Assembly (NCBI GenBank): GCA_002869065.1
Contig: PKTR01000002.1
Span: 434,001-498,000, forward strand
DNA: 64,000 bases
Direction: 5' to 3'
DNA from: Hyphomicrobiales bacterium
Lineage (GTDB): Bacteria; Pseudomonadota; Alphaproteobacteria; Rhizobiales; Rhodobiaceae
The translations under genes and the position numbers were made by a program. Below, one piece after another: positions 1 to 64,000 of the stretch; positions within the stretch are counted from its first letter, which is position 1, and the number at the start of each line of letters is the position of its first letter. The notes beneath the pieces are model-generated. The model had not been told where the DNA came from, did no database searches, and was given only the letters and a program-made list of their open reading frames with translations.

Positions 1-181
1 CGACATCGCCTCGACCACACGCTCGGCCGCCGACCTGCTTTCCCAGATGCAGGCGACCAAGGTGGTGAGCTGCACCGAGGTGACGGTGCGCATTTTCGGG
101 CTGTCGCTTGCCGCCTGGAACACGGTCGCCTCGGCCGGCCTTGCCGTGATCGCGCTGTTCGCCGCCTTCACCCGGCGCTGA
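1..181 (+). CDS. DsbB-like disulfide bond formation protein, C-terminal end only
   Basis: The window opens inside this reading frame; 59 codons remain before TGA. The visible part holds a Cys (VVSCTE), then the pattern RIFGLSLAAWN and a hydrophobic segment (about 18 residues) ending in RR. A Cys followed by a W/R-x-F-GLS-x-x-x-W pattern and a last membrane helix is how DsbB-family quinone-linked thiol oxidases end. In that family the Cys belongs to the second periplasmic pair that passes electrons from DsbA. The rest of the gene is not visible, so the first CxxC pair and other helices cannot be checked. A hairpin with a T-run follows at once. Moderate confidence. Confidence 0.55.
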   Translation, partial: DIASTTRSAADLLSQMQATKVVSCTEVTVRIFGLSLAAWNTVASAGLAVIALFAAFTRR

Positions 182-228
182 AGCATGTCGCTGCCATCTT
201 TGATGGCACATGCTTCAGGCTGTTTTTT
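181..228 (+). terminator. Rho-independent terminator after the dsbB-like gene
   Basis: Arms AAGCATGT (181-188) and ACATGCTT (208-215) enclose a second inverted repeat GCCATC/GATGGC. A run of six T's follows at 223-228. The same AAGCATGT hairpin plus T-run occurs at 21538-21592, so this terminator is part of a dispersed repeat module. Confidence 0.7.
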
Positions 229-399
229 CACGCTAATTCTTGTCCAAAAAGTCTGCCAACTTTTCGGGAACGCGCTTTGTCCGTTTTCCCGCGCGAATTC
301 TTATCCAAAAAGTCTGCCAACTTTTCGGGAACGCGCTTTGTCCGTTTTCCTGCGCGAATTCTTATCCAAAAAGTCTGCCAACTTTTCGGGAACGCGCTT
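221..399. repeat. 61-bp tandem repeat, about 2.6-3 copies
   Basis: Units starting TCCAAAAAGTCTGCC begin at 243, 304 and 365, exactly 61 bp apart and nearly identical. A partial, more diverged piece precedes them (221-242), and the last unit breaks off near 399. Each unit carries an imperfect palindrome (CCAAAAAGT...ACTTTTCGGG). A single copy with a perfect stem (CCGAAAAGT...ACTTTTCGGG) occurs at 21609-21633. The period is not a multiple of three and the repeat has no convincing coding role. Confidence 0.85.
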
Positions 400-456
400 G
401 ATCCCTCGCGAAACGGGCGCGGCGTTCCTATCTATCTCCGAAACGGAGGATCAGAC

Positions 457-888
457 GTGGGACGCGACGGACGCGGAGTATTCACACCCTGGGCGGTGCA
501 AACGGCGCCGACGCTTGCCGAATTCGAGGACATGGCGCTTGCCGCCTACCGGAACCTGCCCGACGCCTTCCGCGCACTGTGCGACGATCTGGTGATCAGC
601 ATCGCCGAGTTCGCCGATGACGATGCACTCGACTCGGTCGGACTGGACGACCCGTATTCTCTGCTCGGCCTGTTTCAGGGACACGGGATGGCGCAAACCG
701 GCGGCATGGGATGGACGGGGCGAATGCCGAACCGTGTCTTTCTCTACCGGCGCCCGATTCTCGACTACTGGGCCGACGGCGAGGACGCCCTCGGCACCAT
801 CATCACCCACGTCCTGGTGCATGAGATCGGCCACCATTTCGGTCTGTCGGACGCCGATATGGAGCGGATCGAGGCCAGTGCGGAGTGA
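457..888 (+). CDS. small zincin-like metallopeptidase family protein
   Basis: A 143-residue protein with the zinc-metallopeptidase motif HEIGHHFGLSD near residue 122, that is HExxH followed by GLSD, in which the Asp can be the third zinc ligand. This matches the short cytosolic 'metallopeptidase family protein' (Zincin_1/DUF1025) group found across proteobacteria, whose substrates are not established. Start chosen: GTG at 457, because a GGAGGA ribosome site sits at 445-450, six bases upstream. Upstream ATG codons in the same frame fall inside the 61-bp tandem repeat and would translate repeat DNA. No signal peptide or membrane segment is seen. It stands alone, facing the GNAT gene. Confidence 0.75.
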   Translation: MGRDGRGVFTPWAVQTAPTLAEFEDMALAAYRNLPDAFRALCDDLVISIAEFADDDALDSVGLDDPYSLLGLFQGHGMAQTGGMGWTGRMPNRVFLYRRPILDYWADGEDALGTIITHVLVHEIGHHFGLSDADMERIEASAE

Positions 889-921
889 GCCGCTTAAGGT
901 CTCTGCGCAAAGTCAGGATGA

Positions 922-1386
922 TTAGAAAAGCGCCGCAAGCTTGTCGATGCGGATGACGAAGCTGTCCCACGGGGCCGGCTCGCCGATATCGCCGTAGATC
1001 GCCTCGGCCGACGGGTTCTTCTCCGACACCAGCCAGCGCAGATGCGCCCAGCCGCGCGACTGACCTTCGGTGACGAGGCTTTCAATCATCCGCCGCCCCG
1101 CGCCGCTCGCGCGCGCCTCGGGCGTCACCCACAGATCGTCGATCTGGCCGGCGCGCAGGCCTGAGATCGTCTCGGGCAGATCGAAGAAGATGGCGAAGCC
1201 GATCAGCTCGCCGCCGATCCAGGCGCCGAGAAGTTCGGCGGTGCGGTCTTCTAGTAGCTGTTCGGCGTAGAAGTCGTCCGGCCGGCGCGGCGCCCCACGG
1301 GTCATTTCCTGGGCGTAGGCGGCGATCAGCGGCGCGAGCTCGTGGGCCGAGTCCGCACCGATGCGGCGAATTTCGATCTTGCTCAT
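922..1386 (-). CDS. GNAT-family N-acetyltransferase
   Basis: A 154-residue single-domain protein. The core DDLWVTPEARASGAGRRMIESL (about residues 83-104) is the GNAT motif A with an R/Q-x-x-G-x-G/A-like acetyl-CoA pyrophosphate loop (here RASGAGRR). It is followed by the usual beta strand (AHLRWLVSEKNPSAEAIYGDIG), where N-x-x-A-x-x-x-Y positions a conserved Tyr. These proteins move an acetyl group from acetyl-CoA to an amine; the substrate cannot be read from sequence. It runs convergently to the metallopeptidase gene (34 bp between ends) and has its own upstream region. Confidence 0.85.
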   Translation of the reverse strand: MSKIEIRRIGADSAHELAPLIAAYAQEMTRGAPRRPDDFYAEQLLEDRTAELLGAWIGGELIGFAIFFDLPETISGLRAGQIDDLWVTPEARASGAGRRMIESLVTEGQSRGWAHLRWLVSEKNPSAEAIYGDIGEPAPWDSFVIRIDKLAALF

Positions 1387-1805
1387 GCTGAACTGGCTCC
1401 CCCGCCTAAGACATGATCCAACGGCGCAACGGATGGCGGCACAGCGCGTAACCGGTCGCGGCGCGAAGCGGTGTCATCCGGATGCCCGGCCGCGCTCCGG
1501 AAGAGGCTGTCCGAAACAGCGCGGCTTCCTAGTGTTACCGCGCCCGCAAGCGGATGAAAACCGCTACACCCGTCGTAGTGCTGCAAGTCTTTCGTCTGTT
1601 GCGCTTCGGCCACGCGCAGGCGCCTGTTCAGACGGGCGAACGTCGGCTCGCCGTTGTCTCCAGCCGATGCCCCATTCCGATCCTTTCCGCCTCTTCAGCA
1701 ATTTGAACGCTCCGTGAATGACGACCTCAGACATGGTTCAGGGCGGCTTTGGCATAACGGTCGCCATCGAGGCAGCGCCAACCGCAAATCCCGAGGAGAC
1801 CAACG
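1387..1805. other. intergenic region without a supported gene
   Basis: 419 bp between two divergently oriented genes, presumably holding the promoters of both. Short frames on both strands are rich in Arg/Ala, lack good ribosome sites and resemble no family I know. No terminator, RNA or repeat was seen. Confidence 0.5.
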
Positions 1806-2216
1806 ATGAAACTGAACACCCTGATCGCCACCACCTTCGCCGTCGCCACCCTGACCGTCGCCACTGTCGGATTGACCGCCGGCTCCGCCTCCGCCGGCGA
1901 GCGCGTCACCGCCGGTGTCACCTTCGGCGATCGCGGCACCCAGGCCGGTATCGAATACAGCTATCGTTCGGGCCCGCGTCCGCTGCCCTATCGCGCGGCA
2001 CCGCGCCACGTCCACCGCCCGTATGTCGTGCCGGGCCGCTATGTCGCGCCGCGCCGCTGGGCGCCGGTTCGCCCGCCGGTCCAGACCGTGCGCGGTCCGG
2101 TGAAGACCCGGAAATGCTCGCCCATCATGAAGAAGCGCCGCGTGTTCCTGCCGGGTCAGGGCTGGCGCTACACCAAGGTTCAGGTCGGCCGTGAGTGCCG
2201 GACGATCTGGCGTTAG
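1806..2216 (+). CDS. small secreted basic protein of unknown function
   Basis: 136 residues beginning with a clear signal peptide (MKLNTL, then a hydrophobic stretch ending GSASA|GE, cleavage near residue 30). The mature part is rich in Arg, Pro, Tyr and Val (RPLPYRAAPRHVHRPY...), then has a Cys (KTRKCSP) and ends with GREC. The two Cys could pair in the periplasm. Similar Arg/Pro-rich exported proteins are common in Rhizobiales and have no known function. GAGGAGACC (1794-1802) gives the ribosome site. A strong terminator follows at 2242-2280, so this looks monocistronic. Confidence 0.7.
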   Translation: MKLNTLIATTFAVATLTVATVGLTAGSASAGERVTAGVTFGDRGTQAGIEYSYRSGPRPLPYRAAPRHVHRPYVVPGRYVAPRRWAPVRPPVQTVRGPVKTRKCSPIMKKRRVFLPGQGWRYTKVQVGRECRTIWR

Positions 2217-2241
2217 CCCCCCCCGGACGCCAGAACGGATG

Positions 2242-2280
2242 CGGCCGGCCTGATTTCCGTCAGGCCGGCCGTTTCCTTTT
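2242..2280 (+). terminator. Rho-independent terminator
   Basis: Perfect 12-bp stem CGGCCGGCCTGA / TCAGGCCGGCCG (2242-2253 and 2260-2271) with a six-base loop, followed by the T-rich GTTTCCTTTT. It separates the small secreted protein gene from thpR. Confidence 0.85.
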
Positions 2281-2362
2281 GCGAACTGTCGGGCGGCTTT
2301 GCCGCAGACACGGAAGGGCCGGGCAGGCTACACTTCGTCAGCGACTCAGATCGGAGGCTCCC

Positions 2363-2914
2363 ATGCCGAGACTGTTTGCCGGACTTGAGATCCCGACCGA
2401 TGTCGGCCTTCACCTCTCGGAATTGCGGGGCGGCTTGCGCAATGCGCGCTGGATCGACGTGGAGAATTACCACATCACGCTGCGCTTCATCGGAGACATC
2501 GACGAGCCCACAGCCTACGAGGTGGTCAGCCGTCTGTCGCAGGTCAACCGCGAGCCGGTGCCGGTCGCCTTCGACGGGCTCGGCTCGTTCGGCTCGAAGA
2601 AGCCGCACTCGGTCTTTGTCCGGGTCCATCCAAGCCGTGAACTGATCGAGCTGCAGACCGACATCGAACGCACCCTGCAGCGCATCGGCCTGAAGGCCGA
2701 GGGGCGGAAGTTCTCGCCGCATGTGACGATCGCACGCTGCAAGCGCGCCGCGCCGCGGGACGTCGCGGACTGGCTCGCGGTGCGGGGCTATTTCCCGGTC
2801 GAGCCGTTCCTCGCCACACGCTTCGTGCTGTATTCCTCGAAGGCGTCCAGCGGCGGCGGCCCCTACCTCATCGAGGAAGAGTTCCCGCTGCTGCGGCAAG
2901 CCAAATCCGCCTGA
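2363..2914 (+). CDS. thpR: RNA 2',3'-cyclic phosphodiesterase (2H family)
   Basis: 183 residues with the two HxTx signatures of the 2H phosphoesterase superfamily: HITL at residues 37-40 and HVTI at 120-123, followed by AR. ThpR (formerly 2'-5' RNA ligase) opens 2',3'-cyclic phosphate ends of RNA to 2'-phosphate. Length and motif spacing fit the bacterial family. The start at 2363 is preceded by GGAGG (2353-2357) and gives the typical N-terminus MPRLFAGLEIP; a longer in-frame extension back to 2195 would cross the terminator and looks non-coding. It stands alone. Confidence 0.92.
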   Translation: MPRLFAGLEIPTDVGLHLSELRGGLRNARWIDVENYHITLRFIGDIDEPTAYEVVSRLSQVNREPVPVAFDGLGSFGSKKPHSVFVRVHPSRELIELQTDIERTLQRIGLKAEGRKFSPHVTIARCKRAAPRDVADWLAVRGYFPVEPFLATRFVLYSSKASSGGGPYLIEEEFPLLRQAKSA

Positions 2915-2953
2915 CCGGGGCCAGGCGGGATTCCGCATTCGATAAGTCCTGAA

Positions 2954-3340
2954 TCAGACTGCGTCGACGACCTTCTGCATCTTGTCGCGAACGATGCGAG
3001 CGACCTCGCCGACCTCGGCGCTGTCGATCATGCTCATCGCCGCAGCCGGGTCCATCGCTGAAATCTCGATGCCATCGGCGCCCTTGTCCTGAACCACCAC
3101 ATTGCACGGCAGCAGAACGCCGAGCTTGTCCTCGGCGGTCAGCGCGCGATGGGCGAGCGGCGGATTGCAGGCGCCGAGAATGAGATAGGGACGGAAATCG
3201 GCATCGAGCTTCTTCTTCAGCGTCGCCTTGACGTCGATCTCGGTCAGCACGCCGAAGCCTTCCGCCGACAGCGCCTCGCGGGTCTTGGCGACGACATCGT
3301 CGAAATTGCCCGAAACGGTGCGGCTGATGTGATAATCCAT
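2954..3340 (-). CDS. DUF302 domain protein
   Basis: 128 residues with no signal peptide. The N-terminus YHISRTVSGNFDDVVAKTREAL and the core LGACNPPLAHRAL...LGVLLPCNVVV are hallmarks of DUF302, a small alpha/beta fold often found beside redox or metal-response genes; the conserved 'CNPPLAxRAL' and 'LLPCNVVV' are both present. No biochemical role is established. It faces thpR tail-to-tail and shares the 353-bp upstream region with the glpC-type gene. Confidence 0.85.
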   Translation of the reverse strand: MDYHISRTVSGNFDDVVAKTREALSAEGFGVLTEIDVKATLKKKLDADFRPYLILGACNPPLAHRALTAEDKLGVLLPCNVVVQDKGADGIEISAMDPAAAMSMIDSAEVGEVARIVRDKMQKVVDAV

Positions 3341-3693
3341 GAGGTGTTCCCCCTTTTTTGATGAAACCGGTCCACACCGACATGGCCCCGCAACCGGTCG
3401 GGGTCAATGGCCGCACCGATGAAAGGAGCGCTCGACCATCCCAACGATACTGTCGGAACCGGATCGCAGGCGCGGCATTCGGCCTGCCTGGAATTGCGTT
3501 TATTTTCATATCGGCAAAAATCGAAGCGCTTTTTTTCGCAATTTTTTTCGTTTATCCGTAATCTGCGCAATTGGAGAGCCCCGGAGCCGAGGACTATCTT
3601 GGGTCAGGGCCGGTGTTTTCCCGTGACCGGACCCGTTCCCGGATCTGTCCGGATGTGCTTGAGGACCCGGCAATCCAGCGGTGGAGACCGAAA
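3341..3693. promoter_or_regulatory. divergent promoter region between the DUF302 gene and glpCAB
   Basis: 353 bp without a gene. The part nearest glpC becomes AT-rich (3495-3570) and holds T-rich direct repeats described separately. No convincing sigma70 hexamers could be assigned by eye. Confidence 0.45.
3531..3553 (+). promoter_or_regulatory. candidate GlpR-type operator upstream of glpCAB
   Basis: Two T-runs ending in TCG (TTTTTTCG at 3531-3538 and 3543-3550), spaced 12 bp, the second continuing as TTTTCGTTTA. A similar TTTTCGTTTC occurs upstream of glpV (8369-8378). DeoR-family GlpR repressors bind direct repeats with a TTCG core. This is inference from two sites; no glpR gene is in the window. 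Confidence 0.3.
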
Positions 3694-4989
3694 ATGGCAC
3701 CACAAGCAGCCCCTGCCGCCGAACCGGCGATGCCGGTGATCGATTTCAAGGCGATGGCCGACACGCTCCTGCCGAAAGGCGCGAGCTACGATTCCTGCCT
3801 ATCGTGCGGGCTGTGCTCGTCGGCCTGCCCGGCGTCCGGCTTCGAGGGCATGGACCCGCGCCGCTTCATCCGCATGGCGATGCTCGGCATGAACGAGGAA
3901 TTGTCCTCGACGCCGTGGATCTGGACCTGCACCCAGTGCAAGCGCTGTCTCTATGTCTGCCCGATGAATATCGACGTGTCGGTGCTGGTCGGGCTGGCGC
4001 GCGGCTCGTGGCCGAAGGAGAAGAAGCCGCAGGGCATCGTGCGCTCCTGCGAGGCGCAGATGCGGTTCCCGAGCACCAGCGCGATGGGCGTGTCGCCGGA
4101 GGATTTCGTCGAGATCGTCGAGGAGACGGCCGACGAGCTGCGCGAGGACGACGAACGCTTCGCCGATATCAAGGTGCCGATCGACAAGAAGGGCGCCTAT
4201 TTCTTCCTCAACCAGAATTCCCGCGAACCGGCCGTCGAGCCGGAAGAGCTGCGGCCTCTGTGGAAGATCCTCGACTATGTCGGCGCCGACTGGACCTACG
4301 CCTCGAAGGGCTGGGCGGCGGAAAACTTCTGCATGTTCACCGGCGACGACGAGACCTGGAAGGCGATGGTCAAGGAGCGGGTCGACGCGGTCAACGAGCT
4401 CGGCTGCAAGGTGTGGATCAACACCGAATGCGGCCATTCCTTCTACACGCTGTGGAAGGGCGTCGAGCGGTTCGGGCTGGAAGCCAATTTCGAGCCGGCG
4501 AGCCTCGTCACCTATTACGCGCAGTGGATCCGCGAGGGCAAACTGCCGGTCAATTCCGACTGGAACACCAAGGGCATCAAATTCACCCTGCAGGACCCCT
4601 GCCAGCTGATCCGCAAGTCGCTCGGCGATCCGGCGGCGGACGATCTTCGCTTCGTCACCAAGACGCTGGTCGGCGAGGAGAACTTCATCGACATGCAGCC
4701 CTGCCGCAGCGCCAATTATTGTTGCGGCGGCGGCGGCGGCTTCCTGCAGGCCGGCATGAACGATCTGCGGCGCGCCTATGGCAAGCGCAAGTTCGACCAG
4801 ATCACCGCGACCGAAGCGACCTATGTGATGACCCCCTGCCACAACTGCCACACGCAGATGGAAGACATCGGCCATCACTATGGCGGCCATTACCGGGTCG
4901 TACATTTCTGGTCGCTGATCTGCCTTTCTCTGGGCATTCTCGCGCCGGAAGAACGCAAATATCTCGGGCCGGATCTCGCCGACATTTGA
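3694..4989 (+). CDS. glpC: iron-sulfur subunit of the glycerol-3-phosphate dehydrogenase complex (GlpC/HdrD-like)
   Basis: 431 residues. Two ferredoxin-type [4Fe-4S] motifs stand near the N-terminus: C35xxC38xxC41xxxC45 and C79xxC82xxC85xxxC89. The C-terminal half is CCG-domain-like, with a full copy (DPCQ..., Cys343-Cys344-GGGGG, CHNC) and a weaker first copy (GCKVW...TECG). This layout is shared by GlpC, HdrD and DsrK, which carry electrons from a flavoprotein to the quinone pool. The adjoining glpA and glpB make the GlpC role most likely. No strong membrane helix is visible, so membrane attachment would have to be peripheral. ATG 3694 was chosen for its GTGGAGA ribosome site. The order C-A-B differs from E. 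coli glpABC. Confidence 0.75.
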   Translation: MAPQAAPAAEPAMPVIDFKAMADTLLPKGASYDSCLSCGLCSSACPASGFEGMDPRRFIRMAMLGMNEELSSTPWIWTCTQCKRCLYVCPMNIDVSVLVGLARGSWPKEKKPQGIVRSCEAQMRFPSTSAMGVSPEDFVEIVEETADELREDDERFADIKVPIDKKGAYFFLNQNSREPAVEPEELRPLWKILDYVGADWTYASKGWAAENFCMFTGDDETWKAMVKERVDAVNELGCKVWINTECGHSFYTLWKGVERFGLEANFEPASLVTYYAQWIREGKLPVNSDWNTKGIKFTLQDPCQLIRKSLGDPAADDLRFVTKTLVGEENFIDMQPCRSANYCCGGGGGFLQAGMNDLRRAYGKRKFDQITATEATYVMTPCHNCHTQMEDIGHHYGGHYRVVHFWSLICLSLGILAPEERKYLGPDLADI

Positions 4990-5071
4990 GGCCGCGGCCT
5001 GATCATCCGCGGGGTCTCGCTCCGCGTTCAACCAGAAAAGCCCCGCGCCATGAACGGGGACCGAGGAAACG

Positions 5072-6706
5072 ATGACGACAGTGGATCCGGCGGGAACGCG
5101 GACACTTCAAACCGAGGTGCTGATCATCGGCGGCGGCGTGACCGGCACTGGCATCATGCGCGATCTGGCGTTGCGTGGCATTTCCTCCCTGCTGATCGAC
5201 CGGCGCGACCTTAATGCCGGCGCATCGGGCGGCAATCACGGCCTGCTGCACAGCGGCGGGCGCTATGCGGTCGCCGACACCGAAACGGCAACCGAGTGCC
5301 GCCAGGAAGGCGATCTGCTGAAGAAGCTCGCGCCGCAATGCGTCGAGCCCTGCGGCGGGCTGTTCGTCGCCGTCGAAGGTGACGATCCAAGCTTCGTCGA
5401 CAAGTTCCGCGCGCGCTGCCACGACGCCGGTATCGAGTGCGAACAACTGACGCCGAGCGATGCGTGCGAGCTGGAACCCTCGCTGTCAGAAAAGACCTTT
5501 GCGGCCTTCACCGTGCCGGATGCGACGGTGGATCCGTTCCGGCTGACGCTCGAGGCGGTCAACCATGCCCGTACCCTCACCGACAGCCGTTTCCTCGCCC
5601 ATACCGAAGTCGTCGGCTTCGATATCGCCGACGGCGCGATCAAGGCCGCGCTCTGCCGCGACACGCGCACCGGCGAACAGGTCCGTATCGAGGCCGGTCA
5701 GGTCGTCAATGCGTCCGGTGCCTGGGCGATGCATGTGGCGCGGCTTGCCGGCTGCGAGGACATCACGCTGCTCTATTCGAAGGGCACGCTGATCATTTCC
5801 AACACGCGCATCTCCGACCGGGTGGTGAACCGGCTCCGCCTCCCCGGCGACGGCGACATTCTGGTTCCCGGCGGCACGGTCTCGCTGCTCGGCACGACGT
5901 CGGACAATATCGACGGGCTCGACGATATCCGCCCGACGGTGTCGGAGGTCGAGCGCGTTCTCAACGAGGGCGCGGCGATGGTGCCGGTGCTTGCCGACAC
6001 CCGCTTCATCCGCGCCTTTTCCGGCGTGCGGCCGCTGTTGATGGCGCCGGGCGCCGGTGCCGACGGGCGCAAGGCGAGCCGTGGCTTCCAGCTCTTCGAT
6101 CACGAGGATCAGGGCCTTGCCAATTTCGCCACCGTCTCGGGCGGCAAACTGACCACCTTCCGGCTAATGGCGGAAAAGACCTGCGATCTCGTCGCCCGCC
6201 GGCTTGGCAACGGCGCGCCTTGCCGCACGGCGGAAGAGCCGCTGCCGTCGGGCGATGCGGTGCGCTGGACTGAGCCCGGTTTCGCGCCGCGCTACTGGTT
6301 CAAGCGCAACGACCCGACCGACATGATCCTGTGCGAATGCGAGATGGTGCCGCAATCGGCCATCGACTCGATCGTCGAGGCCGCGCCAGGCGCCGAAGAC
6401 CATATGTCGCTGCAGGCGATCAGCGTGCGCAGCCGCATCGGCAAGGGCTCCTGCCAGGGCGCCTTCTGCGGCATTCGCGTCACCTCGCACCTCTACGACC
6501 GGGGCGTCTATGACACCAGCGGCGGGCTCGTGCATTTGCGCGATTTCGTCGCCGAGCGCTTCAAGGGCGTGAAGCCGGTTCTGTGGGGCCGGCAAATGCC
6601 GCAAAGCGAACTCGCCGAAGCGATCCATTGCGGGCTGATGGGGCTTGACCGGCTTGAGGATGAGCCCCCCGCTGCCGGCGACGACACTGCGGAGGACCGG
6701 TCATGA
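5072..6706 (+). CDS. glpA: glycerol-3-phosphate dehydrogenase subunit A, FAD-dependent
   Basis: 544 residues. An N-terminal FAD-binding Rossmann motif (IIGGGVTGTGIMRDLALRG, from residue 16) is followed by the GASGGNHGLLHSGGRY segment typical of the DAO-fold G3P dehydrogenases. The C-terminal quarter is a BFD-like [2Fe-2S] domain with C421xC423 and C461xxxxC466. GlpD of aerobic bacteria lacks that domain, so this is the GlpA type, oxidising glycerol-3-phosphate to dihydroxyacetone phosphate. GAGGAAACG precedes the start; the stop overlaps the glpB start (ATGA). It acts with glpB and the upstream iron-sulfur protein. Confidence 0.9.
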   Translation: MTTVDPAGTRTLQTEVLIIGGGVTGTGIMRDLALRGISSLLIDRRDLNAGASGGNHGLLHSGGRYAVADTETATECRQEGDLLKKLAPQCVEPCGGLFVAVEGDDPSFVDKFRARCHDAGIECEQLTPSDACELEPSLSEKTFAAFTVPDATVDPFRLTLEAVNHARTLTDSRFLAHTEVVGFDIADGAIKAALCRDTRTGEQVRIEAGQVVNASGAWAMHVARLAGCEDITLLYSKGTLIISNTRISDRVVNRLRLPGDGDILVPGGTVSLLGTTSDNIDGLDDIRPTVSEVERVLNEGAAMVPVLADTRFIRAFSGVRPLLMAPGAGADGRKASRGFQLFDHEDQGLANFATVSGGKLTTFRLMAEKTCDLVARRLGNGAPCRTAEEPLPSGDAVRWTEPGFAPRYWFKRNDPTDMILCECEMVPQSAIDSIVEAAPGAEDHMSLQAISVRSRIGKGSCQGAFCGIRVTSHLYDRGVYDTSGGLVHLRDFVAERFKGVKPVLWGRQMPQSELAEAIHCGLMGLDRLEDEPPAAGDDTAEDRS

Positions 6707-7989
6707 TCCGCGAACCGCGCCACCTGAAAACCCGCCTCGCCGTCATCGGCTCGGGCATCGCCGGCTTCGCCGCCAGCATCTTCGCGCTCGAACGCGGCAT
6801 CGCCACCGCGCAGGTCGGCAACACTGGGGCGATTGCCTATACGAGCGGCTATTTCGATCTGCTCGGCATTTCCGGCGGCAAGCTGGTCGAGGACCCGTTC
6901 GCGGGTCTCGCCGAACTGCGCGAGGCCGAGCCCGGACATCCGCTGTCGCGCATTTCCGACGAGGACATCCGCGCCGCCTTTGCCGCGTTCACCAAAGCCA
7001 TCACCGAGATGGGCATCGGCTACAGCGAGCCGGACAATGCCAATCACCGCGCACTGTTGCCGGCCGGCACGGCGAAGCCGACCTATGCGGTGCCGCGCAC
7101 CATGGTTGCCGGCATCGAGGCCTATGCGGCGGGCACGCCGACGGTGATCGTCGACTTCGTCGGGTTGCAGGGATTTTCGGCCAATGAAATGGTCAGCAAT
7201 CTGAAGGCCGACTGGCCGGCGTTGTCGGCCGCCCATATCGGTTTCCCCGACATGGACAGCGGCGTTCAGGTCTTCCCGGAAGTGATGGCGCGCGCGCTCG
7301 AAGTGCCGGCAACGCGCGAACAGCTTGCCGAGCGCCTGCGTGCAGTCGCGGGCGACGCCGAGGCAATCGGCCTTCCGGCAATGACCGGCATCCACCTGCC
7401 GGACAAGGTGCATGGCGAGCTTGAACGGCTCGTCGGCCTGCCGATTTTCGAAATCCCCACCATGCCGCCGGCGGTGCCCGGCATCCGGCTGCGCGAGATG
7501 TTCGAGCAGAAACTGCCGGAGCGCGGGCTGCAGCTCGTCAGCCAGCAGACGGTTGAGCACCTGACGCTCGGCGAAACGGGCATCACGCTGGCGCTGCACG
7601 ACGCCTATGGCGACGTGACGATCGAGGCGGAAGCCGTGCTGCTCGCGACCGGCCGGTTCCTGTCGGGCGGTCTCGATGCCGGACGCGACCGCATCCGCGA
7701 GACCCTGCTCGATCTGCCGGTGGAACAACCCGAGGCGCGCGAAGACTGGCACAGCCGGCAATATTTCGATCCGAACGGCCACGCCATCAACCGCGCTGGG
7801 CTCGTCGTCGACGACCACTTCCGCCCGCTCGGACATGACGGCACGATCGTCGACCCGCGGCTCTACGCGGCCGGCATCGTGCTTGCCCGTCAGGACTGGG
7901 TGCGCCAGCGCTGCGGCGCCGGGGTCGCCATCGCCAGTGCCTATCGGGCGGTCGCATCGATTGCCGAAGATCTTGCCGCCGAGGCGTAG
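6703..7989 (+). CDS. glpB: glycerol-3-phosphate dehydrogenase subunit B, flavoprotein
   Basis: 428 residues. It begins with a dinucleotide-binding motif (LAVIGSGIAGFAASIFALERG) and ends with a second FAD-contact segment (GAGVAIASAYRAVASIAEDLA). Overall pattern (TGRFLSGGL; LYAAGIVLARQDWVRQRCGAG) and length fit anaerobic GlpB, which in E. coli shuttles electrons from GlpA to GlpC. The start overlaps the glpA stop by four bases, so the two are translationally coupled. No membrane segment. It is the last gene of the glpCAB operon; 464 bp separate it from glpV. Confidence 0.85.
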   Translation: MIREPRHLKTRLAVIGSGIAGFAASIFALERGIATAQVGNTGAIAYTSGYFDLLGISGGKLVEDPFAGLAELREAEPGHPLSRISDEDIRAAFAAFTKAITEMGIGYSEPDNANHRALLPAGTAKPTYAVPRTMVAGIEAYAAGTPTVIVDFVGLQGFSANEMVSNLKADWPALSAAHIGFPDMDSGVQVFPEVMARALEVPATREQLAERLRAVAGDAEAIGLPAMTGIHLPDKVHGELERLVGLPIFEIPTMPPAVPGIRLREMFEQKLPERGLQLVSQQTVEHLTLGETGITLALHDAYGDVTIEAEAVLLATGRFLSGGLDAGRDRIRETLLDLPVEQPEAREDWHSRQYFDPNGHAINRAGLVVDDHFRPLGHDGTIVDPRLYAAGIVLARQDWVRQRCGAGVAIASAYRAVASIAEDLAAEA

Positions 7990-8453
7990 CGCTCTGACGG
8001 GCCAGAGCGGCTGGCGAACGGTCGGGAAAACACCTTCGCAGTTTATTCCGGTATCGTTTTTTCGACTTTTCTCATATGACCAACCGGCCAGATCCGGTTT
8101 TCTACCAATGCGGCATTCGGTCGGCCCCGCCCCGCCAAACCGCACCTTCTGAATGCGTTCGGTGCGACCTGAAACGCGCCCTGCCGCCACACGGGACGAA
8201 ACAGTCCCACATGAAACTAATTTAACCCTGCGCTTTCCCTTGATCTTGCTCAGTTTTTTGTCATGCTGGCAAAGGGCTTGCCGACCCTCGAAAGAGGCAT
8301 TTCGCAGTTTCGATTTTTCTTATTGATGCGCGTTTTGGCCTCGAATGGGCCTTGTTGACGTTCATTTGTTTTCGTTTCATAGTGCCTTGCCGTTTTTATG
8401 AAAGCGGCAATTTCGAGGCATTGAGTCCTGCAAATGCCCGTGGGAGGAAGACA
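7990..8453. promoter_or_regulatory. upstream region of the glycerol transporter operon
   Basis: 464 bp without a gene. The right part (8220-8400) is AT-rich and contains T-rich direct repeats, including TTCATTTG followed by TTTTCGTTTC (8361-8378) and TTTCGATTTTTC (8307-8318). The TTTTCGTTT core is shared with the region before glpC (3546-3552), so a common regulator such as GlpR is possible. No clear terminator for glpB was found. Confidence 0.4.
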
Positions 8454-10196
<1,743 letters not shown>

Positions 10197-10213
10197 GACC
10201 GCGTTCCTCCCCG

Positions 10214-10240
10214 CCGGGGCGCCCTTCATGGGCGCCCCGG
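10214..10240 (+). terminator. GC-rich stem-loop after glpV
   Basis: Perfect stem CCGGGGCGCCC / GGGCGCCCCGG (10214-10224 and 10230-10240) with a five-base loop, followed only by ATTTCCC. With no proper T-run it is more likely an attenuator or mRNA-stabilising hairpin than a full terminator, since glpSTPQ run on in the same direction. Confidence 0.55.
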
Positions 10241-10389
10241 ATTTCCCTGCACGTGGCTTCGGCCCAAGAGATCGACCTCGCCCCCGCCAACAATGCGGGA
10301 TGTGGAAATGTCGATCGATATCGATAATCTAGAGCACCCTTGCTGCGCCGTTCTTCGCGCGCAGCCTGCTCTGGCCGGGACGGCGATCC

Positions 10390-11457
10390 ATGACGCTCGA
10401 ACTTAAAAAGATCACCAAACGCGTCGACGGCGAAGACCACATCTACGAAACATCGCTGAGCTTTGCCGAATACGGTTTCAACGTCCTTCTGGGGACGACG
10501 CTGTCGGGCAAGACGACGCTGATGCGGCTGATGGCCGGCCTGATCCACCCCTCGTCGGGCGAGATCTGGTTCAACGGCCGGAATGTGACCGGCGTGCCGG
10601 TGCAGAAGCGCAACGTGTCGATGGTCTACCAGCAATTCATCAACTACCCGAATTTCTCGGTGTTCGATAACATCGCCTCGCCGCTGAAGCTGGCGCGGAT
10701 GAGCAAGGCCGACATCCGCAAGCGTGTCATCGACATCGCCGACCTGCTGCAACTGACCCCGATGCTCGAGCGCTCACCGTCGGAACTTTCCGGCGGCCAG
10801 CAGCAGCGCACGGCGCTGGCGAGAGCCCTCGTCAAGGACGCCGACCTGGTGCTGCTCGACGAGCCGCTCGCCAATCTCGACTTCAAGCTGCGCGAGGAAT
10901 TGCGCGACGAGCTGCCGAAGCTGTTTGCCGACCGCAACTGCACGGTGATCTATGCCACGACGGAGCCCACGGAGGCGCTGCTGCTAGGCGGCCACACCGC
11001 CACGCTGCATGAGGGCCATGTCGCGGAATATGCGCCGACCGGGGAGCTTTATCGCAACCCGTCGAGCCTGGTCAGCGCGAAAGTGTTCTCCGAACCGCCG
11101 ATCAACACCGCGCGAATCACCAAGAAGGGCGGCGAGTTCCAGATGGAGCCGAACATCACCTGGCCGGCGAAAGGTGCGCTCGCCTCGCTGCGCGACGGCA
11201 CCTACCTGCTCGGCCTGCGCGCCCACCACATCGCGCCCGAACCGACCGGGTCGGAGAGCGTGCCGGTGCGCGGCAAGGTGCTCGTTTCCGAACTGAGCGG
11301 ATCGGAGACCGTCATTCACATGGATATCGGCCCGCAGTCCTGGGTGTCGCAATTGAGCGGCATCCATTTCTATGACATCGGCCACCACGCCACGCTGCAC
11401 GCGGACATGTCGCGGGCGATGCTGTTCACCGAAAGCGGAGAAAGGGTCGCGGCATGA
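10390..11457 (+). CDS. glpS: glycerol ABC transporter ATP-binding protein GlpS
   Basis: 355 residues: an N-terminal ATPase domain and a C-terminal OB-like regulatory region as in MalK-type importers. Walker A is GTTLSGKTT (residues 35-43), the Q-loop MVYQQ, the signature LSGGQ (133-137) and Walker B LVLLDEP (153-159). The switch (H-loop) position reads ATTEPTEA (189-196) where most family members have T-H-D; the His is missing. Its partner GlpT keeps the His but has lost LSGGQ, so the pair should form one full and one impaired ATP site. The stop overlaps a 17-codon ORF (ATGA). Confidence 0.88.
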   Translation: MTLELKKITKRVDGEDHIYETSLSFAEYGFNVLLGTTLSGKTTLMRLMAGLIHPSSGEIWFNGRNVTGVPVQKRNVSMVYQQFINYPNFSVFDNIASPLKLARMSKADIRKRVIDIADLLQLTPMLERSPSELSGGQQQRTALARALVKDADLVLLDEPLANLDFKLREELRDELPKLFADRNCTVIYATTEPTEALLLGGHTATLHEGHVAEYAPTGELYRNPSSLVSAKVFSEPPINTARITKKGGEFQMEPNITWPAKGALASLRDGTYLLGLRAHHIAPEPTGSESVPVRGKVLVSELSGSETVIHMDIGPQSWVSQLSGIHFYDIGHHATLHADMSRAMLFTESGERVAA

Positions 11458-11507
11458 TCGACGCTCTGTTGACGACCAAGAAGCAGGTGCCGGAGGCGCA
11501 GCGGTAA
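11454..11507 (+). CDS. 17-codon ORF bridging glpS and glpT
   Basis: ATG at 11454 overlaps the glpS stop (ATGA) and the frame ends in TAA at 11505-11507, whose last base is the first base of the glpT ATG. It would encode MIDALLTTKKQVPEAQR. Both junctions have the form used for translational coupling, so this may serve to carry ribosomes from glpS to glpT rather than to make a functional peptide. It could also be chance. Confidence 0.35.
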   Translation: MIDALLTTKKQVPEAQR

Positions 11508-12586
11508 TGGCCAGTATCACCCTGCAGAACCTGCGTCACAGCTACCTGACCGAGCCCTCCAGCGTCGAGGATTATGCGCTGAAGCAGCTCGACGTCGAAT
11601 GGGAAGACGGTGGCGCCTACGCCCTGCTCGGCCCGTCCGGCTGCGGCAAGACAACACTTTTGAACATCATCTCCGGGCTGCTGATCCCGTCGCACGGGCG
11701 GGTGCTGTTCGACGGCATCGACGTCACCGATCTTTCGCCGGACAAGCGCCAGATCGCCCAGGTGTTCCAGTTCCCGGTCGTCTACGACACGATGACCGTC
11801 TACGACAATCTCGCCTTCCCGTTGCGCAATCGCGGCGTCTCCGAGGTCGAGGTCGACCGGCGCGTGCGCGAAGTCGCCGAGATGACCGAGCTCACCGACA
11901 TGCTGAAGCGGCGGGCTTCGGGGCTGACGGCGGACGGCAAGCAGAAGATCTCGCTCGGCCGCGGCCTGGTGCGTCCCGACGTCAACGTCATCATGTTCGA
12001 CGAACCGCTGACGGTGATCGACCCGCATCTGAAGTGGCAGCTGCGCTCCAAGCTGCGCGAGCTGCACCAGCGCGTCGGCATGACGATGATCTACGTCACC
12101 CACGACCAGACCGAGGCACTGACCTTCGCCGACAAGGTGGTCGTGATGAAAGACGGCGAGGTGGTGCAGATCGGCACCCCGGTCGAGCTGTTCGAAAACC
12201 CGAACCACACCTTCGTCGGCCACTTCATCGGCTCGCCGGGCATGAACGTGCTGCCGGTTTCGGTCGAGGGCGGCAAGGTGCATTTCCACGGCCACATGGT
12301 CGATGTCAGCGGCGCGGTGCCGGCAAATGGCTCGGGGCGCTACGAAATCGGCGTGCGGCCGGAATTCGTCTTCCTCGCGCCGACCGGCATCCCGGTCAAG
12401 ATCGCCAAGGTGAGCGATGCCGGCCGCTTCCGCATCGTCGATGCGATGCATGACGAGCACCGCATCAAGCTGTTGATCGGCGACGGCGAAGACATTTCGG
12501 GCGACACCGCCCATCTGGCGTTCGACGCCACCCGCACGCATCTCTATCGCGACGGCTGGCGTGTCGAGGACGGGGGCACGGCATGA
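11507..12586 (+). CDS. glpT: glycerol ABC transporter ATP-binding protein GlpT
   Basis: 359 residues. Walker A is GPSGCGKTT (42-50), the Q-loop is QVFQFPVV, Walker B is VIMFDEP (161-167) and the H-loop YVTHDQTEA has His199. The ABC signature is replaced by LTADGKQ (140-146) and the D-loop reads VIDPHL. A C-terminal regulatory domain follows. This is the partner of GlpS; together they power glycerol import. ATG 11507 is taken because it gives the normal N-terminus (MASITLQNLRHSY) directly after the 17-codon ORF; a longer in-frame extension overlaps glpS. The stop overlaps glpP by four bases. Confidence 0.87.
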   Translation: MASITLQNLRHSYLTEPSSVEDYALKQLDVEWEDGGAYALLGPSGCGKTTLLNIISGLLIPSHGRVLFDGIDVTDLSPDKRQIAQVFQFPVVYDTMTVYDNLAFPLRNRGVSEVEVDRRVREVAEMTELTDMLKRRASGLTADGKQKISLGRGLVRPDVNVIMFDEPLTVIDPHLKWQLRSKLRELHQRVGMTMIYVTHDQTEALTFADKVVVMKDGEVVQIGTPVELFENPNHTFVGHFIGSPGMNVLPVSVEGGKVHFHGHMVDVSGAVPANGSGRYEIGVRPEFVFLAPTGIPVKIAKVSDAGRFRIVDAMHDEHRIKLLIGDGEDISGDTAHLAFDATRTHLYRDGWRVEDGGTA

Positions 12587-13446
12587 ACAAGACCGTCAAC
12601 CAAAAAGCCTGGTTCTTCGTCCTTCCCGTTGTGGCGCTGGTCGCCTTCAACGCCCTCATCCCGCTGATGACGGTGGTGAACTACTCGGTTCAGGAGACCT
12701 TCGGCGACAACATGTTCTTCTGGTCGGGCGTGACCTGGTTCGAACAGATCCTCAATTCGTCGCGCTTCCACGCGGCGCTTGGCCGGCAGTTGTTCTTCAC
12801 CTTCACCATCCTCGCCATCGAGGTGCCGCTCGGCGTCATGATCGCACTCGCCATGCCGCGCAAGGGCTTCTGGGTGCCAGTGTGTCTGGTGCTGATGGCG
12901 CTGCCGCTGCTCATTCCGTGGAACGTCGTCGGCGCGATGTGGAACATCTTCGCGCTGCCCGAACTCGGCCTGCTCGGCAAGACGCTGAACTCGATCGGCT
13001 TCGACTACAATTTCACCCGCCAGCCGGGCGACGCGTGGTTCACGCTGATCCTGATGGATGTGTGGCACTGGACGTCGCTCGTCGTGCTGCTCGCCTATGC
13101 CGGCCTCGTCTCGATCCCCGACGCCTATTATCAGGCGGCCAAGATCGACGGCGCCAAATCCTGGGCGATTTTCCGCTACATCCAGCTGCCGAAGATGAAG
13201 CGGGTGCTGACCATCGCGATCCTGTTGCGGTTCATGGATTCCTTCAACGTCTACACCGAACTGTCGGTGCTGACGGGTGGCGGACCGGGGAACTCCACGA
13301 CGCTTCTGTCGATCGATCTGGTGAAGATCGCGCTTGGCCAGTTCGACCTCGGCCCGGCGGCGGCGATGTCGCTGATCTACTTCCTGATCATCCTGCTTTT
13401 GAGCTGGATCTTCTATTCCCTCATGATGAAAAACGAGGAACAGTGA
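12583..13446 (+). CDS. glpP: glycerol ABC transporter permease GlpP
   Basis: 287 residues, six predicted membrane helices of the MalF/UgpA type, beginning with a helix at about residues 7-29 (KAWFFVLPVVALVAFNALIPL). The EAA loop is present near residues 180-200: YYQAAKIDGAKSWAIFRYIQLP, with the D-G core that docks on the ATPase. It forms the membrane channel with GlpQ. Its ATG overlaps the glpT stop and its TGA shares one base with the glpQ ATG. Confidence 0.88.
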   Translation: MNKTVNQKAWFFVLPVVALVAFNALIPLMTVVNYSVQETFGDNMFFWSGVTWFEQILNSSRFHAALGRQLFFTFTILAIEVPLGVMIALAMPRKGFWVPVCLVLMALPLLIPWNVVGAMWNIFALPELGLLGKTLNSIGFDYNFTRQPGDAWFTLILMDVWHWTSLVVLLAYAGLVSIPDAYYQAAKIDGAKSWAIFRYIQLPKMKRVLTIAILLRFMDSFNVYTELSVLTGGGPGNSTTLLSIDLVKIALGQFDLGPAAAMSLIYFLIILLLSWIFYSLMMKNEEQ

Positions 13447-14246
13447 TGCGCAGCGCCCGCTTCCTCATTCCCACGATCTACATCGTTTTCCTGATGCTGC
13501 CGATCTACTGGCTCTTGACGATGTCGTTCAAGACGACCAACGAGATCCTCGGCTCGTTCACGCTGTGGCCGCAGACCTTCACGCTGGAGAACTACGCGAA
13601 GATCTTCACCGATCCGACGTGGTACATGGGCTACGTCAACTCGATCACCTATGTGCTGATCAACACGGTGCTTTCGGTGGCGGTCGCGCTGCCGGCGGCC
13701 TACGCGTTCTCGCGCTACCGCTTCCTCGGCGACAAGCACCTGTTCTTCTGGCTCTTGACCAACCGCATGGCGCCGGCAGCCGTGTTCGCCCTGCCCTTCT
13801 TCCAGCTCTATTCGGCGGTCGGGCTGTTCGACACCCATCTGGCGATCGCGCTCGCACACACGCTGTTCAACATTCCACTCGCGGTATGGATCCTCGAAGG
13901 CTTCATGTCCGGCGTGCCGAAGGAACTCGACGAGACGGCCTATGTGGACGGCTACCCGTTCTGGAAGTTCTTCCTGAAGATCTTCATGCCGACGATTGCC
14001 GCCGGTATTGGCGTCGCCGCCTTCTTCTGCTTCATGTTCTCGTGGGTGGAGCTGCTGCTGGCGAAGACGCTGACTGCCGTCGAGGCCAAGCCGATCGCCG
14101 CCGTGATGACGCGTACCGCCTCGACGTCGGGCTACGAGCTCGGCCTTCTGGCCGCCGCCGGTGTCCTGACGATCATTCCGGGCGCCTTCGTCATCTATTT
14201 CGTGCGCAACTACATCGCCAAGGGCTTCGCGCTCGGGCGGGTCTAG
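13446..14246 (+). CDS. glpQ: glycerol ABC transporter permease GlpQ
   Basis: 266 residues, MalG/UgpE-type with six helices, starting MRSARFLIPTIYIVFLMLPIYWLL. The EAA motif is LDETAYVDGYPFWKFFLKIFMP at about residues 160-181. ATG 13446 overlaps the glpP stop (TGATG). The stop codon TAG (14244-14246) lies in the CTAGAG end of a dispersed repeat that begins right here, so the repeat may have replaced the original 3' end. Not to be confused with glycerophosphodiesterase GlpQ. Confidence 0.88.
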   Translation: MRSARFLIPTIYIVFLMLPIYWLLTMSFKTTNEILGSFTLWPQTFTLENYAKIFTDPTWYMGYVNSITYVLINTVLSVAVALPAAYAFSRYRFLGDKHLFFWLLTNRMAPAAVFALPFFQLYSAVGLFDTHLAIALAHTLFNIPLAVWILEGFMSGVPKELDETAYVDGYPFWKFFLKIFMPTIAAGIGVAAFFCFMFSWVELLLAKTLTAVEAKPIAAVMTRTASTSGYELGLLAAAGVLTIIPGAFVIYFVRNYIAKGFALGRV

Positions 14247-14371
14247 AGCGTATTCCCGAACCGCAGGTCCGCGGCAGCGAAAAGTGGGGACCGGTTTTCG
14301 GACAAGAATACGCGTCAAAACAAATGGATAGAGCGTTTTCAGTGATTCAATATTCACAGATAACGCTCTAG
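14243..14371. repeat. Rhizobiales-type palindromic intergenic repeat
   Basis: Begins CTAGAGCG and ends CGCTCTAG. Inside are two inverted-repeat modules: GCGAAAAGTGGGGACCGGTTTTCGG-like sequence (about 14277-14301) and AGAGCGTTTTCAGTG...AACGCTCTAG (about 14331-14371). Related elements lie at 221-399, 21594-21645 and 39374-39480. It sits between glpQ and glpU and supplies the glpQ stop codon. Confidence 0.8.
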
Positions 14372-14407
14372 AATACCGCGCCGCATTCGGCCAAGGGAGG
14401 ATGCAGT

Positions 14408-14689
14408 ATGGGACTGTCATGGATGGCCTGGACGTGGCCGACGGCGGCGTTCTTCGTCTTCATCGCGCTTGCCATCACGACCATGGGGGTGTGGGAGTAT
14501 TTCTCGCCCGGCGGGGCGCCGCGGCGCGGCATCCTCACGCTCGATACGACGCGCGGCGACCGGCTGTTCGTGACGCTTCTCGGCAGCGCGTTCATCTTCC
14601 TCGCCTGGCTCGGGATCATGGGCACGCCGCTGTGGGCGCCGCTCGGCATCGCCATCGTCTGGGCGGTGCTGGTGTTCCGCTACGTCTGA
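14408..14689 (+). CDS. glpU: small membrane protein GlpU (DUF2160)
   Basis: 93 residues with three hydrophobic segments: residues 9-27, about 54-72 and a last one ending FRYV. The sequence between (YFSPGGAPRRGILTLDTTRGDRLFVTLLGSAF) is the DUF2160 pattern. In Rhizobium leguminosarum this gene (glpU) is part of the glpSTPQUV cluster; its role in glycerol uptake is unclear. AGGGAGG (14394-14400) precedes the start. The repeat at 14243-14371 separates it from glpQ, so it may be transcribed less than the upstream genes. Confidence 0.85.
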   Translation: MGLSWMAWTWPTAAFFVFIALAITTMGVWEYFSPGGAPRRGILTLDTTRGDRLFVTLLGSAFIFLAWLGIMGTPLWAPLGIAIVWAVLVFRYV

Positions 14690-14744
14690 ACAATTCGCCT
14701 TGAAAGCCGGGGGGCCGGGGCAGGTTGGCAACAGAAGGCCGCGT

Positions 14745-15710
14745 TCAGCGCCCGTTGCCGGCCTCTCTGAGCTTTTCGATCGCCCGCCAGAAGGCGTCGT
14801 GCAGATGCGGATCGATGCCAGCCGCGCGCAGCATCTTGATGACCGTTTCCTGATCCTCATGCCAGATCACGCTGCGCACCCGCTCCATCCGGGTCCCCGA
14901 CAGAACCGATAGCGCGGCGGCACAGAACGGCACGGCGTCGTCCTGCAGCGTCCGCAGCAGGAAACCGCCGGTCAGCACCTGCTGCTTGCGCAGGCGTACC
15001 GCACGGGGCAGCAGTTCGTGTTCGGGCAGTTCGCGCACGACCTGCAGGATCGCCGCCTGCCCGGCCGATATCGCCATGGGATCCGTTTGCGCCCGCATGT
15101 TGTAGGAGGCCGCCAGCTTGGCGCGCGCCGCCGCCGAAACCTTCTCGATCAGCTTGATGACGATTTCGGTGCTGAGCCCGTCGCGCTCGGCCAGCTTGTC
15201 GAGCACCCAGGGGGCTTGTTCGTTGCGGTCGATAACGGCGTGGCAGACCAGCGTTGTCGTCGGGGCATGGGTGTTGCCGACAAGGGCTTCGGCGACGACC
15301 GTGTCGCCCAGTTCGGCAAGCGCCAGCGCGATCCCTTCGCTGAGCGATCTGCGTTGGGCCACCGCGATACGTGCCCCGCGCGAGATGGTCAGGATGAGCT
15401 GCTGCCAGTCCTTTTCGGAAAACACCTCGGTAACCCGCAGGAACGGACAGGCAATGGAATCGACGTCGTGGGCGATCTTCAGAGCAATGTCCTTGGGCAG
15501 GTGATCGGCATGCCGAACAGCCTCCGCCAAGGCCCGGCGGACCCGTTCGATCGCATCGGTGACAAGCTCGCGAGCAAGAATCTCGGCCGCCTGGCGCTCG
15601 CATTCCGCGAGCTCTCCCGCGGTCAGCAAAGCCCCAACCCGGCCGGCTATCGTCACCCGTGCGGCTTCATCCTTTCCGGCAAGCTGACTGCCGAACTGCC
15701 CTTCGATCAT
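14745..15710 (-). CDS. DUF2336 domain protein
   Basis: 321 residues, almost all helical, with no signal peptide or membrane segment. The repeated pattern of helices (LVTDAIERVRRALAEAVRHADHLPKDIALKIAHDVDSIACPFLRVTEVFSE...LI) is the alphaproteobacterial DUF2336 family, a HEAT-like fold of unknown function often found near envelope or signalling genes. It converges on glpU and has a long upstream region (783 bp) shared with the ATP-grasp gene. ATG 15710 was taken as start; no strong Shine-Dalgarno is seen. Confidence 0.8.
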   Translation of the reverse strand: MIEGQFGSQLAGKDEAARVTIAGRVGALLTAGELAECERQAAEILARELVTDAIERVRRALAEAVRHADHLPKDIALKIAHDVDSIACPFLRVTEVFSEKDWQQLILTISRGARIAVAQRRSLSEGIALALAELGDTVVAEALVGNTHAPTTTLVCHAVIDRNEQAPWVLDKLAERDGLSTEIVIKLIEKVSAAARAKLAASYNMRAQTDPMAISAGQAAILQVVRELPEHELLPRAVRLRKQQVLTGGFLLRTLQDDAVPFCAAALSVLSGTRMERVRSVIWHEDQETVIKMLRAAGIDPHLHDAFWRAIEKLREAGNGR

Positions 15711-16493
15711 GGAACGCCCCTGGACCCCTGTGCGTCACACGAATCATGCACGCATTTGCTTGTGCATTTGTTAAATTTTTTCCGTATTCTCTTCTTCTTC
15801 TTCATATTTTTCGTATTTGAGCGTCTTTCCTTCGCAGCAATTTACGTTACGTCATAGGAAAAACATCTCGCGATTCGAGAGGACTATTGTCTTTCATGCT
15901 CCGCTATGATGAAAAGCCGCAAAATCAATTTGTTTCGGCAAGCAAACAGGATTCGTTGAAAAGATTCGCGCTCTGCGGGTTCTGCGACAAAACACAATCG
16001 CGCCGCGCGGACGGCCCGATAAAGGTCGCAGCCCGCGACGGAGCATAACAATCCGGCACTCACGTGCGCTATTGCCTATTTTCCTTGCATGTAAGGCGTC
16101 TGCTCAAGAAATCACCGATGGACTCGCGCGCGCACCTTAACGTATTGGTTTTATTATCTTATGCCGCTCTTTTCAACTTCCTGGAGACAATGGCACGGCA
16201 ATTGCTGCACACTTCTCCAAACATTTGCCGGCGTCGCAAGGTGCGCGCCGCACGGTACGGGAGGTGGCAATGGGGTTCCCCTACACAACATCAGGACGAA
16301 ACACCGCAAAGCGCTTCGTGCGCGCCGGCTGAGCGCAGCCGGCGTCGGCTCGTGGAAATCGCCCTTCCATGAACAGCGCTTTGAGGGATAGGGTTAAATT
16401 CGCGAGCGGCCCGCTGTGTTCGGCATTCATCGACATGCGCGGGGAACGAACGACATCGACAAAGCGCCGGAAATAGATACAGGTAACAGAGTC
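15711..16493. promoter_or_regulatory. long AT-richer intergenic region between divergent genes
   Basis: 783 bp with no supported gene. The part at 15765-15870 is strikingly T-rich on the plus strand (TTTTTTCC, repeated TTC triplets, TTTTTCG) compared with the surrounding GC-rich coding DNA. It must hold the promoters of the DUF2336 gene and of the ATP-grasp operon. Short plus-strand frames at 16064-16391 overlap each other and show no family features. No RNA gene was recognised. Confidence 0.45.
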
Positions 16494-17924
16494 ATGGACC
16501 AGGAACGCGCTGCCTATTTCGACGAAATGTTCGGCCACGGGGAAACCCCGCGCGACTGCTATGCCGACTACCATGACTGGATCAATGAGGACGATCTGCC
16601 GCGGCTGCGCCGCAAGGCGAGCGAGGCGGAGGCCTTCTTCAGACGCATCGGCATCACCTTCGCCGTCTATGGCAACGAGGAGACGACGGAGCGGCTCATT
16701 CCCTTCGACATCATCCCGCGCATCATTTCGGCGCGCGAATGGAGCCGGCTTGCGCGCGGCATCGAGCAGCGCGTGCGGGCGATCAACGCCTTTCTCTACG
16801 ACATCTATCACCGCCAGGAGATCTTGCGGGCCGGGCGCATTCCCGTCGAGCTGATCGCCAACAACGACGCTTTCCTGCCCCAGATGATCGGCGTCACCCC
16901 GCCGGGCAACGTCTACACGCACATTGTCGGCGTCGACATCGTGCGCGCGGGCGAGGATGAGTTCTACGTTCTGGAAGACAATGCGCGTACCCCGTCGGGC
17001 GTTTCCTACATGCTGGAAAACCGGGAAACGATGATCCAGATGTTCCCCGAGCTGTTCACCCGCAACAAGATTCAAAACGTCAGCAGCTATCCGCGCAATC
17101 TTCGCCGGTCTCTCGCGGCCTCGGCACCGCAGGCCTGCACCGGCAAACCCGTCGTCGCGGTGCTCACGCCGGGCATCCACAACTCGGCCTATTTCGAGCA
17201 CGCCTTCCTTGCCGACCAGATGGGCTGCGAACTTGTCGAGGGCCATGACGTCAAGGTTGTCGACGGGCGCATCGCGATGCGCACGACGCGCGGTTACACA
17301 CCGATCGACGTGATCTACCGGCGGGTCGACGACGATTATCTCGACCCGCTGAACTTCCGGCCCGATTCCATGCTCGGCGTCCCCGGCATCATGGACGTCT
17401 ACCGAGCCGGCGGCATCACGATCGCCAACGCGCCGGGCACCGGGATCGCCGACGACAAGGCGATCTACTCCTACATGCCGGAAATCGTCGAGTTCTACAC
17501 CGGCGAGAAGGCACTTTTGAAAAACGTCCCGACATGGCGCTGCTCGGAGCCGGACGCGCTGGCCTATGTGCTCGACCATCTGCCGGAACTGGTGGTCAAG
17601 GAAGTGCACGGCTCGGGCGGCTACGGCATGCTGGTCGGCCCTGCCGCCAGCAAGAAGGAGCTCGCCGCCTTTAAGGCGAAGCTGCAAGCGCGGCCGGGCA
17701 ACTATATCGCCCAGCCGACGCTGTCGCTGTCGACGGTGCCAATCCTGACCAAGCAGGGCCTGGCGCCGCGCCACGTCGATCTCAGACCGTTCGTGCTGGT
17801 TTCGCCCGACAACATCAACATCACGCCGGGCGGCCTGACCCGGGTGGCGCTGAAGAAGGGGTCCCTGGTGGTCAATTCGAGCCAGGGCGGCGGCACCAAG
17901 GACACATGGGTACTGGAGGAGTAG
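16494..17924 (+). CDS. circularly permuted ATP-grasp protein
   Basis: 476 residues. Features of the circularly permuted ATP-grasp type 2 family: DDLPRLRRKASEAEAFFRRIGITFAVYG near the N-terminus, ERLIPFDIIPRIISAREW, FYVLEDNARTPSGVSYM, and VVKEVHGSGGYGMLVGP, the glycine-rich ATP loop, followed by YIAQPTLSLSTVP and DLRPFVL. Such enzymes join an acid to an amine at the cost of ATP; this subgroup was predicted from gene context to make a peptide, with the product unknown. It starts a four-gene cluster with alpha-E, transglutaminase and Anbu genes. ATG 16494 follows the AGGTAACAGAGTC region and gives the family N-terminus. Confidence 0.85.
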   Translation: MDQERAAYFDEMFGHGETPRDCYADYHDWINEDDLPRLRRKASEAEAFFRRIGITFAVYGNEETTERLIPFDIIPRIISAREWSRLARGIEQRVRAINAFLYDIYHRQEILRAGRIPVELIANNDAFLPQMIGVTPPGNVYTHIVGVDIVRAGEDEFYVLEDNARTPSGVSYMLENRETMIQMFPELFTRNKIQNVSSYPRNLRRSLAASAPQACTGKPVVAVLTPGIHNSAYFEHAFLADQMGCELVEGHDVKVVDGRIAMRTTRGYTPIDVIYRRVDDDYLDPLNFRPDSMLGVPGIMDVYRAGGITIANAPGTGIADDKAIYSYMPEIVEFYTGEKALLKNVPTWRCSEPDALAYVLDHLPELVVKEVHGSGGYGMLVGPAASKKELAAFKAKLQARPGNYIAQPTLSLSTVPILTKQGLAPRHVDLRPFVLVSPDNINITPGGLTRVALKKGSLVVNSSQGGGTKDTWVLEE

Positions 17925-17928
17925 CGTA

Positions 17929-18870
17929 ATGCTGGGCAAAACCGCCGGTGGCCTGTTCTGGATGTTCCGTTATCTCGAGCGCAGCGAAAACACCGCACGC
18001 CTGATCGATGCCGGCTTTCACATGGCGCTGACCCGTTCGGCCTCGGCCGAAGACGAATGGGCGTCGGTCGTCAGCACGGCCGGCGTGACCGACGACTTCC
18101 TCAACCGGCACGATCAGTATACGGCCCCCAGCGTCATCGATTTCCTGCTGCGGGATCCGTCGAACCCGTCGAGCGTCACCTCGGTGATCGAAGCGGCTCG
18201 CAGCAATGCGCGCATGGTGCGCACCGCGCTGACCCGGGAAGTCTGGGAAGCGACCAACGAGTGCTGGATCACGCTCAAGGATGCGCTGGCACGCCCGGTG
18301 CGCGAGCGCGAACTGCCGGCGGTGCTCGATCTGGTCCGCCAGCAAAGCGCACAGGTGCGCGGCGCCCTGCACGGCACCATGCTGCGCAATGAAATCTACA
18401 ATTTTGCCCGCATCGGCACCTTTCTCGAACGCGCCGACAACACCGCGCGCATTCTCGACGTGAAATACTACGTATTGCTGCCGTCGATCTCGTTCATCGG
18501 CACCTCGCTCGACAATATCCAGTGGGAGACGATCCTGCGTTCGGTGTCGGCGATGCGCGCCTATCGCTGGCTCAACGAGGGAGAAGCAAATCCGCGCGGG
18601 ATTGCCGATTTCATCATTCTCGACCGGCGGCTGCCGCGTTCGCTGGCATTTTGCTACAGCAAGATCGTCGGCAATCTGAACTATCTCGCCAATGACTACG
18701 GCCAGCGCAATCCATGCCACGTCAAGGCAGAAGCGCTTTACAGTCAGTTGATGGATACGACCATCGATGACATCTTTGAGCGCGGGCTGCATGAGTTCAT
18801 CGAGAGCTTCCTGCAGGATAACAACGCGCTGGGCCTGCAAATCCAGCAGGACTACGGGTTTTACGGTTAG
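17929..18870 (+). CDS. alpha-E domain protein (DUF403)
   Basis: 313 residues, nearly all alpha helical. The N-terminus MLGKTAGGLFWMFRYLERSENTARLID and the repeated RADNTARILDVKYY are diagnostic of the alpha-E family, which is nearly always found beside circularly permuted ATP-grasp genes. Role unknown; proposed to assist the ATP-grasp enzyme or bind its product. It begins four bases after the ATP-grasp stop and ends four bases before the transglutaminase start, a tight operon. Confidence 0.87.
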   Translation: MLGKTAGGLFWMFRYLERSENTARLIDAGFHMALTRSASAEDEWASVVSTAGVTDDFLNRHDQYTAPSVIDFLLRDPSNPSSVTSVIEAARSNARMVRTALTREVWEATNECWITLKDALARPVRERELPAVLDLVRQQSAQVRGALHGTMLRNEIYNFARIGTFLERADNTARILDVKYYVLLPSISFIGTSLDNIQWETILRSVSAMRAYRWLNEGEANPRGIADFIILDRRLPRSLAFCYSKIVGNLNYLANDYGQRNPCHVKAEALYSQLMDTTIDDIFERGLHEFIESFLQDNNALGLQIQQDYGFYG

Positions 18871-18874
18871 AACG

Positions 18875-19675
18875 ATGAAGCTCAACATCACGCACCGGAC
18901 CGAATATCACTACGATCAGCCCGTCGCCTACGCGCTGCAGCAGCTGAGGCTGACGCCGAAATCGAGCCACGGCCAGAAGGTCCTGTCGTGGCAGACCTCC
19001 GTGCTTGGCGGCCACAAGGAGGCCGAATATCAGGATCAGCACGACAATCATGTCGAACTGGTGAGTTTCGATCCCGGCCAGGAGACCATCGTGGTCGCCT
19101 GCGAGGGCGAAGTCGAAACGGCCGACAATGCGGGCGTGACCGGTCCGCATTACGGCTATGCGCCACTTTGGTTCTTCCGCCGCCCGACGCCGCTGACCAA
19201 GCCCGGTCCTGCGATCCGCAAGCTGGCCCGCGCCGCCGACCAGACCGGCGACAGCGCGGTTGCCCATCTGCACGCCCTGTCGGCAATGATCGCCGAACAG
19301 GTGAGCTACAAGGTCGGCACGACGCACGCCGAAACGCTGGCCGAAGAAGCGCTCAATGCCGGTCACGGCGTCTGCCAGGATCATGCCCATATCTTCCTCG
19401 CCGCGGCACGCCTGCTCGGCTTTCCTGCCCGCTATGTCAGCGGCTATCTGCTGCTCGACGACACGATCGAACAGGATGCCAGCCACGGCTGGGCGGAAGT
19501 ACACGTGGACGGGCTGGGATGGGTAGGGTTCGACATCTCCAACCGCATCTCACCGGACGAGCGATACGTGCGGGTGGCAAGCGGCCTCGACTACAAGGAC
19601 GCGGCGCCGATATCGGGAATGCGTTTCGGCGATGCAGGCGAATCGATGATTGTAAGCTTGCAGGTTCAGCAGTAG
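18875..19675 (+). CDS. transglutaminase-like cysteine peptidase
   Basis: 266 residues. An N-terminal beta domain (MKLNITHRTEYHYDQPVAYALQQLRLTP) typical of bacterial transglutaminase N is followed by the papain-like catalytic core with Cys167 (GHGVCQDHAH), His204 (DASHGWAEV) and Asp220 (GFDISN). No signal peptide, so it should act in the cytosol. In this cluster it may cut or cross-link a peptide made by the ATP-grasp enzyme. ATG 18875 lies four bases after the alpha-E stop. Confidence 0.87.
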   Translation: MKLNITHRTEYHYDQPVAYALQQLRLTPKSSHGQKVLSWQTSVLGGHKEAEYQDQHDNHVELVSFDPGQETIVVACEGEVETADNAGVTGPHYGYAPLWFFRRPTPLTKPGPAIRKLARAADQTGDSAVAHLHALSAMIAEQVSYKVGTTHAETLAEEALNAGHGVCQDHAHIFLAAARLLGFPARYVSGYLLLDDTIEQDASHGWAEVHVDGLGWVGFDISNRISPDERYVRVASGLDYKDAAPISGMRFGDAGESMIVSLQVQQ

Positions 19676-19708
19676 CATTCGCGCACATTCAGCCGGATTC
19701 CACATCAC

Positions 19709-20446
19709 ATGACCTATTGTGTCGGATTGCGCCTCAATCATGGCCTCGTATTCATGTCCGACACCCGCACCAATGCGGGCGTCGACAACGTGTCCGTTTT
19801 CCGCAAGATGTTCACCTGGTCAAAGCCGGGCGACCGCGTCATCACGATGCTGACGGCGGGCAATCTGGCGACCACGCAAGCCCTCGTCAGCCTGCTCGAC
19901 GAACGCTCCAAGGCACCGGCCGATCGCAGCCCGTCGCTGCTCGAGGCCCCGTCGATGTTTCAGGTCGTAAGCATCATCGGCGAGACGCTGCGCGAGGTCA
20001 TTCAGTCGCACGGCATCAGCGGGCAGCGCGCCGATTCGACCTTCAACGCGACCATGATCGTCGGTGGCCAGATCGCCACGAGCGAGCCGCGCCTGTTCAT
20101 GATCTACCCGGAAGGCAATTTCATCGAAGCCTCCAACGACACGCCGTTTTTCCAGATCGGCGAGACCAAATACGGCCGGCCGATCCTTGTGCGCGCCTAT
20201 GATCCCGACATGAGTTTCGAGGATGCGGTGAAGCTGCTGCTGGTCTCGTTCGACTCGACCATCAAGGCCAATCTGTCCGTCGGCCTGCCGCTCGACCTGC
20301 AGACCTATCACGCCGGTAGCCTGGACATCGGCGAGCAACGGCGCATCGACGCCGAGGATCCGTATTACCAGCTCATCTCGACGGGCTGGGGCGAAGCGTT
20401 GAGGGACGCATTCTCGTCGCTGCCGCAATACTCGTTCGACACCTAA
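19709..20446 (+). CDS. Anbu, proteasome/HslV-like Ntn peptidase
   Basis: 245 residues starting MTYCVGLRLNHGLVFMSDTRTNAG, which after Met removal leaves Thr2 as N-terminal nucleophile, with the D-T-R/N-A-G pattern of the proteasome beta fold. A Lys (FRKMF, about residue 33) fits the catalytic Lys33. The length and the insertions match Anbu (ancestral beta subunit), known to form open helical assemblies rather than closed double rings. No ATPase partner is in the window. Its place after ATP-grasp, alpha-E and transglutaminase genes is the standard Anbu context; substrates are unknown. Confidence 0.88.
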   Translation: MTYCVGLRLNHGLVFMSDTRTNAGVDNVSVFRKMFTWSKPGDRVITMLTAGNLATTQALVSLLDERSKAPADRSPSLLEAPSMFQVVSIIGETLREVIQSHGISGQRADSTFNATMIVGGQIATSEPRLFMIYPEGNFIEASNDTPFFQIGETKYGRPILVRAYDPDMSFEDAVKLLLVSFDSTIKANLSVGLPLDLQTYHAGSLDIGEQRRIDAEDPYYQLISTGWGEALRDAFSSLPQYSFDT

Positions 20447-20507
20447 CCGCCCTCGGGCGAGAGGCGGCAGGGGGCGCATCGCCGCGCTGCCGTTTCCTGG
20501 AGGCCGC

Positions 20508-21512
20508 ATGAGCGATCCGTTTTTCCATCCCGTATCCGCTTTCGACCTGCCGCGCTTTGCCGGCGTGCCGACCTTCATGCGCCTGCCTTACGTGCCGCTC
20601 AACGACGCGAAGATCGGCGAGGTCGAGATCGGGCTGATCGGCATGCCGTGGGATGGCGGCACGACGAACCGGCCGGGACCGCGACACGGGCCACGCCAGC
20701 TGCGCGACCTGTCGACCATGATCCGCGCGCAGCACAGCGTCACCGGCATCCGCCCGTTCGAGATGGTGGCGGCCGCCGACCTTGGCGACGTGTCGCCCAA
20801 TCCGTGCGACTTGCACGACAGCCTGGATCGCTTCACCGCCTTCTACAAGCGGGTCAAGCAGGTCGGTATCGCGCCGCTTTCGGCCGGCGGCGATCATCTC
20901 TGCACCCTGCCCGTTCTGCGTGGCGTTGCCGCCGATGCTCCAGTTGGCCTCGTTCATTTCGACGCCCACACCGACCTCACGCGCAGCTATTTCAACGGTT
21001 CGCTCTACACCCACGGCACGCCATTCCGCCGCGCCGTCGAGGAGGGGCTGATCGATCCGACGCGCACCGTGCAGATCGGCATTCGCGGCACGGCCTACGA
21101 CAATGAGGACCGCGACTTCGCGGCCTCGGTCGGCATCCGCATCATCGCGATCGAGGAATACTTCGCGCGCGGCGTTGCCGATGTGATGGCCGAAGCGCGC
21201 GACATCGTCGGCGACCAGCCGACCTATGTTTCCTACGACATCGATTTCGTCGATCCGGCCTACGCGCCGGGAACCGGAACCCCGGAGGTCGGCGGGCCGA
21301 CCAGCTTCGAGGCGATGCAGGTGGTGCGCGAACTGGCCGGCGTCGACATCATCGGCGCCGATCTGGTCGAGGTCTCGCCGCCCTTCGACACCTCCGGCAA
21401 CACGGCCTGGCTCGGTGTGTCGCTGATGTTCGAACTGTTGTGCGTGATGGCGCCCGCGCTGCGCCGGCGCAAGGACGAAGCGTCGGGCGATCCCGAACAG
21501 CTTTCCTGCTGA
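20508..21512 (+). CDS. agmatinase-family ureohydrolase
   Basis: 334 residues with all manganese-binding motifs of the arginase/agmatinase fold: GGDH (His130), DAHTD (Asp152, His154, Asp156) and SYDIDFVDPAYAPG (Asp244, Asp246). The GTGTPEVGG segment favours agmatinase-like over arginase activity. The substrate could be agmatine, guanidinobutyrate or guanidinopropionate; these cannot be told apart by eye. CCTGGAGG (20497-20504) precedes the start. A strong terminator follows, so it is likely monocistronic. Confidence 0.82.
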   Translation: MSDPFFHPVSAFDLPRFAGVPTFMRLPYVPLNDAKIGEVEIGLIGMPWDGGTTNRPGPRHGPRQLRDLSTMIRAQHSVTGIRPFEMVAAADLGDVSPNPCDLHDSLDRFTAFYKRVKQVGIAPLSAGGDHLCTLPVLRGVAADAPVGLVHFDAHTDLTRSYFNGSLYTHGTPFRRAVEEGLIDPTRTVQIGIRGTAYDNEDRDFAASVGIRIIAIEEYFARGVADVMAEARDIVGDQPTYVSYDIDFVDPAYAPGTGTPEVGGPTSFEAMQVVRELAGVDIIGADLVEVSPPFDTSGNTAWLGVSLMFELLCVMAPALRRRKDEASGDPEQLSC

Positions 21513-21537
21513 CCCTAATAGGCGGGCGAATATCCCC

Positions 21538-21592
21538 GGCAAAGCATGTCGCGCTCGAAAAGAAACGCGCAACATGCTTTGCCTGATTTTTT
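21538..21592 (+). terminator. strong terminator within a dispersed repeat module
   Basis: Twelve-base arms GGCAAAGCATGT / ACATGCTTTGCC (21538-21549, 21572-21583), an inner GCGC/GCGC pair, and seven T's at 21586-21592. It shares the AAGCATGT arm with the terminator at 181-228. Confidence 0.85.
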
Positions 21593-21593
21593 T

Positions 21594-21645
21594 CACGCGT
21601 TTTCTAATCCGAAAAGTCTGTCAACTTTTCGGGAAAGCGCTTTAG
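21594..21645. repeat. single copy of the palindromic module seen as 61-bp repeats at 221-399
   Basis: CGCGTTTTCTAATCCGAAAAGTCTG... with the perfect palindrome CCGAAAAGT-N7-ACTTTTCGG and ending GGGAAAGCGCTTTAG. The order terminator hairpin, T-run, palindrome is the same as at 181-399, where the palindrome part is present about three times in tandem. Confidence 0.8.
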
Positions 21646-21682
21646 ACTCGTGATTTCTTCCGCCGCCGCGAGAGGATGCGCG

Positions 21683-22048
21683 ATGCTCGGTTATCTGACC
21701 TTCATTTTCGTCTGCCAGCTGATCGGTGAAGTCACCGTGCGGGCGACCGGCCTGCCGGTGCCCGGCCCGGTCCTCGGCATGGTGCTGTTGTTCCTGTTCC
21801 TCGCCATACGAGGCGGCATCCCGGACGACCTCGCGCGCACCGCCGACGGGCTGCTCAACAATCTGTCGCTGCTGTTCGTGCCGGCCGGCGTCGGCGTCAT
21901 GCTGCATATCGAGCTGATCGGCCGCGACCTGCTGCCGATCGCCGTCGCGCTTGTCGGTTCGACGGCGCTGACGGTGGCCGTCACCGCGCTGTTGATGAAC
22001 TGGCTTCGGCCAACGTCGGACGATGACAGCGCGAAGGATGCGGGCTGA
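21683..22048 (+). CDS. CidA/LrgA family membrane protein
   Basis: 121 residues with four hydrophobic segments and the family signature GLPVPGPVLGMVLLFLFL followed by LLNNLSLLFVPAGVGVM. CidA/LrgA proteins are holin-like small membrane proteins paired with LrgB; in plants and some bacteria the pair exports glycolate or affects cell lysis. ATG 21683 is preceded by GAGAGGA; the frame extends further upstream but without a better site. The stop shares a base with the LrgB start (TGATG). Confidence 0.88.
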   Translation: MLGYLTFIFVCQLIGEVTVRATGLPVPGPVLGMVLLFLFLAIRGGIPDDLARTADGLLNNLSLLFVPAGVGVMLHIELIGRDLLPIAVALVGSTALTVAVTALLMNWLRPTSDDDSAKDAG

Positions 22049-22764
22049 TGGGCGATCTTCGCGATATCTGGGTCTATCTGAGCGCCAGCCCGCTGTTGCA
22101 CCTGACGTTGACGCTGGTCGCCTTTCAGGCCGGCTTTTGGCTCTATCGCAAGGGCAAACTCAACCCGCTGCTCAATCCGGTGCTGATCGCCGTGCTGATC
22201 ATCGTGGCGACCCTGTTCGCCACCGGCACAAGCTACGAGACCTATTTCGACGGCGCGCAGTTCGTACACTTCCTGCTCGGCCCGGCAACCGTCGCGCTCG
22301 CCATTCCGCTCTACCGGCAATTCAACAAGGTGCGCCGCTCCGCGCTTGCGCTTCTGACCAGCATCATCGCCGGCTCGCTGACTGCGGCAATCTCGGCTGT
22401 CGGGATCGGCTATTTCCTCGGCGCCTCGAAGGACACGCTGATCTCGCTCGCGCCGAAATCGGTGACGGCGCCCGTCGCCATGGGAATTTCCGCGCAGTTC
22501 GGCGGCCTGCCCTCGCTGACCGCCGTGCTCGTCATCCTCACCGGCATTCTCGGCGCGATGATCGGCCCCGGCCTGCTCAACCTTCTGCGCATCCGCGACT
22601 GGGGCGCGCGTGGCGTCGCCATCGGCACGGCGAGCCACGGCATCGGCACGGCCCGCGCGCTGCAGGTCAGCGAAGTGGCCGGCGCCTTTTCCGGCCTCGC
22701 CATGGGGCTGAACGCGCTCGCGACCGCGATCCTGCTGCCGCTTCTATGGAAGCTTTTCTTTTAA
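22048..22764 (+). CDS. LrgB family membrane protein
   Basis: 238 residues, about seven membrane helices. The signature stretch SVTAPVAMGISAQFGGLPSLTAVLVILTGILGAMIGP and GVAIGTASHGIGTARALQVSEVAGAFSGLAMGLN is diagnostic of LrgB/CidB. It works with the upstream LrgA-type protein, as shown by the one-base overlap. It converges on cobF with 24 bp between ends; no terminator seen. Confidence 0.9.
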   Translation: MGDLRDIWVYLSASPLLHLTLTLVAFQAGFWLYRKGKLNPLLNPVLIAVLIIVATLFATGTSYETYFDGAQFVHFLLGPATVALAIPLYRQFNKVRRSALALLTSIIAGSLTAAISAVGIGYFLGASKDTLISLAPKSVTAPVAMGISAQFGGLPSLTAVLVILTGILGAMIGPGLLNLLRIRDWGARGVAIGTASHGIGTARALQVSEVAGAFSGLAMGLNALATAILLPLLWKLFF

Positions 22765-22788
22765 AACACCGGCCTGACGAAATGCGAC

Positions 22789-23553
22789 TTACGCCTCCGT
22801 ACGCGGCTGCCGGCGCAGGATGTAGATATCCATGATCCAGCCGTGCTTGGCGCGTGCCGCGGCGCGAGCCTCGACGATGCGCGGGCCGGCTTCGGCGAGC
22901 GGGCCGGCGTCGATGATTTCCTGCTCCATGCCGACATAGGCGCCCCACCATATCTGCAGCCCCTCCGGGTCGAGCGTCTGGAACGAGCATTCGCCATCGA
23001 GCATCACAGCGACCGTATCGACATCCGCCGGGAAGCCATGATCGCGCAATTGCCGGCCTGTGGTGACGGTGAAGGCTGCCCCGATCTCGTTGATCGGGAT
23101 CGCGTGAGCCGCCGTCAGGCCCTGCAGCGCGGTGATGCCGGGGATCACGGTGAGGCGGAAATCGCGGCGCGCGGCAAGGCGCTCGGTGATCCGCATGGTG
23201 CTGTCATAGAGCGAGGGGTCGCCCCACACCAGCAATCCGACACGCTCCGCCGGTCCGTCCCCTGCATCAATCGCGCCGAGCCAGCGCGCGGCAATCGCGT
23301 CGTGCCAGGCATCGACCCGGGCGCGGTAAGGCTGAATGGCCGGATCGCGCACCGGCATGTCGAAATGGACAATGCGGGTCGTCTCTGCCCCGTGGGTGGC
23401 GCAGAGCTCGTCCCGCAGTTCGGCGAGTTCTGCCTTCTCCTCGCCCTTGCGCGGTACGAGGACGAGGTCGCAGGCGCGCATGGCGCGGATCGCCTGCAGC
23501 GTCAGATGCTCCGGATTGCCGGTGCCGATGCCGATGAGGACCAGTTCCTTCAT
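22789..23553 (-). CDS. cobF: precorrin-6A synthase (deacetylating), C1-methyltransferase
   Basis: 254 residues. The N-terminal SAM-binding loop GIGTGNPEHLTLQAI and the tetrapyrrole-methylase core (LLVWGDPSLYDSTMRI, VIPGITALQGLTAAHAIPIN) identify the family; the 'GNPEHLT' start and the C-terminal HGWIMDIYILRR are specific to CobF, which methylates C1 and releases acetate in the aerobic pathway. It is the last gene of the leftward cob operon and overlaps cobB by four bases. Confidence 0.93.
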   Translation of the reverse strand: MKELVLIGIGTGNPEHLTLQAIRAMRACDLVLVPRKGEEKAELAELRDELCATHGAETTRIVHFDMPVRDPAIQPYRARVDAWHDAIAARWLGAIDAGDGPAERVGLLVWGDPSLYDSTMRITERLAARRDFRLTVIPGITALQGLTAAHAIPINEIGAAFTVTTGRQLRDHGFPADVDTVAVMLDGECSFQTLDPEGLQIWWGAYVGMEQEIIDAGPLAEAGPRIVEARAAARAKHGWIMDIYILRRQPRTEA

Positions 23554-24884
23554 GCGCCCGCGCCTCCCCTGCCCGACCGATCCGAAGCCGCCGCGATCAG
23601 ATGGAAGAAGGTGCCGGTTGCATTGCCGCGCCGCGAGCCGGTTTCGGCAACCGTCGCGCCTGTCGCATCGGTGACGGCGGCGAGCGGGGCGTCGGGCTGT
23701 TCAAGAATGGTCGAATAGTGGAACTCGTGGCCGCGCAGCACATTGCCGGCCGCAAAGCCCGGCATTGGCGCGGAGAGCTCCGCCACGCGGTAGCCGAGAT
23801 GCATGCGGCGCTTCTCATAGGACGTCACGAGGCCGACGAGGCCGGCCATCTCGTGGCGCGTGCCCTCCTTGTCGATGAGCGCTGCGCCCATCGCCATGTA
23901 GCCACCGCATTCGCCGTGCACCGGGCGTGTCTCGGCGAAGCGTTGCAGCGCTGCGCGGAAAGTGCCGGCCGCCGCCAGCCTGCCGGCATGCAGTTCGGGA
24001 TAGCCGCCGGGAAGCCAGCAGATGTCGGCCGCCTCGTCCGGCGCCTCATCGGCAAGCGGCGAGAAGGGCAGGATCTCCGCACCCGCCGCCCGCCAGGCTT
24101 CAAGCAGATGCGGATAGACGAAGGAGAAGGCATCGTCGCGGGCAAGCGCGATCCGCTGTCCGGGCGGCGGCGCCGACCATGTACCGGCCGGCGGCGGTGC
24201 GCTCCGTGCCGCGCCGCGCAGGGCGTCCAGATCGCAATGCTCGGTGACGAAATCGGCGGCGGCTTCGAGGATTGCGTCGAGACCATCATGTTCGCCGGCC
24301 TGAACGAGCCCGAGATGGCGCTCCGGCAGGGCAATCGACTCGCGCCGCGGCAGTGCGCCGAAGACCGTGATCCCGGCTTCCTCCATGCCGGCGCGCACCA
24401 GCGCCTCGTGGCGCGGACTGGCGACCTTGTTTAGAATAACGCCGGCCATCGTCACATCGGCGCGCATCGTGGCAAAACCGCGCGCGATCGCCGCCGCCGA
24501 CTGCGCCTGACCGGAGACGTCGAGCACCAGCACCACCGGCCAGCCCATCAGCGCGGCGATGTCGGCGCTGGCGCCCGATCCCGTTTCGCCGGGTTTGGCG
24601 ACCCCGTCGAACAGGCCCATCGAGCCCTCGGCGAGAACGATGTCGCTTTCGCCCGCGCGCGCCGTGAGCGCGGCGATCATCTGCGGCGTCATCGCCCAGC
24701 TGTCGAGGTTCACCGACGGGCAGCCGGTCGCGGCTGCATGAAACGCCGGATCGATATAGTCGGGCCCGCTCTTGAACGGCTGCACGGCAAGTCCGGCACG
24801 CGTCCAGGCACGCGCCAGGCCGAGCGCGACCGTGGTCTTGCCGGCGCCGGAGGCAGGCGCGGAAACGAGCAGACCGGCCGTCAT
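23550..24884 (-). CDS. cobB: hydrogenobyrinic/cobyrinic acid a,c-diamide synthase
   Basis: 444 residues. N-terminal P-loop [19 protein letters not shown] (residues 9-27) and the DSWAMTP motif of the CobB/CobQ synthetase domain; C-terminal type-1 glutamine amidotransferase with the nucleophile in [11 protein letters not shown] and the HEFHYS motif. It amidates the a and c side chains using glutamine and ATP. Overlaps its neighbours cobM and cobF by ATGA on both sides. Confidence 0.93.
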
Positions 24885-25669
24885 TGCGGATCCTTTTCAG
24901 GGAAGCGGGGCTCGGTGCCGCGCGGCCGGTAGCGACGGTCGTAGTCGTCGGCATAGAGCCGGCTTTCGTCGAAGTCCTCCGCCCCGATGGTATGGCCGAC
25001 AAGGATCAGCGCAGTGCGCTCCATCTCGCCGGCAATCGCCGCGTTGAGCGTGCCGAGCGTTGCGCGCACCACCCTCTCGTCGGGCCAGGACGCGCGCCAG
25101 ACGACGGCGACCGGGCACTCGGCGCCATAGGCAGGCGTCAGTTCGGCGATCACCTTGTCGAGCACATGGATGGAGAGGTGAATGGCGAGCACGGCGCCGG
25201 TGCGGGCGAAGTTCGCCAGCGTCTCGCCCTCGGGCATCGCCGTCGCGCGGCCCGAGGTGCGGGTCAGCACGACGGATTGCGCCACGCCCGGCAGGGTCAG
25301 CTCCGCGCCGATGGTCGCGGCAGCGGCGGCAAAGGAAGGTACGCCGGGGGTGATGTCGTAGGGAATGCCGGCGGCGCGCAGACGGCGCAGCTGTTCACCC
25401 ATCGCCGACCAGACCGAGAGATCGCCGGAATGCAGCCGCGCCACGTCCTTGCCGGCGGCGTGGGCCCTGGCGATTTCGGCAATGATGTCGTCGAGCGACA
25501 TCGGCGCGGTGTTGATGATGGTCGCGTCCGCCGGGCAATGGGCGAGCACCCCTTCGGGGACCAGCGAGCCGGCGTAGAGGCAGACCGGGCTTGCGGCGAT
25601 CAGATCGCGGCCGCGCAGGGTGAGAAGGTCGGCGGCGCCGGGGCCGGCGCCAATGAAATGGACGGTCAT
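24881..25669 (-). CDS. cobM: precorrin-4 C11-methyltransferase
   Basis: 262 residues with the tetrapyrrole-methylase motifs [37 protein letters not shown] and [32 protein letters not shown]. The last motif (LTLPxVxQSVxLTR) marks the CobM/CbiF branch. It methylates C11 of precorrin-4. Four-base overlaps with cobE upstream and cobB downstream. Confidence 0.94.
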
Positions 25670-26037
25670 TCTATGTCTCCCGAAACGGCGATTGCCGCCG
25701 TCGCCATGCGGTCGGGCGAGACGGACCGCGGCGCGACGAGCCGGGCGCCGGGACCGCAGGCGGCCAAGGCGGCGGCCTCCGCGACGCTACCCGTTCCGAA
25801 CAGGTTTTCGACGCGCTGCGACCGGCTGAGCGTGGTCTCTCCGGCGAGCGCGTCGCGCGTCACCGGTATGATCGGCAGGCCGAGCCGCGTTGCAAGGCTG
25901 ATGAGTTGCGGTGCGCCGGCCTTCTCATCGAGGCAGGCGAGCGCGTCTAGGCCGTCGGTTCCGCCAAGCGCATCGAGCGCGTCGACAAGCGACGCCTCCT
26001 CGGCAATCGTCCGCAGACCGATCCCTGCCACCCTCAT
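25666..26037 (-). CDS. cobE: cobalamin biosynthesis protein CobE
   Basis: 123 residues: a short CbiG C-terminal-like domain with [42 protein letters not shown] and a tail with [22 protein letters not shown]. This is the CobE pattern ([14 protein letters not shown]). CobE is needed for aerobic B12 synthesis; a part in handling precorrin intermediates has been suggested. ATG 26037 overlaps the cobL stop (ATGA), matching the coupling used throughout this operon. Confidence 0.88.
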
Positions 26038-27221
26038 CGCGTCACGCTCCATTGCACCACCGGCATTGCGGCGCGCCAGCCATGTTTCGAGCCGAGCGGG
26101 CGAGCTTCCGACAGCGCGATCCGGAGCAGATCGCCGCCTTTCTCGCCGGCAAAGCGGGTGATGAGTGCTTCCGTCTCCAGTGTGACGGCATTGACGACGA
26201 TGCGCGTTCCGGCGGGAGCGGCATCCCACAGAGCGGTCAGCACGGCCTCGCTGGCGCCACCGCCGACGAAGACGACGTCGGGCTGCGGCAGGCCGCCGAG
26301 GCCGTCCGGTGCGCGGGCATGAACGAGTTCGAAGCGATGACCGACGCCGAAGCGCTCGGCGTTTTCGCCCGCGCGGGCGGCGCGGGTCGCATCGGCTTCG
26401 AGCGCGACGGCGCGTGTGCCGGGAGCGGCGAGCAGCCATTCAATGGAGATCGAGCCGGAGCCGGTGCCGATATCCCACAGCAGCTCGCCGGGGCGGGGGC
26501 CGAGCGTCGACAGGGTGATCGCGCGCATCGGCCGCTTGGTGATCTGGCCGTCATGGGCAAAGAGATCGTCCGGCAGGCCGGAGGCGCGCGGCAGGCCGCC
26601 TGTGCCCACCGTGTCGATCGCAACCGCCACCGGCGCGCGGATATCGGCAAGGGCGAAACCCTCGGCGCTCGCTCGGCGGACGCGTTCATCGCCGCCACCG
26701 AGCGCTTCCAGAACCATCAGCTCGGACGGGCCGAAACCGTGCTCGCACAACCAGGCCGCCAACGCACCGACCGCTTCGCCATCGCGAACGAGGCAGATCG
26801 CCCGCACGCCCTTCGACAGCACCGGGCGAAGCCTCGAAAACGGCGCGGCATGAAGGCCGAGGCAGATCGTTTCTTCCAGCCGCCAGCCGAGCCGGGCGGC
26901 GGCCAGCGAAAAGGTCGAGGGCGCCGGATGGCAGACCCATTCGGAGGGATCGAGATGGCGCGCCAGACTGCCGCCGACGCCGTGCCAGAAGGGATCGCCG
27001 GAGGCGAGCACAATTGTCGGTTCGCCGCGCCGGGCAAGAACCGGATCGAGCGAGAACGGCTGCGGCCACGGCTCGCACCGTTCGCCGGCTTCGGCCAGTT
27101 CCAGATGGCGGGGGCCGCCAAAGATGCTATGAGCGGAGGCGAGCGCGGAACGGCTCGCGTGGCCGAGACCCGCCAGCCCGTCCTCGCCGATACCGATGAT
27201 CGTCAGCCAGGGATCAGTCAT
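26034..27221 (-). CDS. cobL: precorrin-6Y C5,C15-methyltransferase (decarboxylating)
   Basis: 395 residues, two domains: an N-terminal CbiE-like methylase (WLTIIGIGEDGLAGLG, VLASGDPFWHGVGG) and a C-terminal CbiT-like Rossmann methyltransferase (RPGELLWDIGTGSGSISIEWLL). This fusion methylates C5 and C15 and decarboxylates the C12 acetate. Start taken at 27221 (MTDPWLT); its ATG overlaps the cobK ATG on the other strand by two bases (27220-27221). A start five codons earlier is possible. Confidence 0.92.
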   Translation of the reverse strand: MTDPWLTIIGIGEDGLAGLGHASRSALASAHSIFGGPRHLELAEAGERCEPWPQPFSLDPVLARRGEPTIVLASGDPFWHGVGGSLARHLDPSEWVCHPAPSTFSLAAARLGWRLEETICLGLHAAPFSRLRPVLSKGVRAICLVRDGEAVGALAAWLCEHGFGPSELMVLEALGGGDERVRRASAEGFALADIRAPVAVAIDTVGTGGLPRASGLPDDLFAHDGQITKRPMRAITLSTLGPRPGELLWDIGTGSGSISIEWLLAAPGTRAVALEADATRAARAGENAERFGVGHRFELVHARAPDGLGGLPQPDVVFVGGGASEAVLTALWDAAPAGTRIVVNAVTLETEALITRFAGEKGGDLLRIALSEARPLGSKHGWRAAMPVVQWSVTR

Positions 27222-27969
27222 GACCCGCTCCCTCATTCTCGGCGGAACCAGCGAAGCAAGCCGGCTGGCGCAGGCCTGCGCCGATGCGGGGCTTGCTGCC
27301 GTACTGTCCTATGCCGGCCGGGTGGACAACCCGCGTGCGCAGCCGGTCGAAACCCGTATCGGCGGGTTCGGCGGCGCGGAAGGTCTCGCCCAGTGGATGC
27401 GCGACAACACTATCACCCATCTCGTCGATGCGACCCACCCGTTCGCGGCGCAGATCAGCACCAATGCGGTCGAGGCTGCGCGGCTTGCCGGCGTCCCGCT
27501 GATGGCGTTCGAGCGCAAACCCTGGGTGGGCAAGACGGGCGACCGTTGGCGTTCGGTGCCCGACATGGCCGGCGCGGTCGCGGCGCTTGAAGGCAACGCG
27601 AGACGCGTGTTTCTCGCCATCGGCCGGCAGAACCTCGATCTCTTTGCCGCCCAGCCGCAGCATCACTACCTCTTGCGCCTCGTCGATCCGCCGCAGGATC
27701 CGCAGCCCCTGCCGGACTGCAAGATTGTCGTCGATCGCGGCCCGTTCCGCTACGATGACGATCTGGCGCTCCTGAAGGGGCACGCCATCGACTGCGTCGT
27801 TGCCAAGAATGCCGGTGGCGAGGGTGCGCGCGCCAAGATCGATGCGGCGCGGACGCTTGGCCTCGAGGTCATTCTGATAGCCCGCCCCGCCGTGCCCGAA
27901 CGGCCCGTGGCGCACGATCTGGCGACGGTGATGGCGTTCCTTGGTCATGACGCCGACCGTGGCGTGTAG
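27220..27969 (+). CDS. cobK: precorrin-6A reductase
   Basis: 249 residues with the CobK/CbiJ N-terminus SLILGGTSEASRLAQACADAG, the DATHPFAAQISTNAVEAA motif and C-terminal KNAGGEGARAKIDAARTLGLEVILI. It reduces precorrin-6A with NADPH. It is the only pathway gene in this block on the plus strand, lying inside the leftward operon: its start overlaps that of cobL and its 3' end overlaps the cobJ 3' end by 25 bp. Its promoter and ribosome site must therefore lie in cobL DNA. An ATG eight codons upstream (27196) is an alternative start. Confidence 0.92.
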   Translation: MTRSLILGGTSEASRLAQACADAGLAAVLSYAGRVDNPRAQPVETRIGGFGGAEGLAQWMRDNTITHLVDATHPFAAQISTNAVEAARLAGVPLMAFERKPWVGKTGDRWRSVPDMAGAVAALEGNARRVFLAIGRQNLDLFAAQPQHHYLLRLVDPPQDPQPLPDCKIVVDRGPFRYDDDLALLKGHAIDCVVAKNAGGEGARAKIDAARTLGLEVILIARPAVPERPVAHDLATVMAFLGHDADRGV

Positions 27970-28700
27970 ACGTAGCCGGTTCCCTCGACCCGGCGCGTCT
28001 GCGACGAGCCGACGATCACCATCGTGCTCATATCGGCCATTTCCGGGCGCGCATCGGCGAGCCTGACCCAGTTCAGTTCCTCGTTCGGCGTCGACACCGC
28101 ACGGGCGAACAGAATGAGCCGGTCGCCACCGCAGCACTCGGTGAGGATTTCCAGCACCCGCGCGAACGGATGCGGCCGGGCCTTCGAGCGCGGATTGTAG
28201 AACGCCATGGCGAGATCGGCTTCGGCAGCGAGGCGCAGGCGTTTTTCGATCAGCGCGAAGGGCTTCAGATTGTCGGAGAGGTTGATGGCGCAGAAGTCGT
28301 GACCGAGCGGCGCACCGGCGCGCGCGGCTGCCGCCAGCATGGCGGTGATGCCGGGCAGGATGCGGATGGTGAGCGCCTTCCAGTCCTCCGACCCGCCTTC
28401 GAGCGCTTCGAACACAGCCGCCGCCATCGCAAAGACGCCGGGATCGCCCGACGAGACGACGACGACCTTGCGCCCGGACGCGGCAAGCTTCAGCGCCTGA
28501 CGCGCCCGCTCGACCTCTTCGCGGTTGTCGGAGACATGCAGTGCGAGACCCTCGCGCGGCGGGACGCGGTCGACATAGGTCTTGTAGCCGACGATATCGG
28601 TCGCCTCGGCAAGGGCCGCCGTGACTTCCGGCGTCACCAGATTTTCAGCGCCGGGGCCGAGGCCGGCAACGATGAGGACGCCAGTGCCGGACGCGCTCAT
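27945..28700 (-). CDS. cobJ: precorrin-3B C17-methyltransferase
   Basis: 251 residues. VAGLGPGAENLVTPEV is the SAM loop, and YKTYVDRV, VVSSGDPGVFAMAAAVFEAL, ILPGITAMLAAAARAGAPLGHDFCAINLSD and FYNPRSKAR are the classic CobJ/CbiH motifs. It methylates C17 with ring contraction of precorrin-3B. ATG 28700 overlaps the cobI stop by four bases. Its 3' end runs 25 bp into the opposing cobK gene. Confidence 0.95.
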   Translation of the reverse strand: MSASGTGVLIVAGLGPGAENLVTPEVTAALAEATDIVGYKTYVDRVPPREGLALHVSDNREEVERARQALKLAASGRKVVVVSSGDPGVFAMAAAVFEALEGGSEDWKALTIRILPGITAMLAAAARAGAPLGHDFCAINLSDNLKPFALIEKRLRLAAEADLAMAFYNPRSKARPHPFARVLEILTECCGGDRLILFARAVSTPNEELNWVRLADARPEMADMSTMVIVGSSQTRRVEGTGYVYTPRSAS

Positions 28701-29419
28701 GGCCGCCTCCCCTGACCGTGCACCAGCACGATGGCGAAATAGGGCGAGACGGCATCGCCCGCCTCGGCAAGCCGCTGGACGTGCTCGCCCGGCATGGTGC
28801 CGCGCTCGACCAGCCAGGCGGCCTCCAGCCGGCCGGCCTTTTCCAGCGCCCGCTTCACCTTCGGCAGGTTGCGGCCGATCTTCATGACGGCGATGGCATC
28901 GGAGTTTTTCATGCGCTCGACGAGAGCCTCTTCGCCGAGCGTACCCATCAGCACCGTGGTGACGTCGTCGCCCCAGGCAATCGGAATGCCCGTCGCGGTC
29001 CAGCAGCCGGACATGCCGGTGATGCCGGGCACGATTTCGAGCGCCACCCGGCCCTGCAACCGCGAATGCAGATGCATGAACGAGCCATAGAAGAACGGGT
29101 CGCCCTCGCACAGCACGACGACCTCGTCGCCGGCGTCGGCCATGGCGGCAAGCCGATCCGCCCAATCCTCGTAGAAGGCGGCGAGCAACCGGTTGTATTC
29201 GGGGTCGGTGAACGGGATTTCCGTCGTCACCGGATATTCCATCGCATATTCGGTGACGTCCGCCGCCAGCATGCCGTTGACGATCAGACGCGCCTGACCG
29301 GTGCGGCCGGCCTTGCGGAAATAGGCGACGTGCTTCGCCTGCCGGATCAGCCGGTCAGCCTTGACGCTCATCAGATCGGGATCGCCCGGGCCGAGCCCGA
29401 CACACACGATTTTCGACAT
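28697..29419 (-). CDS. cobI: precorrin-2 C20-methyltransferase
   Basis: 240 residues with CVGLGPGDPDLMSVKADRLI, VAYFRKAGRTGQARLI, LCEGDPFFYGSFMHLHSRL and IVPGITGMSGCWTATGIPIAWGDD, all typical of CobI/CbiL. It methylates C20 of precorrin-2, the first committed step. It follows cobH by two bases and overlaps cobJ. Confidence 0.95.
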   Translation of the reverse strand: MSKIVCVGLGPGDPDLMSVKADRLIRQAKHVAYFRKAGRTGQARLIVNGMLAADVTEYAMEYPVTTEIPFTDPEYNRLLAAFYEDWADRLAAMADAGDEVVVLCEGDPFFYGSFMHLHSRLQGRVALEIVPGITGMSGCWTATGIPIAWGDDVTTVLMGTLGEEALVERMKNSDAIAVMKIGRNLPKVKRALEKAGRLEAAWLVERGTMPGEHVQRLAEAGDAVSPYFAIVLVHGQGRRP

Positions 29420-29421
29420 TG

Positions 29422-30051
29422 TTATTCTTTCGGGCTGGCGAGCGCGTTGATGGCGGCGACCGTGACGGCGGAACCGCCGAGCCGGCCCTCGACGATGAGT
29501 GCGGGCGCGGGCAGATCGGCCATCAGAGCGGCCTTGCTTTCGGCTGCGCCGACGAAGCCGACCGGGCAGCCGACGATCGCGGCCGGGCGCGGCACCGCTG
29601 GGTCTTCGAGCATATTGAGAAGATGAAACAGCGCCGTCGGGGCGTTGCCGATCGCCACCACCGAGCCGGCAAGACGGTCGCGCCAGAGTTCGAGCGCGGC
29701 GGCCGAACGCGTGGTGCCGAGCGAGGCGGCGAGCTCCGGTACGCGCGGGTCATGCAGCGTGCAGACGATATCGTTGTCGGCCGGCAGGCGGGCGCGGGTG
29801 ATGCCTTCGGCGACCATGCGCGCGTCGCACAGGATCGGCGCGCCGGCCTCGAGCGCCGCTATCGCAGCCAATGCCATGCCGTCTGAAAACCGAACATGGT
29901 TTTCCAGGCCGACCATGCCGGCGGCATGGATCATGCGCACGACCACGCGTTCTTCTTCCGCCGAAAAACGGGCAAGCTCGGCTTCCGCGCGGATGGTGGC
30001 AAAGGACTGCGCGTAGATCGCCGCGCCGTCCGTTTCGTAGCTGTGGGGCAT
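29422..30051 (-). CDS. cobH: precorrin-8X methylmutase
   Basis: 209 residues. The catalytic His is in VVVRMIHAAGMVGL (His42), which moves the C11 methyl to C12; other family blocks are ILCDARMVAEGITR, AIGNAPTALFHLLNML and AAIVGCPVGFVGAAESKAAL. The ATG shares one base with the cobG stop (TGATG). Product: hydrogenobyrinic acid. Confidence 0.95.
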   Translation of the reverse strand: MPHSYETDGAAIYAQSFATIRAEAELARFSAEEERVVVRMIHAAGMVGLENHVRFSDGMALAAIAALEAGAPILCDARMVAEGITRARLPADNDIVCTLHDPRVPELAASLGTTRSAAALELWRDRLAGSVVAIGNAPTALFHLLNMLEDPAVPRPAAIVGCPVGFVGAAESKAALMADLPAPALIVEGRLGGSAVTVAAINALASPKE

Positions 30052-31256
30052 CACTGAAGTCCGAAGAGGCCTGCCGGGTCGGCCAAGAGGGTTACAGGGT
30101 CGAGACCGGTGGCGACAGGCACGTCGCTTGCCGTTCCGTCGCGGACGAGTGCGAAGCCGTCGTCGGTCGCGACAAGGGTATACGCGCATGGCGACGGGTG
30201 TGAACATCCCTTTGTGCAGGCGCTGACATGGAGCCGCGCCCCCTTGGGCAACTGCGGCGCCAGCGCGCGGGCGAGATCGCGGGTCGGCGCCAGCGCCTGC
30301 GGACAACCCGGCGCGCCGGTGCAGGCATGGACGTTGAGCAGCGGCTCGGCGGGATCGGCAATGAGCCCGTCGACGGCCGGCACCTCGGCGAGACCTTCGG
30401 CCAGCACCATACGCCACGGCGTGATGCGGAAGGCCGGCGCGCAGCGGGAAAGCGCGGCAATCGTCGCGGCGGTCGCCTGGCCGAATTCGAAGCCGGCGAG
30501 AAAGCCTGCTCCGGTCAGCCCGGGAATTGCGTCGGGCGCGGCCGGAGCTGGCGCGAGAGTTGGCGCGAACTCCGCCGGCAACTCCGCGCCGCTTGCCAGG
30601 TGTCGGGCCATGCGGCCACGACCTTGAGGCGCACCACCGGAGGACAAGAACCATTCGGCGAGCGCGACGGCCTTGTCCGCCGCTTCTTCGGGCGTCACCG
30701 GCGTGCCGCGCTCCATGCCGTCGGCTCTGAGCACCAGCGTGCCGTCGGCGGCGCGCTCAAGCCGGATATCGGAGGAGGCCTCGGACAGCACTGGCTGCGG
30801 ACCGGTGTCGACGGCAAAGCCGAACTTGCCGGGTAGTGCAGGCCCGCTGGCAAGTCTTGCTGCGAGCGCGTCGGCGATCTCGACCGTGCCGTCGCCGGCC
30901 TGCCAGAACGGGGTGACGAGGATGTTGCGGGTGGTTTCCTCGGCAATCGACCCATCGATCAGCCCGAGTGCGCCGAGCGCCTCGATCAGCGGCGCGTGGC
31001 TGTCGGCGGTGACGCCGCGCATCTGGATATTGGCGCGAGCGGAGAAGTCGATGAGCCCGTTGCCGTGGGTTTCGGACAGGGCGGCGATGGCGGCCATCTG
31101 CTCCGCCGCGACGCGTCCCGAATGCGGGCGGATGCGCACGACATAGCCGTCGCCGGACAGCATCGGTTTCAGGGCGCCCGGGCACCATCCCTGGATAATC
31201 GGGCCCTGGATAATCGGGCCCTGGATAATCGGGACCACTGTTGACTGCTGGCTCAT
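30051..31256 (-). CDS. cobG: precorrin-3B synthase (oxygen-dependent)
   Basis: 401 residues of the sulfite/nitrite reductase-like fold. RPHSGRVAAEQM, LIDFSARANIQMRG near the N-terminus and the two siroheme/[4Fe-4S] Cys pairs CTGAPGC (C-x5-C) and CTKGC (C-x3-C) near the C-terminus are present. CobG hydroxylates precorrin-3A with O2, which places this organism in the aerobic pathway. Oddity: residues 9-23 are PIIQG three times, from a perfect 15-bp tandem repeat at 31189-31233; this stretch lies before the conserved fold. ATG overlaps the cobN stop. Confidence 0.93.
   Translation of the reverse strand: MSQQSTVVPIIQGPIIQGPIIQGWCPGALKPMLSGDGYVVRIRPHSGRVAAEQMAAIAALSETHGNGLIDFSARANIQMRGVTADSHAPLIEALGALGLIDGSIAEETTRNILVTPFWQAGDGTVEIADALAARLASGPALPGKFGFAVDTGPQPVLSEASSDIRLERAADGTLVLRADGMERGTPVTPEEAADKAVALAEWFLSSGGAPQGRGRMARHLASGAELPAEFAPTLAPAPAAPDAIPGLTGAGFLAGFEFGQATAATIAALSRCAPAFRITPWRMVLAEGLAEVPAVDGLIADPAEPLLNVHACTGAPGCPQALAPTRDLARALAPQLPKGARLHVSACTKGCSHPSPCAYTLVATDDGFALVRDGTASDVPVATGLDPVTLLADPAGLFGLQ
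31189..31233. repeat. three perfect 15-bp tandem copies in the cobG N-terminal coding region
   Basis: The plus-strand unit CCCTGGATAATCGGG occurs at 31189-31203, 31204-31218 and 31219-31233 with no mismatch. It is five codons long, so copy changes keep frame; on the minus strand it encodes PIIQG. It lies 23-67 bp inside cobG. Confidence 0.95.
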
Positions 31257-34200
31257 TGTTCTTCGCCTAGTTCAGCAATGATCGAGTTGCGCCGAGTCAT
31301 CCAGAGACCGCTGTCGCGAAGCGCGCGGAACCGGTCGCGCATGGCGGCAAGGGCTTCCGGGTTTTCCCGCTCCATGAAGTCGACGAGATCGCCGCGGCCG
31401 AGCGTCGCCTCGAAATATGCGTCGAACAGATGGCCGCCGACGTCGCGGGTGGCGTTGGCAAAGGCCGCCATATGATCAAGTGTCGCGGCGATTTCCGCCG
31501 CCCCGCGGAAGCCGTGGCGCATCATGCCGTTCGCCCAGTTCGGGTTGGTGGCGCGCGCCCTCACGACGCGGCCGATCTCTTCGCCGAGCGTGCGCGCGCG
31601 CGGATCGTCGGGTCGGGTCGCATCGAGGTGGTAGAGCGCCGGGGCGTCACGGCCGAGCGCTGCGCGGGCGGCGGCAAATCCGCCTTCGTGGGCGGCATAG
31701 TCGGACGCAAGAAGCAGGTCGGTCTCGACCAGATCCTGAACATGGATGAAACCGTCGGCATCGACCACACGCGCTTCGAGGCCGGCGCGGTCGGCGCGGG
31801 CCTCGCCGGCTGCGTTGAAGGTCCATTGCGAGCCGTTCAGCCAGGCTTCGCCGGCGGCGGCGCGCCCGGCATCGGAATAGTCGTCGAGGGCGGCGCCCAT
31901 GGCGAGCCCGAACAGGCCGGGACGCGGGCCGAAGACGCGCGGCACGGCGCGGCCGCGATAGGGGTTGTCGGCCTCGCTTTCATCGCGCCCGGCAAGGGCA
32001 GCGGCGGCCTGATCGAACATTTGCGACAGGCCGGGGAAGACATCGCGGAACAGGCCGGAGATGCGTAGCGTCAGATCGATGCGGGCGCGTCCGAGCAGGG
32101 CAAGCGGGATGATCTCGAAGCCCGACACCCGTTCCGAGCCGCTGTCCCAGACCGGTTTGACGCCGGCAAGATGCAGCGCCATGGCGAATTCCTCACCGGC
32201 CGTGCGCATCGTCGCCGAGCCCCACAGATCGATCACCATGCCGCGCGGATAGTCGCCGTGATCCTGCAGGTGCCGGCGTACGACTTCCTCGGCGAGCTTG
32301 ACCCCTTGCGTGTAAGCCGCGCGGGTCGGCACCGAGCGCGGGTCGGTGGTGAAGAGATTGCGCCCGGTCGGCATGACGTCGGTGCGGCCGCGGAACGGCG
32401 ATCCCGAAGGGCCGGCATCGACGCGGCGGCCGGCAAGCGCGGCAAGCAAGCCATCGCGTTCACCCGCGCCGCACTGGCCGGTCGCGAAGATGTGCAGGCC
32501 GTCGCCGTACTGGCTTTCCTTGATGTCGCAGACGAAGCGGTCGATGCGGGTGATCGCCTCCGCCGCGCTGGCCGCTTCGTCGAGCCCGATATCGGCCTCG
32601 ACGCCGGCTGAACGTGCCTCGTCGCGGATCGAGGCGATGAGCCGCTTGCGGCGTTTCGGATCGAGCCCGTCGGCGGTCGAATACTCATCAAGCAGATGTT
32701 CGAGGCGCACCAGCCGCTCGGGCACGCTGGAGGCCGCCATCGGCGGCGGCAGATGGCCGAGCGTGACGGCGCCGATGCGGCGCTTCGCCTGTGCGGCCTC
32801 GCCCGGATCGTTGACGATGAAGGGATAGACGACCGGGGTCGATCCGATCAGCGCCTGCGGCCAGCAGTCATGCGACAGCGCGACCGCCTTGCCGGGCAGC
32901 CATTCGAGCGTGCCGTGCGCGCCGATATGGACAAGCGCATGCATGCCCTGCGCCCTGAGCCAGAGATAGAAGGCGACATAGGCATGGCGCGGGGTGCGCG
33001 TGAGGTCGTGATAGTCGTCATCGCGGGAATTCACGTCGCCGCGTTCGGGCTGCAGCGCGACAATCGCATTGCCCCGCCGCAGGGCGCGGAAATGCACCAG
33101 CCCGTTGCGGATTTGCGAGTCGCCTTCCGGCTCTCCCCAGGCAGCAACGAGCGCCTCGCGCAGCGCCGGTGACAGGGTTTCGAGCGCCGCGCAATAGTCA
33201 GCAAGCGGCCAGGTGATCGTCCTGGCGAGCAGCGCCTTGCCGAGCCCCTCGCCGGCTTCGACCCGGTAGCCGGCCTCGCCAAGCGCGCGCAGGATCTCCT
33301 CGCTGGAGGCGAGCGCGTCGAGGCCGACGGCGTGGGCAAGCTGATGATCCCGGCCCGGATAGGTCGAGAGCACCAGCGCCAGACGACGCTCGGCGACAGT
33401 CGTTTCGGCCAGCCGGAACCAGCCGCAGACACGCTCGACGACGGCGCTTGCAAGCGCCCGGTCGGCGCCGTGCTGGCTGCGCGCGTATTGCAGCTCGGGG
33501 TCGCGCTCGCCCGCCGTCTTGAAGCTGACGGCGCCGGCGAAGATGCGTCCGTCGACTTCCGGCAGCACGACATGCATGGCGAGATCGGCGGGCGGCAGAC
33601 CGCGTTCGGCCTCCTGCCAGAGATCGCGTTCCGCCGTCGACAGGGCGACCTGGAACACCGGGCAGCCGGCGGCATCGAGCGGCGAAGGCCCGCCATCGGA
33701 GCGGCGGGCCGAGAAAGCCGTCGCGTTGACGACCGCCGCCGGGCTCAGCCGGGCGAGTTGATCGCCGATCCAGGCGGCACTTTCCGGCGCCTTCAGCGAA
33801 GCGGAGAAGAGCCCGTGGGCGGCAAAGCCGCGCTCGCGGAACAGCTCGATCAGCGTATCGACCGGTGACAGATCGGCAGCGGTGAAATAGGAGCGATAGA
33901 AGCTGACGATGACGCGCGGCCGGTCGGTTTCCGGCAGAGCTTCGAGCACGCCCTCTTGCGGGTCGTACCAGCCGTGATCGGGCACGGGATCGATGGTCGG
34001 CGGCGGCGACACATCAAAGCCGATCGCCCGCGCCATTTCCTGCAGCGCCGCCAACGCTGCCGCCGTACCGCCGATATCGCAGAGGCCCGACAGGCGGGAA
34101 AGCGTTTCGCCCGGCAGCGTCGAGACCGCGTCGAGCTTTTCGTCGGGACGACCATCCGCCGGCAGCACCGCCAGCGCGATGCCCTTGCGGCGCGCCAACG

Positions 34201-34504
34201 CGGCCACTTCGCGCAGCCCGTACTGCCAGTATTGCTCGCCGCCGATCAGGCGAATGAGGATGCCGCGCGCGTGTTCGAGCGTGTTCTCCAGATAGGTGTC
34301 GACGGAGAGCGGGTGCTTGAGCATCGCCAGATTGGCGAGCCTGAGGGTGGGCAGGCCGTCCCTGCCCCGCCGCCAGCCTTCCGCGAACGCGCCGAGTTCG
34401 CTGTCGGAAAACGAAAGCACGACGAGATCGGCCGGCTGCTGGCCGAGATCGCGCGGTGTTTCGTTGTCTTCGAGCCCGCGGCTTTCGCGGAAGATGACGT
34501 GCAT
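31253..34504 (-). CDS. cobN: cobaltochelatase subunit CobN
   Basis: 1083 residues of the CobN/Mg-chelatase H family. N-terminus MHVIFRESRG...DLGQQPADLVVLSFSDSELGAFAEGW; central FHxHGTLEWLPGK-type block (HIGAHGTLEWLPGKAVALS), FATGQCGAGERDG and C-terminal ANPNWANGMMRHGFRGAAEIAATLDHM and DSGLWMTRRNS all present. It is the large subunit that inserts Co2+ into hydrogenobyrinic acid a,c-diamide with CobS and CobT, which are not in the window. About 1250-1280 residues is usual for CobN, so this one is shorter, though both ends look complete. The ATG is six bases after cobW. Confidence 0.93.
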   Translation of the reverse strand: MHVIFRESRGLEDNETPRDLGQQPADLVVLSFSDSELGAFAEGWRRGRDGLPTLRLANLAMLKHPLSVDTYLENTLEHARGILIRLIGGEQYWQYGLREVAALARRKGIALAVLPADGRPDEKLDAVSTLPGETLSRLSGLCDIGGTAAALAALQEMARAIGFDVSPPPTIDPVPDHGWYDPQEGVLEALPETDRPRVIVSFYRSYFTAADLSPVDTLIELFRERGFAAHGLFSASLKAPESAAWIGDQLARLSPAAVVNATAFSARRSDGGPSPLDAAGCPVFQVALSTAERDLWQEAERGLPPADLAMHVVLPEVDGRIFAGAVSFKTAGERDPELQYARSQHGADRALASAVVERVCGWFRLAETTVAERRLALVLSTYPGRDHQLAHAVGLDALASSEEILRALGEAGYRVEAGEGLGKALLARTITWPLADYCAALETLSPALREALVAAWGEPEGDSQIRNGLVHFRALRRGNAIVALQPERGDVNSRDDDYHDLTRTPRHAYVAFYLWLRAQGMHALVHIGAHGTLEWLPGKAVALSHDCWPQALIGSTPVVYPFIVNDPGEAAQAKRRIGAVTLGHLPPPMAASSVPERLVRLEHLLDEYSTADGLDPKRRKRLIASIRDEARSAGVEADIGLDEAASAAEAITRIDRFVCDIKESQYGDGLHIFATGQCGAGERDGLLAALAGRRVDAGPSGSPFRGRTDVMPTGRNLFTTDPRSVPTRAAYTQGVKLAEEVVRRHLQDHGDYPRGMVIDLWGSATMRTAGEEFAMALHLAGVKPVWDSGSERVSGFEIIPLALLGRARIDLTLRISGLFRDVFPGLSQMFDQAAAALAGRDESEADNPYRGRAVPRVFGPRPGLFGLAMGAALDDYSDAGRAAAGEAWLNGSQWTFNAAGEARADRAGLEARVVDADGFIHVQDLVETDLLLASDYAAHEGGFAAARAALGRDAPALYHLDATRPDDPRARTLGEEIGRVVRARATNPNWANGMMRHGFRGAAEIAATLDHMAAFANATRDVGGHLFDAYFEATLGRGDLVDFMERENPEALAAMRDRFRALRDSGLWMTRRNSIIAELGEEQ

Positions 34505-34510
34505 TGCCGG

Positions 34511-35545
34511 TTACGACTCCAGTACGGCGCGGATTTTTGCTTCGTCGATATCGTGGTGTTCGGCAATGACCACGAGGCGGGATTTCCGCTCGCCGGCGCC
34601 CCAGGGCCGGTCGAACTGGGCGCGGACACGCTCGCCGACCGCCTGCACCAGAAGCCGCATCGGCTTGCCGGCGACGGCAACGTAGCCCTTGACCCTGAGA
34701 ATATTCTGCTCGCGGGCAAGCCGGACGATCTTCGCCGTCAGCGCCTCGACGTCGTCGATTTCCGGCAACGCCATCACCACCGAGTCGAAATCATCGTGCT
34801 CGTGGTCGTCATGGTCGTCGTGATGGGACGGGCGGGCATGGAGATCGTCCTCGGCGGCGGCGTTGAGGCCGAGCACGATGCGCGGATCGATGCGACCCTC
34901 GGTCATCTCGAGGATCGGCAGGCGACGCGGCGCTTCCGCCTCGACGATGGCGCGGGCGTCGGCGAGCCGTCCTTCGCCGGCCAGATCCGCCTTCGACAGG
35001 AGCACGATGTCGGCGCACGAGATCTGGTCCTCGAAGACTTCCGACAGCGGCGTCTCGTGGTCGATGCTGTCATCGGCGAGCCGCTGCGCGTCGACGGCGG
35101 CGACATTGGGCGCAAAACGCCTCTCGGCGACGGCCTCGGCATCGGCGATCGCGATCACCCCGTCGACCGTGATGCGCGAGCGGATATCGGGCCAGTCGAA
35201 GGCCTTCAGGAGCGGCTTCGGCAACGCCAGACCGGAGGTCTCGATTAGGATGTGTTCCGGCTTTTCGGGCAGCGCCATCAGCGCCTCGATGGTCGGGATG
35301 AAATCGTCCGCGACCGTGCAGCAGATGCAGCCGTTCGCCAGCTCGACGATGTTTTCCGCCGGGCAGTTCTCGTCCGAACAGCTTTTCAGGATATCGCCGT
35401 CGACACCGACATCGCCGAACTCGTTGACCAGCACAGCGAGGCGCTTGCCCTGCGGGTTGGCCATGAGATGCCGGATCAGCGTGGTCTTGCCCGATCCGAG
35501 GAAGCCGGTGATCACGGTGACGGGGATTTTGGCGAGATCGCTCAT
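34511..35545 (-). CDS. cobW: cobalamin biosynthesis GTPase CobW
   Basis: 344 residues of the COG0523 metallochaperone GTPase family. Walker A is GFLGSGKTTL (residues 14-23), the metal-binding CxCC motif is NGCICC, and SKADL is the guanine-specificity motif. A His/Asp-rich loop (SHHDDHDDHEHDD) precedes the C-terminal CobW_C domain; such loops bind metal. Position between cobN and the riboswitch supports cobalt delivery to the chelatase. The DUF1636 gene upstream overlaps it by four bases. Confidence 0.93.
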   Translation of the reverse strand: MSDLAKIPVTVITGFLGSGKTTLIRHLMANPQGKRLAVLVNEFGDVGVDGDILKSCSDENCPAENIVELANGCICCTVADDFIPTIEALMALPEKPEHILIETSGLALPKPLLKAFDWPDIRSRITVDGVIAIADAEAVAERRFAPNVAAVDAQRLADDSIDHETPLSEVFEDQISCADIVLLSKADLAGEGRLADARAIVEAEAPRRLPILEMTEGRIDPRIVLGLNAAAEDDLHARPSHHDDHDDHEHDDFDSVVMALPEIDDVEALTAKIVRLAREQNILRVKGYVAVAGKPMRLLVQAVGERVRAQFDRPWGAGERKSRLVVIAEHHDIDEAKIRAVLES

Positions 35546-35910
35546 GCGGGCACCTCCATGGGCGGAATGCGGGCAACGGATTGTTTGCGGAAGATCTGGG
35601 GCCGCTCGCGCCAGGGCACGATGCCGTCGTTGCTGGCGGCATAGGCGGCAGCGCCCGCGAGGATGTCCTCGACATGGTGCTCGGCGTCCATCTCGCCGTA
35701 GATATAGGACCAGCAGCCGGGCTGGGTCAGCGCGATGGTGCAGCCGCGCGAGCACGCGGACAGGCACTCGACCGGCACGATCTCGACATTTTCCGGCGCG
35801 CCGGCCTCGACCAGACGGCGATAGAGCCGGTTGCCGGGACAGGGCGCGTCCTCGCTCGGCGCCGGACCGCCGCAGCGACAGGTGGTGCAGACATGGAGTT
35901 TTGCGGTCAT
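35542..35910 (-). CDS. DUF1636 ferredoxin-like metal-binding protein
   Basis: 122 residues. N-terminal Cys cluster HVCTTCRCGG...DAPCPG, then VECLSACSRGCTIAL; the layout resembles a thioredoxin-fold [2Fe-2S] ferredoxin and is the DUF1636 family, which is usually found next to cobW. No function is proven; a redox or cobalt-handling role with CobW is a reasonable guess given the ATGA coupling. It is the first gene after the cobalamin riboswitch; GAGGGA lies nine bases before its ATG. Confidence 0.83.
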   Translation of the reverse strand: MTAKLHVCTTCRCGGPAPSEDAPCPGNRLYRRLVEAGAPENVEIVPVECLSACSRGCTIALTQPGCWSYIYGEMDAEHHVEDILAGAAAYAASNDGIVPWRERPQIFRKQSVARIPPMEVPA

Positions 35911-36018
35911 GCCGCGCTTCCCTCACGCTTTTTGGGAACGGGGAAGCTTGCAAGGAGGACAGCGCCGCGGCGCCGTTCCGAGCCGCCTGCGGAACACCCC
36001 GTCCGCTGTCTCGTCACG

Positions 36019-36232
36019 GTGCTGGCAGGTCTCCCGGCTTGCGGATATCGATGACCTCGATGCGTCGATGGCGTTGAGGTATCGGCGGCCCACCCACCTT
36101 CCCGGCATGTCGGCCAGTGGCTTTGGGGGGTCTTTCCGGTCACGGTCGCGGGGGCGGCTGCGCTTCACGTCCATTTCACCAATGGACCCTGTCGCATTCC
36201 CTCTTCGCCTGTCATAAAGACAGGAACCAGCG
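36019..36232 (-). ncRNA. cobalamin riboswitch upstream of the long cob operon
   Basis: Read on the minus strand, the region contains the B12-box core GCAGCCGCCCCCGCGACCG (36144-36163 region), then AAAGCCACTGG, CATGCCGGGAAGG and, near the 3' end, AAGCCGGGAGACCTGCC (36024-36040). These occur in the order and spacing of the cobalamin (AdoCbl) aptamer. The 3' end lies about 110 bases from the DUF1636 start; the stretch between is GC-rich with further inverted repeats (TTCCG...CGGAA, CGCCGCGGCGC), able to form the expression platform. Predicted to repress the operon when cobalamin is plentiful. Confidence 0.93.
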
Positions 36233-36281
36233 TCGCCTCACCTGCTCTGAAAACGGCGCTGATGTCAAGGAAGGAAAGCCG

Positions 36282-36917
36282 ATGACGGAGCCGACGACGC
36301 CCGACGCCGCCAACGAGGACTCGGAACGCCACGTCAAGAAAATGGCGAAGAAGAAAGCCGCCCGCGACCGCATGATGGCGAAGAAGGAGGGCGAGGAGGG
36401 CCTGATCATCGTCCATACGGGATCGGGCAAGGGCAAGAGCTCGGCGGCCTTCGGCATGATCCTGCGCTGCATCGCCCACGGCATGCCGTCCGCCGTGGTG
36501 CAGTTCATCAAGGGCGCCTGGGAGACCGGCGAGCGGCGGCTGATCGAGGAGCGGTTTTCCGATCTCTGCCAGTTCTACGCGATGGGCGAAGGCTTCACCT
36601 GGGAGACGCAGGACAAGGAACGCGACATCGCCGCCGCCGGCCGCGCCTGGGAAAAGGCCAAGGAGCTGATCCGCGACGACAGCAACACGATGGTGCTGCT
36701 CGACGAGATCAACATCGCGCTGCGCTACGGCTATCTCGACATCAACGAGGTGGTCGCCTTCCTTCAGGACGAGAAGCCGGCGATGACCCATGTGGTGCTG
36801 ACCGGCCGCAACGCCGCGCCGGAACTGATCGAGATCGCCGATCTGGTGACCGAAATGACGCTCGTCAAGCATCCCTTCCGCTCCGGCATCAAGGGCCAGA
36901 AGGGCGTGGAATTCTGA
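36282..36917 (+). CDS. cobO: cob(I)yrinic acid a,c-diamide adenosyltransferase
   Basis: 211 residues of the CobA/CobO/BtuR type: P-loop HTGSGKGKSSAAFGM at about residues 44-58, VVQFIKGAW, the LLDEINIALRYGYLD block and HVVLTGRNAAPELIEIADLVTEM. It transfers the adenosyl group from ATP to cob(I)yrinic acid a,c-diamide. AAGGAAGGAAAG precedes ATG 36282. It is divergent from the DUF1636-cobW operon; no riboswitch on the plus strand was seen, so it may not be under the same control. cobQ follows after three bases. Confidence 0.94.
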   Translation: MTEPTTPDAANEDSERHVKKMAKKKAARDRMMAKKEGEEGLIIVHTGSGKGKSSAAFGMILRCIAHGMPSAVVQFIKGAWETGERRLIEERFSDLCQFYAMGEGFTWETQDKERDIAAAGRAWEKAKELIRDDSNTMVLLDEINIALRYGYLDINEVVAFLQDEKPAMTHVVLTGRNAAPELIEIADLVTEMTLVKHPFRSGIKGQKGVEF

Positions 36918-36920
36918 TCG

Positions 36921-38366
36921 ATGCCCGCCTTGATGATCCAGGGAGCCGGGTCGAATGTCGGCAAGTCGCTGCTGGTGGCCGGCCTATGCCGGGCGGCGAC
37001 GCGGCGCGGGCTGAGGGTGCGCCCGTTCAAGCCGCAGAACATGTCGAACAATGCCGCCGTCACCGAGGATGGCGGTGAGATCGGCCGCGCGCAGGCGCTG
37101 CAGGCGCTTGCCTGCGGGGTGCGGCCGCATACCGACATGAACCCGGTGCTGCTGAAACCCGAAACCGATGTCGGCGCGCAGGTCGTGGTGCAGGGCCGCC
37201 GCGTCGCGACGGTCAAGGCGCGGGAATACGCAAAGCTGAAACCCACCCTGCTTGCGGCGGTACTGGAAAGTTTCGAGCGGCTGAAGGCCGAGGCCGATCT
37301 CGTCGTCGTCGAGGGCGCGGGCAGCCCGGCGGAGGTCAATCTGCGCGCCGGCGACATCGCCAATATGGGCTTCGCGCGCGCCGCCGATGTGCCGGTCGTA
37401 TTGGCCGGCGACATCGACCGCGGCGGCGTCATCGCGCAAATGGTCGGCACCAAAGCCGTTCTCGATCCGGACGACGCGGCGATGATCGCGGGCTTCCTCA
37501 TAAACAAGTTTCGCGGCGACCCGAGCCTGTTCGACGACGGCTACCGGCTGATCGAGGAACAGACCGGCTGGCGCGGCTTTGGCGTGCTGCCGTTCTTCCG
37601 CGATGCCGCCAAGCTGCCGGCGGAAGACGCGCTCGACCTCAAGGCGGGCGAGGCCGGCGGCACTGTGAAGATCGCCTGCCTTGCCCTGTCGCGGATCGCC
37701 AATTTCGACGATCTCGATCCGCTGAAGCTGGAAGCCGACATCGACCTGTCGCTGGTGCACGCCGGCCAGGCGATCCCCGGCGATTGCGATCTGGTGATCG
37801 TGCCGGGCACCAAATCGACGCGCGGCGACCTCGCCTTTTTACGCGAACAGGGCTGGGACATCGATCTTGCCGCCCATGTGCGGCGCGGCGGGCGCGTGCT
37901 CGGCATTTGCGGCGGCTACCAGATGCTCGGCCGCGGCATCGCCGACCCGGACGGGCTCGAAGGCCCACCCGGGACAGACGCGGGGCTCGGCCTTCTGGAC
38001 ATCGAGACGGTGATGGCGCCGGAAAAGCGGCTGACAGAGGTCACCGCCCGCCACGCCGCATCGGGGTGCGCCTTTTCCGGCTACGAAATCCATATCGGCC
38101 GCACCGACGGAGCGGACCGTGCGCGCCCCTTCGCTCATGTCGAGAGCATGCCGGAGGGCGCGGTGTCCGCCGATGGGCGCGTTGCCGGGACCTATCTGCA
38201 CGGCATGTTCGTCGATGACGGGTTTCGCGCCGCGTTCCTCGATGCACTCGGCGCGACGACATCGGCGACCGCTTATGGCGTCGAGGTAGACCGCGTGCTC
38301 AACCGGCTTGCCGACGAGATGGAAGCCCATCTCGATATCGACGGCATGATAGCGCTCGCCCGCTGA
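36921..38366 (+). CDS. cobQ: cobyric acid synthase (glutamine-hydrolysing)
   Basis: 481 residues. N-terminal synthetase with [18 protein letters not shown] and [13 protein letters not shown]-terminal class I amidotransferase with the nucleophile in [11 protein letters not shown] and a late catalytic His (TYLHGMF). It amidates the b, d, e and g side chains. Starts three bases after cobO. Confidence 0.95.
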
Positions 38367-38396
38367 TTCCAAGCACGCTGACCAATGGCCCGCTGA

Positions 38397-39365
38397 CTAG
38401 AGCGCGGCGAAGGCCTCTTCGACGCACGCCCATTCGGCCTCGGTGCCGGGCAGGCCGAGCCGAACCCAATGCTTCGACCAGGGGAATATCCGGCTCCAGA
38501 TATGGGCGGCGGCGAAGTCCGCCTGTGCCTTGCCCGCGTCCGCCGTCTCAAACAGGCGGAAGAGCGTGGTGCCGCCGACGAGGCGCCAGCCGGCGCATTC
38601 CGCCAGAGCGTCGAGCCGGGCGGCATCGCCTGCGAGCCGGGCGCGGGTCGCGTCGGCCCATGCCTGGTCCCTGAGCGCTTCAATGCCGGTCGCAATCGCC
38701 GCGCCGCTGACCGGCCAGGGACCAGCCCTCGCGGTGAGTGCATCAATGGTCTCTTGCACGGCCAGCACGAAGCCAAGGCGCAGGCCGGCAAGGCCGTAGA
38801 ACTTGCCGAAGGAGCGCAGCACGGTGAGGCCGCCCTCCCCCGCATGGGCGGCAACGGACAGCTCCGGCGCGACATCGCAGAAGCTTTCGTCGACGACGAG
38901 CCGGCCAACCTTGCCGGCAAGGTCGAACAGCGCGTCCGGCGCGTGGCGCTCGCCGGTCGGGTTGTTCGGATTGACGACGACGGCGAGATCGGCGCCCACA
39001 AGCGCCGCGAGGCTGGCCGGCTCGGTGACCTGCCATCCGGCGGTTTCGAGCGCGCGGGCGTGCTCGTTGTAGGTCGGCGACAGCACAGCCGCGCGGCCCG
39101 GTGCGCCGAGCTGCGGCAGCATCTGGATGGCGGCCTGCGCGCCGGCAAGCGGGGCTATTGCAGCATTTGTCCGATAGGCCGCGCGCGCCGCCTCGGTGAG
39201 CCGCGCCAGCTCCGAGCGGGTCGGCAGATCGCGCCAGGCGCTTTCCGGCAAGGGCGGCAGCGGATAAGGCACGCGGTTGATGCCGGTCGACAGGTCCAGC
39301 CAACCGGCACGCTCGCCGCCGAAGTGGGCGATTGCCTCATCGAGATTGCCGCCGTGATCGATCAT
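38397..39365 (-). CDS. cobC: threonine-phosphate decarboxylase (PLP-dependent)
   Basis: 322 residues, class I/II aminotransferase fold. HGGNLDEAIAHFG and DLSTGINRVPYP are the N-terminal CobC/CobD (Salmonella) signatures; NPNNPTG is the cofactor motif and SFGKFYGLAGLRLGF carries the PLP lysine. It makes (R)-1-amino-2-propanol phosphate, the side arm attached by CbiB, whose gene lies next upstream. The TAG stop lies in GCGCTCTAG, similar to the ends of the dispersed repeats. Separated from cbiB by a repeat element. Confidence 0.9.
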   Translation of the reverse strand: MIDHGGNLDEAIAHFGGERAGWLDLSTGINRVPYPLPPLPESAWRDLPTRSELARLTEAARAAYRTNAAIAPLAGAQAAIQMLPQLGAPGRAAVLSPTYNEHARALETAGWQVTEPASLAALVGADLAVVVNPNNPTGERHAPDALFDLAGKVGRLVVDESFCDVAPELSVAAHAGEGGLTVLRSFGKFYGLAGLRLGFVLAVQETIDALTARAGPWPVSGAAIATGIEALRDQAWADATRARLAGDAARLDALAECAGWRLVGGTTLFRLFETADAGKAQADFAAAHIWSRIFPWSKHWVRLGLPGTEAEWACVEEAFAAL

Positions 39366-39373
39366 GCCGAACG

Positions 39374-39480
39374 TCTAGAGCATTTTGCGTTCAGTTTGAA
39401 TCGTCAAAATGCTCTATCCCTTTGTTTAGCCGCATCTTTGTCGACGCCAATTGGTCCAATTGGCTGCACGATGCTCTAGA
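39374..39480. repeat. AGAGCATTTTG palindromic repeat between cobC and cbiB
   Basis: CTAGAGCATTTTG...CAAAATGCTCTA forms an 11-bp inverted repeat (about 39376-39414); a second part ends GCACGATGCTCTAGA at 39480. It has the same CTAGAGC/GCTCTAG termini as the element at 14243-14371. Its right end supplies the TAG stop codon of cbiB (39476-39478 on the minus strand). Confidence 0.8.
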
Positions 39481-40414
39481 ACATCGCCGCCCACAGGGCG
39501 AGGAACACGAACAGGAGGGCGATCAGCCGGCGATAGAGCGCGAGCCCACGGGTGACGTCAGCCGGCGTCGGATCGGGCGCGGCACCGTTCAACCATGGCT
39601 CGTCGCTGACGTGGTCGTGATAGACGCGCGGGCCGGAAAGCCGAACGCCGAGCGCGCCGGCCAGCGCCGCCTCCGGCCAGCCGGCATTGGGTGAACGGTG
39701 CTGGCTCGCATAGCGACGCATGACGGCAAACGCCGTTCCACGCCGCTGCGACACGAGCGCGAACAGGGCGCCGGTGATGCGGGCCGGAACGAGATTGGCG
39801 AAGTCGTCGAACCGGGCGGACGCCCAGCCGAACGCCTCGTAGCGCGGGGTGCGGTGGCCGATCATGGAATCGAGCGTGTTGAGCGCCTTGTAGGCAACAA
39901 GGCCGGGCAGGCCGAGAAGAAGCGCCCAGAACAGCGGCGCGACGATGCCGTCGGAGGTGTTTTCGGCGAGGCTCTCTAAGCTTGCGCGGGCAACGCCGGC
40001 CTTGTCGAGCTGGTCTGGATCGCGCCCGACAATGGCCGCGACCGCGCGGCGCGCTGCGGCGAGATCGCCCTTTGCAAGCGGGTCGGCCACGGCGGCGACA
40101 TGATCATGCAGCGAACGCACGGCAAAGAACGGCCAGGCGAGCGTGCCGACGATCATCGTGTGCGCCCAGCCCGATGGGATCGCCTGCTCGACGAGATGCG
40201 CCAGTCCGGCGGAACCGAACACGATGACGCCGGCGACCGCCGCGCCGGCCATGTGGGTGCCACGCCCCGATTCATCGTTGAAGCTGCGGTCGGCGAAATC
40301 GATCGCCTTGCCGATCCAGCTCACCGGATGGCCGATGCGCCGGTAGAGACCGTCCGGCCAGCCGATGGCAGCATCGGTCGCAAGGGCGATCAGCATGGAG
40401 AGGGCGACACTCAT
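39476..40414 (-). CDS. cbiB: adenosylcobinamide-phosphate synthase (CbiB type)
   Basis: 312 residues, several membrane helices. Family blocks: MLIALATDAAIGWPDGLYRRIGHPVSWIGKAI, LEESL-like ARASLESLAENTSDGIVAPLFW, GLPGLVAYKALNTLDSMIGHR and a PNAGWPEAALAGALGVRLSG block. It joins the aminopropanol-phosphate arm to adenosylcobyric acid (called CobD in Pseudomonas denitrificans). Lies 148 bp downstream of cbiO in the same direction, probably under riboswitch 2. The stop codon is within a repeat. Confidence 0.92.
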   Translation of the reverse strand: MSVALSMLIALATDAAIGWPDGLYRRIGHPVSWIGKAIDFADRSFNDESGRGTHMAGAAVAGVIVFGSAGLAHLVEQAIPSGWAHTMIVGTLAWPFFAVRSLHDHVAAVADPLAKGDLAAARRAVAAIVGRDPDQLDKAGVARASLESLAENTSDGIVAPLFWALLLGLPGLVAYKALNTLDSMIGHRTPRYEAFGWASARFDDFANLVPARITGALFALVSQRRGTAFAVMRRYASQHRSPNAGWPEAALAGALGVRLSGPRVYHDHVSDEPWLNGAAPDPTPADVTRGLALYRRLIALLFVFLALWAAMF

Positions 40415-40562
40415 GAGGGTCCTGTCAGCGGCGGCGTTTGCGGCAACCGGCGAAGGGCTGCAGTGATGCCGCGTTGTGGCGGCGGCGCGAGCATACGCGT
40501 CCCGGCAGCAGGTTTACAGATGGTCGAAGGGATGCGCGGGCGAGATGCGCCGGGCGATCACC

Positions 40563-41249
<687 letters not shown>

Positions 41250-41250
41250 A

Positions 41251-42045
41251 TCAGTGCAGGACATGGGCATGCTCGGCGGCGAGGAGCCCGACCACGATCG
41301 CGGCGATTGCGAGCCCGAAAACCGCATCGGCAGGCGACAGCGCGAAGCGGGACAGCATCGGGATCGATCCCGTGAAGCCGCGGCATTTCATGGCGTCCAT
41401 GATGCGCTCGGAGCGCTCCAGCGCGCGCACCAGCATCATGCCGACGAGATAGCCGAAGCTGCGATAGGTGTGCAGCGAATTCGACGGCCGGAAGCCACGC
41501 GCCTTCATGGCGGTGCGCAGACGGAGATATTCCTGATGCAGCACTTCGATATAGCGCACGGTGAACAGCAGCAGGTGAACCAGCGAAGCCTGCACTTTCA
41601 GCGCGTGTAGCGCATGGCCGAGGGTGACCGCCTCCATGCTGCCGACCAGCGCCATGAGCGACAGAACCACCGCGTTCGCCGTCAGGCCGATGGCGATTGC
41701 CTGCACGAAACCCTCCCGGCTCGCCTCGAAACCCCACAGTGTGAAGACCGGTTCGCCCGGCACCGTGAACGGCAGCAGCAGCAGGATGAAGACGATGAAG
41801 CCATCCATCGCGGCCATGCGTTTCAGCGTGGCGGCGACGGGCAGGTTTGCCAGCAGCATCAACGTGACGGCGGCGCCAAGCGCCAGTGCGAGAACGCCAA
41901 GCGAGCTGCAGGACACCGTGGTCACGGCAAAGGCGACCGCGGCGAGGATGCGCACGCGCGGATCGACCCTGGCGACAAGGCTTTCTTCCGAAGCGTTGCC
42001 CGCATCAGCATGGATCCGACGTTGACGCGAAAGAACGTGCCCCAT
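41251..42045 (-). CDS. cbiQ: energy-coupling factor transmembrane protein CbiQ
   Basis: 264 residues, about five to six membrane helices. The two coupling motifs that contact the ATPase are present: TAMKARGF (A-R-G) and DAMKCRGFTG (C-R-G). DPRVRILAAVAFAVTTV at residues 28-44 is the family N-terminal helix. It is the T component of a cobalt/nickel ECF importer, between the NikL-like protein and cbiO. Confidence 0.92.
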   Translation of the reverse strand: MGHVLSRQRRIHADAGNASEESLVARVDPRVRILAAVAFAVTTVSCSSLGVLALALGAAVTLMLLANLPVAATLKRMAAMDGFIVFILLLLPFTVPGEPVFTLWGFEASREGFVQAIAIGLTANAVVLSLMALVGSMEAVTLGHALHALKVQASLVHLLLFTVRYIEVLHQEYLRLRTAMKARGFRPSNSLHTYRSFGYLVGMMLVRALERSERIMDAMKCRGFTGSIPMLSRFALSPADAVFGLAIAAIVVGLLAAEHAHVLH

Positions 42046-42048
42046 GGG

Positions 42049-42669
42049 TCAGCTTCCCTGCTTCCGGCGGGCCGCGACATAGAAGCCGATGCCGAACAGG
42101 CCGAGAATGTAGCCGATCCCGCCGAGCACGCTCTGCAGGTTGGTCTTCTCCTTGTAGGCGGCGATCTCGCGCCGGAGCGGGCGGATTTCGTCGCGCACCG
42201 CCTTCTCGATCGCCGTGCGCTCCGCGTCGCTCAGCGATGCCACGGTGACGGCTTGCGGTGGGGCTGACGCGGGCTCTGTGGCGGAGACTTGCACCGGCGC
42301 AGCCTGTTCCGATCCGGCATCCGCAGTCGCCGGTCCGGCCTTGGCGATGATCGCCGCGACGTCGCCCGCCGCCATTGTGGTCTCGACGACATGGCCGGCG
42401 CCGAAATTGGCCCTGAAGACATGGGTGACGGGCTGCGTCGGCGTGAAGACGAAGAACCCGTCGCCATCGGTCGTCGTCTCGCCGATCTTCGTGCCGGCAT
42501 CATCGAAAACCTCGATGAGCTGGTCGGCCGGGGCGTCGCCGTTGGAAAAGCCGATCTCGCCCTCGATCGCGGTGCCGCTGGCAAAAACCGAGGCGATGAC
42601 CTTGTGCGCTTCAGCCGGGGTAGCGAGCATCAGCGCGGCAAGGATCAGGGACAGTGCTAGTGTTCTCAT
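42049..42669 (-). CDS. NikL/CbiL-like ECF transporter accessory membrane protein
   Basis: 206 residues: signal peptide (MRTLALSLILAALMLATPAEA|H, with a His right after the cleavage site), an Ig-like periplasmic domain (AIEGEIGFSNGDAPADQLIEVFDDAGTKIGETTTDGDGFFVFTP), an Ala/Pro-rich linker, a short coiled-coil segment and one C-terminal helix (LQSVLGGIGYILGLFGIGFYVAAR). This matches the NikL type that replaces CbiN in some Rhizobiales transporters. The mature N-terminal His may bind metal. It overlaps cbiM by four bases and lies three bases before cbiQ. Confidence 0.78.
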   Translation of the reverse strand: MRTLALSLILAALMLATPAEAHKVIASVFASGTAIEGEIGFSNGDAPADQLIEVFDDAGTKIGETTTDGDGFFVFTPTQPVTHVFRANFGAGHVVETTMAAGDVAAIIAKAGPATADAGSEQAAPVQVSATEPASAPPQAVTVASLSDAERTAIEKAVRDEIRPLRREIAAYKEKTNLQSVLGGIGYILGLFGIGFYVAARRKQGS

Positions 42670-43289
42670 GCCCGGCCTCCCTCGGCGGTCATGACGCCGA
42701 ACAGTTCCGGTTTGACCTTGTGGGCAAGGAACACGGCGGCGGCCGACAACAGCGCCTCGATGATCATCACCGGGATGTGGGCGAAGAAGACGAGCTTGGC
42801 CGCGGCAACGAACTCTTCCCCCGAGATGGCCAGCACAAGCGCCACCGCACCCGTCGTCAACGCAATCGCCAGTCCGCCGCCGATACCGCCCCAGGCGGCC
42901 GCTGTGACCGGTGACGCGGCCTGCATGCCACGGCGGCAGAGGTAGTAGGCGATGACGGCGGGCAGCGCGATGTTCAGCGTGTTCACGCCGAGCACGGTCA
43001 ATCCGCCGAAACCGAAAAACACCGCCTGCAGCAGCAGGCCGACGAACAGGGCTGGAAAGGCGGCCCAGCCGAGGATGATCCCGGCAAGGCCGCTCATGAT
43101 CAGGTGCACGGACGACGGCCCGATCGGCACGTGAATGAGAGAGGCGACGAAGAAGGTCGCCGACAGGACGCCGGCGGCCGGGATCTTCTCGGTCGTGAGG
43201 CTGCGCAGCCCCAGCGCGATTCCGCCAACCGCCAGCACGGTACCGGCGATGAGGACCGGGGTAGACAATGCTCCATCAACGATATGCAT
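42666..43289 (-). CDS. cbiM: ECF transporter substrate-specific component CbiM/NikM
   Basis: 207 residues, about six membrane helices. The N-terminus MHIVDGALSTPVL carries the conserved Met1-His2 metal-binding start of the CbiM/NikM family, and HVPIGPSSVHLIMSGLAGIILGWAAFPALFVGLLLQAVFFGFGG holds the other conserved His residues. It selects Co2+ or Ni2+; the cobalamin riboswitch upstream favours cobalt. Coupled by ATGA to the NikL-like gene. Confidence 0.9.
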   Translation of the reverse strand: MHIVDGALSTPVLIAGTVLAVGGIALGLRSLTTEKIPAAGVLSATFFVASLIHVPIGPSSVHLIMSGLAGIILGWAAFPALFVGLLLQAVFFGFGGLTVLGVNTLNIALPAVIAYYLCRRGMQAASPVTAAAWGGIGGGLAIALTTGAVALVLAISGEEFVAAAKLVFFAHIPVMIIEALLSAAAVFLAHKVKPELFGVMTAEGGRA

Positions 43290-43301
43290 CGGTCCGGCCT
43301 C

Positions 43302-44108
43302 CTATTTCACGTCGTAGGCGCGGATCCAGATGACCGCGTCCTGGCTGAGTTTCTTGCCCTCGTACTCCGTGTCGGGCCCTGAGCCGAGCGCGGCGAACCC
43401 CCAATAGCCGGCCTTCGGAATGCCGAAGGTGAAGTAGCCATTGTCGTCGGCAAGCGCGACCACGGATCCGCCGGGCATCGGGCCAGCGACTGGCGCCTTC
43501 GCCGTATTTGTCGCCATGTCGGGTTCCGCCGCCATGTATTCGATCTCGATCTCGGCGCCGGCGACGGGCTTGCCGTCGGCCATCACGCGGCCGGAAAAGG
43601 TCGAGCCGGCAATCACGTTGGTCGGTTTGTTGAGCGGGATGATCTCGGTCTTCAGGCCGAGCGGCGTGGTCCAGTCGGTCGGCAGCGTGGAGCGATTGAG
43701 ATACGCCTTGGTGATCTGCTGGATGTAGACGTCTTCGCTCTTTTCCAGATAGGGCGCCGGCGTCACGGCGAGGATGTAGTCGCCGGAGCGCTTCACCGGA
43801 ACGCTCGCATCGTAGGCAATGGCGCTGTTGCCCGAACCCGTGAAGGTGGTCTCCCTGAGCGTGTCCATCAGGTCGATTTTCTTGCCGCGATGAACGGCAA
43901 AGAACGCAAGCGGCCTGCCCATATCCATGACGTGGCCGTTTTCGAACGGATGCCAGAAGATCAGCTTGACCGGAACGTCGCCGGGTTTCCCGATCTGGGT
44001 TTCTTGCGTGTAGATGAGCTGGAAATGGGCGGTGGCGGAGGTCACCGCAAAAAGCCCAAGCGGAAGCGCGGCAAGTGCCGCGAGCAGGGCCCTGGTGCAG
44101 GTTTTCAT
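43302..44108 (-). CDS. periplasmic DUF4198 metal-uptake protein (NikK-like)
   Basis: 268 residues from ATG 44108, which has GGAGAGACGACAT before it. Signal peptide (MKTCTRALLAALAALPLGLFAVTSATA|H), again with His directly after the likely cleavage site. The DUF4198 body follows: HFQLIYT, FWHPFENGHVMDMGRP (His-rich), and an Ig-like end ADDNGYFTFGIPKAGYWGF. NikK proteins of the NikKMLQO transporters have this form and may hand metal to the M component. It is the first gene after riboswitch 2. Confidence 0.82.
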   Translation of the reverse strand: MKTCTRALLAALAALPLGLFAVTSATAHFQLIYTQETQIGKPGDVPVKLIFWHPFENGHVMDMGRPLAFFAVHRGKKIDLMDTLRETTFTGSGNSAIAYDASVPVKRSGDYILAVTPAPYLEKSEDVYIQQITKAYLNRSTLPTDWTTPLGLKTEIIPLNKPTNVIAGSTFSGRVMADGKPVAGAEIEIEYMAAEPDMATNTAKAPVAGPMPGGSVVALADDNGYFTFGIPKAGYWGFAALGSGPDTEYEGKKLSQDAVIWIRAYDVK

Positions 44109-44267
44109 ATGTCGTCTCTCCAACGGACCGACGAACGCCGGCGAAATGGAAAGGACAACAGGGACAGTTGGCGCCAAGTCGGGTGTGAGAATATCGGAAA
44201 ATCCTGACCCGCCTCACCGCCAGACGTTCACCCCGACGTCCGGTTCGGCTTGAGCGCACGACGGCGC

Positions 44268-44440
44268 CCGGTGCGACGGCAGGTCTCCTGGCTCGCGGGT
44301 CTCGGCTCTTGCCCGCCTTCCCGGCCGTACGGCCAGTGGCGACATTGCGGCAATCGCTATCCGCTTACAGTTGCGGGGGCAGCCACGGATTCGGTCCCTG
44401 TTGGGTACGCCTAACCGTGTTCCCTTTTAATCCCCGATGT
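44268..44440 (-). ncRNA. cobalamin riboswitch upstream of the ECF transporter operon
   Basis: On the minus strand: AATCCGTGGCTGCCCCCGCAACTGTAAGCGG (44361-44392 region), then GCCACTGGCC, GGCCGGGAAGGCGGG and, near the end, GCGAGCCAGGAGACCTGCC (44278-44296). Every conserved block of the cobalamin aptamer is present, with a textbook B12 box. It ends about 160 bases before the DUF4198 gene. Its place predicts that the metal transporter imports cobalt and is shut off by cobalamin. Confidence 0.96.
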
Positions 44441-44703
44441 TCAACATACGGGGAACCAATCACGCGCCTAACAGACGCGCGGGCGGTGCGAATGTCAAGC
44501 GGGCCGGTGTCGCGCAGGCGCCAGATATCCAGGGCGCCGAGCCACGTCGATACCACGATCTGCGACCTGAGCACTTGAACGGCGCGGACGCGGAGCCTAA
44601 GACGATCACCGGACCAGGGAGAACCTGTTCGATGGGCGCCGGGCGAGTGTCGCAGGCGCTGCTTCGGGCGGGGAGGCATCGGAGAAAGCGGGAGTTCGCC
44701 GAC
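44441..44703. other. region between riboswitch 2 and the next plus-strand gene
   Basis: 263 bp. It should contain the promoter of the leftward ECF operon, just right of 44440, and the promoter of the small plus-strand gene at 44704. A frame upstream of 44704 is open but Arg-rich and not convincing. Confidence 0.4.
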
Positions 44704-45060
44704 ATGCAGCTCGGTTATTTGCTGATCATCCTGAGCGCGCTCGAAACGGGCGGGACATCGGCCGCGTTCGTGAACACCGAAACGCTGGAGAGCTGCGAGG
44801 CGCGCAGCGTCGCGGTGCGCAAGATCCTCGAGGCCGGCAAGGTTGACATCAAACTGATGAAATGCGTGCCGTCGGATCTGGTGTTCAAGAAGTTCTCCCA
44901 TGACGGCGCGGCCGAGGCACCGCGCCGGCGCTTCGTGGTTTCGCTCGGTGAGGACAGCGTGGCTGTGCGGGAGGAACCCGACGAGGCAGCCTGCACCGCC
45001 GCGGACGAGGCAGACGCCAAGGTCTATTGCGTGACCTCGACACAGGTGCTGCAGCCCTAG
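44704..45060 (+). CDS. hypothetical exported protein
   Basis: 118 residues. MQLGYLLIILSALETGGTSAAF gives a short hydrophobic N-terminus that could be a signal peptide or anchor. The rest is mixed charge with four Cys (ESCEAR, KCVPSD, EAACTA, VYCVTS), which could form two disulfides if exported. I do not recognise a family. ATG 44704 is chosen because the hydrophobic start follows a GGGAG (44690-44694); the frame is open further upstream without such features. Confidence 0.55.
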   Translation: MQLGYLLIILSALETGGTSAAFVNTETLESCEARSVAVRKILEAGKVDIKLMKCVPSDLVFKKFSHDGAAEAPRRRFVVSLGEDSVAVREEPDEAACTAADEADAKVYCVTSTQVLQP

Positions 45061-45151
45061 GGCATCCGGGTTCAGGCCACGGCCTGCGCCCCACATCCCA
45101 AAACCTCGTTCCGATCTCGAGAGCCGGCCATCTCGGCCCGACAACCTCGCG

Positions 45152-45177
45152 GGAACCTTTCCCGCCCGTGCCGCGTT
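45152..45177 (+). promoter_or_regulatory. EcfG-type promoter before the DUF992 gene
   Basis: GGAAC at 45152-45156, 17 bp spacer, CGTT at 45174-45177; 82 bp before the ATG at 45260. It matches the alphaproteobacterial general stress response consensus GGAAC-N16/17-CGTT exactly. Confidence 0.75.
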
Positions 45178-45259
45178 TTCTCCTCGAGCCGCCGGCTGGA
45201 GCGCGCTGGATTTCGTCCACGCGACAGGCCGCCGGCAGAACCAGAGAATGGAGAAAACG

Positions 45260-45754
45260 ATGCGCAAGATGGCCATTGCAGCCGGCCTTGCCACGGTCCT
45301 TACGGGTTTCGCCACCACGACCGCTGTCAGCCAGCCGATCGATCGGGTCGAAGTCGGCGTACTCAACTGCGCGGTGAAGGGCGGTACGGGGTTCCTGTTC
45401 GGCTCGACCAAGGACCTGTCGTGCACCTTCGACCCGGTCGGAGACGGCCGCAGCCAGGAAGCCTATTTCGGCGCGATTTCCAAGTTCGGCGTCGATATCG
45501 GCTCGACGGAGCAGGGCGTGATTTCCTGGGCGGTGCTGGCGCCGACCGAAGATATCCGGGAACCGGGCGCGCTTGCCGGCACCTATCGCGGGGTCAGCGC
45601 AGAAGCGACCGTCGGCGCCGGCCTCGGCGCGAATGTCCTGATTGGCGGATCGAGCGAAACCATCGCCCTGCAGCAGCTCAGCGTATCGGCGCAGACCGGC
45701 GTCAATTTCGCGCTCGCCATCGGCCAGCTCGAGTTGCGGACGCTCGCCGACTAG
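45260..45754 (+). CDS. DUF992 exported protein
   Basis: 164 residues with a signal peptide (MRKMAIAAGLATVLTGFATTTAVS). The mature part begins DRVEVGVLNCAVKGGTGFLFGSTKDLSCTF, the two-Cys core of DUF992, followed by ISKFGVDIGSTEQGVISWAVLAP and YRGVSAEATVGAGLGANVLIGG. Secreted alphaproteobacterial family of unknown function. Start 45260 rather than the ATG at 45248, because the latter sits on the GGAGAAAACG ribosome site. It has an EcfG-type promoter, so stress induction is likely. Confidence 0.88.
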   Translation: MRKMAIAAGLATVLTGFATTTAVSQPIDRVEVGVLNCAVKGGTGFLFGSTKDLSCTFDPVGDGRSQEAYFGAISKFGVDIGSTEQGVISWAVLAPTEDIREPGALAGTYRGVSAEATVGAGLGANVLIGGSSETIALQQLSVSAQTGVNFALAIGQLELRTLAD

Positions 45755-45860
45755 ACAGTGGTCGGTCGGCTCCCGGATGCGGTCCGCCCCCGGCCGCGTC
45801 CGGGATATTCGCGGGTTTGAAGCTTGCGAAGGCCGGAAACGGGGCACGATCAATGCTGAA

Positions 45861-45898
45861 AAAAAGCCGCCCGTGGCGAGACACGCCGGGCGGCTTTT
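45861..45898. terminator. bidirectional terminator
   Basis: AAAAAGCCGCCCG (45861-45873) and CGGGCGGCTTTT (45887-45898) form a stem flanked by A's on one side and T's on the other, so it can end transcription of both the DUF992 gene and the opposing small gene at 45935. Confidence 0.85.
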
Positions 45899-45934
45899 GT
45901 CGCTTCCCGAGAAGCTCTCGGCAGGTGCGCCGAG

Positions 45935-46207
45935 CTAGGCGCCAAAATTCCACAGGACAGCCAGCAGCGTCACGATATCGATCGCCAACAGGCCGACGAG
46001 CGACAGGTTGATGTGCTTCAGACGCACGTCGATCTTTTCGTCAAGTTCCGAAACCTTCAGCCGCAGTTCCCGAAGGTCGGGCTGGATGCCATCGACAACA
46101 CTGGTTTCGACGGCGGACGCGCCACGCTGCACCTTGGTGGCGGCCAGCTTCATCTCTTCCATGGTTTCAGTGATGGGTTCGTCTACGGCTTTCAGTCGAT
46201 TTTGCAT
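45935..46207 (-). CDS. small coiled-coil membrane protein
   Basis: 90 residues. A charged helical N-terminal part (MQNRLKAVDEPITETMEEMKLAATKVQRG...LRELRLKVSELDEKIDVRLKH) likely forms a coiled coil, and one C-terminal helix (INLSLVGLLAIDIVTLLAVLWNFGA) anchors it, so most would face the cytosol. No family recognised. GGAG lies 15 to 12 bases before ATG 46207. The EcfG-type promoter at 46242-46267 places it in the stress regulon. Confidence 0.65.
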   Translation of the reverse strand: MQNRLKAVDEPITETMEEMKLAATKVQRGASAVETSVVDGIQPDLRELRLKVSELDEKIDVRLKHINLSLVGLLAIDIVTLLAVLWNFGA

Positions 46208-46241
46208 GGTGCTCCGCCAGATTCTCCTGTGATGGAGAGGG

Positions 46242-46267
46242 AACGCGCAAAGCCGCCGATCGGTTCC
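46242..46267 (-). promoter_or_regulatory. EcfG-type promoter before the small coiled-coil protein gene
   Basis: Minus strand GGAAC (46267-46263), 17 bp, CGTT (46245-46242), 35 bp before the ATG at 46207. Confidence 0.75.
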
Positions 46268-46297
46268 AAAAAAGACCAACCTCGCCCGTTCGCCCGC

Positions 46298-47374
46298 TCA
46301 GGACCGCGCCGGGAAGGTGTTGCGTATCAGGGCATAGAGAACGAGCAGCGACGGGACGGCGATGAACCCGCCGACCGGGCCCCATATCCAGATCCAGAAC
46401 ACGATCGCCAGGAAGATGACGAACGGGTTGAGCGTCATCGTGCGCCCGAGCACAAGTGGCGTGACGAACTGCGCCTCGATGAAATTCAGCAACAGAAAGA
46501 TCAGTGGCGGCGTCAGAATTCCGAACGGGGTGGTGGCACTGGCAAGACCCACGCCGAGCAGCAGCACGACCATCATCGCCGGCCCGATATAGATCACGTA
46601 GTTGAGGACTCCGGCGAGCATGCCCCACAACAGGGCGGAGGGAACGCCGGCAAGCCAAAGGGCGAGCGAGACGACGAGCCCCAGCCCAATGTTGAGAGCC
46701 GTGATGTGAAAGAGATAGGTCGAGACAAGCTGCTCGGCGTCGCGGAAGACATGGGCGATCCGCCACCTGAGCCGGCGACTGAAGAACAGGGAAAGTACCG
46801 CGATGCGGATCCGATGACGTGTCGCGACGAAAAAGTAGAGCCCGGCCAGGAACAGGACGATCTGGCCGAGAATGGCGGGAGCGAGATAGGCGACGTCCTC
46901 AACCGGGGACCCGCCGTCGACCGCGACGGCAACCTTCGCCGATTGCCCCATCGCCTCGCGCAACTGCTCCTGCAAGCCGGCAATCGAGGTGAAGAAGCTG
47001 CGCCAGTCGGTGACCTCCGACTGCAGCCGGCTCCAGATGATCGGCAGCTTTTCCAGCCACGCCGAAAGCGGCACGGCGAACCCCGTTGCCGCTACGAGAA
47101 TAATCGCGAGAAAAACACTCACCGTCGCCAGTCCCGACGCCCAGGGGGGGATGCCGAGCCGTTCGATCCGGTCGGCGAGCGGGCCGAACATCAGCCCGAT
47201 GACCACAGCAAGGGCGAGCGGCGCCAGAAGGACCTGCGCGTATTCAAGCACGACGCCGAGCACGACGATGCCGATGGCAATGAGCGACAGGCGCGCGCCG
47301 GTGACGATGACCTGATCCATACTCGCGCGGGATTCGGCGCGGACCTTCAGGCGTGGCGTATAGGCATGGTTCAT
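46298..47374 (-). CDS. AI-2E family transporter (YdiK/PerM-like permease)
   Basis: 358 residues, about seven to eight membrane helices. IAIGIVVLGVVLEYAQVLLAPLALAVVIGLMFGPLADRIERLGIPPWASGLATVSVFLAIIL near the N-terminus and the C-terminal GVLNYVIYIGPAMMVVLLLGVGLASA and LNFIEAQFVTPLVLGRTMTLNPFVIFLAIVFWIWIWGPVGGFIAVPSL are the family core. Members export AI-2 or exchange Na+/H+; the substrate here is unknown. An EcfG-type promoter lies 26-51 bp before the ATG. Confidence 0.88.
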   Translation of the reverse strand: MNHAYTPRLKVRAESRASMDQVIVTGARLSLIAIGIVVLGVVLEYAQVLLAPLALAVVIGLMFGPLADRIERLGIPPWASGLATVSVFLAIILVAATGFAVPLSAWLEKLPIIWSRLQSEVTDWRSFFTSIAGLQEQLREAMGQSAKVAVAVDGGSPVEDVAYLAPAILGQIVLFLAGLYFFVATRHRIRIAVLSLFFSRRLRWRIAHVFRDAEQLVSTYLFHITALNIGLGLVVSLALWLAGVPSALLWGMLAGVLNYVIYIGPAMMVVLLLGVGLASATTPFGILTPPLIFLLLNFIEAQFVTPLVLGRTMTLNPFVIFLAIVFWIWIWGPVGGFIAVPSLLVLYALIRNTFPARS

Positions 47375-47399
47375 GAAAGCCTCGTTTTGTTACCTGCAA

Positions 47400-47425
47400 A
47401 ACGCGGCAACAGCGACGCTTGTTCC
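47400..47425 (-). promoter_or_regulatory. EcfG-type promoter before the AI-2E family gene
   Basis: Minus strand GGAAC (47425-47421), 17 bp, CGTT (47403-47400), ending 26 bp before the ATG at 47374. Confidence 0.75.
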
Positions 47426-47478
47426 CTGAAAAATGACGATACGCAGACGTTCGGGCGCGGTCGATCGGCCCCGGCGGG

Positions 47479-49098
47479 TCAGGCGACCGGTATCGCGATG
47501 CGGATCTCAAGACCGCTTTCGCGGTAGGCGCGCTCGACCGTTCCCGACAGCTCACCCATGACATTGGCGTCGATCAGGCGCGTGCCGAACCCCTTGCCCG
47601 ACGGCTTCTCGATCGCTTCGTCGCCCCGCTCCACCCAGTCGAGAACAAGACGCCGGGAGCGCGCTGCCCCGTCGACGGTCCACGACACCGAGAGCCCGCC
47701 CGTGCCGTCGGTCATGTTGCCGTACTTCATCGCATTGGTGGCCAGTTCGTGGAACACCAGGCCGAGCGCATGCGTGGTCTTTTCGTCGAGAGAGACCTTC
47801 GGACCATCGATAGAGACATTGTCGAGGGTTTCGCCGAAGACCTGCTCCAGCTCCTGCGCAAGAAGCTCGTGCAGATCGGCCTTTTGCCAGCGCGAGCGGG
47901 TCAGCATGTCCTGAGCATTGGCCATTGCCTGCAAGCGGGCGGAAAACGAGGACGAAAACTCCTCGATGGTTTCGGAACTGCTCGCCGTCTGGCGGGAAAT
48001 CGCGAGGATGCGAGCGATGGAATTCTTGATCCTGTGCTTCATCTCCTGAAGCATCAGATCCTTTTCCTGGATCGTTTTTTCGGAAATCTCGCGCACCTTG
48101 CGGGTCGCGGCCACCGCTCTCAGGCGCGAGCGGATGGAAACCGCGAGCGCGGCGGCAAACAACAGCGAGGCGGCGCCGAGAACGAAGGAACGCCAGTAGA
48201 CGAGCGCGTTGGGCCGCGTGTGTGCCTCGACCACATTGACGGTCCAGCTTCGCCCGGCGACCTGGATGGACCGCTGTACCATGTGCCCGTCCTCACCCGG
48301 CTCGTCGGGATATCGTTCGGACCGAAACAGTAACGAACCGACGCCATCGGTGGTGTCTGTCGTCTCGACCCGGACCGGCAGGTGCGGCGGCCTCAGCAAC
48401 GCGGCCCGATGCAGATCGCCGGCGCGGAACGGCGCATAGACGAACCCGCTCACGCGCTTCTCCGCGTCAGGGCCGGAGTTTCCGGCCGCTGGCTTTTCCG
48501 AAAAAGGCATGTAGACGAGGAAGCCGGCCTGCTTGTCCTCGGTGATCTCCTGAACCAGCTCGATGGGTGCGCTCGCCCGCATCTCACCGGCCGCCAGCGC
48601 GGCCCTCATGGCCTCGCGCCGACGTGCCTCGGTGAACATGTCATAGCCAAGCGCGACGCGATTGCGGGCGTCGGTCGGTTCGAGAAGGACGATCGGGGCG
48701 GAAAGCCCCTGATCCGTTTCAGGCCAGACGGCCCGCTTCAGCCCATAATTGAAGCCGATCTCGCCGCCAACGGCATTGCGCTCCGCGGAAGGCAACAACC
48801 GGGCGAATCCGACGCCCTGGATGCCCTTGAAATAGCCGTTCAGATTGAGACCGGCGACGAAAGCGCGGAACGCGTCACTCGACACCTTGCCGTGGTTGGC
48901 GACGAAGAAGGAATTGGTCGCCGTCAGCAACGCCATATGCTGGCTGATGCGTTCCTCGATGCGGTCGACGGCATCGTCCGCGACGACCTCGAAACGCCGG
49001 GCTTCGGCCACTTCCTCGGCCCGGTACATGATGAACGTCAGGCCGAGGCCTGCCGCCGAGGCCACCAGAAAAAACACCAGAGGCAGATACCGCTTCAT
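47479..49098 (-). CDS. CHASE-domain sensor histidine kinase, HWE family
   Basis: 539 residues from ATG 49098 (GGAAGAGAGCGT before it). A membrane helix at residues 4-24, a periplasmic CHASE domain (about 25-295; GLNLNGYFKGIQGVGFARLLP, EPTDARNRVALGYDM), a second helix near 300-322, then the kinase. The phospho-acceptor is His355 in EMKHRIKNSIARI; the N box FHELATNAMKYG has the family His, and DWVERG supplies the W-x-E of HWE kinases. Such kinases phosphorylate PhyR or relatives; with phyR 2.1 kb away this one may feed the stress response from outside signals. No EcfG site is seen before it. Confidence 0.85.
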   Translation of the reverse strand: MKRYLPLVFFLVASAAGLGLTFIMYRAEEVAEARRFEVVADDAVDRIEERISQHMALLTATNSFFVANHGKVSSDAFRAFVAGLNLNGYFKGIQGVGFARLLPSAERNAVGGEIGFNYGLKRAVWPETDQGLSAPIVLLEPTDARNRVALGYDMFTEARRREAMRAALAAGEMRASAPIELVQEITEDKQAGFLVYMPFSEKPAAGNSGPDAEKRVSGFVYAPFRAGDLHRAALLRPPHLPVRVETTDTTDGVGSLLFRSERYPDEPGEDGHMVQRSIQVAGRSWTVNVVEAHTRPNALVYWRSFVLGAASLLFAAALAVSIRSRLRAVAATRKVREISEKTIQEKDLMLQEMKHRIKNSIARILAISRQTASSSETIEEFSSSFSARLQAMANAQDMLTRSRWQKADLHELLAQELEQVFGETLDNVSIDGPKVSLDEKTTHALGLVFHELATNAMKYGNMTDGTGGLSVSWTVDGAARSRRLVLDWVERGDEAIEKPSGKGFGTRLIDANVMGELSGTVERAYRESGLEIRIAIPVA

Positions 49099-49467
49099 AC
49101 GCTCTCTTCCGCTGACCAGACTGCCAGTCCCGCGCGTCGGTATAAGCCCGCCGCGCCGCTCCCACAATAAACTTTTACATGCCCACCATGCCCAAAAGCA
49201 GCCATTTCAACTTGTAATTCACATTGTTGATTTTTCTATATTTTCGAAAACTGCCGTCGCGTCATCTGTGTTCTGTAAAACCTTCAGTATTGTTCCGTTG
49301 CGCGCCGGGGCCATTCCCAGCCACCCGACGGAAAAGATCCCGTTCATGAACGACCGGCCGTGTCTTTTGAAGAATATAATCCCTATCTCGACCGGAACCT
49401 TTCCCGGACAATCGCGTTTTATTCAGGCGGACAGCGATCCGCTCAGAAGAACGCAAAGGAGATTGTT
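49099..49467. promoter_or_regulatory. divergent promoter region before the CHASE kinase and csbD genes
   Basis: 369 bp with no gene. The left half is AT-rich (49160-49260). An EcfG-type promoter (49394-49418) serves the csbD-like gene. Nothing else recognised. Confidence 0.5.
49394..49418 (+). promoter_or_regulatory. EcfG-type promoter before the csbD-like gene
   Basis: GGAAC (49394-49398), 16 bp, CGTT (49415-49418), 49 bp before the ATG at 49468. Confidence 0.78.
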
Positions 49468-49665
49468 ATGAATTGGAACCAGGTCGAGGGTAATTGGGAG
49501 CAGTTCAAGGGCAAGGTCCAGGAGAACTGGGGCAAGCTGACCAACGACGACCTCGACGTCGTCGCCGGCAAGCGCAAGCAGCTCACCGGCCTCCTGCAGG
49601 AACGCTACGGCAAGGCCGAGGAAGACGCGGAGCGCGAGATCGACGACTGGCTCGGCCGCTCTTAG
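49468..49665 (+). CDS. CsbD-family stress protein
   Basis: 65 residues, MNWNQVEGNWEQFKGKVQENWGKLTNDDLDVVAGKRKQL...: the full CsbD pattern (W-x-Q/E-x-KG-x-x-x-x-x-WGKLTDDDLD). Cytosolic, helical, very soluble; induced by general stress regulators in many bacteria but without a known biochemical role. AAAGGAG sits eight bases before the ATG. It has a perfect EcfG-type promoter and its own terminator. Confidence 0.93.
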   Translation: MNWNQVEGNWEQFKGKVQENWGKLTNDDLDVVAGKRKQLTGLLQERYGKAEEDAEREIDDWLGRS

Positions 49666-49704
49666 GTCGCGCGATCAACGAAGCCGACCAGGCATCGCTG
49701 ATAC

Positions 49705-49737
49705 AAAAACACCGCCCGTTTCGGGCGGTGTTTTTTT
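49705..49737 (+). terminator. Rho-independent terminator after the csbD-like gene
   Basis: AAAAACACCGCCCG / CGGGCGGTGTTTTTTT with a three-base loop, A's on the left and seven T's on the right. It may also serve in the opposite direction for the HWE kinase gene at 49810. Confidence 0.9.
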
Positions 49738-49809
49738 GCGCCGACGCGCGCGGGTTCCGCTGTGACGACGAAGACGGCAAGCCGGCTGGCTACGTCGGCA
49801 AGGCGACTT

Positions 49810-50850
49810 TTACTGCGCTTCCGTGAGGGGGAATTTCAGCTCGTAGGTGATTTCGTGCTCACCGATTTCGTAACGGCTCTTTCCGTTGACCGATGCCGGT
49901 ACGATGCGTTCCAGAACGACGCTTCCGAAGTGCCGGTCTGTGGATTCGGCACCGTCCCTGGCAGACAGATCAGCCAGATCGCCAGCAGGGTCCGCAGCGA
50001 CCGGCTCCCTCCAGGTGAGTTCGAGCAGCTTCGCGCCACCATCACCGTCATGCGATGTCGCGATCGTTATCTCGATGCCGCTGGAGCGACCCTGCCCCGC
50101 GCCGTGGCTGACTGCATTGACGATCAGCTCATGCAAGGCGAGACCGACATGGAGAGCGGCGTTCGGCGACAACAACACGTCGTCGCCGGAAACGGAAATC
50201 CTGAGGCGGCCTTGTTCGGCGTATTTGTCGAGCTGCTGATGGATCAGTTCCTTGACGAAAGCGCCGCGCCAGCTGGAGTCGGTCACGAGATCCTGGGAAC
50301 GGGAAAGGGAATAGAGTCGGCCGCGGAACTTTCTCAGGAACCCGTCGACATCGACGGTGTGTTTCGCGGTTTGCGAGGCGATGCTTTGAATGATTGCGAG
50401 CAGGTTCTTGGACCGGTGGCTCATCTCGCGCAGCAGCGCACGCAGGACCTTCTCCCGCTTCTGCTTTTCCGAAAGGTCGACGATGGTGGTGAGGATGTGG
50501 GTCGAGCCATCGGGTGCGGCGACCGCCTCGACGTGAAAATCGAAGACATGGTCATCGTCGATCTGCAGCTCGGCATGGCTGGGCGCGTTTCCGGTGCGGG
50601 CCGCGCCCTTCATCTCTTCCAGACGCGCTGCGATCGCACCGCCGAAAATCGCTGCGTCGGTCGGCCTGTCGCCGGATTTGACGTTCCAGATCTCCGGTAG
50701 ATTGGCGATATAAAGATAGTCGAGCTCACCATCCTGCAACGTCACGCAGACGCCCGAACGCAGGAGGGCAAGAATAAGATACTCCCGGAGCTGGCCTTCT
50801 GACTGGCCGGATTTTTGCCAAGTAAGTCGACGAACCACGAAAACCTCCAA
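49810..50850 (-). CDS. soluble HWE-family sensor histidine kinase
   Basis: 346 residues with no membrane segment. An N-terminal PAS-like domain (about 20-130; LRSGVCVTLQDGELDYLYIANLPEIW ... HILTTIVDLSEKQKREK) is followed by the kinase: His145 in LREMSHRSKNLLAIIQSIA, N box with His240 and Asn245 (HELIVNAVSHG), and WRE at 280-282, the three marks of HWE kinases. Between csbD and phyR, it is a good candidate kinase for PhyR (PhyK role). No EcfG site was found before it. Confidence 0.85.
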   Translation of the reverse strand: MEVFVVRRLTWQKSGQSEGQLREYLILALLRSGVCVTLQDGELDYLYIANLPEIWNVKSGDRPTDAAIFGGAIAARLEEMKGAARTGNAPSHAELQIDDDHVFDFHVEAVAAPDGSTHILTTIVDLSEKQKREKVLRALLREMSHRSKNLLAIIQSIASQTAKHTVDVDGFLRKFRGRLYSLSRSQDLVTDSSWRGAFVKELIHQQLDKYAEQGRLRISVSGDDVLLSPNAALHVGLALHELIVNAVSHGAGQGRSSGIEITIATSHDGDGGAKLLELTWREPVAADPAGDLADLSARDGAESTDRHFGSVVLERIVPASVNGKSRYEIGEHEITYELKFPLTEAQ

Positions 50851-50932
50851 CGCGACAGCTCGGGATGTACCAATTCGAGCGCGGGCTGGTCTACTTGTCG
50901 ATCAGCGAAAACCTCGTTGCGACACTCACGTC

Positions 50933-50965
50933 AAAACGGGCGCCCTGGAAGCCGGCGCCCGTTTT
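50933..50965. terminator. bidirectional terminator between DUF1328 and the HWE kinase
   Basis: AAAACGGGCGCC (50933-50944) and GGCGCCCGTTTT (50954-50965) form a perfect 12-bp stem with a nine-base loop. On the minus strand it lies 19 bp after the DUF1328 stop. Confidence 0.85.
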
Positions 50966-50983
50966 GTGGCCTTTACCCGCCGA

Positions 50984-51151
50984 CTAGCGCGGCCGGCGGA
51001 CGAAACCGAAAATCAGCGACGCGACGAGGAAGATCAGGAAAACGTAGAACAGCAACTGGGCGATACCTGCCGATGCCCCGGCAATGCCACCAAAGCCGAG
51101 CACGCCGGCAATAATGGCGATGACAAAAAACACGATAGCATAATACAGCAT
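50984..51151 (-). CDS. DUF1328 small membrane protein (UPF0391)
   Basis: 55 residues: [19 protein letters not shown], then [16 protein letters not shown], then [18 protein letters not shown]. Two hydrophobic helices joined by a Gly/Ala stretch, the exact UPF0391/DUF1328 pattern. Function unknown; often stress-induced in alphaproteobacteria. AAGGAG stands six bases before the ATG. An imperfect EcfG-like site lies at 51183-51207. A terminator follows at 50933-50965. Confidence 0.92.
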
Positions 51152-51182
51152 TCTGTTTCTCCTTCTGTGTTGCTATCTGTAA

Positions 51183-51207
51183 AATGCGTGACATCGTTTT
51201 TTGTTCC
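51183..51207 (-). promoter_or_regulatory. imperfect EcfG-like promoter before the DUF1328 gene
   Basis: Minus strand GGAAC (51207-51203), 16 bp, then CATT (51186-51183) in place of CGTT. Position (32 bp before ATG) fits a promoter, but the -10 element has one mismatch. Confidence 0.4.
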
Positions 51208-51229
51208 AAAAATTTTCCCTACATCACCC

Positions 51230-52024
51230 CTAGACGACCGAATGCGCCGCATCATTGAAGAACAGGGCCTGACTGATCAGCGCTTTGACCATATCCGGGT
51301 TGAACGGCTTGGTGACGAGGAAAGCAGGCTCCGGCCGCTCGCCCGTCAGCAGGCGCTCGGGAAAGGCGGTGATGAAGATGACCGGAATGGTATCGGTCTT
51401 GAGGATGTCGTTGACCGCATCGATGCCGGAACTTCCATCGGCGAGCTGAATGTCGGCGAGGATCATTTTCGGCGTTGTACGCTGGAACAGATCGACGGCC
51501 TCGGTGTGCGTGCGGGCGATACCCGTGACCCGGTGCCCGAGGCTTTCCACCATCTGCTCGATATCCATCGCGATCAGCGGCTCATCCTCGATGATCATGA
51601 TGTCGGTCGCGACCTGACGCGATATCTCCTCGCTTGCGGTCGCCAGCAAGGCGGGGAACTCGTCTTCGTCGATGCCGAGGATCTCGGCCGCCTCGGCGGT
51701 GGAGAAATTCTCCACCGAGACCAGCAGGAAGGCCTGCCGGCCGAGAGGCGGGATCATTTTCAGATTTGCCGCCGCGCGTTTTTCCCATGCAAATGGAGAC
51801 TCGTGATCCTCGATCTCGAGCCGCGTGGAACCAAACAGCCTCGCGAACAGTTTAAAAAGGGCGACGCGATCGCTTGAGGCTTCGGGAAAGGCCGAGACAT
51901 CGGCGATCAAGGCCTCGAGAGTGGCCGCGACATAGGCGTCTCCCGACGTCTGCGAGCCGGCGACGGCGCGCGCATAGCGACGCAGATAAACAAGGTGAGG
52001 TGCGACGCGCGTGGAAAGCGACAT
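51230..52024 (-). CDS. phyR: general stress response anti-anti-sigma regulator PhyR
   Basis: 264 residues. An N-terminal sigma-factor-like domain (residues 1-135; sigma2-like LVYLRRYARAVAG, sigma4-like IPPLGRQAFLLVSVENFSTAEAAEILG) is joined to a receiver domain (142-260) with acidic pocket EDE, phospho-acceptor Asp191 (LADIQL), FITAFPERLLTGE and VTKPF. The 'FITA' region is the FATGUY form of PhyR receivers. When phosphorylated it binds NepR and frees EcfG. It is divergent from nepR-ecfG with a facing EcfG promoter. Confidence 0.97.
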   Translation of the reverse strand: MSLSTRVAPHLVYLRRYARAVAGSQTSGDAYVAATLEALIADVSAFPEASSDRVALFKLFARLFGSTRLEIEDHESPFAWEKRAAANLKMIPPLGRQAFLLVSVENFSTAEAAEILGIDEDEFPALLATASEEISRQVATDIMIIEDEPLIAMDIEQMVESLGHRVTGIARTHTEAVDLFQRTTPKMILADIQLADGSSGIDAVNDILKTDTIPVIFITAFPERLLTGERPEPAFLVTKPFNPDMVKALISQALFFNDAAHSVV

Positions 52025-52066
52025 TTAAGAGTCTCCCTGACTTTTCCGCATACGGGCTGGAGGGTA

Positions 52067-52091
52067 AACGCCGGCCGGTGAAAAAAGTTCC
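52067..52091 (-). promoter_or_regulatory. EcfG-type promoter of phyR
   Basis: Minus strand GGAAC (52091-52087), 16 bp, CGTT (52070-52067), 42 bp before the phyR ATG at 52024. Its GGAAC box is only 9 bp from the GGAAC box of the opposing nepR promoter. Confidence 0.82.
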
Positions 52092-52100
52092 GGGAAGGTT

Positions 52101-52125
52101 GGAACGTTTTTTTGCTTCGCGCGTT
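52101..52125 (+). promoter_or_regulatory. EcfG-type promoter of nepR-ecfG
   Basis: GGAAC (52101-52105), 16 bp, CGTT (52122-52125), 37 bp before the nepR ATG at 52163. Implies positive autoregulation of the sigma factor. Confidence 0.82.
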
Positions 52126-52162
52126 TCACGACAAATGGACGAATGACAGGCACCCTGGAACA

Positions 52163-52363
52163 ATGACTGGCATTGACAAAAAAACGGGCGCGGCCCCGGC
52201 AGGAAACAGCGGCGAAGCGGGCTTTGACGATCCCAATTCGCAGATCTCCATGAGGCTTCGCGAACTCTACAGTTCGGTCGAGGCAGAGGGGATTCCCGAC
52301 CGTTTCCTCGATCTCCTCGAAAAACTCGACGAAGCTGAGAAGGCCTCCGGTCATGAGCAGTGA
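52163..52363 (+). CDS. nepR: anti-sigma factor NepR
   Basis: 66 residues. The conserved core ISMRLRELYSSVEAEGIPDRFLDLLEKLDEAE holds the two helices that grip EcfG (or PhyR) in this family, after a disordered Gly/Ala-rich N-terminus. It sequesters EcfG until PhyR-P takes it away. ATG 52163 has only a weak CTGGAAC before it. Its last 11 bases overlap ecfG, so the two are co-translated. Confidence 0.95.
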   Translation: MTGIDKKTGAAPAGNSGEAGFDDPNSQISMRLRELYSSVEAEGIPDRFLDLLEKLDEAEKASGHEQ

Positions 52364-52919
52364 GCCGAAGACGGAGCAGCCGAGCTTCAAGCGGGAGATG
52401 CTCGCCTGCCTGCCGAACCTGCGCGCTTTCGCGGTATCCCTCGTCGGCAGTCCGGACCGTGCGGACGACCTCGTGCAGGACACGATCATGAAGGCGTGGG
52501 CAAAGCAGCACAGCTTCGAGCTCGGCACCAACATGAAGGCCTGGCTGTTCACGATCCTGCGCAACGATTTCTACAGCCAGATGCGCAAACGGGGTCGCGA
52601 GGTTCAGGACAGCGACGGCACGTTCACGGCGCAACTCGCCGTGCACCCGGGCCAGCACGGGTCGCTCGACCTGCAGGACTTCAAGGCGGCGCTGGAAAAG
52701 CTGCCGGACGACCAGCGTGAAGCGATCCTGCTGGTTGGCGCCTCCGGCTTTGCCTATGAAGAGGCCGCCGAAATCTGCGGCTGCGCGGTCGGAACCATCA
52801 AGAGCCGCGTCAATCGCGCCCGCAATCGCTTGCAGGAACTGCTCGAGGTCTCCGGCCAGGCCGACTACGGCCCGGATGCGGACATGGCGGCCGCGACCCA
52901 CGGTGGACCGGTCTTCTGA
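52353..52919 (+). CDS. ecfG: general stress response ECF sigma factor EcfG (RpoE2 type)
   Basis: 188 residues. Sigma2 region: LACLPNLRAFAVSLVGSPDRADDLVQDTIMKAWAKQHSF, with the DDLVQDT core; N-M-K-AWLFTILRNDFYSQMRK region; sigma4: LEKLPDDQREAILLVGASGFAYEEAAEICGCAVGTIKSRVNRAR, the helix-turn-helix that reads GGAAC. This is EcfG/RpoE2. It overlaps nepR and is followed tail-to-tail by a receiver gene. Its predicted target sites appear nine times in exact form within this window. Confidence 0.97.
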   Translation: MSSEPKTEQPSFKREMLACLPNLRAFAVSLVGSPDRADDLVQDTIMKAWAKQHSFELGTNMKAWLFTILRNDFYSQMRKRGREVQDSDGTFTAQLAVHPGQHGSLDLQDFKAALEKLPDDQREAILLVGASGFAYEEAAEICGCAVGTIKSRVNRARNRLQELLEVSGQADYGPDADMAAATHGGPVF

Positions 52920-52938
52920 CATTCCGGCCGCGCCGCGA

Positions 52939-53304
52939 TCATGTCGGCAGGACGTATCTCTCGAGAGCGGCCTGCACCGCGGCGACGAGATTGCCGTCGC
53001 CATATGGCTTCAGCACCACGGGATAGCCGCACAGGCCCGGCAGCCCGTCCGCGTAGTCGACGCATGTCGTTGAAAAGACGATCGGGACCCTGCTTTCGAC
53101 AAGCCCGTCGATGAGCGCGGCGTGGCGTTTCAGATCGGCTCCGATGTCCAGCACCACGGTATCGAAGTCCTTTCTGCCCAGATGGGCCGGGCAATTCGCG
53201 GGCGAGCTGATGGTCACCTCGCAACGCAGTCCGGTCGTCAAGATCTGTTCCGCATCCATGGCGATCAGGTATTCGCCGTCGACGACGAGCACACGCGGGG
53301 TCAT
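52939..53304 (-). CDS. degenerate single-domain response regulator
   Basis: 121 residues, one receiver domain: MTPRVLVVDGEYLIAMDAEQIL, the phospho-acceptor in TVVLDIGAD, a Thr in VFSTTC and Lys in LKPYG. The acidic pair normally DD/ED reads D-G, so one Mg2+ ligand is lost; the spacing after the Asp is also unusual. It may signal without phosphorylation or bind a partner. The strongest similarity by eye is to FATGUY-type stand-alone receivers tied to the stress response. ATG 53304 is taken where the receiver starts; the frame is open further upstream without domain features. Confidence 0.75.
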   Translation of the reverse strand: MTPRVLVVDGEYLIAMDAEQILTTGLRCEVTISSPANCPAHLGRKDFDTVVLDIGADLKRHAALIDGLVESRVPIVFSTTCVDYADGLPGLCGYPVVLKPYGDGNLVAAVQAALERYVLPT

Positions 53305-53397
53305 TTTTCCAAGCCAATCGTGTTCGCAGGAGAGGCCGCGACAAGAGCGCGTTGCGAGGCTCACGTCATTTAAAAAAGACACGTAACGTTGCGGGAG

Positions 53398-53422
53398 GGA
53401 ACAAATTTGCTCCCCGCACGTT
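53398..53422 (+). promoter_or_regulatory. EcfG-type promoter before the Crp/Fnr regulator gene
   Basis: GGAAC (53398-53402), 16 bp, CGTT (53419-53422), 27 bp before the ATG at 53450. Confidence 0.78.
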
Positions 53423-53449
53423 TCCGTCAAAACCATTTCAGGAAAGACG

Positions 53450-54205
53450 ATGAGCAAAACCCAACCGACAAAGGCGGCGCGGACGAAGTGCAAGAACTGC
53501 CCGTTGGCCGAGTTCAAACACTTCCGGACGTTCAACGCGCCCGAATTGTCGTTCGTGTCGGACTTCAAGACGGGCGAGCTGTCGGCCGATGCCGGCGCGA
53601 CCATTCTGGTCGAGGGCGCTCACAGTGCCCATCTCTACACGCTGCTGTCGGGCTGGGCGTTCCGCTACAAGATCCTCGAGGACGGCCGCCGGCAGATATT
53701 GAACTATGTCGTTCCCGGCGATCTTATCGGCTTGCAGGCAAGCCTGATGGGAGAGATGCAGCATTCGGTCGAGGCATTGACACCGGTCACGCTGTGCGTT
53801 TTCGAACGCGACCGGCTGACCGACCTGTTCGCCAATCACCCGACGCTTGCCTTCGACGTGACCTGGATCGCGGCGCGCGAGGAGCGCATCCTCGACGAAC
53901 ATCTGCTGAGCATCGGCCGCCGTTCGGCGCTGGAGCGGGCGGCCTATCTGCTTGCCTTCCTGCATCGCCGCGCCAGCACTGTCGGACTGATCGGCAGCGG
54001 CCGGCAGACGATCCCGATCACTCAGTATCATGTCGCAGACACGCTGGGTCTTTCCGTCGTGCACACCAACAAGACGCTTCGCAAACTCGCTAACCGGGAC
54101 ATGATCCGCTGGCTTGATCGCGGCTGCGAGGTGCTGAATTTCGACGGTCTTTGCGAAATCGCCAGCTGGAGTCCGGCACCCGAGACCTGCCGCCCCTTCA
54201 TCTGA
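53450..54205 (+). CDS. Crp/Fnr family transcription regulator
   Basis: 251 residues. N-terminal KCKNCPLAEFKHF (a CxxC pair common in Rhizobiales Crp/Fnr proteins, though not the four-Cys set of true FNR), a cyclic-nucleotide-fold domain (about 35-150; GWAFRYKILEDGRRQILNYVVPGDLIGLQ) and a C-terminal winged helix (TQYHVADTLGLSVVHTNKTLRKL, the recognition helix). No cAMP-binding Arg/Ser set is evident, so the signal is unknown. The EcfG-type promoter suggests it is a second-tier regulator of the stress response. Confidence 0.87.
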   Translation: MSKTQPTKAARTKCKNCPLAEFKHFRTFNAPELSFVSDFKTGELSADAGATILVEGAHSAHLYTLLSGWAFRYKILEDGRRQILNYVVPGDLIGLQASLMGEMQHSVEALTPVTLCVFERDRLTDLFANHPTLAFDVTWIAAREERILDEHLLSIGRRSALERAAYLLAFLHRRASTVGLIGSGRQTIPITQYHVADTLGLSVVHTNKTLRKLANRDMIRWLDRGCEVLNFDGLCEIASWSPAPETCRPFI

Positions 54206-54251
54206 GCGTCGGCGCGATGCTACCGTCGAAGCGAACAGGCGAGGATCCTCG

Positions 54252-55523
54252 GTGATCGGCAATTTTCTGACCAAACCGGTTTTTCTTCTGCTAACCGTCC
54301 CCGCCGCGATCGCGGTCGGCATCGGGCTTATGCCCCTGCCGCTCGTTTTCCTCGAAAAGATGGTCTTCGCGAGCACCTGGAAGGCGCTTCCGCTCTCCAC
54401 GGATATTGACACGGCACGCACGCTTCTGTCGGTAATCGCCACCGGCGCGATGACGGCGCTCAGCCTCGCCTACTCGCTGGTTCTGGTCGTTTTTACCCTC
54501 GCCGCCGGCAATATCGGACCGCGCCTGTTGAAGCGCTTCACCGGCGAACTGGTCAACCAGGTCACGGCCGGCATTCTCGGCGGAACGTTCCTCTATTCCC
54601 TGCTGACCATCTATTTCGTGCGCTCCGACTTCGTACCGCGCTCGGCGATCCTGGGCGCGCTCATGCTCGCGATCGTCTCGGTGATCCAACTGATCTTTTT
54701 CGTCAGGCACGTTTCGGAAAGCGTCTCCGTCGATGACGAGATCGCCAAGATCTCCGGCCGGGTCACCAAGCTGCTGGGTCGTGGCGCCAGCGACGCCGGC
54801 GAGGACATTTCCCCGGATGCCGATTTCAGCCATTCGATCACCAGCACGGCAACAGGGTATGTCGGTCGGATCGACCGGGCATCGCTGGTGACCCTCGCCG
54901 CCAAGAGCGGCATTGTGGTTCGGCTCGACGTGCCACCCGGCACCTTCGTCCAATCGGGCGACTGCCTCGTCAGGACATCCGCGGAGACCGATCAGGGGAC
55001 CGAGGAGAAAATTCTCGCCCTGATCGCAATCGACCCGTCCCGTTCGGATGACCAGACAGTCGTCTTTTCCATCAACCTCCTGGTCGAGATCGCCTTGCGT
55101 GCGTTGTCGCCGGGAACCAACGACACGTTCACCGCGCTTGCTGTTGTCGACAGCCTGTCGAAGGTCTTTGCGGAAATGGAGGGCCGCGACCGGGAGCCCG
55201 CCGCCGAATGGGACAAGGATGGCGACATTCGCCTCGTCATATCGGGCCTGACGATGAAACAGCTCATGGGACAGGCCTTTCATCCGCTGCGCCGGGCCTC
55301 ACGCGGAAACATCCTGATGGCGCAGGGTTTCGCGCGGGCCCTCGCCCGCCTCTATGTCACCGAAAGCCAGCAAATGCGGGAACTCGTCGAAAGCCATGTG
55401 GACCTGCTCGTCGCGGATCTGCGCGACACGGCCGAAATCCATATCCACGATGTGACGAGCGTCATCGAGTGCCTGCCGACACCTTTGCAGGAAACCGCCC
55501 GCAGCGAGCTTCAGGGAAACTGA
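54252..55523 (+). CDS. DUF2254 membrane protein
   Basis: 423 residues. Four N-terminal membrane helices (from residue 9; LLTVPAAIAVGIGLMPLPLVFLE, LLSVIATGAMTALSLAYSLVLVVFTLAAGNIGPRLL, VTAGILGGTFLYSLLTIYFVR, ILGALMLAIVSVIQLIFFVRHV), then a soluble domain with GYVGRIDRASLV...PPGTFVQSGD and INLLVEIALRALSPGTNDTFTALAVVDSL, the DUF2254 signature. Function unknown. It starts 46 bp after the Crp/Fnr gene and may be co-transcribed. Confidence 0.88.
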   Translation: MIGNFLTKPVFLLLTVPAAIAVGIGLMPLPLVFLEKMVFASTWKALPLSTDIDTARTLLSVIATGAMTALSLAYSLVLVVFTLAAGNIGPRLLKRFTGELVNQVTAGILGGTFLYSLLTIYFVRSDFVPRSAILGALMLAIVSVIQLIFFVRHVSESVSVDDEIAKISGRVTKLLGRGASDAGEDISPDADFSHSITSTATGYVGRIDRASLVTLAAKSGIVVRLDVPPGTFVQSGDCLVRTSAETDQGTEEKILALIAIDPSRSDDQTVVFSINLLVEIALRALSPGTNDTFTALAVVDSLSKVFAEMEGRDREPAAEWDKDGDIRLVISGLTMKQLMGQAFHPLRRASRGNILMAQGFARALARLYVTESQQMRELVESHVDLLVADLRDTAEIHIHDVTSVIECLPTPLQETARSELQGN

Positions 55524-55644
55524 AACACAACCAAGACCGCCGTCCGCGACGGGCGGAAGGCTCCCTGTCGTGCCGGCTTTCCCGAAACGGTTCGGCGCGC
55601 GAGGCCCCACCGACAAGGCCGCTGCGATCGGTTACGCAAAAGAG

Positions 55645-55684
55645 AAAGCGGACGTGCATCTCCGATGCACGTCCGCTTTGTTTT
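55645..55684. terminator. bidirectional terminator
   Basis: AAAGCGGACGTGCAT / ATGCACGTCCGCTTT, a perfect 15-bp stem (55645-55659 and 55665-55679) with a five-base loop, then GTTTTC. A's on the other side allow use by the minus-strand gene ending at 55718. Confidence 0.88.
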
Positions 55685-55717
55685 CAAGACCCGGCTCAAG
55701 GTCCGTCATTGCCCCAT

Positions 55718-55972
55718 TCAAAGCGTGGCAGCGCTTTCCTCTTCGACCGCCGCCAGAGGATCGTAGCCGAGAAACTGCAGAGCGAGGTCGATCTCCCGCA
55801 GGTCGTTGGTGGATCCGTCCTCGCTGATCATGCCGCCCTCGGTGGCAGCCCTTTGCTGGTCGCGCGCGTCGTCGCGCATCCTCAGCAGTTCCTCGATCCG
55901 TTCGTTCGGCGTGAGCGTCTTGTCGTCGAGAACGTTCGAGATCCGCTCTTTCATCGGAACATGAGTCAGCAT
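55718..55972 (-). CDS. small hypothetical acidic protein
   Basis: 84 residues, charged, no membrane segment: MLTHVPMKERISNVLDDKTLTPNERIEELLRMRDDARDQQRAATEGG ... EIDLALQFLGYDPLAAVEEE. Two amphipathic helices are likely. No family recognised. AAAGGAG sits seven bases before the ATG. It follows the DUF883 and holin-like genes in the same direction (83 bp gap), so it may share their EcfG-type promoter. Confidence 0.7.
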   Translation of the reverse strand: MLTHVPMKERISNVLDDKTLTPNERIEELLRMRDDARDQQRAATEGGMISEDGSTNDLREIDLALQFLGYDPLAAVEEESAATL

Positions 55973-56055
55973 TTCGATACTCCTTTCATTTCAGCTACGT
56001 GTTTTGCTGCCGCCGAGACCGTTTCAATCGAGCCGGCACGGCAGCACCTGTTCGA

Positions 56056-56481
56056 TCAATCCTCGGAGTCGGCACCGAGGAAGCGCTGCGAAACCAGCAG
56101 CAGACCACCAGCCGCAAGCACTGCCGCAAGGGGATGATCCTTGATCAGGCGCGGCAACGCGGTGGCTGCGGCAGACGCGCCGACCATGCCGATCGCCGGC
56201 CGTTTCCTCGCCCTCCGGCGGTCGCGGCGGTTCAGGATCGCGACAATCGCCAGAACGATCAGCGCCGTGGCAATCAGCGCCAGTGCCAGAACCATGCTGG
56301 CCGCGGCCGGGCCAATCGTTTCGGAAAGATAGAGCCCCCCACCGATCAGCGCGGCGACGTAGCCCGACAGCGCCAGCAGCAAGATCAGCGCATAGAGCAA
56401 GACGTTTCGTCGGGTCCGCCGCAGCCTGGCGCCGATATCCGACGATGCCGCGCTGATCGCGAGAGGCAGCAAGCGGTACAT
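56056..56481 (-). CDS. holin-like small membrane protein
   Basis: 141 residues with two long helices (VLLYALILLLALSGYVAALIGGGLYL; ASMVLALALIATALIVLAIVAIL), then a basic loop (NRRDRRRARKRP) and a third weak hydrophobic segment (AAVLAAGGLLLVSQRFLG). Similar proteins are annotated as phage-holin-like/YqjE types and are commonly paired with DUF883 proteins. It starts four bases after the DUF883 gene, as in yqjD-yqjE arrangements. Confidence 0.7.
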   Translation of the reverse strand: MYRLLPLAISAASSDIGARLRRTRRNVLLYALILLLALSGYVAALIGGGLYLSETIGPAAASMVLALALIATALIVLAIVAILNRRDRRRARKRPAIGMVGASAAATALPRLIKDHPLAAVLAAGGLLLVSQRFLGADSED

Positions 56482-56485
56482 GCCG

Positions 56486-56830
56486 CTACTTCCTGACCAC
56501 GAGGGCGACGAGGAAGCCGATGCCGGCGGCCACCGCGAGAGACTGCAGCGGATTCTTGCGGATACGGCGCTTCATCTGCCGTTCGAGCCGGGCATATTCG
56601 TGCTGAATGGCCTCGAGCGCGTCTTCGCTCGCCTGCAGAAGATCTTCCGCGCCTTCGCTTGCACGGGCCGAGTAGTCGCCGGCCTTTGCCTTGCCGGCCT
56701 CGGCAATGGTGCGCGCCAGATCGCCGATCTCGCCGCGAATTTTTTCCATGCGGCTCTCGAGATCCTGAACATCGGCATTGCCGGTGTCCGATTTACTCGT
56801 CGATGAGTTCGCAGAACGGGCTGTTGCCAT
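56486..56830 (-). CDS. DUF883 (ElaB/YqjD) inner-membrane ribosome-associated type protein
   Basis: 114 residues: a polar start, a long amphipathic helix with Ala/Lys/Glu (LESRMEKIRGEIGDLARTIAEAGKAKAGDYSARASEGAEDLL...), then RRIRKNPLQSLAVAAGIGFLVALVVRK, the diagnostic DUF883 C-terminal single helix (NPxxxxxxAAGxGFLxG). E. coli members bind ribosomes at the membrane in stationary phase. GGAGAAGAGACA precedes the ATG. The EcfG-type promoter at 56955-56980 points to it. Confidence 0.88.
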   Translation of the reverse strand: MATARSANSSTSKSDTGNADVQDLESRMEKIRGEIGDLARTIAEAGKAKAGDYSARASEGAEDLLQASEDALEAIQHEYARLERQMKRRIRKNPLQSLAVAAGIGFLVALVVRK

Positions 56831-56954
56831 TGTCTCTTCTCCTGTCGATTTCAGTTCCGGGTGGCCCTGGCGCCTGACGCTGTCATCATTTCCGGTGTTG
56901 TTATGTTGTTTCCACCCGGTTTCAGCGCGCGCATCCTCCCGCTCGTGTATCCAG

Positions 56955-56980
56955 AACGCGGTGCCTGGCGTTATTGTTCC
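56955..56980 (-). promoter_or_regulatory. EcfG-type promoter before the DUF883 operon
   Basis: Minus strand GGAAC (56980-56976), 17 bp, CGTT (56958-56955), 124 bp before the DUF883 ATG at 56830. Confidence 0.68.
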
Positions 56981-56990
56981 GCCAAAAAGG

Positions 56991-57016
56991 AAAAAAGCGC
57001 CGGTGTTGCCGGCGCT
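56991..57016 (-). terminator. terminator after the PRC-barrel gene
   Basis: On the minus strand AGCGCCGG / CCGGCGCT with a five-base loop, followed by six T's (56996-56991) and more T's beyond. It lies 35 bp after the PRC-barrel stop. Confidence 0.85.
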
Positions 57017-57050
57017 CTTCCCTCATTACCCTGAATTTTGCCCGGGAGAA

Positions 57051-57992
57051 TTAGCGAACGAGAACGGCGTCGCGATTCGACTTGTAGGCTTCTTCCGAGT
57101 AGGCGGTATAGGTCTCGAGCTGCGCCTGGGTGTACGGCGTGTAGATGCTCATGTCGCCGTCGACGTCCTTGAAGATATCGAGCTGCGACGCATCAAGCGC
57201 GATCGGCTTTTCGCCGATGCCGAGGAAGCCGCCAACGTCGACGATATAGGCCTCGACGTCGCCCGTGGTCGACACGATCACGTCACCGATCTCACCGATA
57301 TCCTTGTCGTTCTGACCGTAGACACGGGTGCCGATCAGGTTTTCCGCGCTCAGCGTGTCGCGATTGACGATCTTCATGCCGTCGCGAACATCGGTCACCT
57401 TGTCGTCGGTAGCCGTCACGCGCTCGTCGGTCTTGGTGACGTCGGTGCCGGACTTCTCCATCGTCTCTTCCGTCGCGGCCATGTCCGTCTTGGTCATCAT
57501 CGGCTCGCTAGTGGAGACCTTCTTCATGACCGTCGCGCGATCGAATTCCGGCGCCGATTCCAGGTCTTCCTTGGTTGCATTGATGGAGAGGATCATCTCG
57601 TCCTCATGGCGGACCCAGTTGACGCGTTCGAACGCCACCGCCACGTCCTTCTCGCCAATGCCGAGGAAGCCCCCGACGCCGACGACGATCGCGTCAGCCA
57701 TGCCGTTTTCCGACATCACGATGTCGTTGACATCGCCGATCTCGCTCATGTCGGCGCCCTTGCCGCTGTAGACGGTCTTGCCGAGCAACGAGGAGGCGAG
57801 GATCTGGCTGTCCGCAGTCCTGACGTAGCCGTTCATATGGTAGGACGGCGCCTTCCAGTTCGGGTCGATGGTGAAGACGGTGACGGTGTGGACCGTCGTT
57901 TCGGTGCCTTCGGCCGTCTTGTCCTCGGCGACGGCGGCGCCGGTCAAGATCATGGTGGCGATGGCGGTCGTGGTGAGCAGCTTGCGGATCAT
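57051..57992 (-). CDS. exported protein with two PRC-barrel domains
   Basis: 313 residues with a signal peptide (MIRKLLTTTAIATMILTGAAVA|E). Two PRC-barrel repeats: about 65-135 (ILASSLLGKTVYSG...EIGDVNDIVMSENG...VGGFLGIGEKDVAVAF) and about 215-285 (LSAENLIGTRVYGQNDKDIGEIGDVIVSTTG...VGGFLGIGEKPIALD). Each contains the same VGGFLGIGEK block, so the pair arose by duplication; a Thr/Glu/Lys-rich linker joins them. Family role: small-molecule or protein binding; common in Rhizobiales under stress control. An EcfG-type promoter lies 99-123 bp upstream. Confidence 0.9.
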   Translation of the reverse strand: MIRKLLTTTAIATMILTGAAVAEDKTAEGTETTVHTVTVFTIDPNWKAPSYHMNGYVRTADSQILASSLLGKTVYSGKGADMSEIGDVNDIVMSENGMADAIVVGVGGFLGIGEKDVAVAFERVNWVRHEDEMILSINATKEDLESAPEFDRATVMKKVSTSEPMMTKTDMAATEETMEKSGTDVTKTDERVTATDDKVTDVRDGMKIVNRDTLSAENLIGTRVYGQNDKDIGEIGDVIVSTTGDVEAYIVDVGGFLGIGEKPIALDASQLDIFKDVDGDMSIYTPYTQAQLETYTAYSEEAYKSNRDAVLVR

Positions 57993-58090
57993 GTTATGAT
58001 CTCCCTGTATGTCCCTTGTGGCGTATGAGCCGCGCCTTGCGTGTAAGTTTCCTAGGCTGACCGCAGGGCGCGGCTGTCAGACAGTGTGGA

Positions 58091-58115
58091 AACGGCCGCT
58101 GGCGGAAAAGGTTCC
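58091..58115 (-). promoter_or_regulatory. EcfG-type promoter before the PRC-barrel gene
   Basis: Minus strand GGAAC (58115-58111), 16 bp, CGTT (58094-58091), 98 bp before the ATG at 57992. Confidence 0.7.
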
Positions 58116-58482
58116 CGATCGATTGACGCGCGCCGGCAAACTCGCGGCTGCAGGGAATGGACTTTTGGAGGGTTTCCGGCACTTCAACTGACGATCGCAA
58201 CGACACGCCAAGGTCGCACCAGGAGGCTAAGCCCGACATGGCGCGCGCGGTTTTGCAGCTTTTTCAGTTCTGATCAGACGAAAGAACGGCCACCGGCGGC
58301 AGTGTGCCGCGCCAGCCGTAACGTGGCAGTGTACAGCGCCGGCCGGAACTCTGTGCCCGGCGCATCACGACAATCTGCCGGGCGCTCGCTTAGTCGACGG
58401 ACAAAAGCGCCCGCCAAGCTTTGCCCGCGTGATCGCGTTGGCGCCAAGCGCTCAGGCAACGGATCTGATTGTGGGGAGAAAA

Positions 58483-58528
58483 TGGTGCCCAGGGGCGGAA
58501 TCGAACCACCGACACGCGGATTTTCAAT
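58483..58528 (-). pseudogene. 3' half of a tRNA-Phe gene (likely attachment-site remnant)
   Basis: On the minus strand the 46 bases begin at the anticodon loop (ATTGAAAATCCGC; GAA anticodon) and run through the variable loop, T arm (GTGGTTCGATTCCGC) and acceptor strand to the encoded CCA (CCTGGGCACCA), then TTTTCTCCCC. Upstream of the anticodon the sequence no longer fits a tRNA: there is no D arm or 5' acceptor. Integrative elements often recombine in the anticodon loop of a tRNA gene and leave such a 3' copy at the far end. The element would lie to the right (higher coordinates). Confidence 0.75.
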
Positions 58529-58841
58529 TCTCGGCAAGGAAATTCCCACATCACCCCGTAAGCACCTTCAGGCCTTCAAAGTGCTGGATTTGCTGAGATA
58601 GAGTTCACATCCGTGCGCCCGCGGCATCCCCCCAGCGCCCAAGAAGACGGTACCACCAAGGTACAACGCTTGGCGTGATCGGTTACTCGAACCGCCAGCG
58701 GCGCAGTTCGCTCGCATACCATTTCCAAAGGAACTGTGTTGCTGGAAGCGGTGCAGGTCGGCTTTCAAAGCACGCTCGAACTTCAACCCCCGAAAGAAGA
58801 CATCACCGAGCATCCTCGCTGTCGGACGCGACCTGATTTTC

Positions 58842-60263
58842 TCATCGAACCTGCCACACGTGAATGACGGGCTTGTTGCTGTCGGCGTGTGGCTCCAACA
58901 CATAGAGATGGTCGCCGACGCGATCGTAGGCGATGGCACCGATGCGCTGCAGCCGCTGGTCGCCTAAGCCGAGTTCGGGCAGATCGCCGGCATTCAGCAG
59001 CAGATTGTCGTCGACCACCAGACGCGCATAGGGCTGCGGCTCGAAGGGCTCAAGCGCGCCGGTCGCGACCTTCGCGAGATCGTTCGGATCGTACAGGATG
59101 AACTGCGCCTCGAAACGATTGGACCACCAGCCGCGCACGCCGTTATGCGCTTTGCATTCCTGATAGTCTTCGCGGGGACAGGGCTGACCGCTGGCCATAC
59201 TGCAAGACCATTCTTCGCCGGACGATCCGGCAAAGACGCACGGGAACTGCGGGCCCTCAAGATTGGCGAAGCCATACCAGAAACGCTCGCCGACACCCTT
59301 TGTCCCGGCGAAAAGCACGGCGGCCTTGCCGGTTGTGGTGGTCAGCCAGGCGCCGCCCTCCCAGGAATCCGGATGCTGATAGCCTTCGAGAATCCGCGCC
59401 GGATCGAACCCCTCTTCCGAGCTTTGGTAATTGAGTAGGGTCGTCGACGCCAATTCCGTTCCCGGCCCCGGGAACACTCCCTCGTCGTCCCACGACCGAT
59501 AGGCGATCAGGCTTGGGCCCATACCCGACCAGCCGCCGTCGCGAAAACGGCCGGTCGCTAGAACGCGACCTTCGGCGAAGCGATCCGCCCAGTCTCTCGG
59601 AATTTCGAACAAATAGTCGTTGACGCTGAAAGTCGAATGGCCGGCGAGCCGCCACGGACCCTGGAAGTTCGGCCGCTCCAGATCCGGGTCGAAGACGCCA
59701 TGGGTGCCTTCGGCGATGTCCGTACCCATGTGCTGGCCGAAGGCGATGTGAACCTTTGGGCCGGTCGCCGGCGTATCGAGATATTCGAGGCCAACGCGCG
59801 GCAATTCACTGTTGCGGGCAAAGCTGGTGCCGGTGACGTTCTGCAGTTGCTGCAGGATCGTCGCTGTTGGCAAATCGTTAAGCTTGCGCGACGCACCGGG
59901 TGCCGGAATGGCAATTTCGGCGATCTGCCTGCCACTCGGCAACTGATAGGGATGCCCGGTAATGAAAAGCGACCCGGGGAAGCCGTCATCGGGACCCTTC
60001 GGGTCGCCCCCGCAGCGATAGGTCAGAGCGTGGGCACCCCAGGCAAAGCTGTTGTCCTCGTCCTCGTCGAGGGGCAGCCGGAAGGCACCGAGATAATGGA
60101 AATCATCGACCGAAACCGTTCGCGCCCCGATCTCCGGCTCCGTCGGCCGCGCGCGATCCTGTGCCAACGCACGCGCCGGTGACGTGGCGACGATTGTTGT
60201 CGCCAGAAGCAGCGCTCCGACGGTTAGAACTTCAGAAGCTGGAATCGCTGAACGCCTCGCCAT
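58842..60263 (-). CDS. secreted protein of unknown function
   Basis: 473 residues. A signal peptide or anchor spans about residues 10-35 (VLTVGALLLATTIVATSPARALA|Q). The body is rich in Gly, Trp and aromatic turns with spaced strands (FHYLGAFRLPLD, GSLFITGHPYQLPSGRQIAEIAIP, LFEIPRDWADRFAEGRVLATGRFRDGGWSGMGPSLIAYRSW, LAKVATGALEPFEPQPYARLVVDDNL, IGAIAYDRVGDHLYVLEPHAD...IHVWQVR), suggesting a beta-propeller. Cys occur at YRCGGD, FPCVF, WSCSM, QPCPRED and QECKA. I do not recognise a named family. The last of three adjacent leftward genes for exported proteins, right of the tRNA-Phe remnant. Confidence 0.65.
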   Translation of the reverse strand: MARRSAIPASEVLTVGALLLATTIVATSPARALAQDRARPTEPEIGARTVSVDDFHYLGAFRLPLDEDEDNSFAWGAHALTYRCGGDPKGPDDGFPGSLFITGHPYQLPSGRQIAEIAIPAPGASRKLNDLPTATILQQLQNVTGTSFARNSELPRVGLEYLDTPATGPKVHIAFGQHMGTDIAEGTHGVFDPDLERPNFQGPWRLAGHSTFSVNDYLFEIPRDWADRFAEGRVLATGRFRDGGWSGMGPSLIAYRSWDDEGVFPGPGTELASTTLLNYQSSEEGFDPARILEGYQHPDSWEGGAWLTTTTGKAAVLFAGTKGVGERFWYGFANLEGPQFPCVFAGSSGEEWSCSMASGQPCPREDYQECKAHNGVRGWWSNRFEAQFILYDPNDLAKVATGALEPFEPQPYARLVVDDNLLLNAGDLPELGLGDQRLQRIGAIAYDRVGDHLYVLEPHADSNKPVIHVWQVR

Positions 60264-60311
60264 GACGCTATCTCCTCGAGCACGACCGATCGGAAGGACG
60301 GCACCTGCCGG

Positions 60312-60722
60312 TCAACCGCACGGTCTCGCGGTGACACGGCAGTAAATCTCACCCGGTCGCTTCGGACGGCATTCGATGCGTTTGTTGCGGGCCTTGCTCC
60401 AATGGGAATAGCGCTCGCCATACTGGCTCCGCACCTTCTCCTCCCAGTCGCGGATGGCGAAGGTGCGGGCATTGGTCTCATTGTTCATGGTGGCGGCCTC
60501 GGTGACGTCCGACTTGCAGACGAACGCCCTGAACGGCTGCTGCGGCTGCCAGGGCCTGACCCGCGGGTCAGTAACCGGAATGATGCCGCCATCGTCCGAC
60601 TGAAACTGGACCGGACCGACTTGCCAAGAAGAGAGCGAGCCAGCGAATGTTTCATTTCCCGGGAAACTGGCGAGCGCGAGTGCAAGCAATCCGCCAAAAC
60701 CAAGTTTGGCCATCGTTTTCAT
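60312..60722 (-). CDS. small secreted protein of unknown function
   Basis: 136 residues from ATG 60722 (GGAGGTCTGCG before it). Signal peptide (MKTMAKLGFGGLLALALASFPGNETFA|G). The mature part contains FVCKSDVTEAATMNNETNARTFAIRDWEEKVRSQYGERYSHWSKARNKRIECRP and ends YCRVTARPCG; four Cys could pair. The Trp/Arg-rich 'FAIRDWEEKVRSQYGxxYxxWxxAxxKxxxC' pattern recurs in small rhizobial exported proteins, but no function is known to me. It lies 65 bp after the large gene and 48 bp before the next. Confidence 0.7.
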   Translation of the reverse strand: MKTMAKLGFGGLLALALASFPGNETFAGSLSSWQVGPVQFQSDDGGIIPVTDPRVRPWQPQQPFRAFVCKSDVTEAATMNNETNARTFAIRDWEEKVRSQYGERYSHWSKARNKRIECRPKRPGEIYCRVTARPCG

Positions 60723-60787
60723 CGCAGACCTCCGGTTTTTCCTGGCTGGCGCTTCTGAGGCTTGGAGGTTGCCAGACGAATGCATGA

Positions 60788-63700
60788 CTACTTGATGCAT
60801 TTCCGGGCAACCCTGTTCCACTTCAGTCCCTTCGGACAGCCACAGAAGAAGGCGTTCCGCTGTTTCGGAACCGGCTTGGCGATACGGCCGCCGTCGCAGA
60901 CGCAACGGTTGCCGACCACCTTGCCGAAGCGACAGGAGATTTCGACAATGCACTGCCGTTTCACCTTGTCCCAAACCTGGCCATCACGGCAGCCGCAGAA
61001 GAAAGCGTTGCGTTTGCCACGGATCGGTTTGGCAATACGGCCGCCGTCGCAGACGCAGCGGTTGCCGACCACCTTGCCGAAGCGACAGGAGATCTCGGCA
61101 ACGCATTGGCGTTTCGCCTTGTCCCAACGCTGGCCGTCGCGGCAGCCACAGAAGAACGCATCACGTTTGCCGGGCACCGGCTTGGCGATACGACCGCCGT
61201 CGCAGACGCAGCGGTTGCCGGCCACCTTGCCGAAGCGGCATGTGATCGTGGCAACGCATTGGCGTTTGCGCGGATCCCATCTCTGGGTGCCCGGGCAACT
61301 GCAGAAGTAGGCGGACTGCCGGTCGGGATCCCGTCGGGCGACCCGCCCGCCGGTGCACAGGCACTGTCCATTTCGCACCGTCCCGCCAACACAGGTGATC
61401 TGCTGGCTGGGTTCGGCGACACACTCGCCCGTTCGTTCATCGACGACGGTACCCGGCGGGCATTCCTCCTGCGACTGGGCCGGCTCGGCAACGCATTCGC
61501 CGGTCTGTTCGTCGATCACCGTCCCGGCAGGACATTCCTCATCGGAAGCGACCGGTTCGGCAACGCATGCGCCGGTCTGCTCGTCGACGACGGTCCCCGC
61601 AGGGCATTCCTCTTCCGGCTCGGCTGACCCGGCGACGCATTCGCCAGTCTGTTCATCGACCACGGTTCCGGCCGGGCATTCCTCTTCCACTTCAGCCGGC
61701 GCGGCGACGCAGTCGCCGGTGTTCTCGTCAATGATGGTCCCCGCAGGGCAATCCTCGACGGCCTGATCAGGTTGGGCCGCTTCCTCGGCGGCATCGTCGA
61801 TGTTTTCCGACACCGCCTCGAATTGCGGTGGCGATCCGCCGCGACGGATACGCGTGCTGATCGTCACGATCCTCGGATCGCCGGTCGGGACGATCTCGAT
61901 GATCCGTTCACTGCCGTCGAAAAGCGCCAGCGTGAACCTGACCTTGCGCTGATCATGGACACCTTCGCGGTCGCGGGCGACGAAGAGAAAGTTCTCCGGC
62001 CAGCTTGTCGTCCATTCGAACAGACGGCCTTCGCCGCTGAACGCGATAGCCGGATGGCCGGGCGGTATTCTGAGTGAGTTTTGGTCCGCATCCCAGGACT
62101 GGAATTCCTCCCACTCCTTCGTTGTGGCGTTGCGCCCGTAGCGGGTGATCCGCGCCTGCGTGACCCGCCGTCCATAGCCCAGACGGGCATCCAACGCGAT
62201 GTTGTCGCAGGCGGTGTTTTCCGGCTCGACGACGAATGTCCGGTTTTCGAAGAACTGCCGATCCGGATCCAGTTCATAGACGCGGTGCCTTGGATCGGCG
62301 CTGCGTTCGCACCGGATCTGGATGCCGTAGGTGTTCGGCGGCGCAATCTCGATGTAACGCGTCGTGGCATCGTCGAAATCGAGCTTGATGCGGGAGCGGA
62401 AGCGCCGGGTCTCGACCAGATCATAGCTGGCACCCAGGTCCCCTGTGCGCCAGTGAGCGACGCTTTGCCGACCGGAATACCCGTTGACCGGCGCCCGCGC
62501 ATCGATTGTACCGGCAGATCTCAGGGTTGCGGGATCGTTCCGCCAATACCCGGTCACCGGATCGTAAGCGAAGTTTTGAAGCTCCGCGCCGGTGACGGTT
62601 GCGGACCCTCCATCCGCATAGAAGACGTTGATTGCGTCGCACGCGGTCGGGCGCGGCTCGGTGATGAACAGGTCTTCAACGCTGGTGTGGAGCGTACGGA
62701 CGGCCCTGCCCCCGACAAGGCATTCGACCCGGACGCCGAAGAACGGCTTTTCGCAACTCGGCGCGATGGTCGTCGGCATCGGGCACAGACGGCGCACATT
62801 TGCGGGATCGATGGCACCTTCAGGACCGACAGCGGCGTCGATCCGCTGATCGAGTTGCCGCGCCCATCCGCCGGGCTCGCAGCCACCGTTCAGATGCTGG
62901 TTCCAGACAATCAGGGCGCGCACATTGCCGAGAAAAGCAGTCTGGCGCCGGCTCAGTTCCGTGAGTTCGGCCGCAGTGGTCGGCGGCGACGGCCCGTCGC
63001 AGGCCGATGTGCCGTTCGACAGGCCCCAGTCGGTCCAGGTCTCGATCTCATCGAGATCTTCGTAAACCCAGAATTTCGGCCTCGGCCCGGAGATCGTCGG
63101 CAATTGTTCCTGAGGATCTCCGGTCTTTCCGGAGCACTGCATCTTGAAGTTGGAGTTGCGGGTCAGGTGCGTGTTCGAGACGATGATCGCTCGCGGAAGG
63201 TCGTCGTTTCCGACGTCGGCATAACCAATGATCGGCATGAAGTGCTGGCCGCCGCGGGACACCATAATCAACGGGATATTGTTGTCGATGAAGCCCTTTA
63301 TGATCATGCGGGCGACGGTGACGTCGTTCTCCGTCTCGACCGAGAACGGCCGTGCGTCGTTACAGCCAACAACAGTGCGCCGGTTCATGTAACCGTACAT
63401 GCCGAGCCGGGCAGTCCAGATGCAAGTGTTGCCGACGCCCGCAACGTTTCCGCAGCCGCCCCTGGAGGCATTGAGCCAGGTTTCGAACTGGTTCGAAGGC
63501 GGCGAGCATTGGCCGTAGCGCGGAATGGGCGTGTTCGCGACGCCATCCTGGAAGTATCCGTCGCAGGTCGCCGTAGCGGTCGACTGGTTGAACAGGTTGC
63601 CGAAGAACACGCCGTCAGCGGCGCTCTGATCGACGGCGCCCTCCCGGCTGCGGTAGGCCTCGTACTCCGCGGCCAAATGTTCAGACGAGCCGAAATAGCC

Positions 63701-64000
63701 GACATCTGTCACGGCACCGCGAAGTTGGTCGGTCATATATCGCAGCGTGGCGTCATAGTGGACGTTCTGCTCGTAGCGGCTGAAATTGAGCTGCTCGGCG
63801 ACCATACCCATCGAGAAGAACATGCACTGCGCGCTGTGCTGACGGTGCCGGCTCTCAAGGATATTCTGGCCGTTGCGCGGCTGAACGATCCAGTGCGGCA
63901 CGCGCTGCAGATAGCCGGCGTCAAGATCGGCGAAGCTGTTGAAGCGTAGCGAGTCCGCCGCTGCGGGTCCCGTCGAAATCAGCAGGCTCGCGAGCACAAT
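60788..64000 (-). CDS. large secreted protein: possible papain/C39-like domain plus two sets of Cys-rich tandem repeats (5' end outside window)
   Basis: At least 1069 residues; the frame is still open at the window edge, where a hydrophobic run (LASLLISTGPAAA|D) looks like the end of a signal peptide. Numbering from the GTG at 63997: Cys58 (SAQCMFF), His252 (SRGGQHFMPIIGYAD) and Asn275 (IIVSNTH) have the order and setting of a papain/C39-like triad. A long middle part with beta-rich, Cys-containing sequence follows. Then come five 24-residue repeats (CPAGTVVDEQTGECVA core) and four 51-residue repeats with eight Cys each (core GNRCVCDGGRIAKP, FFCGCRDGQRWD). Function unknown; the repeats suggest a disulfide-rich extracellular stalk or binding region. 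Confidence 0.7.
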   Translation of the reverse strand: MVLASLLISTGPAAADSLRFNSFADLDAGYLQRVPHWIVQPRNGQNILESRHRQHSAQCMFFSMGMVAEQLNFSRYEQNVHYDATLRYMTDQLRGAVTDVGYFGSSEHLAAEYEAYRSREGAVDQSAADGVFFGNLFNQSTATATCDGYFQDGVANTPIPRYGQCSPPSNQFETWLNASRGGCGNVAGVGNTCIWTARLGMYGYMNRRTVVGCNDARPFSVETENDVTVARMIIKGFIDNNIPLIMVSRGGQHFMPIIGYADVGNDDLPRAIIVSNTHLTRNSNFKMQCSGKTGDPQEQLPTISGPRPKFWVYEDLDEIETWTDWGLSNGTSACDGPSPPTTAAELTELSRRQTAFLGNVRALIVWNQHLNGGCEPGGWARQLDQRIDAAVGPEGAIDPANVRRLCPMPTTIAPSCEKPFFGVRVECLVGGRAVRTLHTSVEDLFITEPRPTACDAINVFYADGGSATVTGAELQNFAYDPVTGYWRNDPATLRSAGTIDARAPVNGYSGRQSVAHWRTGDLGASYDLVETRRFRSRIKLDFDDATTRYIEIAPPNTYGIQIRCERSADPRHRVYELDPDRQFFENRTFVVEPENTACDNIALDARLGYGRRVTQARITRYGRNATTKEWEEFQSWDADQNSLRIPPGHPAIAFSGEGRLFEWTTSWPENFLFVARDREGVHDQRKVRFTLALFDGSERIIEIVPTGDPRIVTISTRIRRGGSPPQFEAVSENIDDAAEEAAQPDQAVEDCPAGTIIDENTGDCVAAPAEVEEECPAGTVVDEQTGECVAGSAEPEEECPAGTVVDEQTGACVAEPVASDEECPAGTVIDEQTGECVAEPAQSQEECPPGTVVDERTGECVAEPSQQITCVGGTVRNGQCLCTGGRVARRDPDRQSAYFCSCPGTQRWDPRKRQCVATITCRFGKVAGNRCVCDGGRIAKPVPGKRDAFFCGCRDGQRWDKAKRQCVAEISCRFGKVVGNRCVCDGGRIAKPIRGKRNAFFCGCRDGQVWDKVKRQCIVEISCRFGKVVGNRCVCDGGRIAKPVPKQRNAFFCGCPKGLKWNRVARKCIK
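60791..61393. repeat. four tandem 153-bp units coding for Cys-rich modules
   Basis: Units at 60791-60934 (short last one), 60935-61087, 61088-61240 and 61241-61393 encode 51-residue modules with the Cys pattern C-x9/10-CxC-x17-CxC-x12/14-C. The three C-terminal units are close in DNA as well as protein; the fourth (N-terminal) is diverged. Confidence 0.9.
61394..61753. repeat. five tandem 72-bp units coding for a CPAGTVVDEQTGECV module
   Basis: The codon for the first Cys recurs at exactly 72-bp steps (61460, 61532, 61604, 61676, 61748). The 15-16 residue core is highly conserved and the eight-residue acidic linker varies. Confidence 0.92.

What the first reader, a model, noticed from the sequence alone, without database searches (positions are those of the whole stretch)
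58483..58528. tRNA-Phe 3' half as an island boundary
A 46-nt stretch matches a tRNA-Phe from the anticodon loop to CCA, with no 5' half. Its orientation means any integrated element extends rightward, which would put the secreted-protein block on the element and the stress cluster on the host side.
Basis: partly seen in the sequence, partly recalled or inferred. Interest (0 to 1): 0.6.

Follow-up and report, generated by a model that had tools for sequence, protein, structure and literature searches.

The report
Mobile island ending in tRNA-Phe fragment
The 46-letter piece of a phenylalanine tRNA gene marks one end of a 16-kilobase mobile DNA island, which inserted at that tRNA and carries a DNA-restriction system and some secreted proteins; islands bounded like this are a well-known kind.

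Summary
Window 58483-58528 is nt 31-76 of tRNA-Phe(GAA), minus strand. An identical copy lies 15,867 bp to the right, inside the intact tRNA-Phe. The exact direct repeat is 50 bp (58479-58528). Between the copies lie an intact tyrosine integrase, an AlpA-like gene, a second intact tyrosine recombinase, a complete type I HsdRMS system and the secreted-protein block.

Two independent checks support the boundary. A distant alphaproteobacterium carries a 66%-identical integrase in a 19,587-bp element with the same fragment-left, tRNA-right layout. A paired motif, GGTACCAN5GTAC, occurs exactly twice in the 4.04-Mb genome, 121 and 85 bp inside the two att copies, and at 120 and 87 bp in the other element.

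It is a textbook tRNA-bounded genomic island, a new member of a known kind. The PhyR/NepR/sigma-factor stress cluster is on the host side.

Possibly new: the second recombinase and its HTH/Cys4 partner sit side by side in 30 of 33 fetched loci; wherever a tRNA is in reach (17 of 30 genome loci) its 3' end faces the recombinase. No pre-insertion site was observed.

The parts
58479..58528 (-). Displaced 3' fragment of tRNA-Phe(GAA) plus 4 nt: left copy of the 50-bp att direct repeat, the left boundary of the island
58529..64000 (.). The 5,472 bp of the island that lie in the window; it continues 10.4 kb further right to the intact tRNA-Phe at C2:508350-508425 (element 15,867 bp)
58529..58567 (+). 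Inner left end of the element; similarity to the G170 element runs on through it (85-bp blastn match including the att, 84.7%)
58649..58664 (+). GGTACCAN5GTAC motif, 121 bp inside the left att; likely arm-type binding site; its only other genome copy is 85 bp inside the right att
58842..60263 (-). Cargo: 473-aa protein with a signal-peptide-like N-terminus (by eye), no known family, found only in this genome among 397 of the order
60312..60722 (-). Cargo: small protein (136 aa from its likely ATG) with a signal-peptide-like N-terminus (by eye)
60788..64000 (-). Cargo: large secreted-type protein with Cys-rich repeats (1158-aa ORF, C2:494788-498264, cut by the window end)
57051..57992 (-). PRC-barrel gene, the last host-side gene before the boundary
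51230..52919 (.). Host-side general stress response genes PhyR (-), NepR (+), ECF sigma factor (+)

Best explanation
Window 58479-58528 is the displaced 3' half of the host's tRNA-Phe gene, left behind when a 15.9-kb integrative island inserted into it. Shown: 50-bp direct repeats; the intact tRNA-Phe at the right end; between them an intact tyrosine integrase (Int1), a small AlpA-like HTH protein, an HTH/Cys4 protein, a second intact tyrosine recombinase (Int2), complete HsdRMS genes and three secreted-type proteins; paired GGTACCAN5GTAC motifs at matching distances inside both ends. Inferred: Int1 bound the paired motifs as arm sites and exchanged strands in the anticodon loop, so that the island supplied a new tRNA 3' half at its right end and the old half was pushed to its left end. 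Inferred: the AlpA-like protein acts as the excision factor, the restriction system pays for maintenance by blocking phage, and transfer depends on a helper because no conjugation, capsid or replication gene was recognised.
For: Exact repeat and its unique second copy. Intact tRNA-Phe at the far end, in the orientation required for a displaced 3' fragment. Integrase with R, HxxRH, H and Y residues present. A 66%-identical integrase in a distant genome lies in an element with the same boundaries and layout. The paired motif occurs only twice in the genome, just inside both ends, at distances (121, 85) matched in the other element (120, 87). In an ungapped comparison with the other element, 33 of 60 bp are identical just inside the left att, against 17 of 60 just outside it (20,000 random pairs: mean 15.3, maximum 30). 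Island GC is 60.3% against 64.5% (left) and 62.9% (right), and its tetranucleotide profile lies further from the left flank (0.210-0.236) than any of 13 left-flank pieces (0.088-0.189). The two large cargo proteins were found only in G000 among 397 genomes of the order. The same-genus genome G002 has a displaced tRNA-Phe 3' fragment beside an arm-type integrase.
Against: No empty site was seen: the two same-genus genomes are too diverged and their tRNA-Phe neighbourhoods do not align with this one. The integrase lies in the middle of the element, not beside the tRNA. Just inside the right att the two elements are no more alike than background (18 of 60), apart from the motif. G170 has three further copies of the motif outside the element. 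Only one other element with this integrase was found, among 385 class and 397 order genomes searched. Pfam names no arm-binding domain at the N-terminus of Int1. Excision, transfer and restriction activity are untested.
Confidence: 0.96

Rival explanations
1. The fragment is a remnant of a local duplication or homologous exchange involving tRNA-Phe, and the intervening genes are ordinary host genes.
For: A tRNA fragment alone can arise this way (inference); no call supports it.
Against: The repeat runs from the anticodon loop to just past CCA; an intact integrase lies between; the paired motif sits inside both ends only; an independent element shares the layout; the two large cargo proteins were found only here among 397 genomes.
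Confidence: 0.02
2. Two elements are fused: an Int1 island with secreted cargo, and a second island built on HTH/Cys4-Int2-Hsd, with an inner boundary that has been lost.
For: The HTH/Cys4-Int2 pair travels with other integrases elsewhere; the island has two recombinases.
Against: Only two att copies exist and no inner tRNA fragment was found. G170 has both modules in the same order within one att pair although its cargo differs.
Confidence: 0.12
3. The island is a decayed prophage or a conjugative element (ICE).
For: Arm-type integrases and AlpA-like regulators are shared by phages, satellites and ICEs; ICEs of Mesorhizobium use phe-tRNA (recalled; title in the reference list seen).
Against: No structural, terminase, relaxase or type IV secretion gene was recognised in the 15.9 kb; Int2 has no match in 50,697 phage records.
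Confidence: 0.1

Closest known systems
tRNA-gene genomic islands as defined by Islander (PMC4383910; abstract and passages seen)
   Same: Intact tRNA at one end, displaced 3' fragment at the other, same orientation, integrase inside, 2-200 kb, anticodon-loop crossover type.
   Different: Nothing in the boundary logic; only the gene content is new.
Element of G170 = MAG JANQPV010000063.1 (Alphaproteobacteria bacterium IP29b_bin.177)
   Same: Same tRNA-Phe att, fragment left and tRNA right, Int1 66%, Int2 60%, AlpA-like and HTH/Cys4 proteins, motif distances.
   Different: Cargo differs: type III-like restriction-modification genes, SNF2-type helicase, DUF4268/DUF6998, and only an HsdR N-terminal remnant.
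tRNA-Phe / tRNA-Leu defence islands of E. coli (PMC12458937; passages seen)
   Same: Defence cargo delivered into tRNA-Phe by an integrase, AlpA-like gene.
   Different: Those have 16-20 nt repeats and HUH replication genes; here a 50-bp repeat, no such gene recognised, and two tyrosine recombinases.
tmRNA islands I23/I44/I55 with intY and alpA (PMC12595487; abstract and passages seen)
   Same: Non-autonomous island, tyrosine integrase, AlpA, defence genes.
   Different: Target is tmRNA with a 14-bp repeat; gene content differs; transfer by a jumbo phage shown there, unknown here.
Mesorhizobium symbiosis ICE ICEMlSymR7A (PMC11963761; abstract and passages seen)
   Same: Integrase with arm sites (consensus TGKTGGTATC), attP of 283 bp. 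The phe-tRNA target is recalled and from a cited title.
   Different: About 500 kb (recalled and from a cited title) and conjugative; here 15.9 kb without transfer genes.

Membership tests
tRNA-bounded genomic island (Islander definition) | Intact tRNA gene and a displaced fragment of it on the same replicon | tested here: met
tRNA-bounded genomic island (Islander definition) | Fragment in the same orientation, and a 3' fragment downstream of the tRNA | tested here: met
   both on the minus strand, fragment 15.9 kb downstream
tRNA-bounded genomic island (Islander definition) | Integrase gene between them, 2-200 kb | tested here: met
tRNA-bounded genomic island (Islander definition) | Empty site in a close relative (supporting, not part of Islander's filters) | tested here: inconclusive
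   only two same-genus genomes, no shared synteny at tRNA-Phe
tRNA-bounded genomic island (Islander definition) | Excision to a circle with attP | not testable with these tools
   needs reads or PCR
Type I restriction-modification system, EcoAI family | Complete hsdR, hsdM, hsdS with domains intact | tested here: met
   (NF046051, 1167 bits against cut-off 550); activity untested
Integrative conjugative element | Relaxase and type IV secretion genes | tested here: not met
   none recognised among the island's proteins
Prophage or phage satellite | Structural, packaging or capsid-remodelling genes | tested here: not met
   only integration, DNA-binding and unknown-function families matched among the 8 island proteins scanned against PHROGs

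The most novel reading that the evidence does not exclude
The HTH/Cys4 protein and the arm-less tyrosine recombinase Int2 form a conserved second recombination module of tRNA-targeted, often restriction-carrying islands in Alpha-, Beta- and Gammaproteobacteria and Acidobacteria. It is separate from the integrating enzyme, which varies between islands. It may exchange or add cargo next to itself, or resolve multimers of the excised circle.
Probability: 0.45. Interest if true: 0.55.

Novelty: new member of a known kind. Interest (0 to 1): 0.33.

Why it matters
It fixes to the base where host ends and mobile DNA begins, so the secreted proteins and the restriction system can be treated as acquired cargo and the stress genes as host. 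The parallel element in a distant genome gives a pair of islands with the same ends and different cargo, a clean natural comparison. The recurring second recombinase is an active-looking enzyme without an assigned job in a widespread type of defence-carrying island.

Tried and rejected
Rfam did not recognise the 3' half as tRNA at E up to 10, so the identification rests on exact identity with the intact gene. Two-row searches of viral contigs with Int1 and Int2 found no relatives, nor did Int1 alone in genome contigs. Structure predictions of the 473-aa protein and of a 336-residue stretch of the large protein, each without an alignment, were useless (mean pLDDT 32.7 and 30.5), so no fold is claimed. 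Solved-structure searches for both cargo proteins gave only chance-level rows.

A k-mer comparison of 27 downstream and 28 upstream regions found no convincing shared site for Int2: downstream counts were at the level of shuffles, and upstream at most 3-5 loci shared a k-mer for k = 10-13, one locus above the shuffled maximum. Comparison of the flanks with the two same-genus genomes and two others of the order (G042, G045) gave no shared neighbourhood (one isolated 32.8% match to G045). The idea of an inner att copy (tandem islands) was tested and not supported.

In one search the G170 query for the small HTH protein was taken in a wrong frame; I do not use its hits. L064 is the same contig as G170, so the 30 loci include it. 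In one search, 6 of 33 loci with broken or truncated Int2 frames were left out (L081, L085, L087, L088, L089, L093). Of the four plasmid records, three were opened.

Full report
Observation. The minus strand of 58483-58528 is nt 31-76 of a tRNA-Phe(GAA), with nothing of the 5' half beside it. The genome (4,036,153 bp, 7 contigs; the window is C2:434001-498000) holds the 46 nt exactly twice, on the same strand: here and at C2:508350-508395. The second copy is the 3' part of an intact tRNA-Phe, C2:508350-508425, minus strand. Extending the match gives a 50-bp exact repeat and an element of 15,867 bp.

Content of the element. From left to right (C2 coordinates): 473-aa secreted-type protein 492842-494263 (-); small 136-aa protein 494312-494722 (-); large protein 494788-498264 (-, 1158-aa ORF, the true start may be later); Int1, tyrosine integrase of 390 aa, 498655-499827 (-); a protein of 193 aa from a likely ATG, 499837-500418 (-), with a ribbon-helix-helix look by eye and no Pfam match; a 72-aa HTH_17 protein (excisionase/regulator type by PHROGs phrog_66, 500588-500806, +); a 153-aa protein with HTH_17 and four conserved cysteines (500837-501298, +); Int2, tyrosine recombinase of 364 aa, 501341-502435 (+); HsdS 502510-504240, HsdM 504237-505685, HsdR 505689-508166 (all -); then tRNA-Phe. 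HsdR scores 1167 bits against a 550 cut-off for the EcoAI/FtnUII family. No conjugation, packaging or replication gene was recognised. The signal peptides are my reading of the sequence, not a tool result.

Independent test 1: a parallel element. Int1 was sought in 81 relatives (E<=1e-30: G000 and one 29% match), 385 genomes of the class (E<=1e-45: G000 and G170) and 397 of the order with a two-row profile (E<=1e-60: G000 only). In G170 (a different family of the class; the same contig as MAG JANQPV010000063.1 by length and positions) the 66%-identical Int1 lies between two tRNA-Phe copies on one strand: a 46-nt fragment at C64:15867-15912 and an intact tRNA-Phe at C64:35454, giving a 19,587-bp element. 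Int2 (60%), the HTH/Cys4 protein (50%), the small HTH protein (62% over 55 aa) and the 193-aa protein (38%) are present in the same order. The cargo differs: type III-like restriction and methyltransferase genes, an SNF2-type helicase, DUF4268 and DUF6998 proteins, and an HsdR N-terminal remnant.

Independent test 2: the ends. Comparing the two elements, 33 of 60 bp just inside the left att are identical (ungapped). The values are 17 of 60 just outside left, 18 of 60 just inside right and 17 of 60 beyond the tRNA; 20,000 random pairs gave mean 15.3 and maximum 30. Both inner ends of both elements hold GGTACCAN5GTAC (two GTAC 11 bp apart), at 121 and 85 bp from the att copies here and 120 and 87 bp in G170. 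In this whole genome the motif occurs twice, only there. G170 has it at both ends plus three other places. G001, G002, G042 and G045 have none. I read these as arm-type sites of Int1. Their role is inferred; PMC8138268 and PMC11963761 (passages seen) describe arm sites in general. Excision would give an attP of roughly 270 bp, against about 250 bp in PMC4383910 (passages) and 283 bp for ICEMlSymR7A (passages).

Other support. Island GC is 60.3% against 64.5% and 62.9% in the flanks, and its tetranucleotide distance from the left flank (0.210-0.236 in three pieces) exceeds all 13 left-flank pieces (0.088-0.189). The 1158-aa and 473-aa proteins were found only in this genome among 397 of the order and not in 72,556 plasmid records. 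The same-genus genome G002 has an intact tRNA-Phe on one contig and a 3' fragment with the same 46 nt on another, followed at once by an arm-type integrase and, further on, Cmr-type CRISPR genes. Whether the latter lie inside that element cannot be told from separate contigs.

Against. No empty site was found. G001 and G002 have tRNA-Phe next to other genes (Maf and IF-1 by eye), and none of 290 ORFs from the window and right flank matches there at E<=1e-8, except Int1 against the G002 integrase at 28%. The integrase is central rather than beside the tRNA. Only one further Int1 element is known. Pfam names core-binding and catalytic domains in Int1 but no arm-binding domain, so that its N-terminal ~95 aa bind arms is inferred. 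Activity is untested.

Host and island sides. By geometry a 3' fragment is displaced downstream of the tRNA, so the island lies right of 58528 and the PRC-barrel gene, CsbD and the PhyR-NepR-sigma factor cluster are host DNA. The secreted block is on the island.

The second recombinase. A two-row Int2 profile in genome contigs gave 30 loci in Alpha-, Beta- and Gammaproteobacteria and Acidobacteria, with one more record labelled Cytophagales among them. With three plasmid loci this makes 33. The HTH/Cys4 protein lies directly upstream in 30 of 33 (not detected in L077, L089, L093), with the four cysteines conserved in 30-31 of 31 rows. Int2's R, K, H and R are conserved in 28 of 28 rows and its second H and Y in 27 of 28, six broken frames left out. 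Of the 30 genome loci, 17 hold a tRNA and 17 of 17 nearest tRNAs have their 3' end towards Int2. In L080, L082 and L088 a copy of the tRNA 3' part (45, 38 and 17 nt) lies on the other side of Int2. Integrases near these tRNAs are often of another, Arm-DNA-bind_3 type (L080, L085, L092). By tblastn, Hsd-like genes lie near Int2 in 6 of the 29 loci other than L064 (L072, L076, L077, L080, L086, L092), several weakly, and restriction genes are annotated beside two of three plasmid loci. No shared DNA site for Int2 was found. I did not find this pair described in ten paper searches, which cover only openly licensed full texts and only the words I used.

Verdict. The finding is real and correctly interpreted, and the thing is a new member of a well-known kind. 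The recurring two-recombinase backbone is the part worth a specialist's look.

Noticed in passing
L064-L093, L097-L099: An HTH/Cys4 protein and an arm-less tyrosine recombinase (Int2) sit side by side in 30 of 33 loci, sometimes with AlpA-like and restriction genes, and the nearest tRNA, where one is in reach, always faces them.
   Followed up: partly
L055 (G002 contig C171): A same-genus genome has its own displaced tRNA-Phe fragment followed by an arm-type integrase and, within 3-7 kb, Cmr-type CRISPR genes.
   Followed up: partly
L062 9513-10700 (G170 C64:14513-15700): Another Arm-DNA-bind_3 integrase lies just outside the left att of the G170 element, possibly a neighbouring island.
   Followed up: no
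window 44261-44476 and 36007-36246, minus strand: Two cobalamin riboswitches, both far above the family cut-off.
   Followed up: no
L053 and L054: In both same-genus genomes tRNA-Phe lies near a Maf gene (and IF-1 in G002; by eye), whereas here it lies beside NnrS and a Crp-type regulator; the tRNA neighbourhood has been rearranged within the genus.
   Followed up: no
L063 10776-11228: G170's element keeps only an N-terminal remnant of HsdR next to the tRNA, where this genome has complete HsdRMS.
   Followed up: partly

What the first reader, a model, noticed from the sequence alone, without database searches (positions are those of the whole stretch)
58842..64000. Three-gene block of exported proteins with a large protease-like, Cys-rich repeat protein beside an integration scar
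Three consecutive leftward genes (gaps 65 and 48 bp) all encode proteins with export signals, and none has a function I can name. The largest combines a possible papain/C39-like domain (Cys58, His252, Asn275), a long beta-rich middle and two kinds of tandem Cys-rich repeats. The combination of a candidate peptidase with a modular repeat tail and two small partners could be a secreted effector, adhesin or predation/defence system. The domain call rests on motif pattern only.
Basis: partly seen in the sequence, partly recalled or inferred. Interest (0 to 1): 0.7.

Follow-up and report, generated by a model that had tools for sequence, protein, structure and literature searches.

The report
Mobile island carrying exported, peptidase-like proteins
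Three neighbouring genes for exported proteins, one of them a large orphan protein with a possible papain-like enzyme domain and cysteine-rich repeats, are cargo on a 15.9-kb mobile DNA island inserted at a tRNA gene; they match no known system and their function is not established.

Summary
The three leftward genes exist as described, but the largest runs 264 bp past the window (60788-64264, 1158 codons). They are cargo on a 15,867-bp island at tRNA-Phe: a 50-bp direct repeat at 58479-58528 recurs inside the intact tRNA, and between them lie an integrase, a second tyrosine recombinase and a type I restriction-modification system. Gene 1 (473 aa) is not an orphan: it belongs to a widespread exported family (about 75 relatives found in Chloroflexota, Acidobacteriota, Planctomycetota and others, up to 54% identity) with no Pfam name and a confident beta-propeller prediction. 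Gene 2 ends in a small cysteine-containing exported domain, found in 30 of 150 genomes of the order, also unnamed. Gene 3 is the true orphan: no relative in any sample searched. Its Cys147/His341/Asn364 have papain-like local motifs, and a C39-family profile picks out the His region above all shuffles and non-C39 controls, but Pfam finds nothing and the single-sequence structure prediction failed. The papain-like call is plausible, not shown. The three genes were not seen together elsewhere. Most likely: secreted or surface-acting cargo, with gene 3 a papain-like hydrolase carrying a duplicated beta-rich module and Cys-rich repeats. Moderate interest.

The parts
58479..58528 (-). Left attachment site: 50-bp exact copy of the 3' end of tRNA-Phe(gaa); partner at window-equivalent 74346-74395 in the intact tRNA-Phe
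   Evidence: exact 50-bp match; tRNA-Phe at L004 18350-18425
58842..60263 (-). Gene 1: exported 473-aa beta-propeller protein of a widespread unnamed family (YLGAFRLP ... GDPxGPxDGFPGS signature)
   Evidence: relatives, alignment; structure, pLDDT 86.6; beta-propeller matches; tree
60312..60722 (-). Gene 2: exported 136-aa protein; C-terminal ~70 aa is a small domain with invariant C69, W93, W108, A111, C118, C128, C135, common in the order
   Evidence: no usable Pfam/NCBIfam/PDB match
60788..64000 (-). Gene 3 (continues to window-equivalent 64264): 1158-aa export-type orphan protein with possible papain/C39-like domain, duplicated module and two Cys-rich repeat arrays
   Evidence: no relatives
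62825..63952 (-). Gene 3 N-terminal region (residues 105-480), candidate papain-like domain: Cys147 at 63824-63826, His341 at 63242-63244, Asn364 at 63173-63175
   Evidence: motif and C39 profile; not confirmed by structure
61895..62794 (-). Gene 3 middle (residues 491-790): two tandem copies of a ~150-aa module sharing ...TACDxI...VTxA...
   Evidence: (Smith-Waterman 69; best of 2000 shuffles 50)
61418..61750 (-). Gene 3 residues 839-949: five 24-aa repeats CPAGTVVDEQTGECV, matching half of the CBM_14 profile
60794..61393 (-). Gene 3 residues 958-1157: four 51-aa repeats with six Cys each

Best explanation
A cargo cassette of three exported proteins on a tRNA-Phe-integrated mobile element (integrase, second tyrosine recombinase, type I restriction-modification). 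Shown: the island and its ends, the gene order, the gene 1 family and its predicted propeller fold, the gene 2 domain family, and the gene 3 repeats and internal duplication. Inferred: gene 3 is secreted or held at the cell surface; its N-terminal domain is a papain/C39-like cysteine hydrolase (Cys147-His341-Asn364); its duplicated module and Cys-rich repeats position it on a glycan- or protein-rich surface. Gene 1 probably binds an extracellular glycan or protein through its propeller, and gene 2 is a small disulfide-stabilised envelope protein. The set most likely acts on the outside of this cell or of neighbouring cells, as an accessory trait that came with the element.
For: Island: (type I RM, two recombinases); a same-genus genome carries a solitary att copy with a 28%-identical integrase nearby. 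Gene 3 catalytic pattern: papain-spaced His...Asn motif in 38 of 50,000 shuffles, with the Cys motif in 1 of 50,000; C39 profile 7.4 bits against 6.3 for the best shuffle, third of 807 segments behind two real C39-like proteins. Repeats; CBM_14 profile E 1.4e-12 over the five 24-aa repeats. Gene 1: 38-sequence alignment, pLDDT 86.6, propeller matches; some relatives carry surface or glycan-related modules such as Por_Secre_tail, CHU_C, a GDSL esterase and CBM96.
Against: No Pfam match in the candidate peptidase region even at E 10; the structure prediction failed. The motif was corrected once after a first version with wrong spacing missed the protein, so its odds are post hoc. Only the His region, not the Cys region, aligned with the C39 profile. 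The Cys-His distance of 194 residues is much longer than is usual in C39 or papain. The 24-aa repeats match only half of CBM_14 and have two Cys each, not six. The three genes were not found together elsewhere.
Confidence: 0.4

Rival explanations
1. The N-terminal region of gene 3 is not an enzyme: the protein is a purely structural or adhesive secreted protein, and Cys147 pairs in a disulfide like the other N-terminal cysteines.
For: Nine cysteines lie between residues 147 and 462, enough for a disulfide-rich structural domain; no peptidase profile hit in Pfam; repeats make up the C-terminal third.
Against: The C39 profile and the papain-spaced motif single out the His341-Asn364 region above controls.
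Confidence: 0.35
2. The three genes are unrelated cargo genes that happen to be adjacent on the island and do not work together.
For: Gene 1 and gene 2 relatives occur without each other or gene 3 in all fetched neighbourhoods; the gene 1 family is spread over many phyla while gene 2's domain is common in the host order.
Against: Same strand, gaps of 48 and 65 bp, each with its own ribosome-binding site, and all of export type.
Confidence: 0.4
3. The block is part of a defence system together with the neighbouring type I restriction-modification genes.
For: Same island.
Against: No match of any of the three to PADLOC models; export-type signals; an integrase and a recombinase lie between them and the RM genes.
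Confidence: 0.04

Closest known systems
Peptidase_C39_2 / papain-like cysteine peptidases (PF13529; papain superfamily)
   Same: Order Cys, His, Asn; His followed at +6/+7 by Gly-Tyr (HFMPIIGY; papain HAVxxVGY, from memory), then a strand ending in Asn; best profile overlap at IPLIM...GGQHFMPIIGY
   Different: 194 residues between Cys and His; no Pfam-level match; fold not confirmed
CBM_14 (peritrophin-A, PF01607)
   Same: CPxGTxxDxxTxxC half-motif in five tandem copies, E 1.4e-12 for the array
   Different: Only profile positions 21-46 of 53 match; two Cys per repeat instead of six; no chitin link shown
Generic beta-propellers (WD40, Drp35 lactonase, sialidase, GH130 phosphorylase) for gene 1
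   Same: Gene 1's model matches these in Foldseek (E down to 3.6e-4)
   Different: TM-scores below 0.5 and about 10% identity: fold level only, no family assignment
tRNA-integrated genomic islands with tyrosine integrase
   Same: att repeat from the tRNA 3' end, integrase, RM cargo
   Different: Two tyrosine recombinases, both mid-island rather than beside the tRNA

Membership tests
Papain/C39-like cysteine peptidase | Significant match to a curated peptidase profile | tested here: not met
   Pfam hmmscan of whole protein and fragments, E up to 10, none in that region; PF13529 search of own genome none
Papain/C39-like cysteine peptidase | Cys, His, Asn/Asp in order with family-like local motifs | tested here: met
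   motif rare in shuffles, but a post hoc pattern
Papain/C39-like cysteine peptidase | Similarity to family members beyond chance | tested here: inconclusive
   7.4 bits, above shuffles and non-member controls, but only over the His region
Papain/C39-like cysteine peptidase | Papain-like fold with the three residues in contact | tested here: inconclusive
   AlphaFold2 without relatives failed, pLDDT 31
Papain/C39-like cysteine peptidase | Cysteine-dependent hydrolase activity | not testable with these tools
   needs an assay
CBM_14 chitin-binding domain | Full ~55-aa domain with six conserved cysteines | tested here: not met
   each 24-aa repeat has two Cys; match to profile positions 21-46 of 53 only
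Beta-propeller protein (gene 1) | Beta-propeller fold | tested here: met
   confident model, pLDDT 86.6, pTM 0.86; top Foldseek matches are mostly propellers, though with low TM; blade count not determined
tRNA-associated integrative island | Direct repeat of the tRNA 3' end at both ends | tested here: met
tRNA-associated integrative island | Integrase within the element | tested here: met
   Phage_integrase E 1.2e-29
tRNA-associated integrative island | Empty site in a close relative | tested here: inconclusive
   flanks of tRNA-Phe are not syntenic in the two same-genus genomes
Known anti-phage defence system (genes 1-3) | Match to PADLOC models | tested here: not met

The most novel reading that the evidence does not exclude
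Gene 3 founds a new family of large exported papain-like hydrolases with a duplicated beta-rich module and two new kinds of Cys-rich repeats, working on a target that is bound by the gene 1 propeller and the gene 2 protein.
Probability: 0.15. Interest if true: 0.6.

Novelty: new variant of a known kind. Interest (0 to 1): 0.38.

Why it matters
Gene 1 exposes a conserved exported beta-propeller family spread across many phyla that Pfam does not name, and gene 2 a small exported cysteine domain common in this order that is likewise unnamed. If gene 3 is an active papain-like enzyme, it is an orphan secreted hydrolase carried by a mobile island, a tractable case of how islands bring in new exported functions.

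Tried and rejected
Relatives of gene 3: whole protein, N-terminal region, middle and repeats against up to 398 genomes of the order and 385 of the class, 84,980 species by peptide patterns, viral contigs, plasmids and phages; nothing above noise (one short weak match to the repeats). Long queries score only 2-3 candidates per genome, so absence is not proof. Defence reading: no PADLOC match. Chitin binding: only a half-domain match. A first C39 profile was spoiled by reading minus-strand loci on the wrong strand and is discarded; one search replaces it. A first motif pattern had the wrong spacing and was corrected. Empty-site test failed for lack of synteny. A BtrH_N-type protein beside a gene 1 relative in L122 was checked as a possible link to C39-like partners; it is a single case without a visible export signal. 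Literature searches found nothing on this combination; CBM_14 in Proteobacteria is reported for Ralstonia solanacearum in PMC554113.

Full report
Observation. The three ORFs, their strand and gaps are as described. Fetching the genome to the right shows that gene 3 begins 264 bp beyond the window, at an ATG preceded by AGGGGGG. GC at third positions in this extension (0.66) is coding-like but lower than in the rest of the gene (0.72-0.79), so the start is probable, not certain.

Island. ARAGORN finds an intact tRNA-Phe(gaa) at L004 18350-18425, i.e. window-equivalent 74350-74425. A 50-bp stretch that includes its 3' end is repeated exactly at 58479-58528. The 15,867-bp interval holds genes 1-3, a tyrosine integrase, an unnamed ORF, an HTH protein, a second tyrosine recombinase and hsdS, hsdM and hsdR. 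In one same-genus genome (G002) a solitary copy of the att core lies near a 28%-identical integrase, while the intact tRNA-Phe is on another contig, so the site has probably been used by another element there. An empty site could not be shown because flanking genes are not syntenic.

Gene 1. Direct searches with the single sequence found no relative. A degenerate DNA pattern for the motif DPxGPx(D/N)G(F/Y)PG, recalled from memory as a family signature, matched 102 stretches in 84,980 species, of which about 75 encode relatives (26-54% identity). Thirty positions are invariant in 38 sequences; those inside the search motif are invariant by selection, the others (for example Y57, E116, W204, W301, D447, H468) are not. 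No Pfam or PDB sequence match was found for the family. The model is confident and mostly beta (pLDDT 86.6, pTM 0.86), and the closest solved folds are beta-propellers at low TM-score, so only the fold class is assigned. Some relatives carry C-terminal sorting domains or are fused to a GDSL esterase or CBM96, which suggests extracellular, possibly glycan-related roles (inference). The tree places gene 1 in a supported group of ten with Chloroflexota, Atribacterota, an acidobacterium, an actinobacterial MAG and a Chromatiaceae MAG, in line with horizontal spread, though MAG contamination and paralogues limit that reading. The pattern scan finds only sequences that hold the motif, so the family is probably larger.

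Gene 2. Its C-terminal part matches 30 of 150 genomes of the order. Aligned members are small export-type proteins with invariant C69, W93, W108, A111, C118, C128 and C135 in gene 2 numbering; no library names the domain.

Gene 3. No relative was found in any collection. The N-terminal region has a papain-like pattern: QCMFFS, then GGQHFMPIIGYAD, then AIIVSN. The His motif with papain spacing occurs in 38 of 50,000 shuffles of the region and with a Cys motif in 1 of 50,000; the pattern had been corrected once, so these odds are post hoc. More independent is the profile from 13 C39-like domains found by PF13529 in other genomes: 7.4 bits, against 6.3 for the best of 500 shuffles, and third among 807 segments behind two proteins that are themselves C39-like. 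The aligned part is residues 315-350 only. AlphaFold2 from the single sequence is uninformative. The middle is a tandem duplication: the two halves align with score 69, no shuffle of 2,000 exceeding 50. The five 24-aa repeats resemble half of CBM_14, and the four 51-aa repeats with six cysteines have no convincing match.

Mechanism. The best reading is an exported cargo cassette in which gene 3 is a papain-like hydrolase held near its target by its repeats, with the propeller and the small cysteine protein as exported companions. Only the anatomy is shown; catalysis, target and cooperation are inferred. The rival that gene 3 is structural rather than enzymatic is nearly as likely, and so is the rival that the three genes are merely neighbours (the rivals overlap, so their confidences do not sum to one).

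Verdict. Observation confirmed, interpretation partly supported. The most solid new facts are the two unnamed exported families (genes 1 and 2) and the complete island; the most open question is gene 3.

Noticed in passing
L122 6913-7998 (+): A BtrH_N/DUF4872 protein with a C39-like N-terminus lies 88 bp downstream of a gene 1 relative in a Chloroflexota MAG.
   Followed up: partly
L070 3588-5042 and 6795-7940 (-): Two gene 1 paralogues lie close together in a Chloroflexi MAG; Raymondbacteria loci (L103, L127, L137, L139, L151) also hold several copies in one genome.
   Followed up: no
L086 2644-4839 (-): A gene 1 relative in a Chromatiaceae MAG is fused to a GDSL lipase/acylhydrolase domain.
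   Followed up: partly
L192 8591-9932: A same-genus genome has a solitary copy of the tRNA-Phe att core with a related integrase nearby: the same site seems to host another element.
   Followed up: partly
L024, L025, L027, L032, L035: The gene 2 domain occurs as two tandem copies in several small export-type proteins, and in genomes G010 and G004 within much longer open frames (622-808 aa).
   Followed up: no
window 58298-58349: A 27-bp tandem repeat (1.9 copies) lies about 130 bp left of the attachment site.
   Followed up: no
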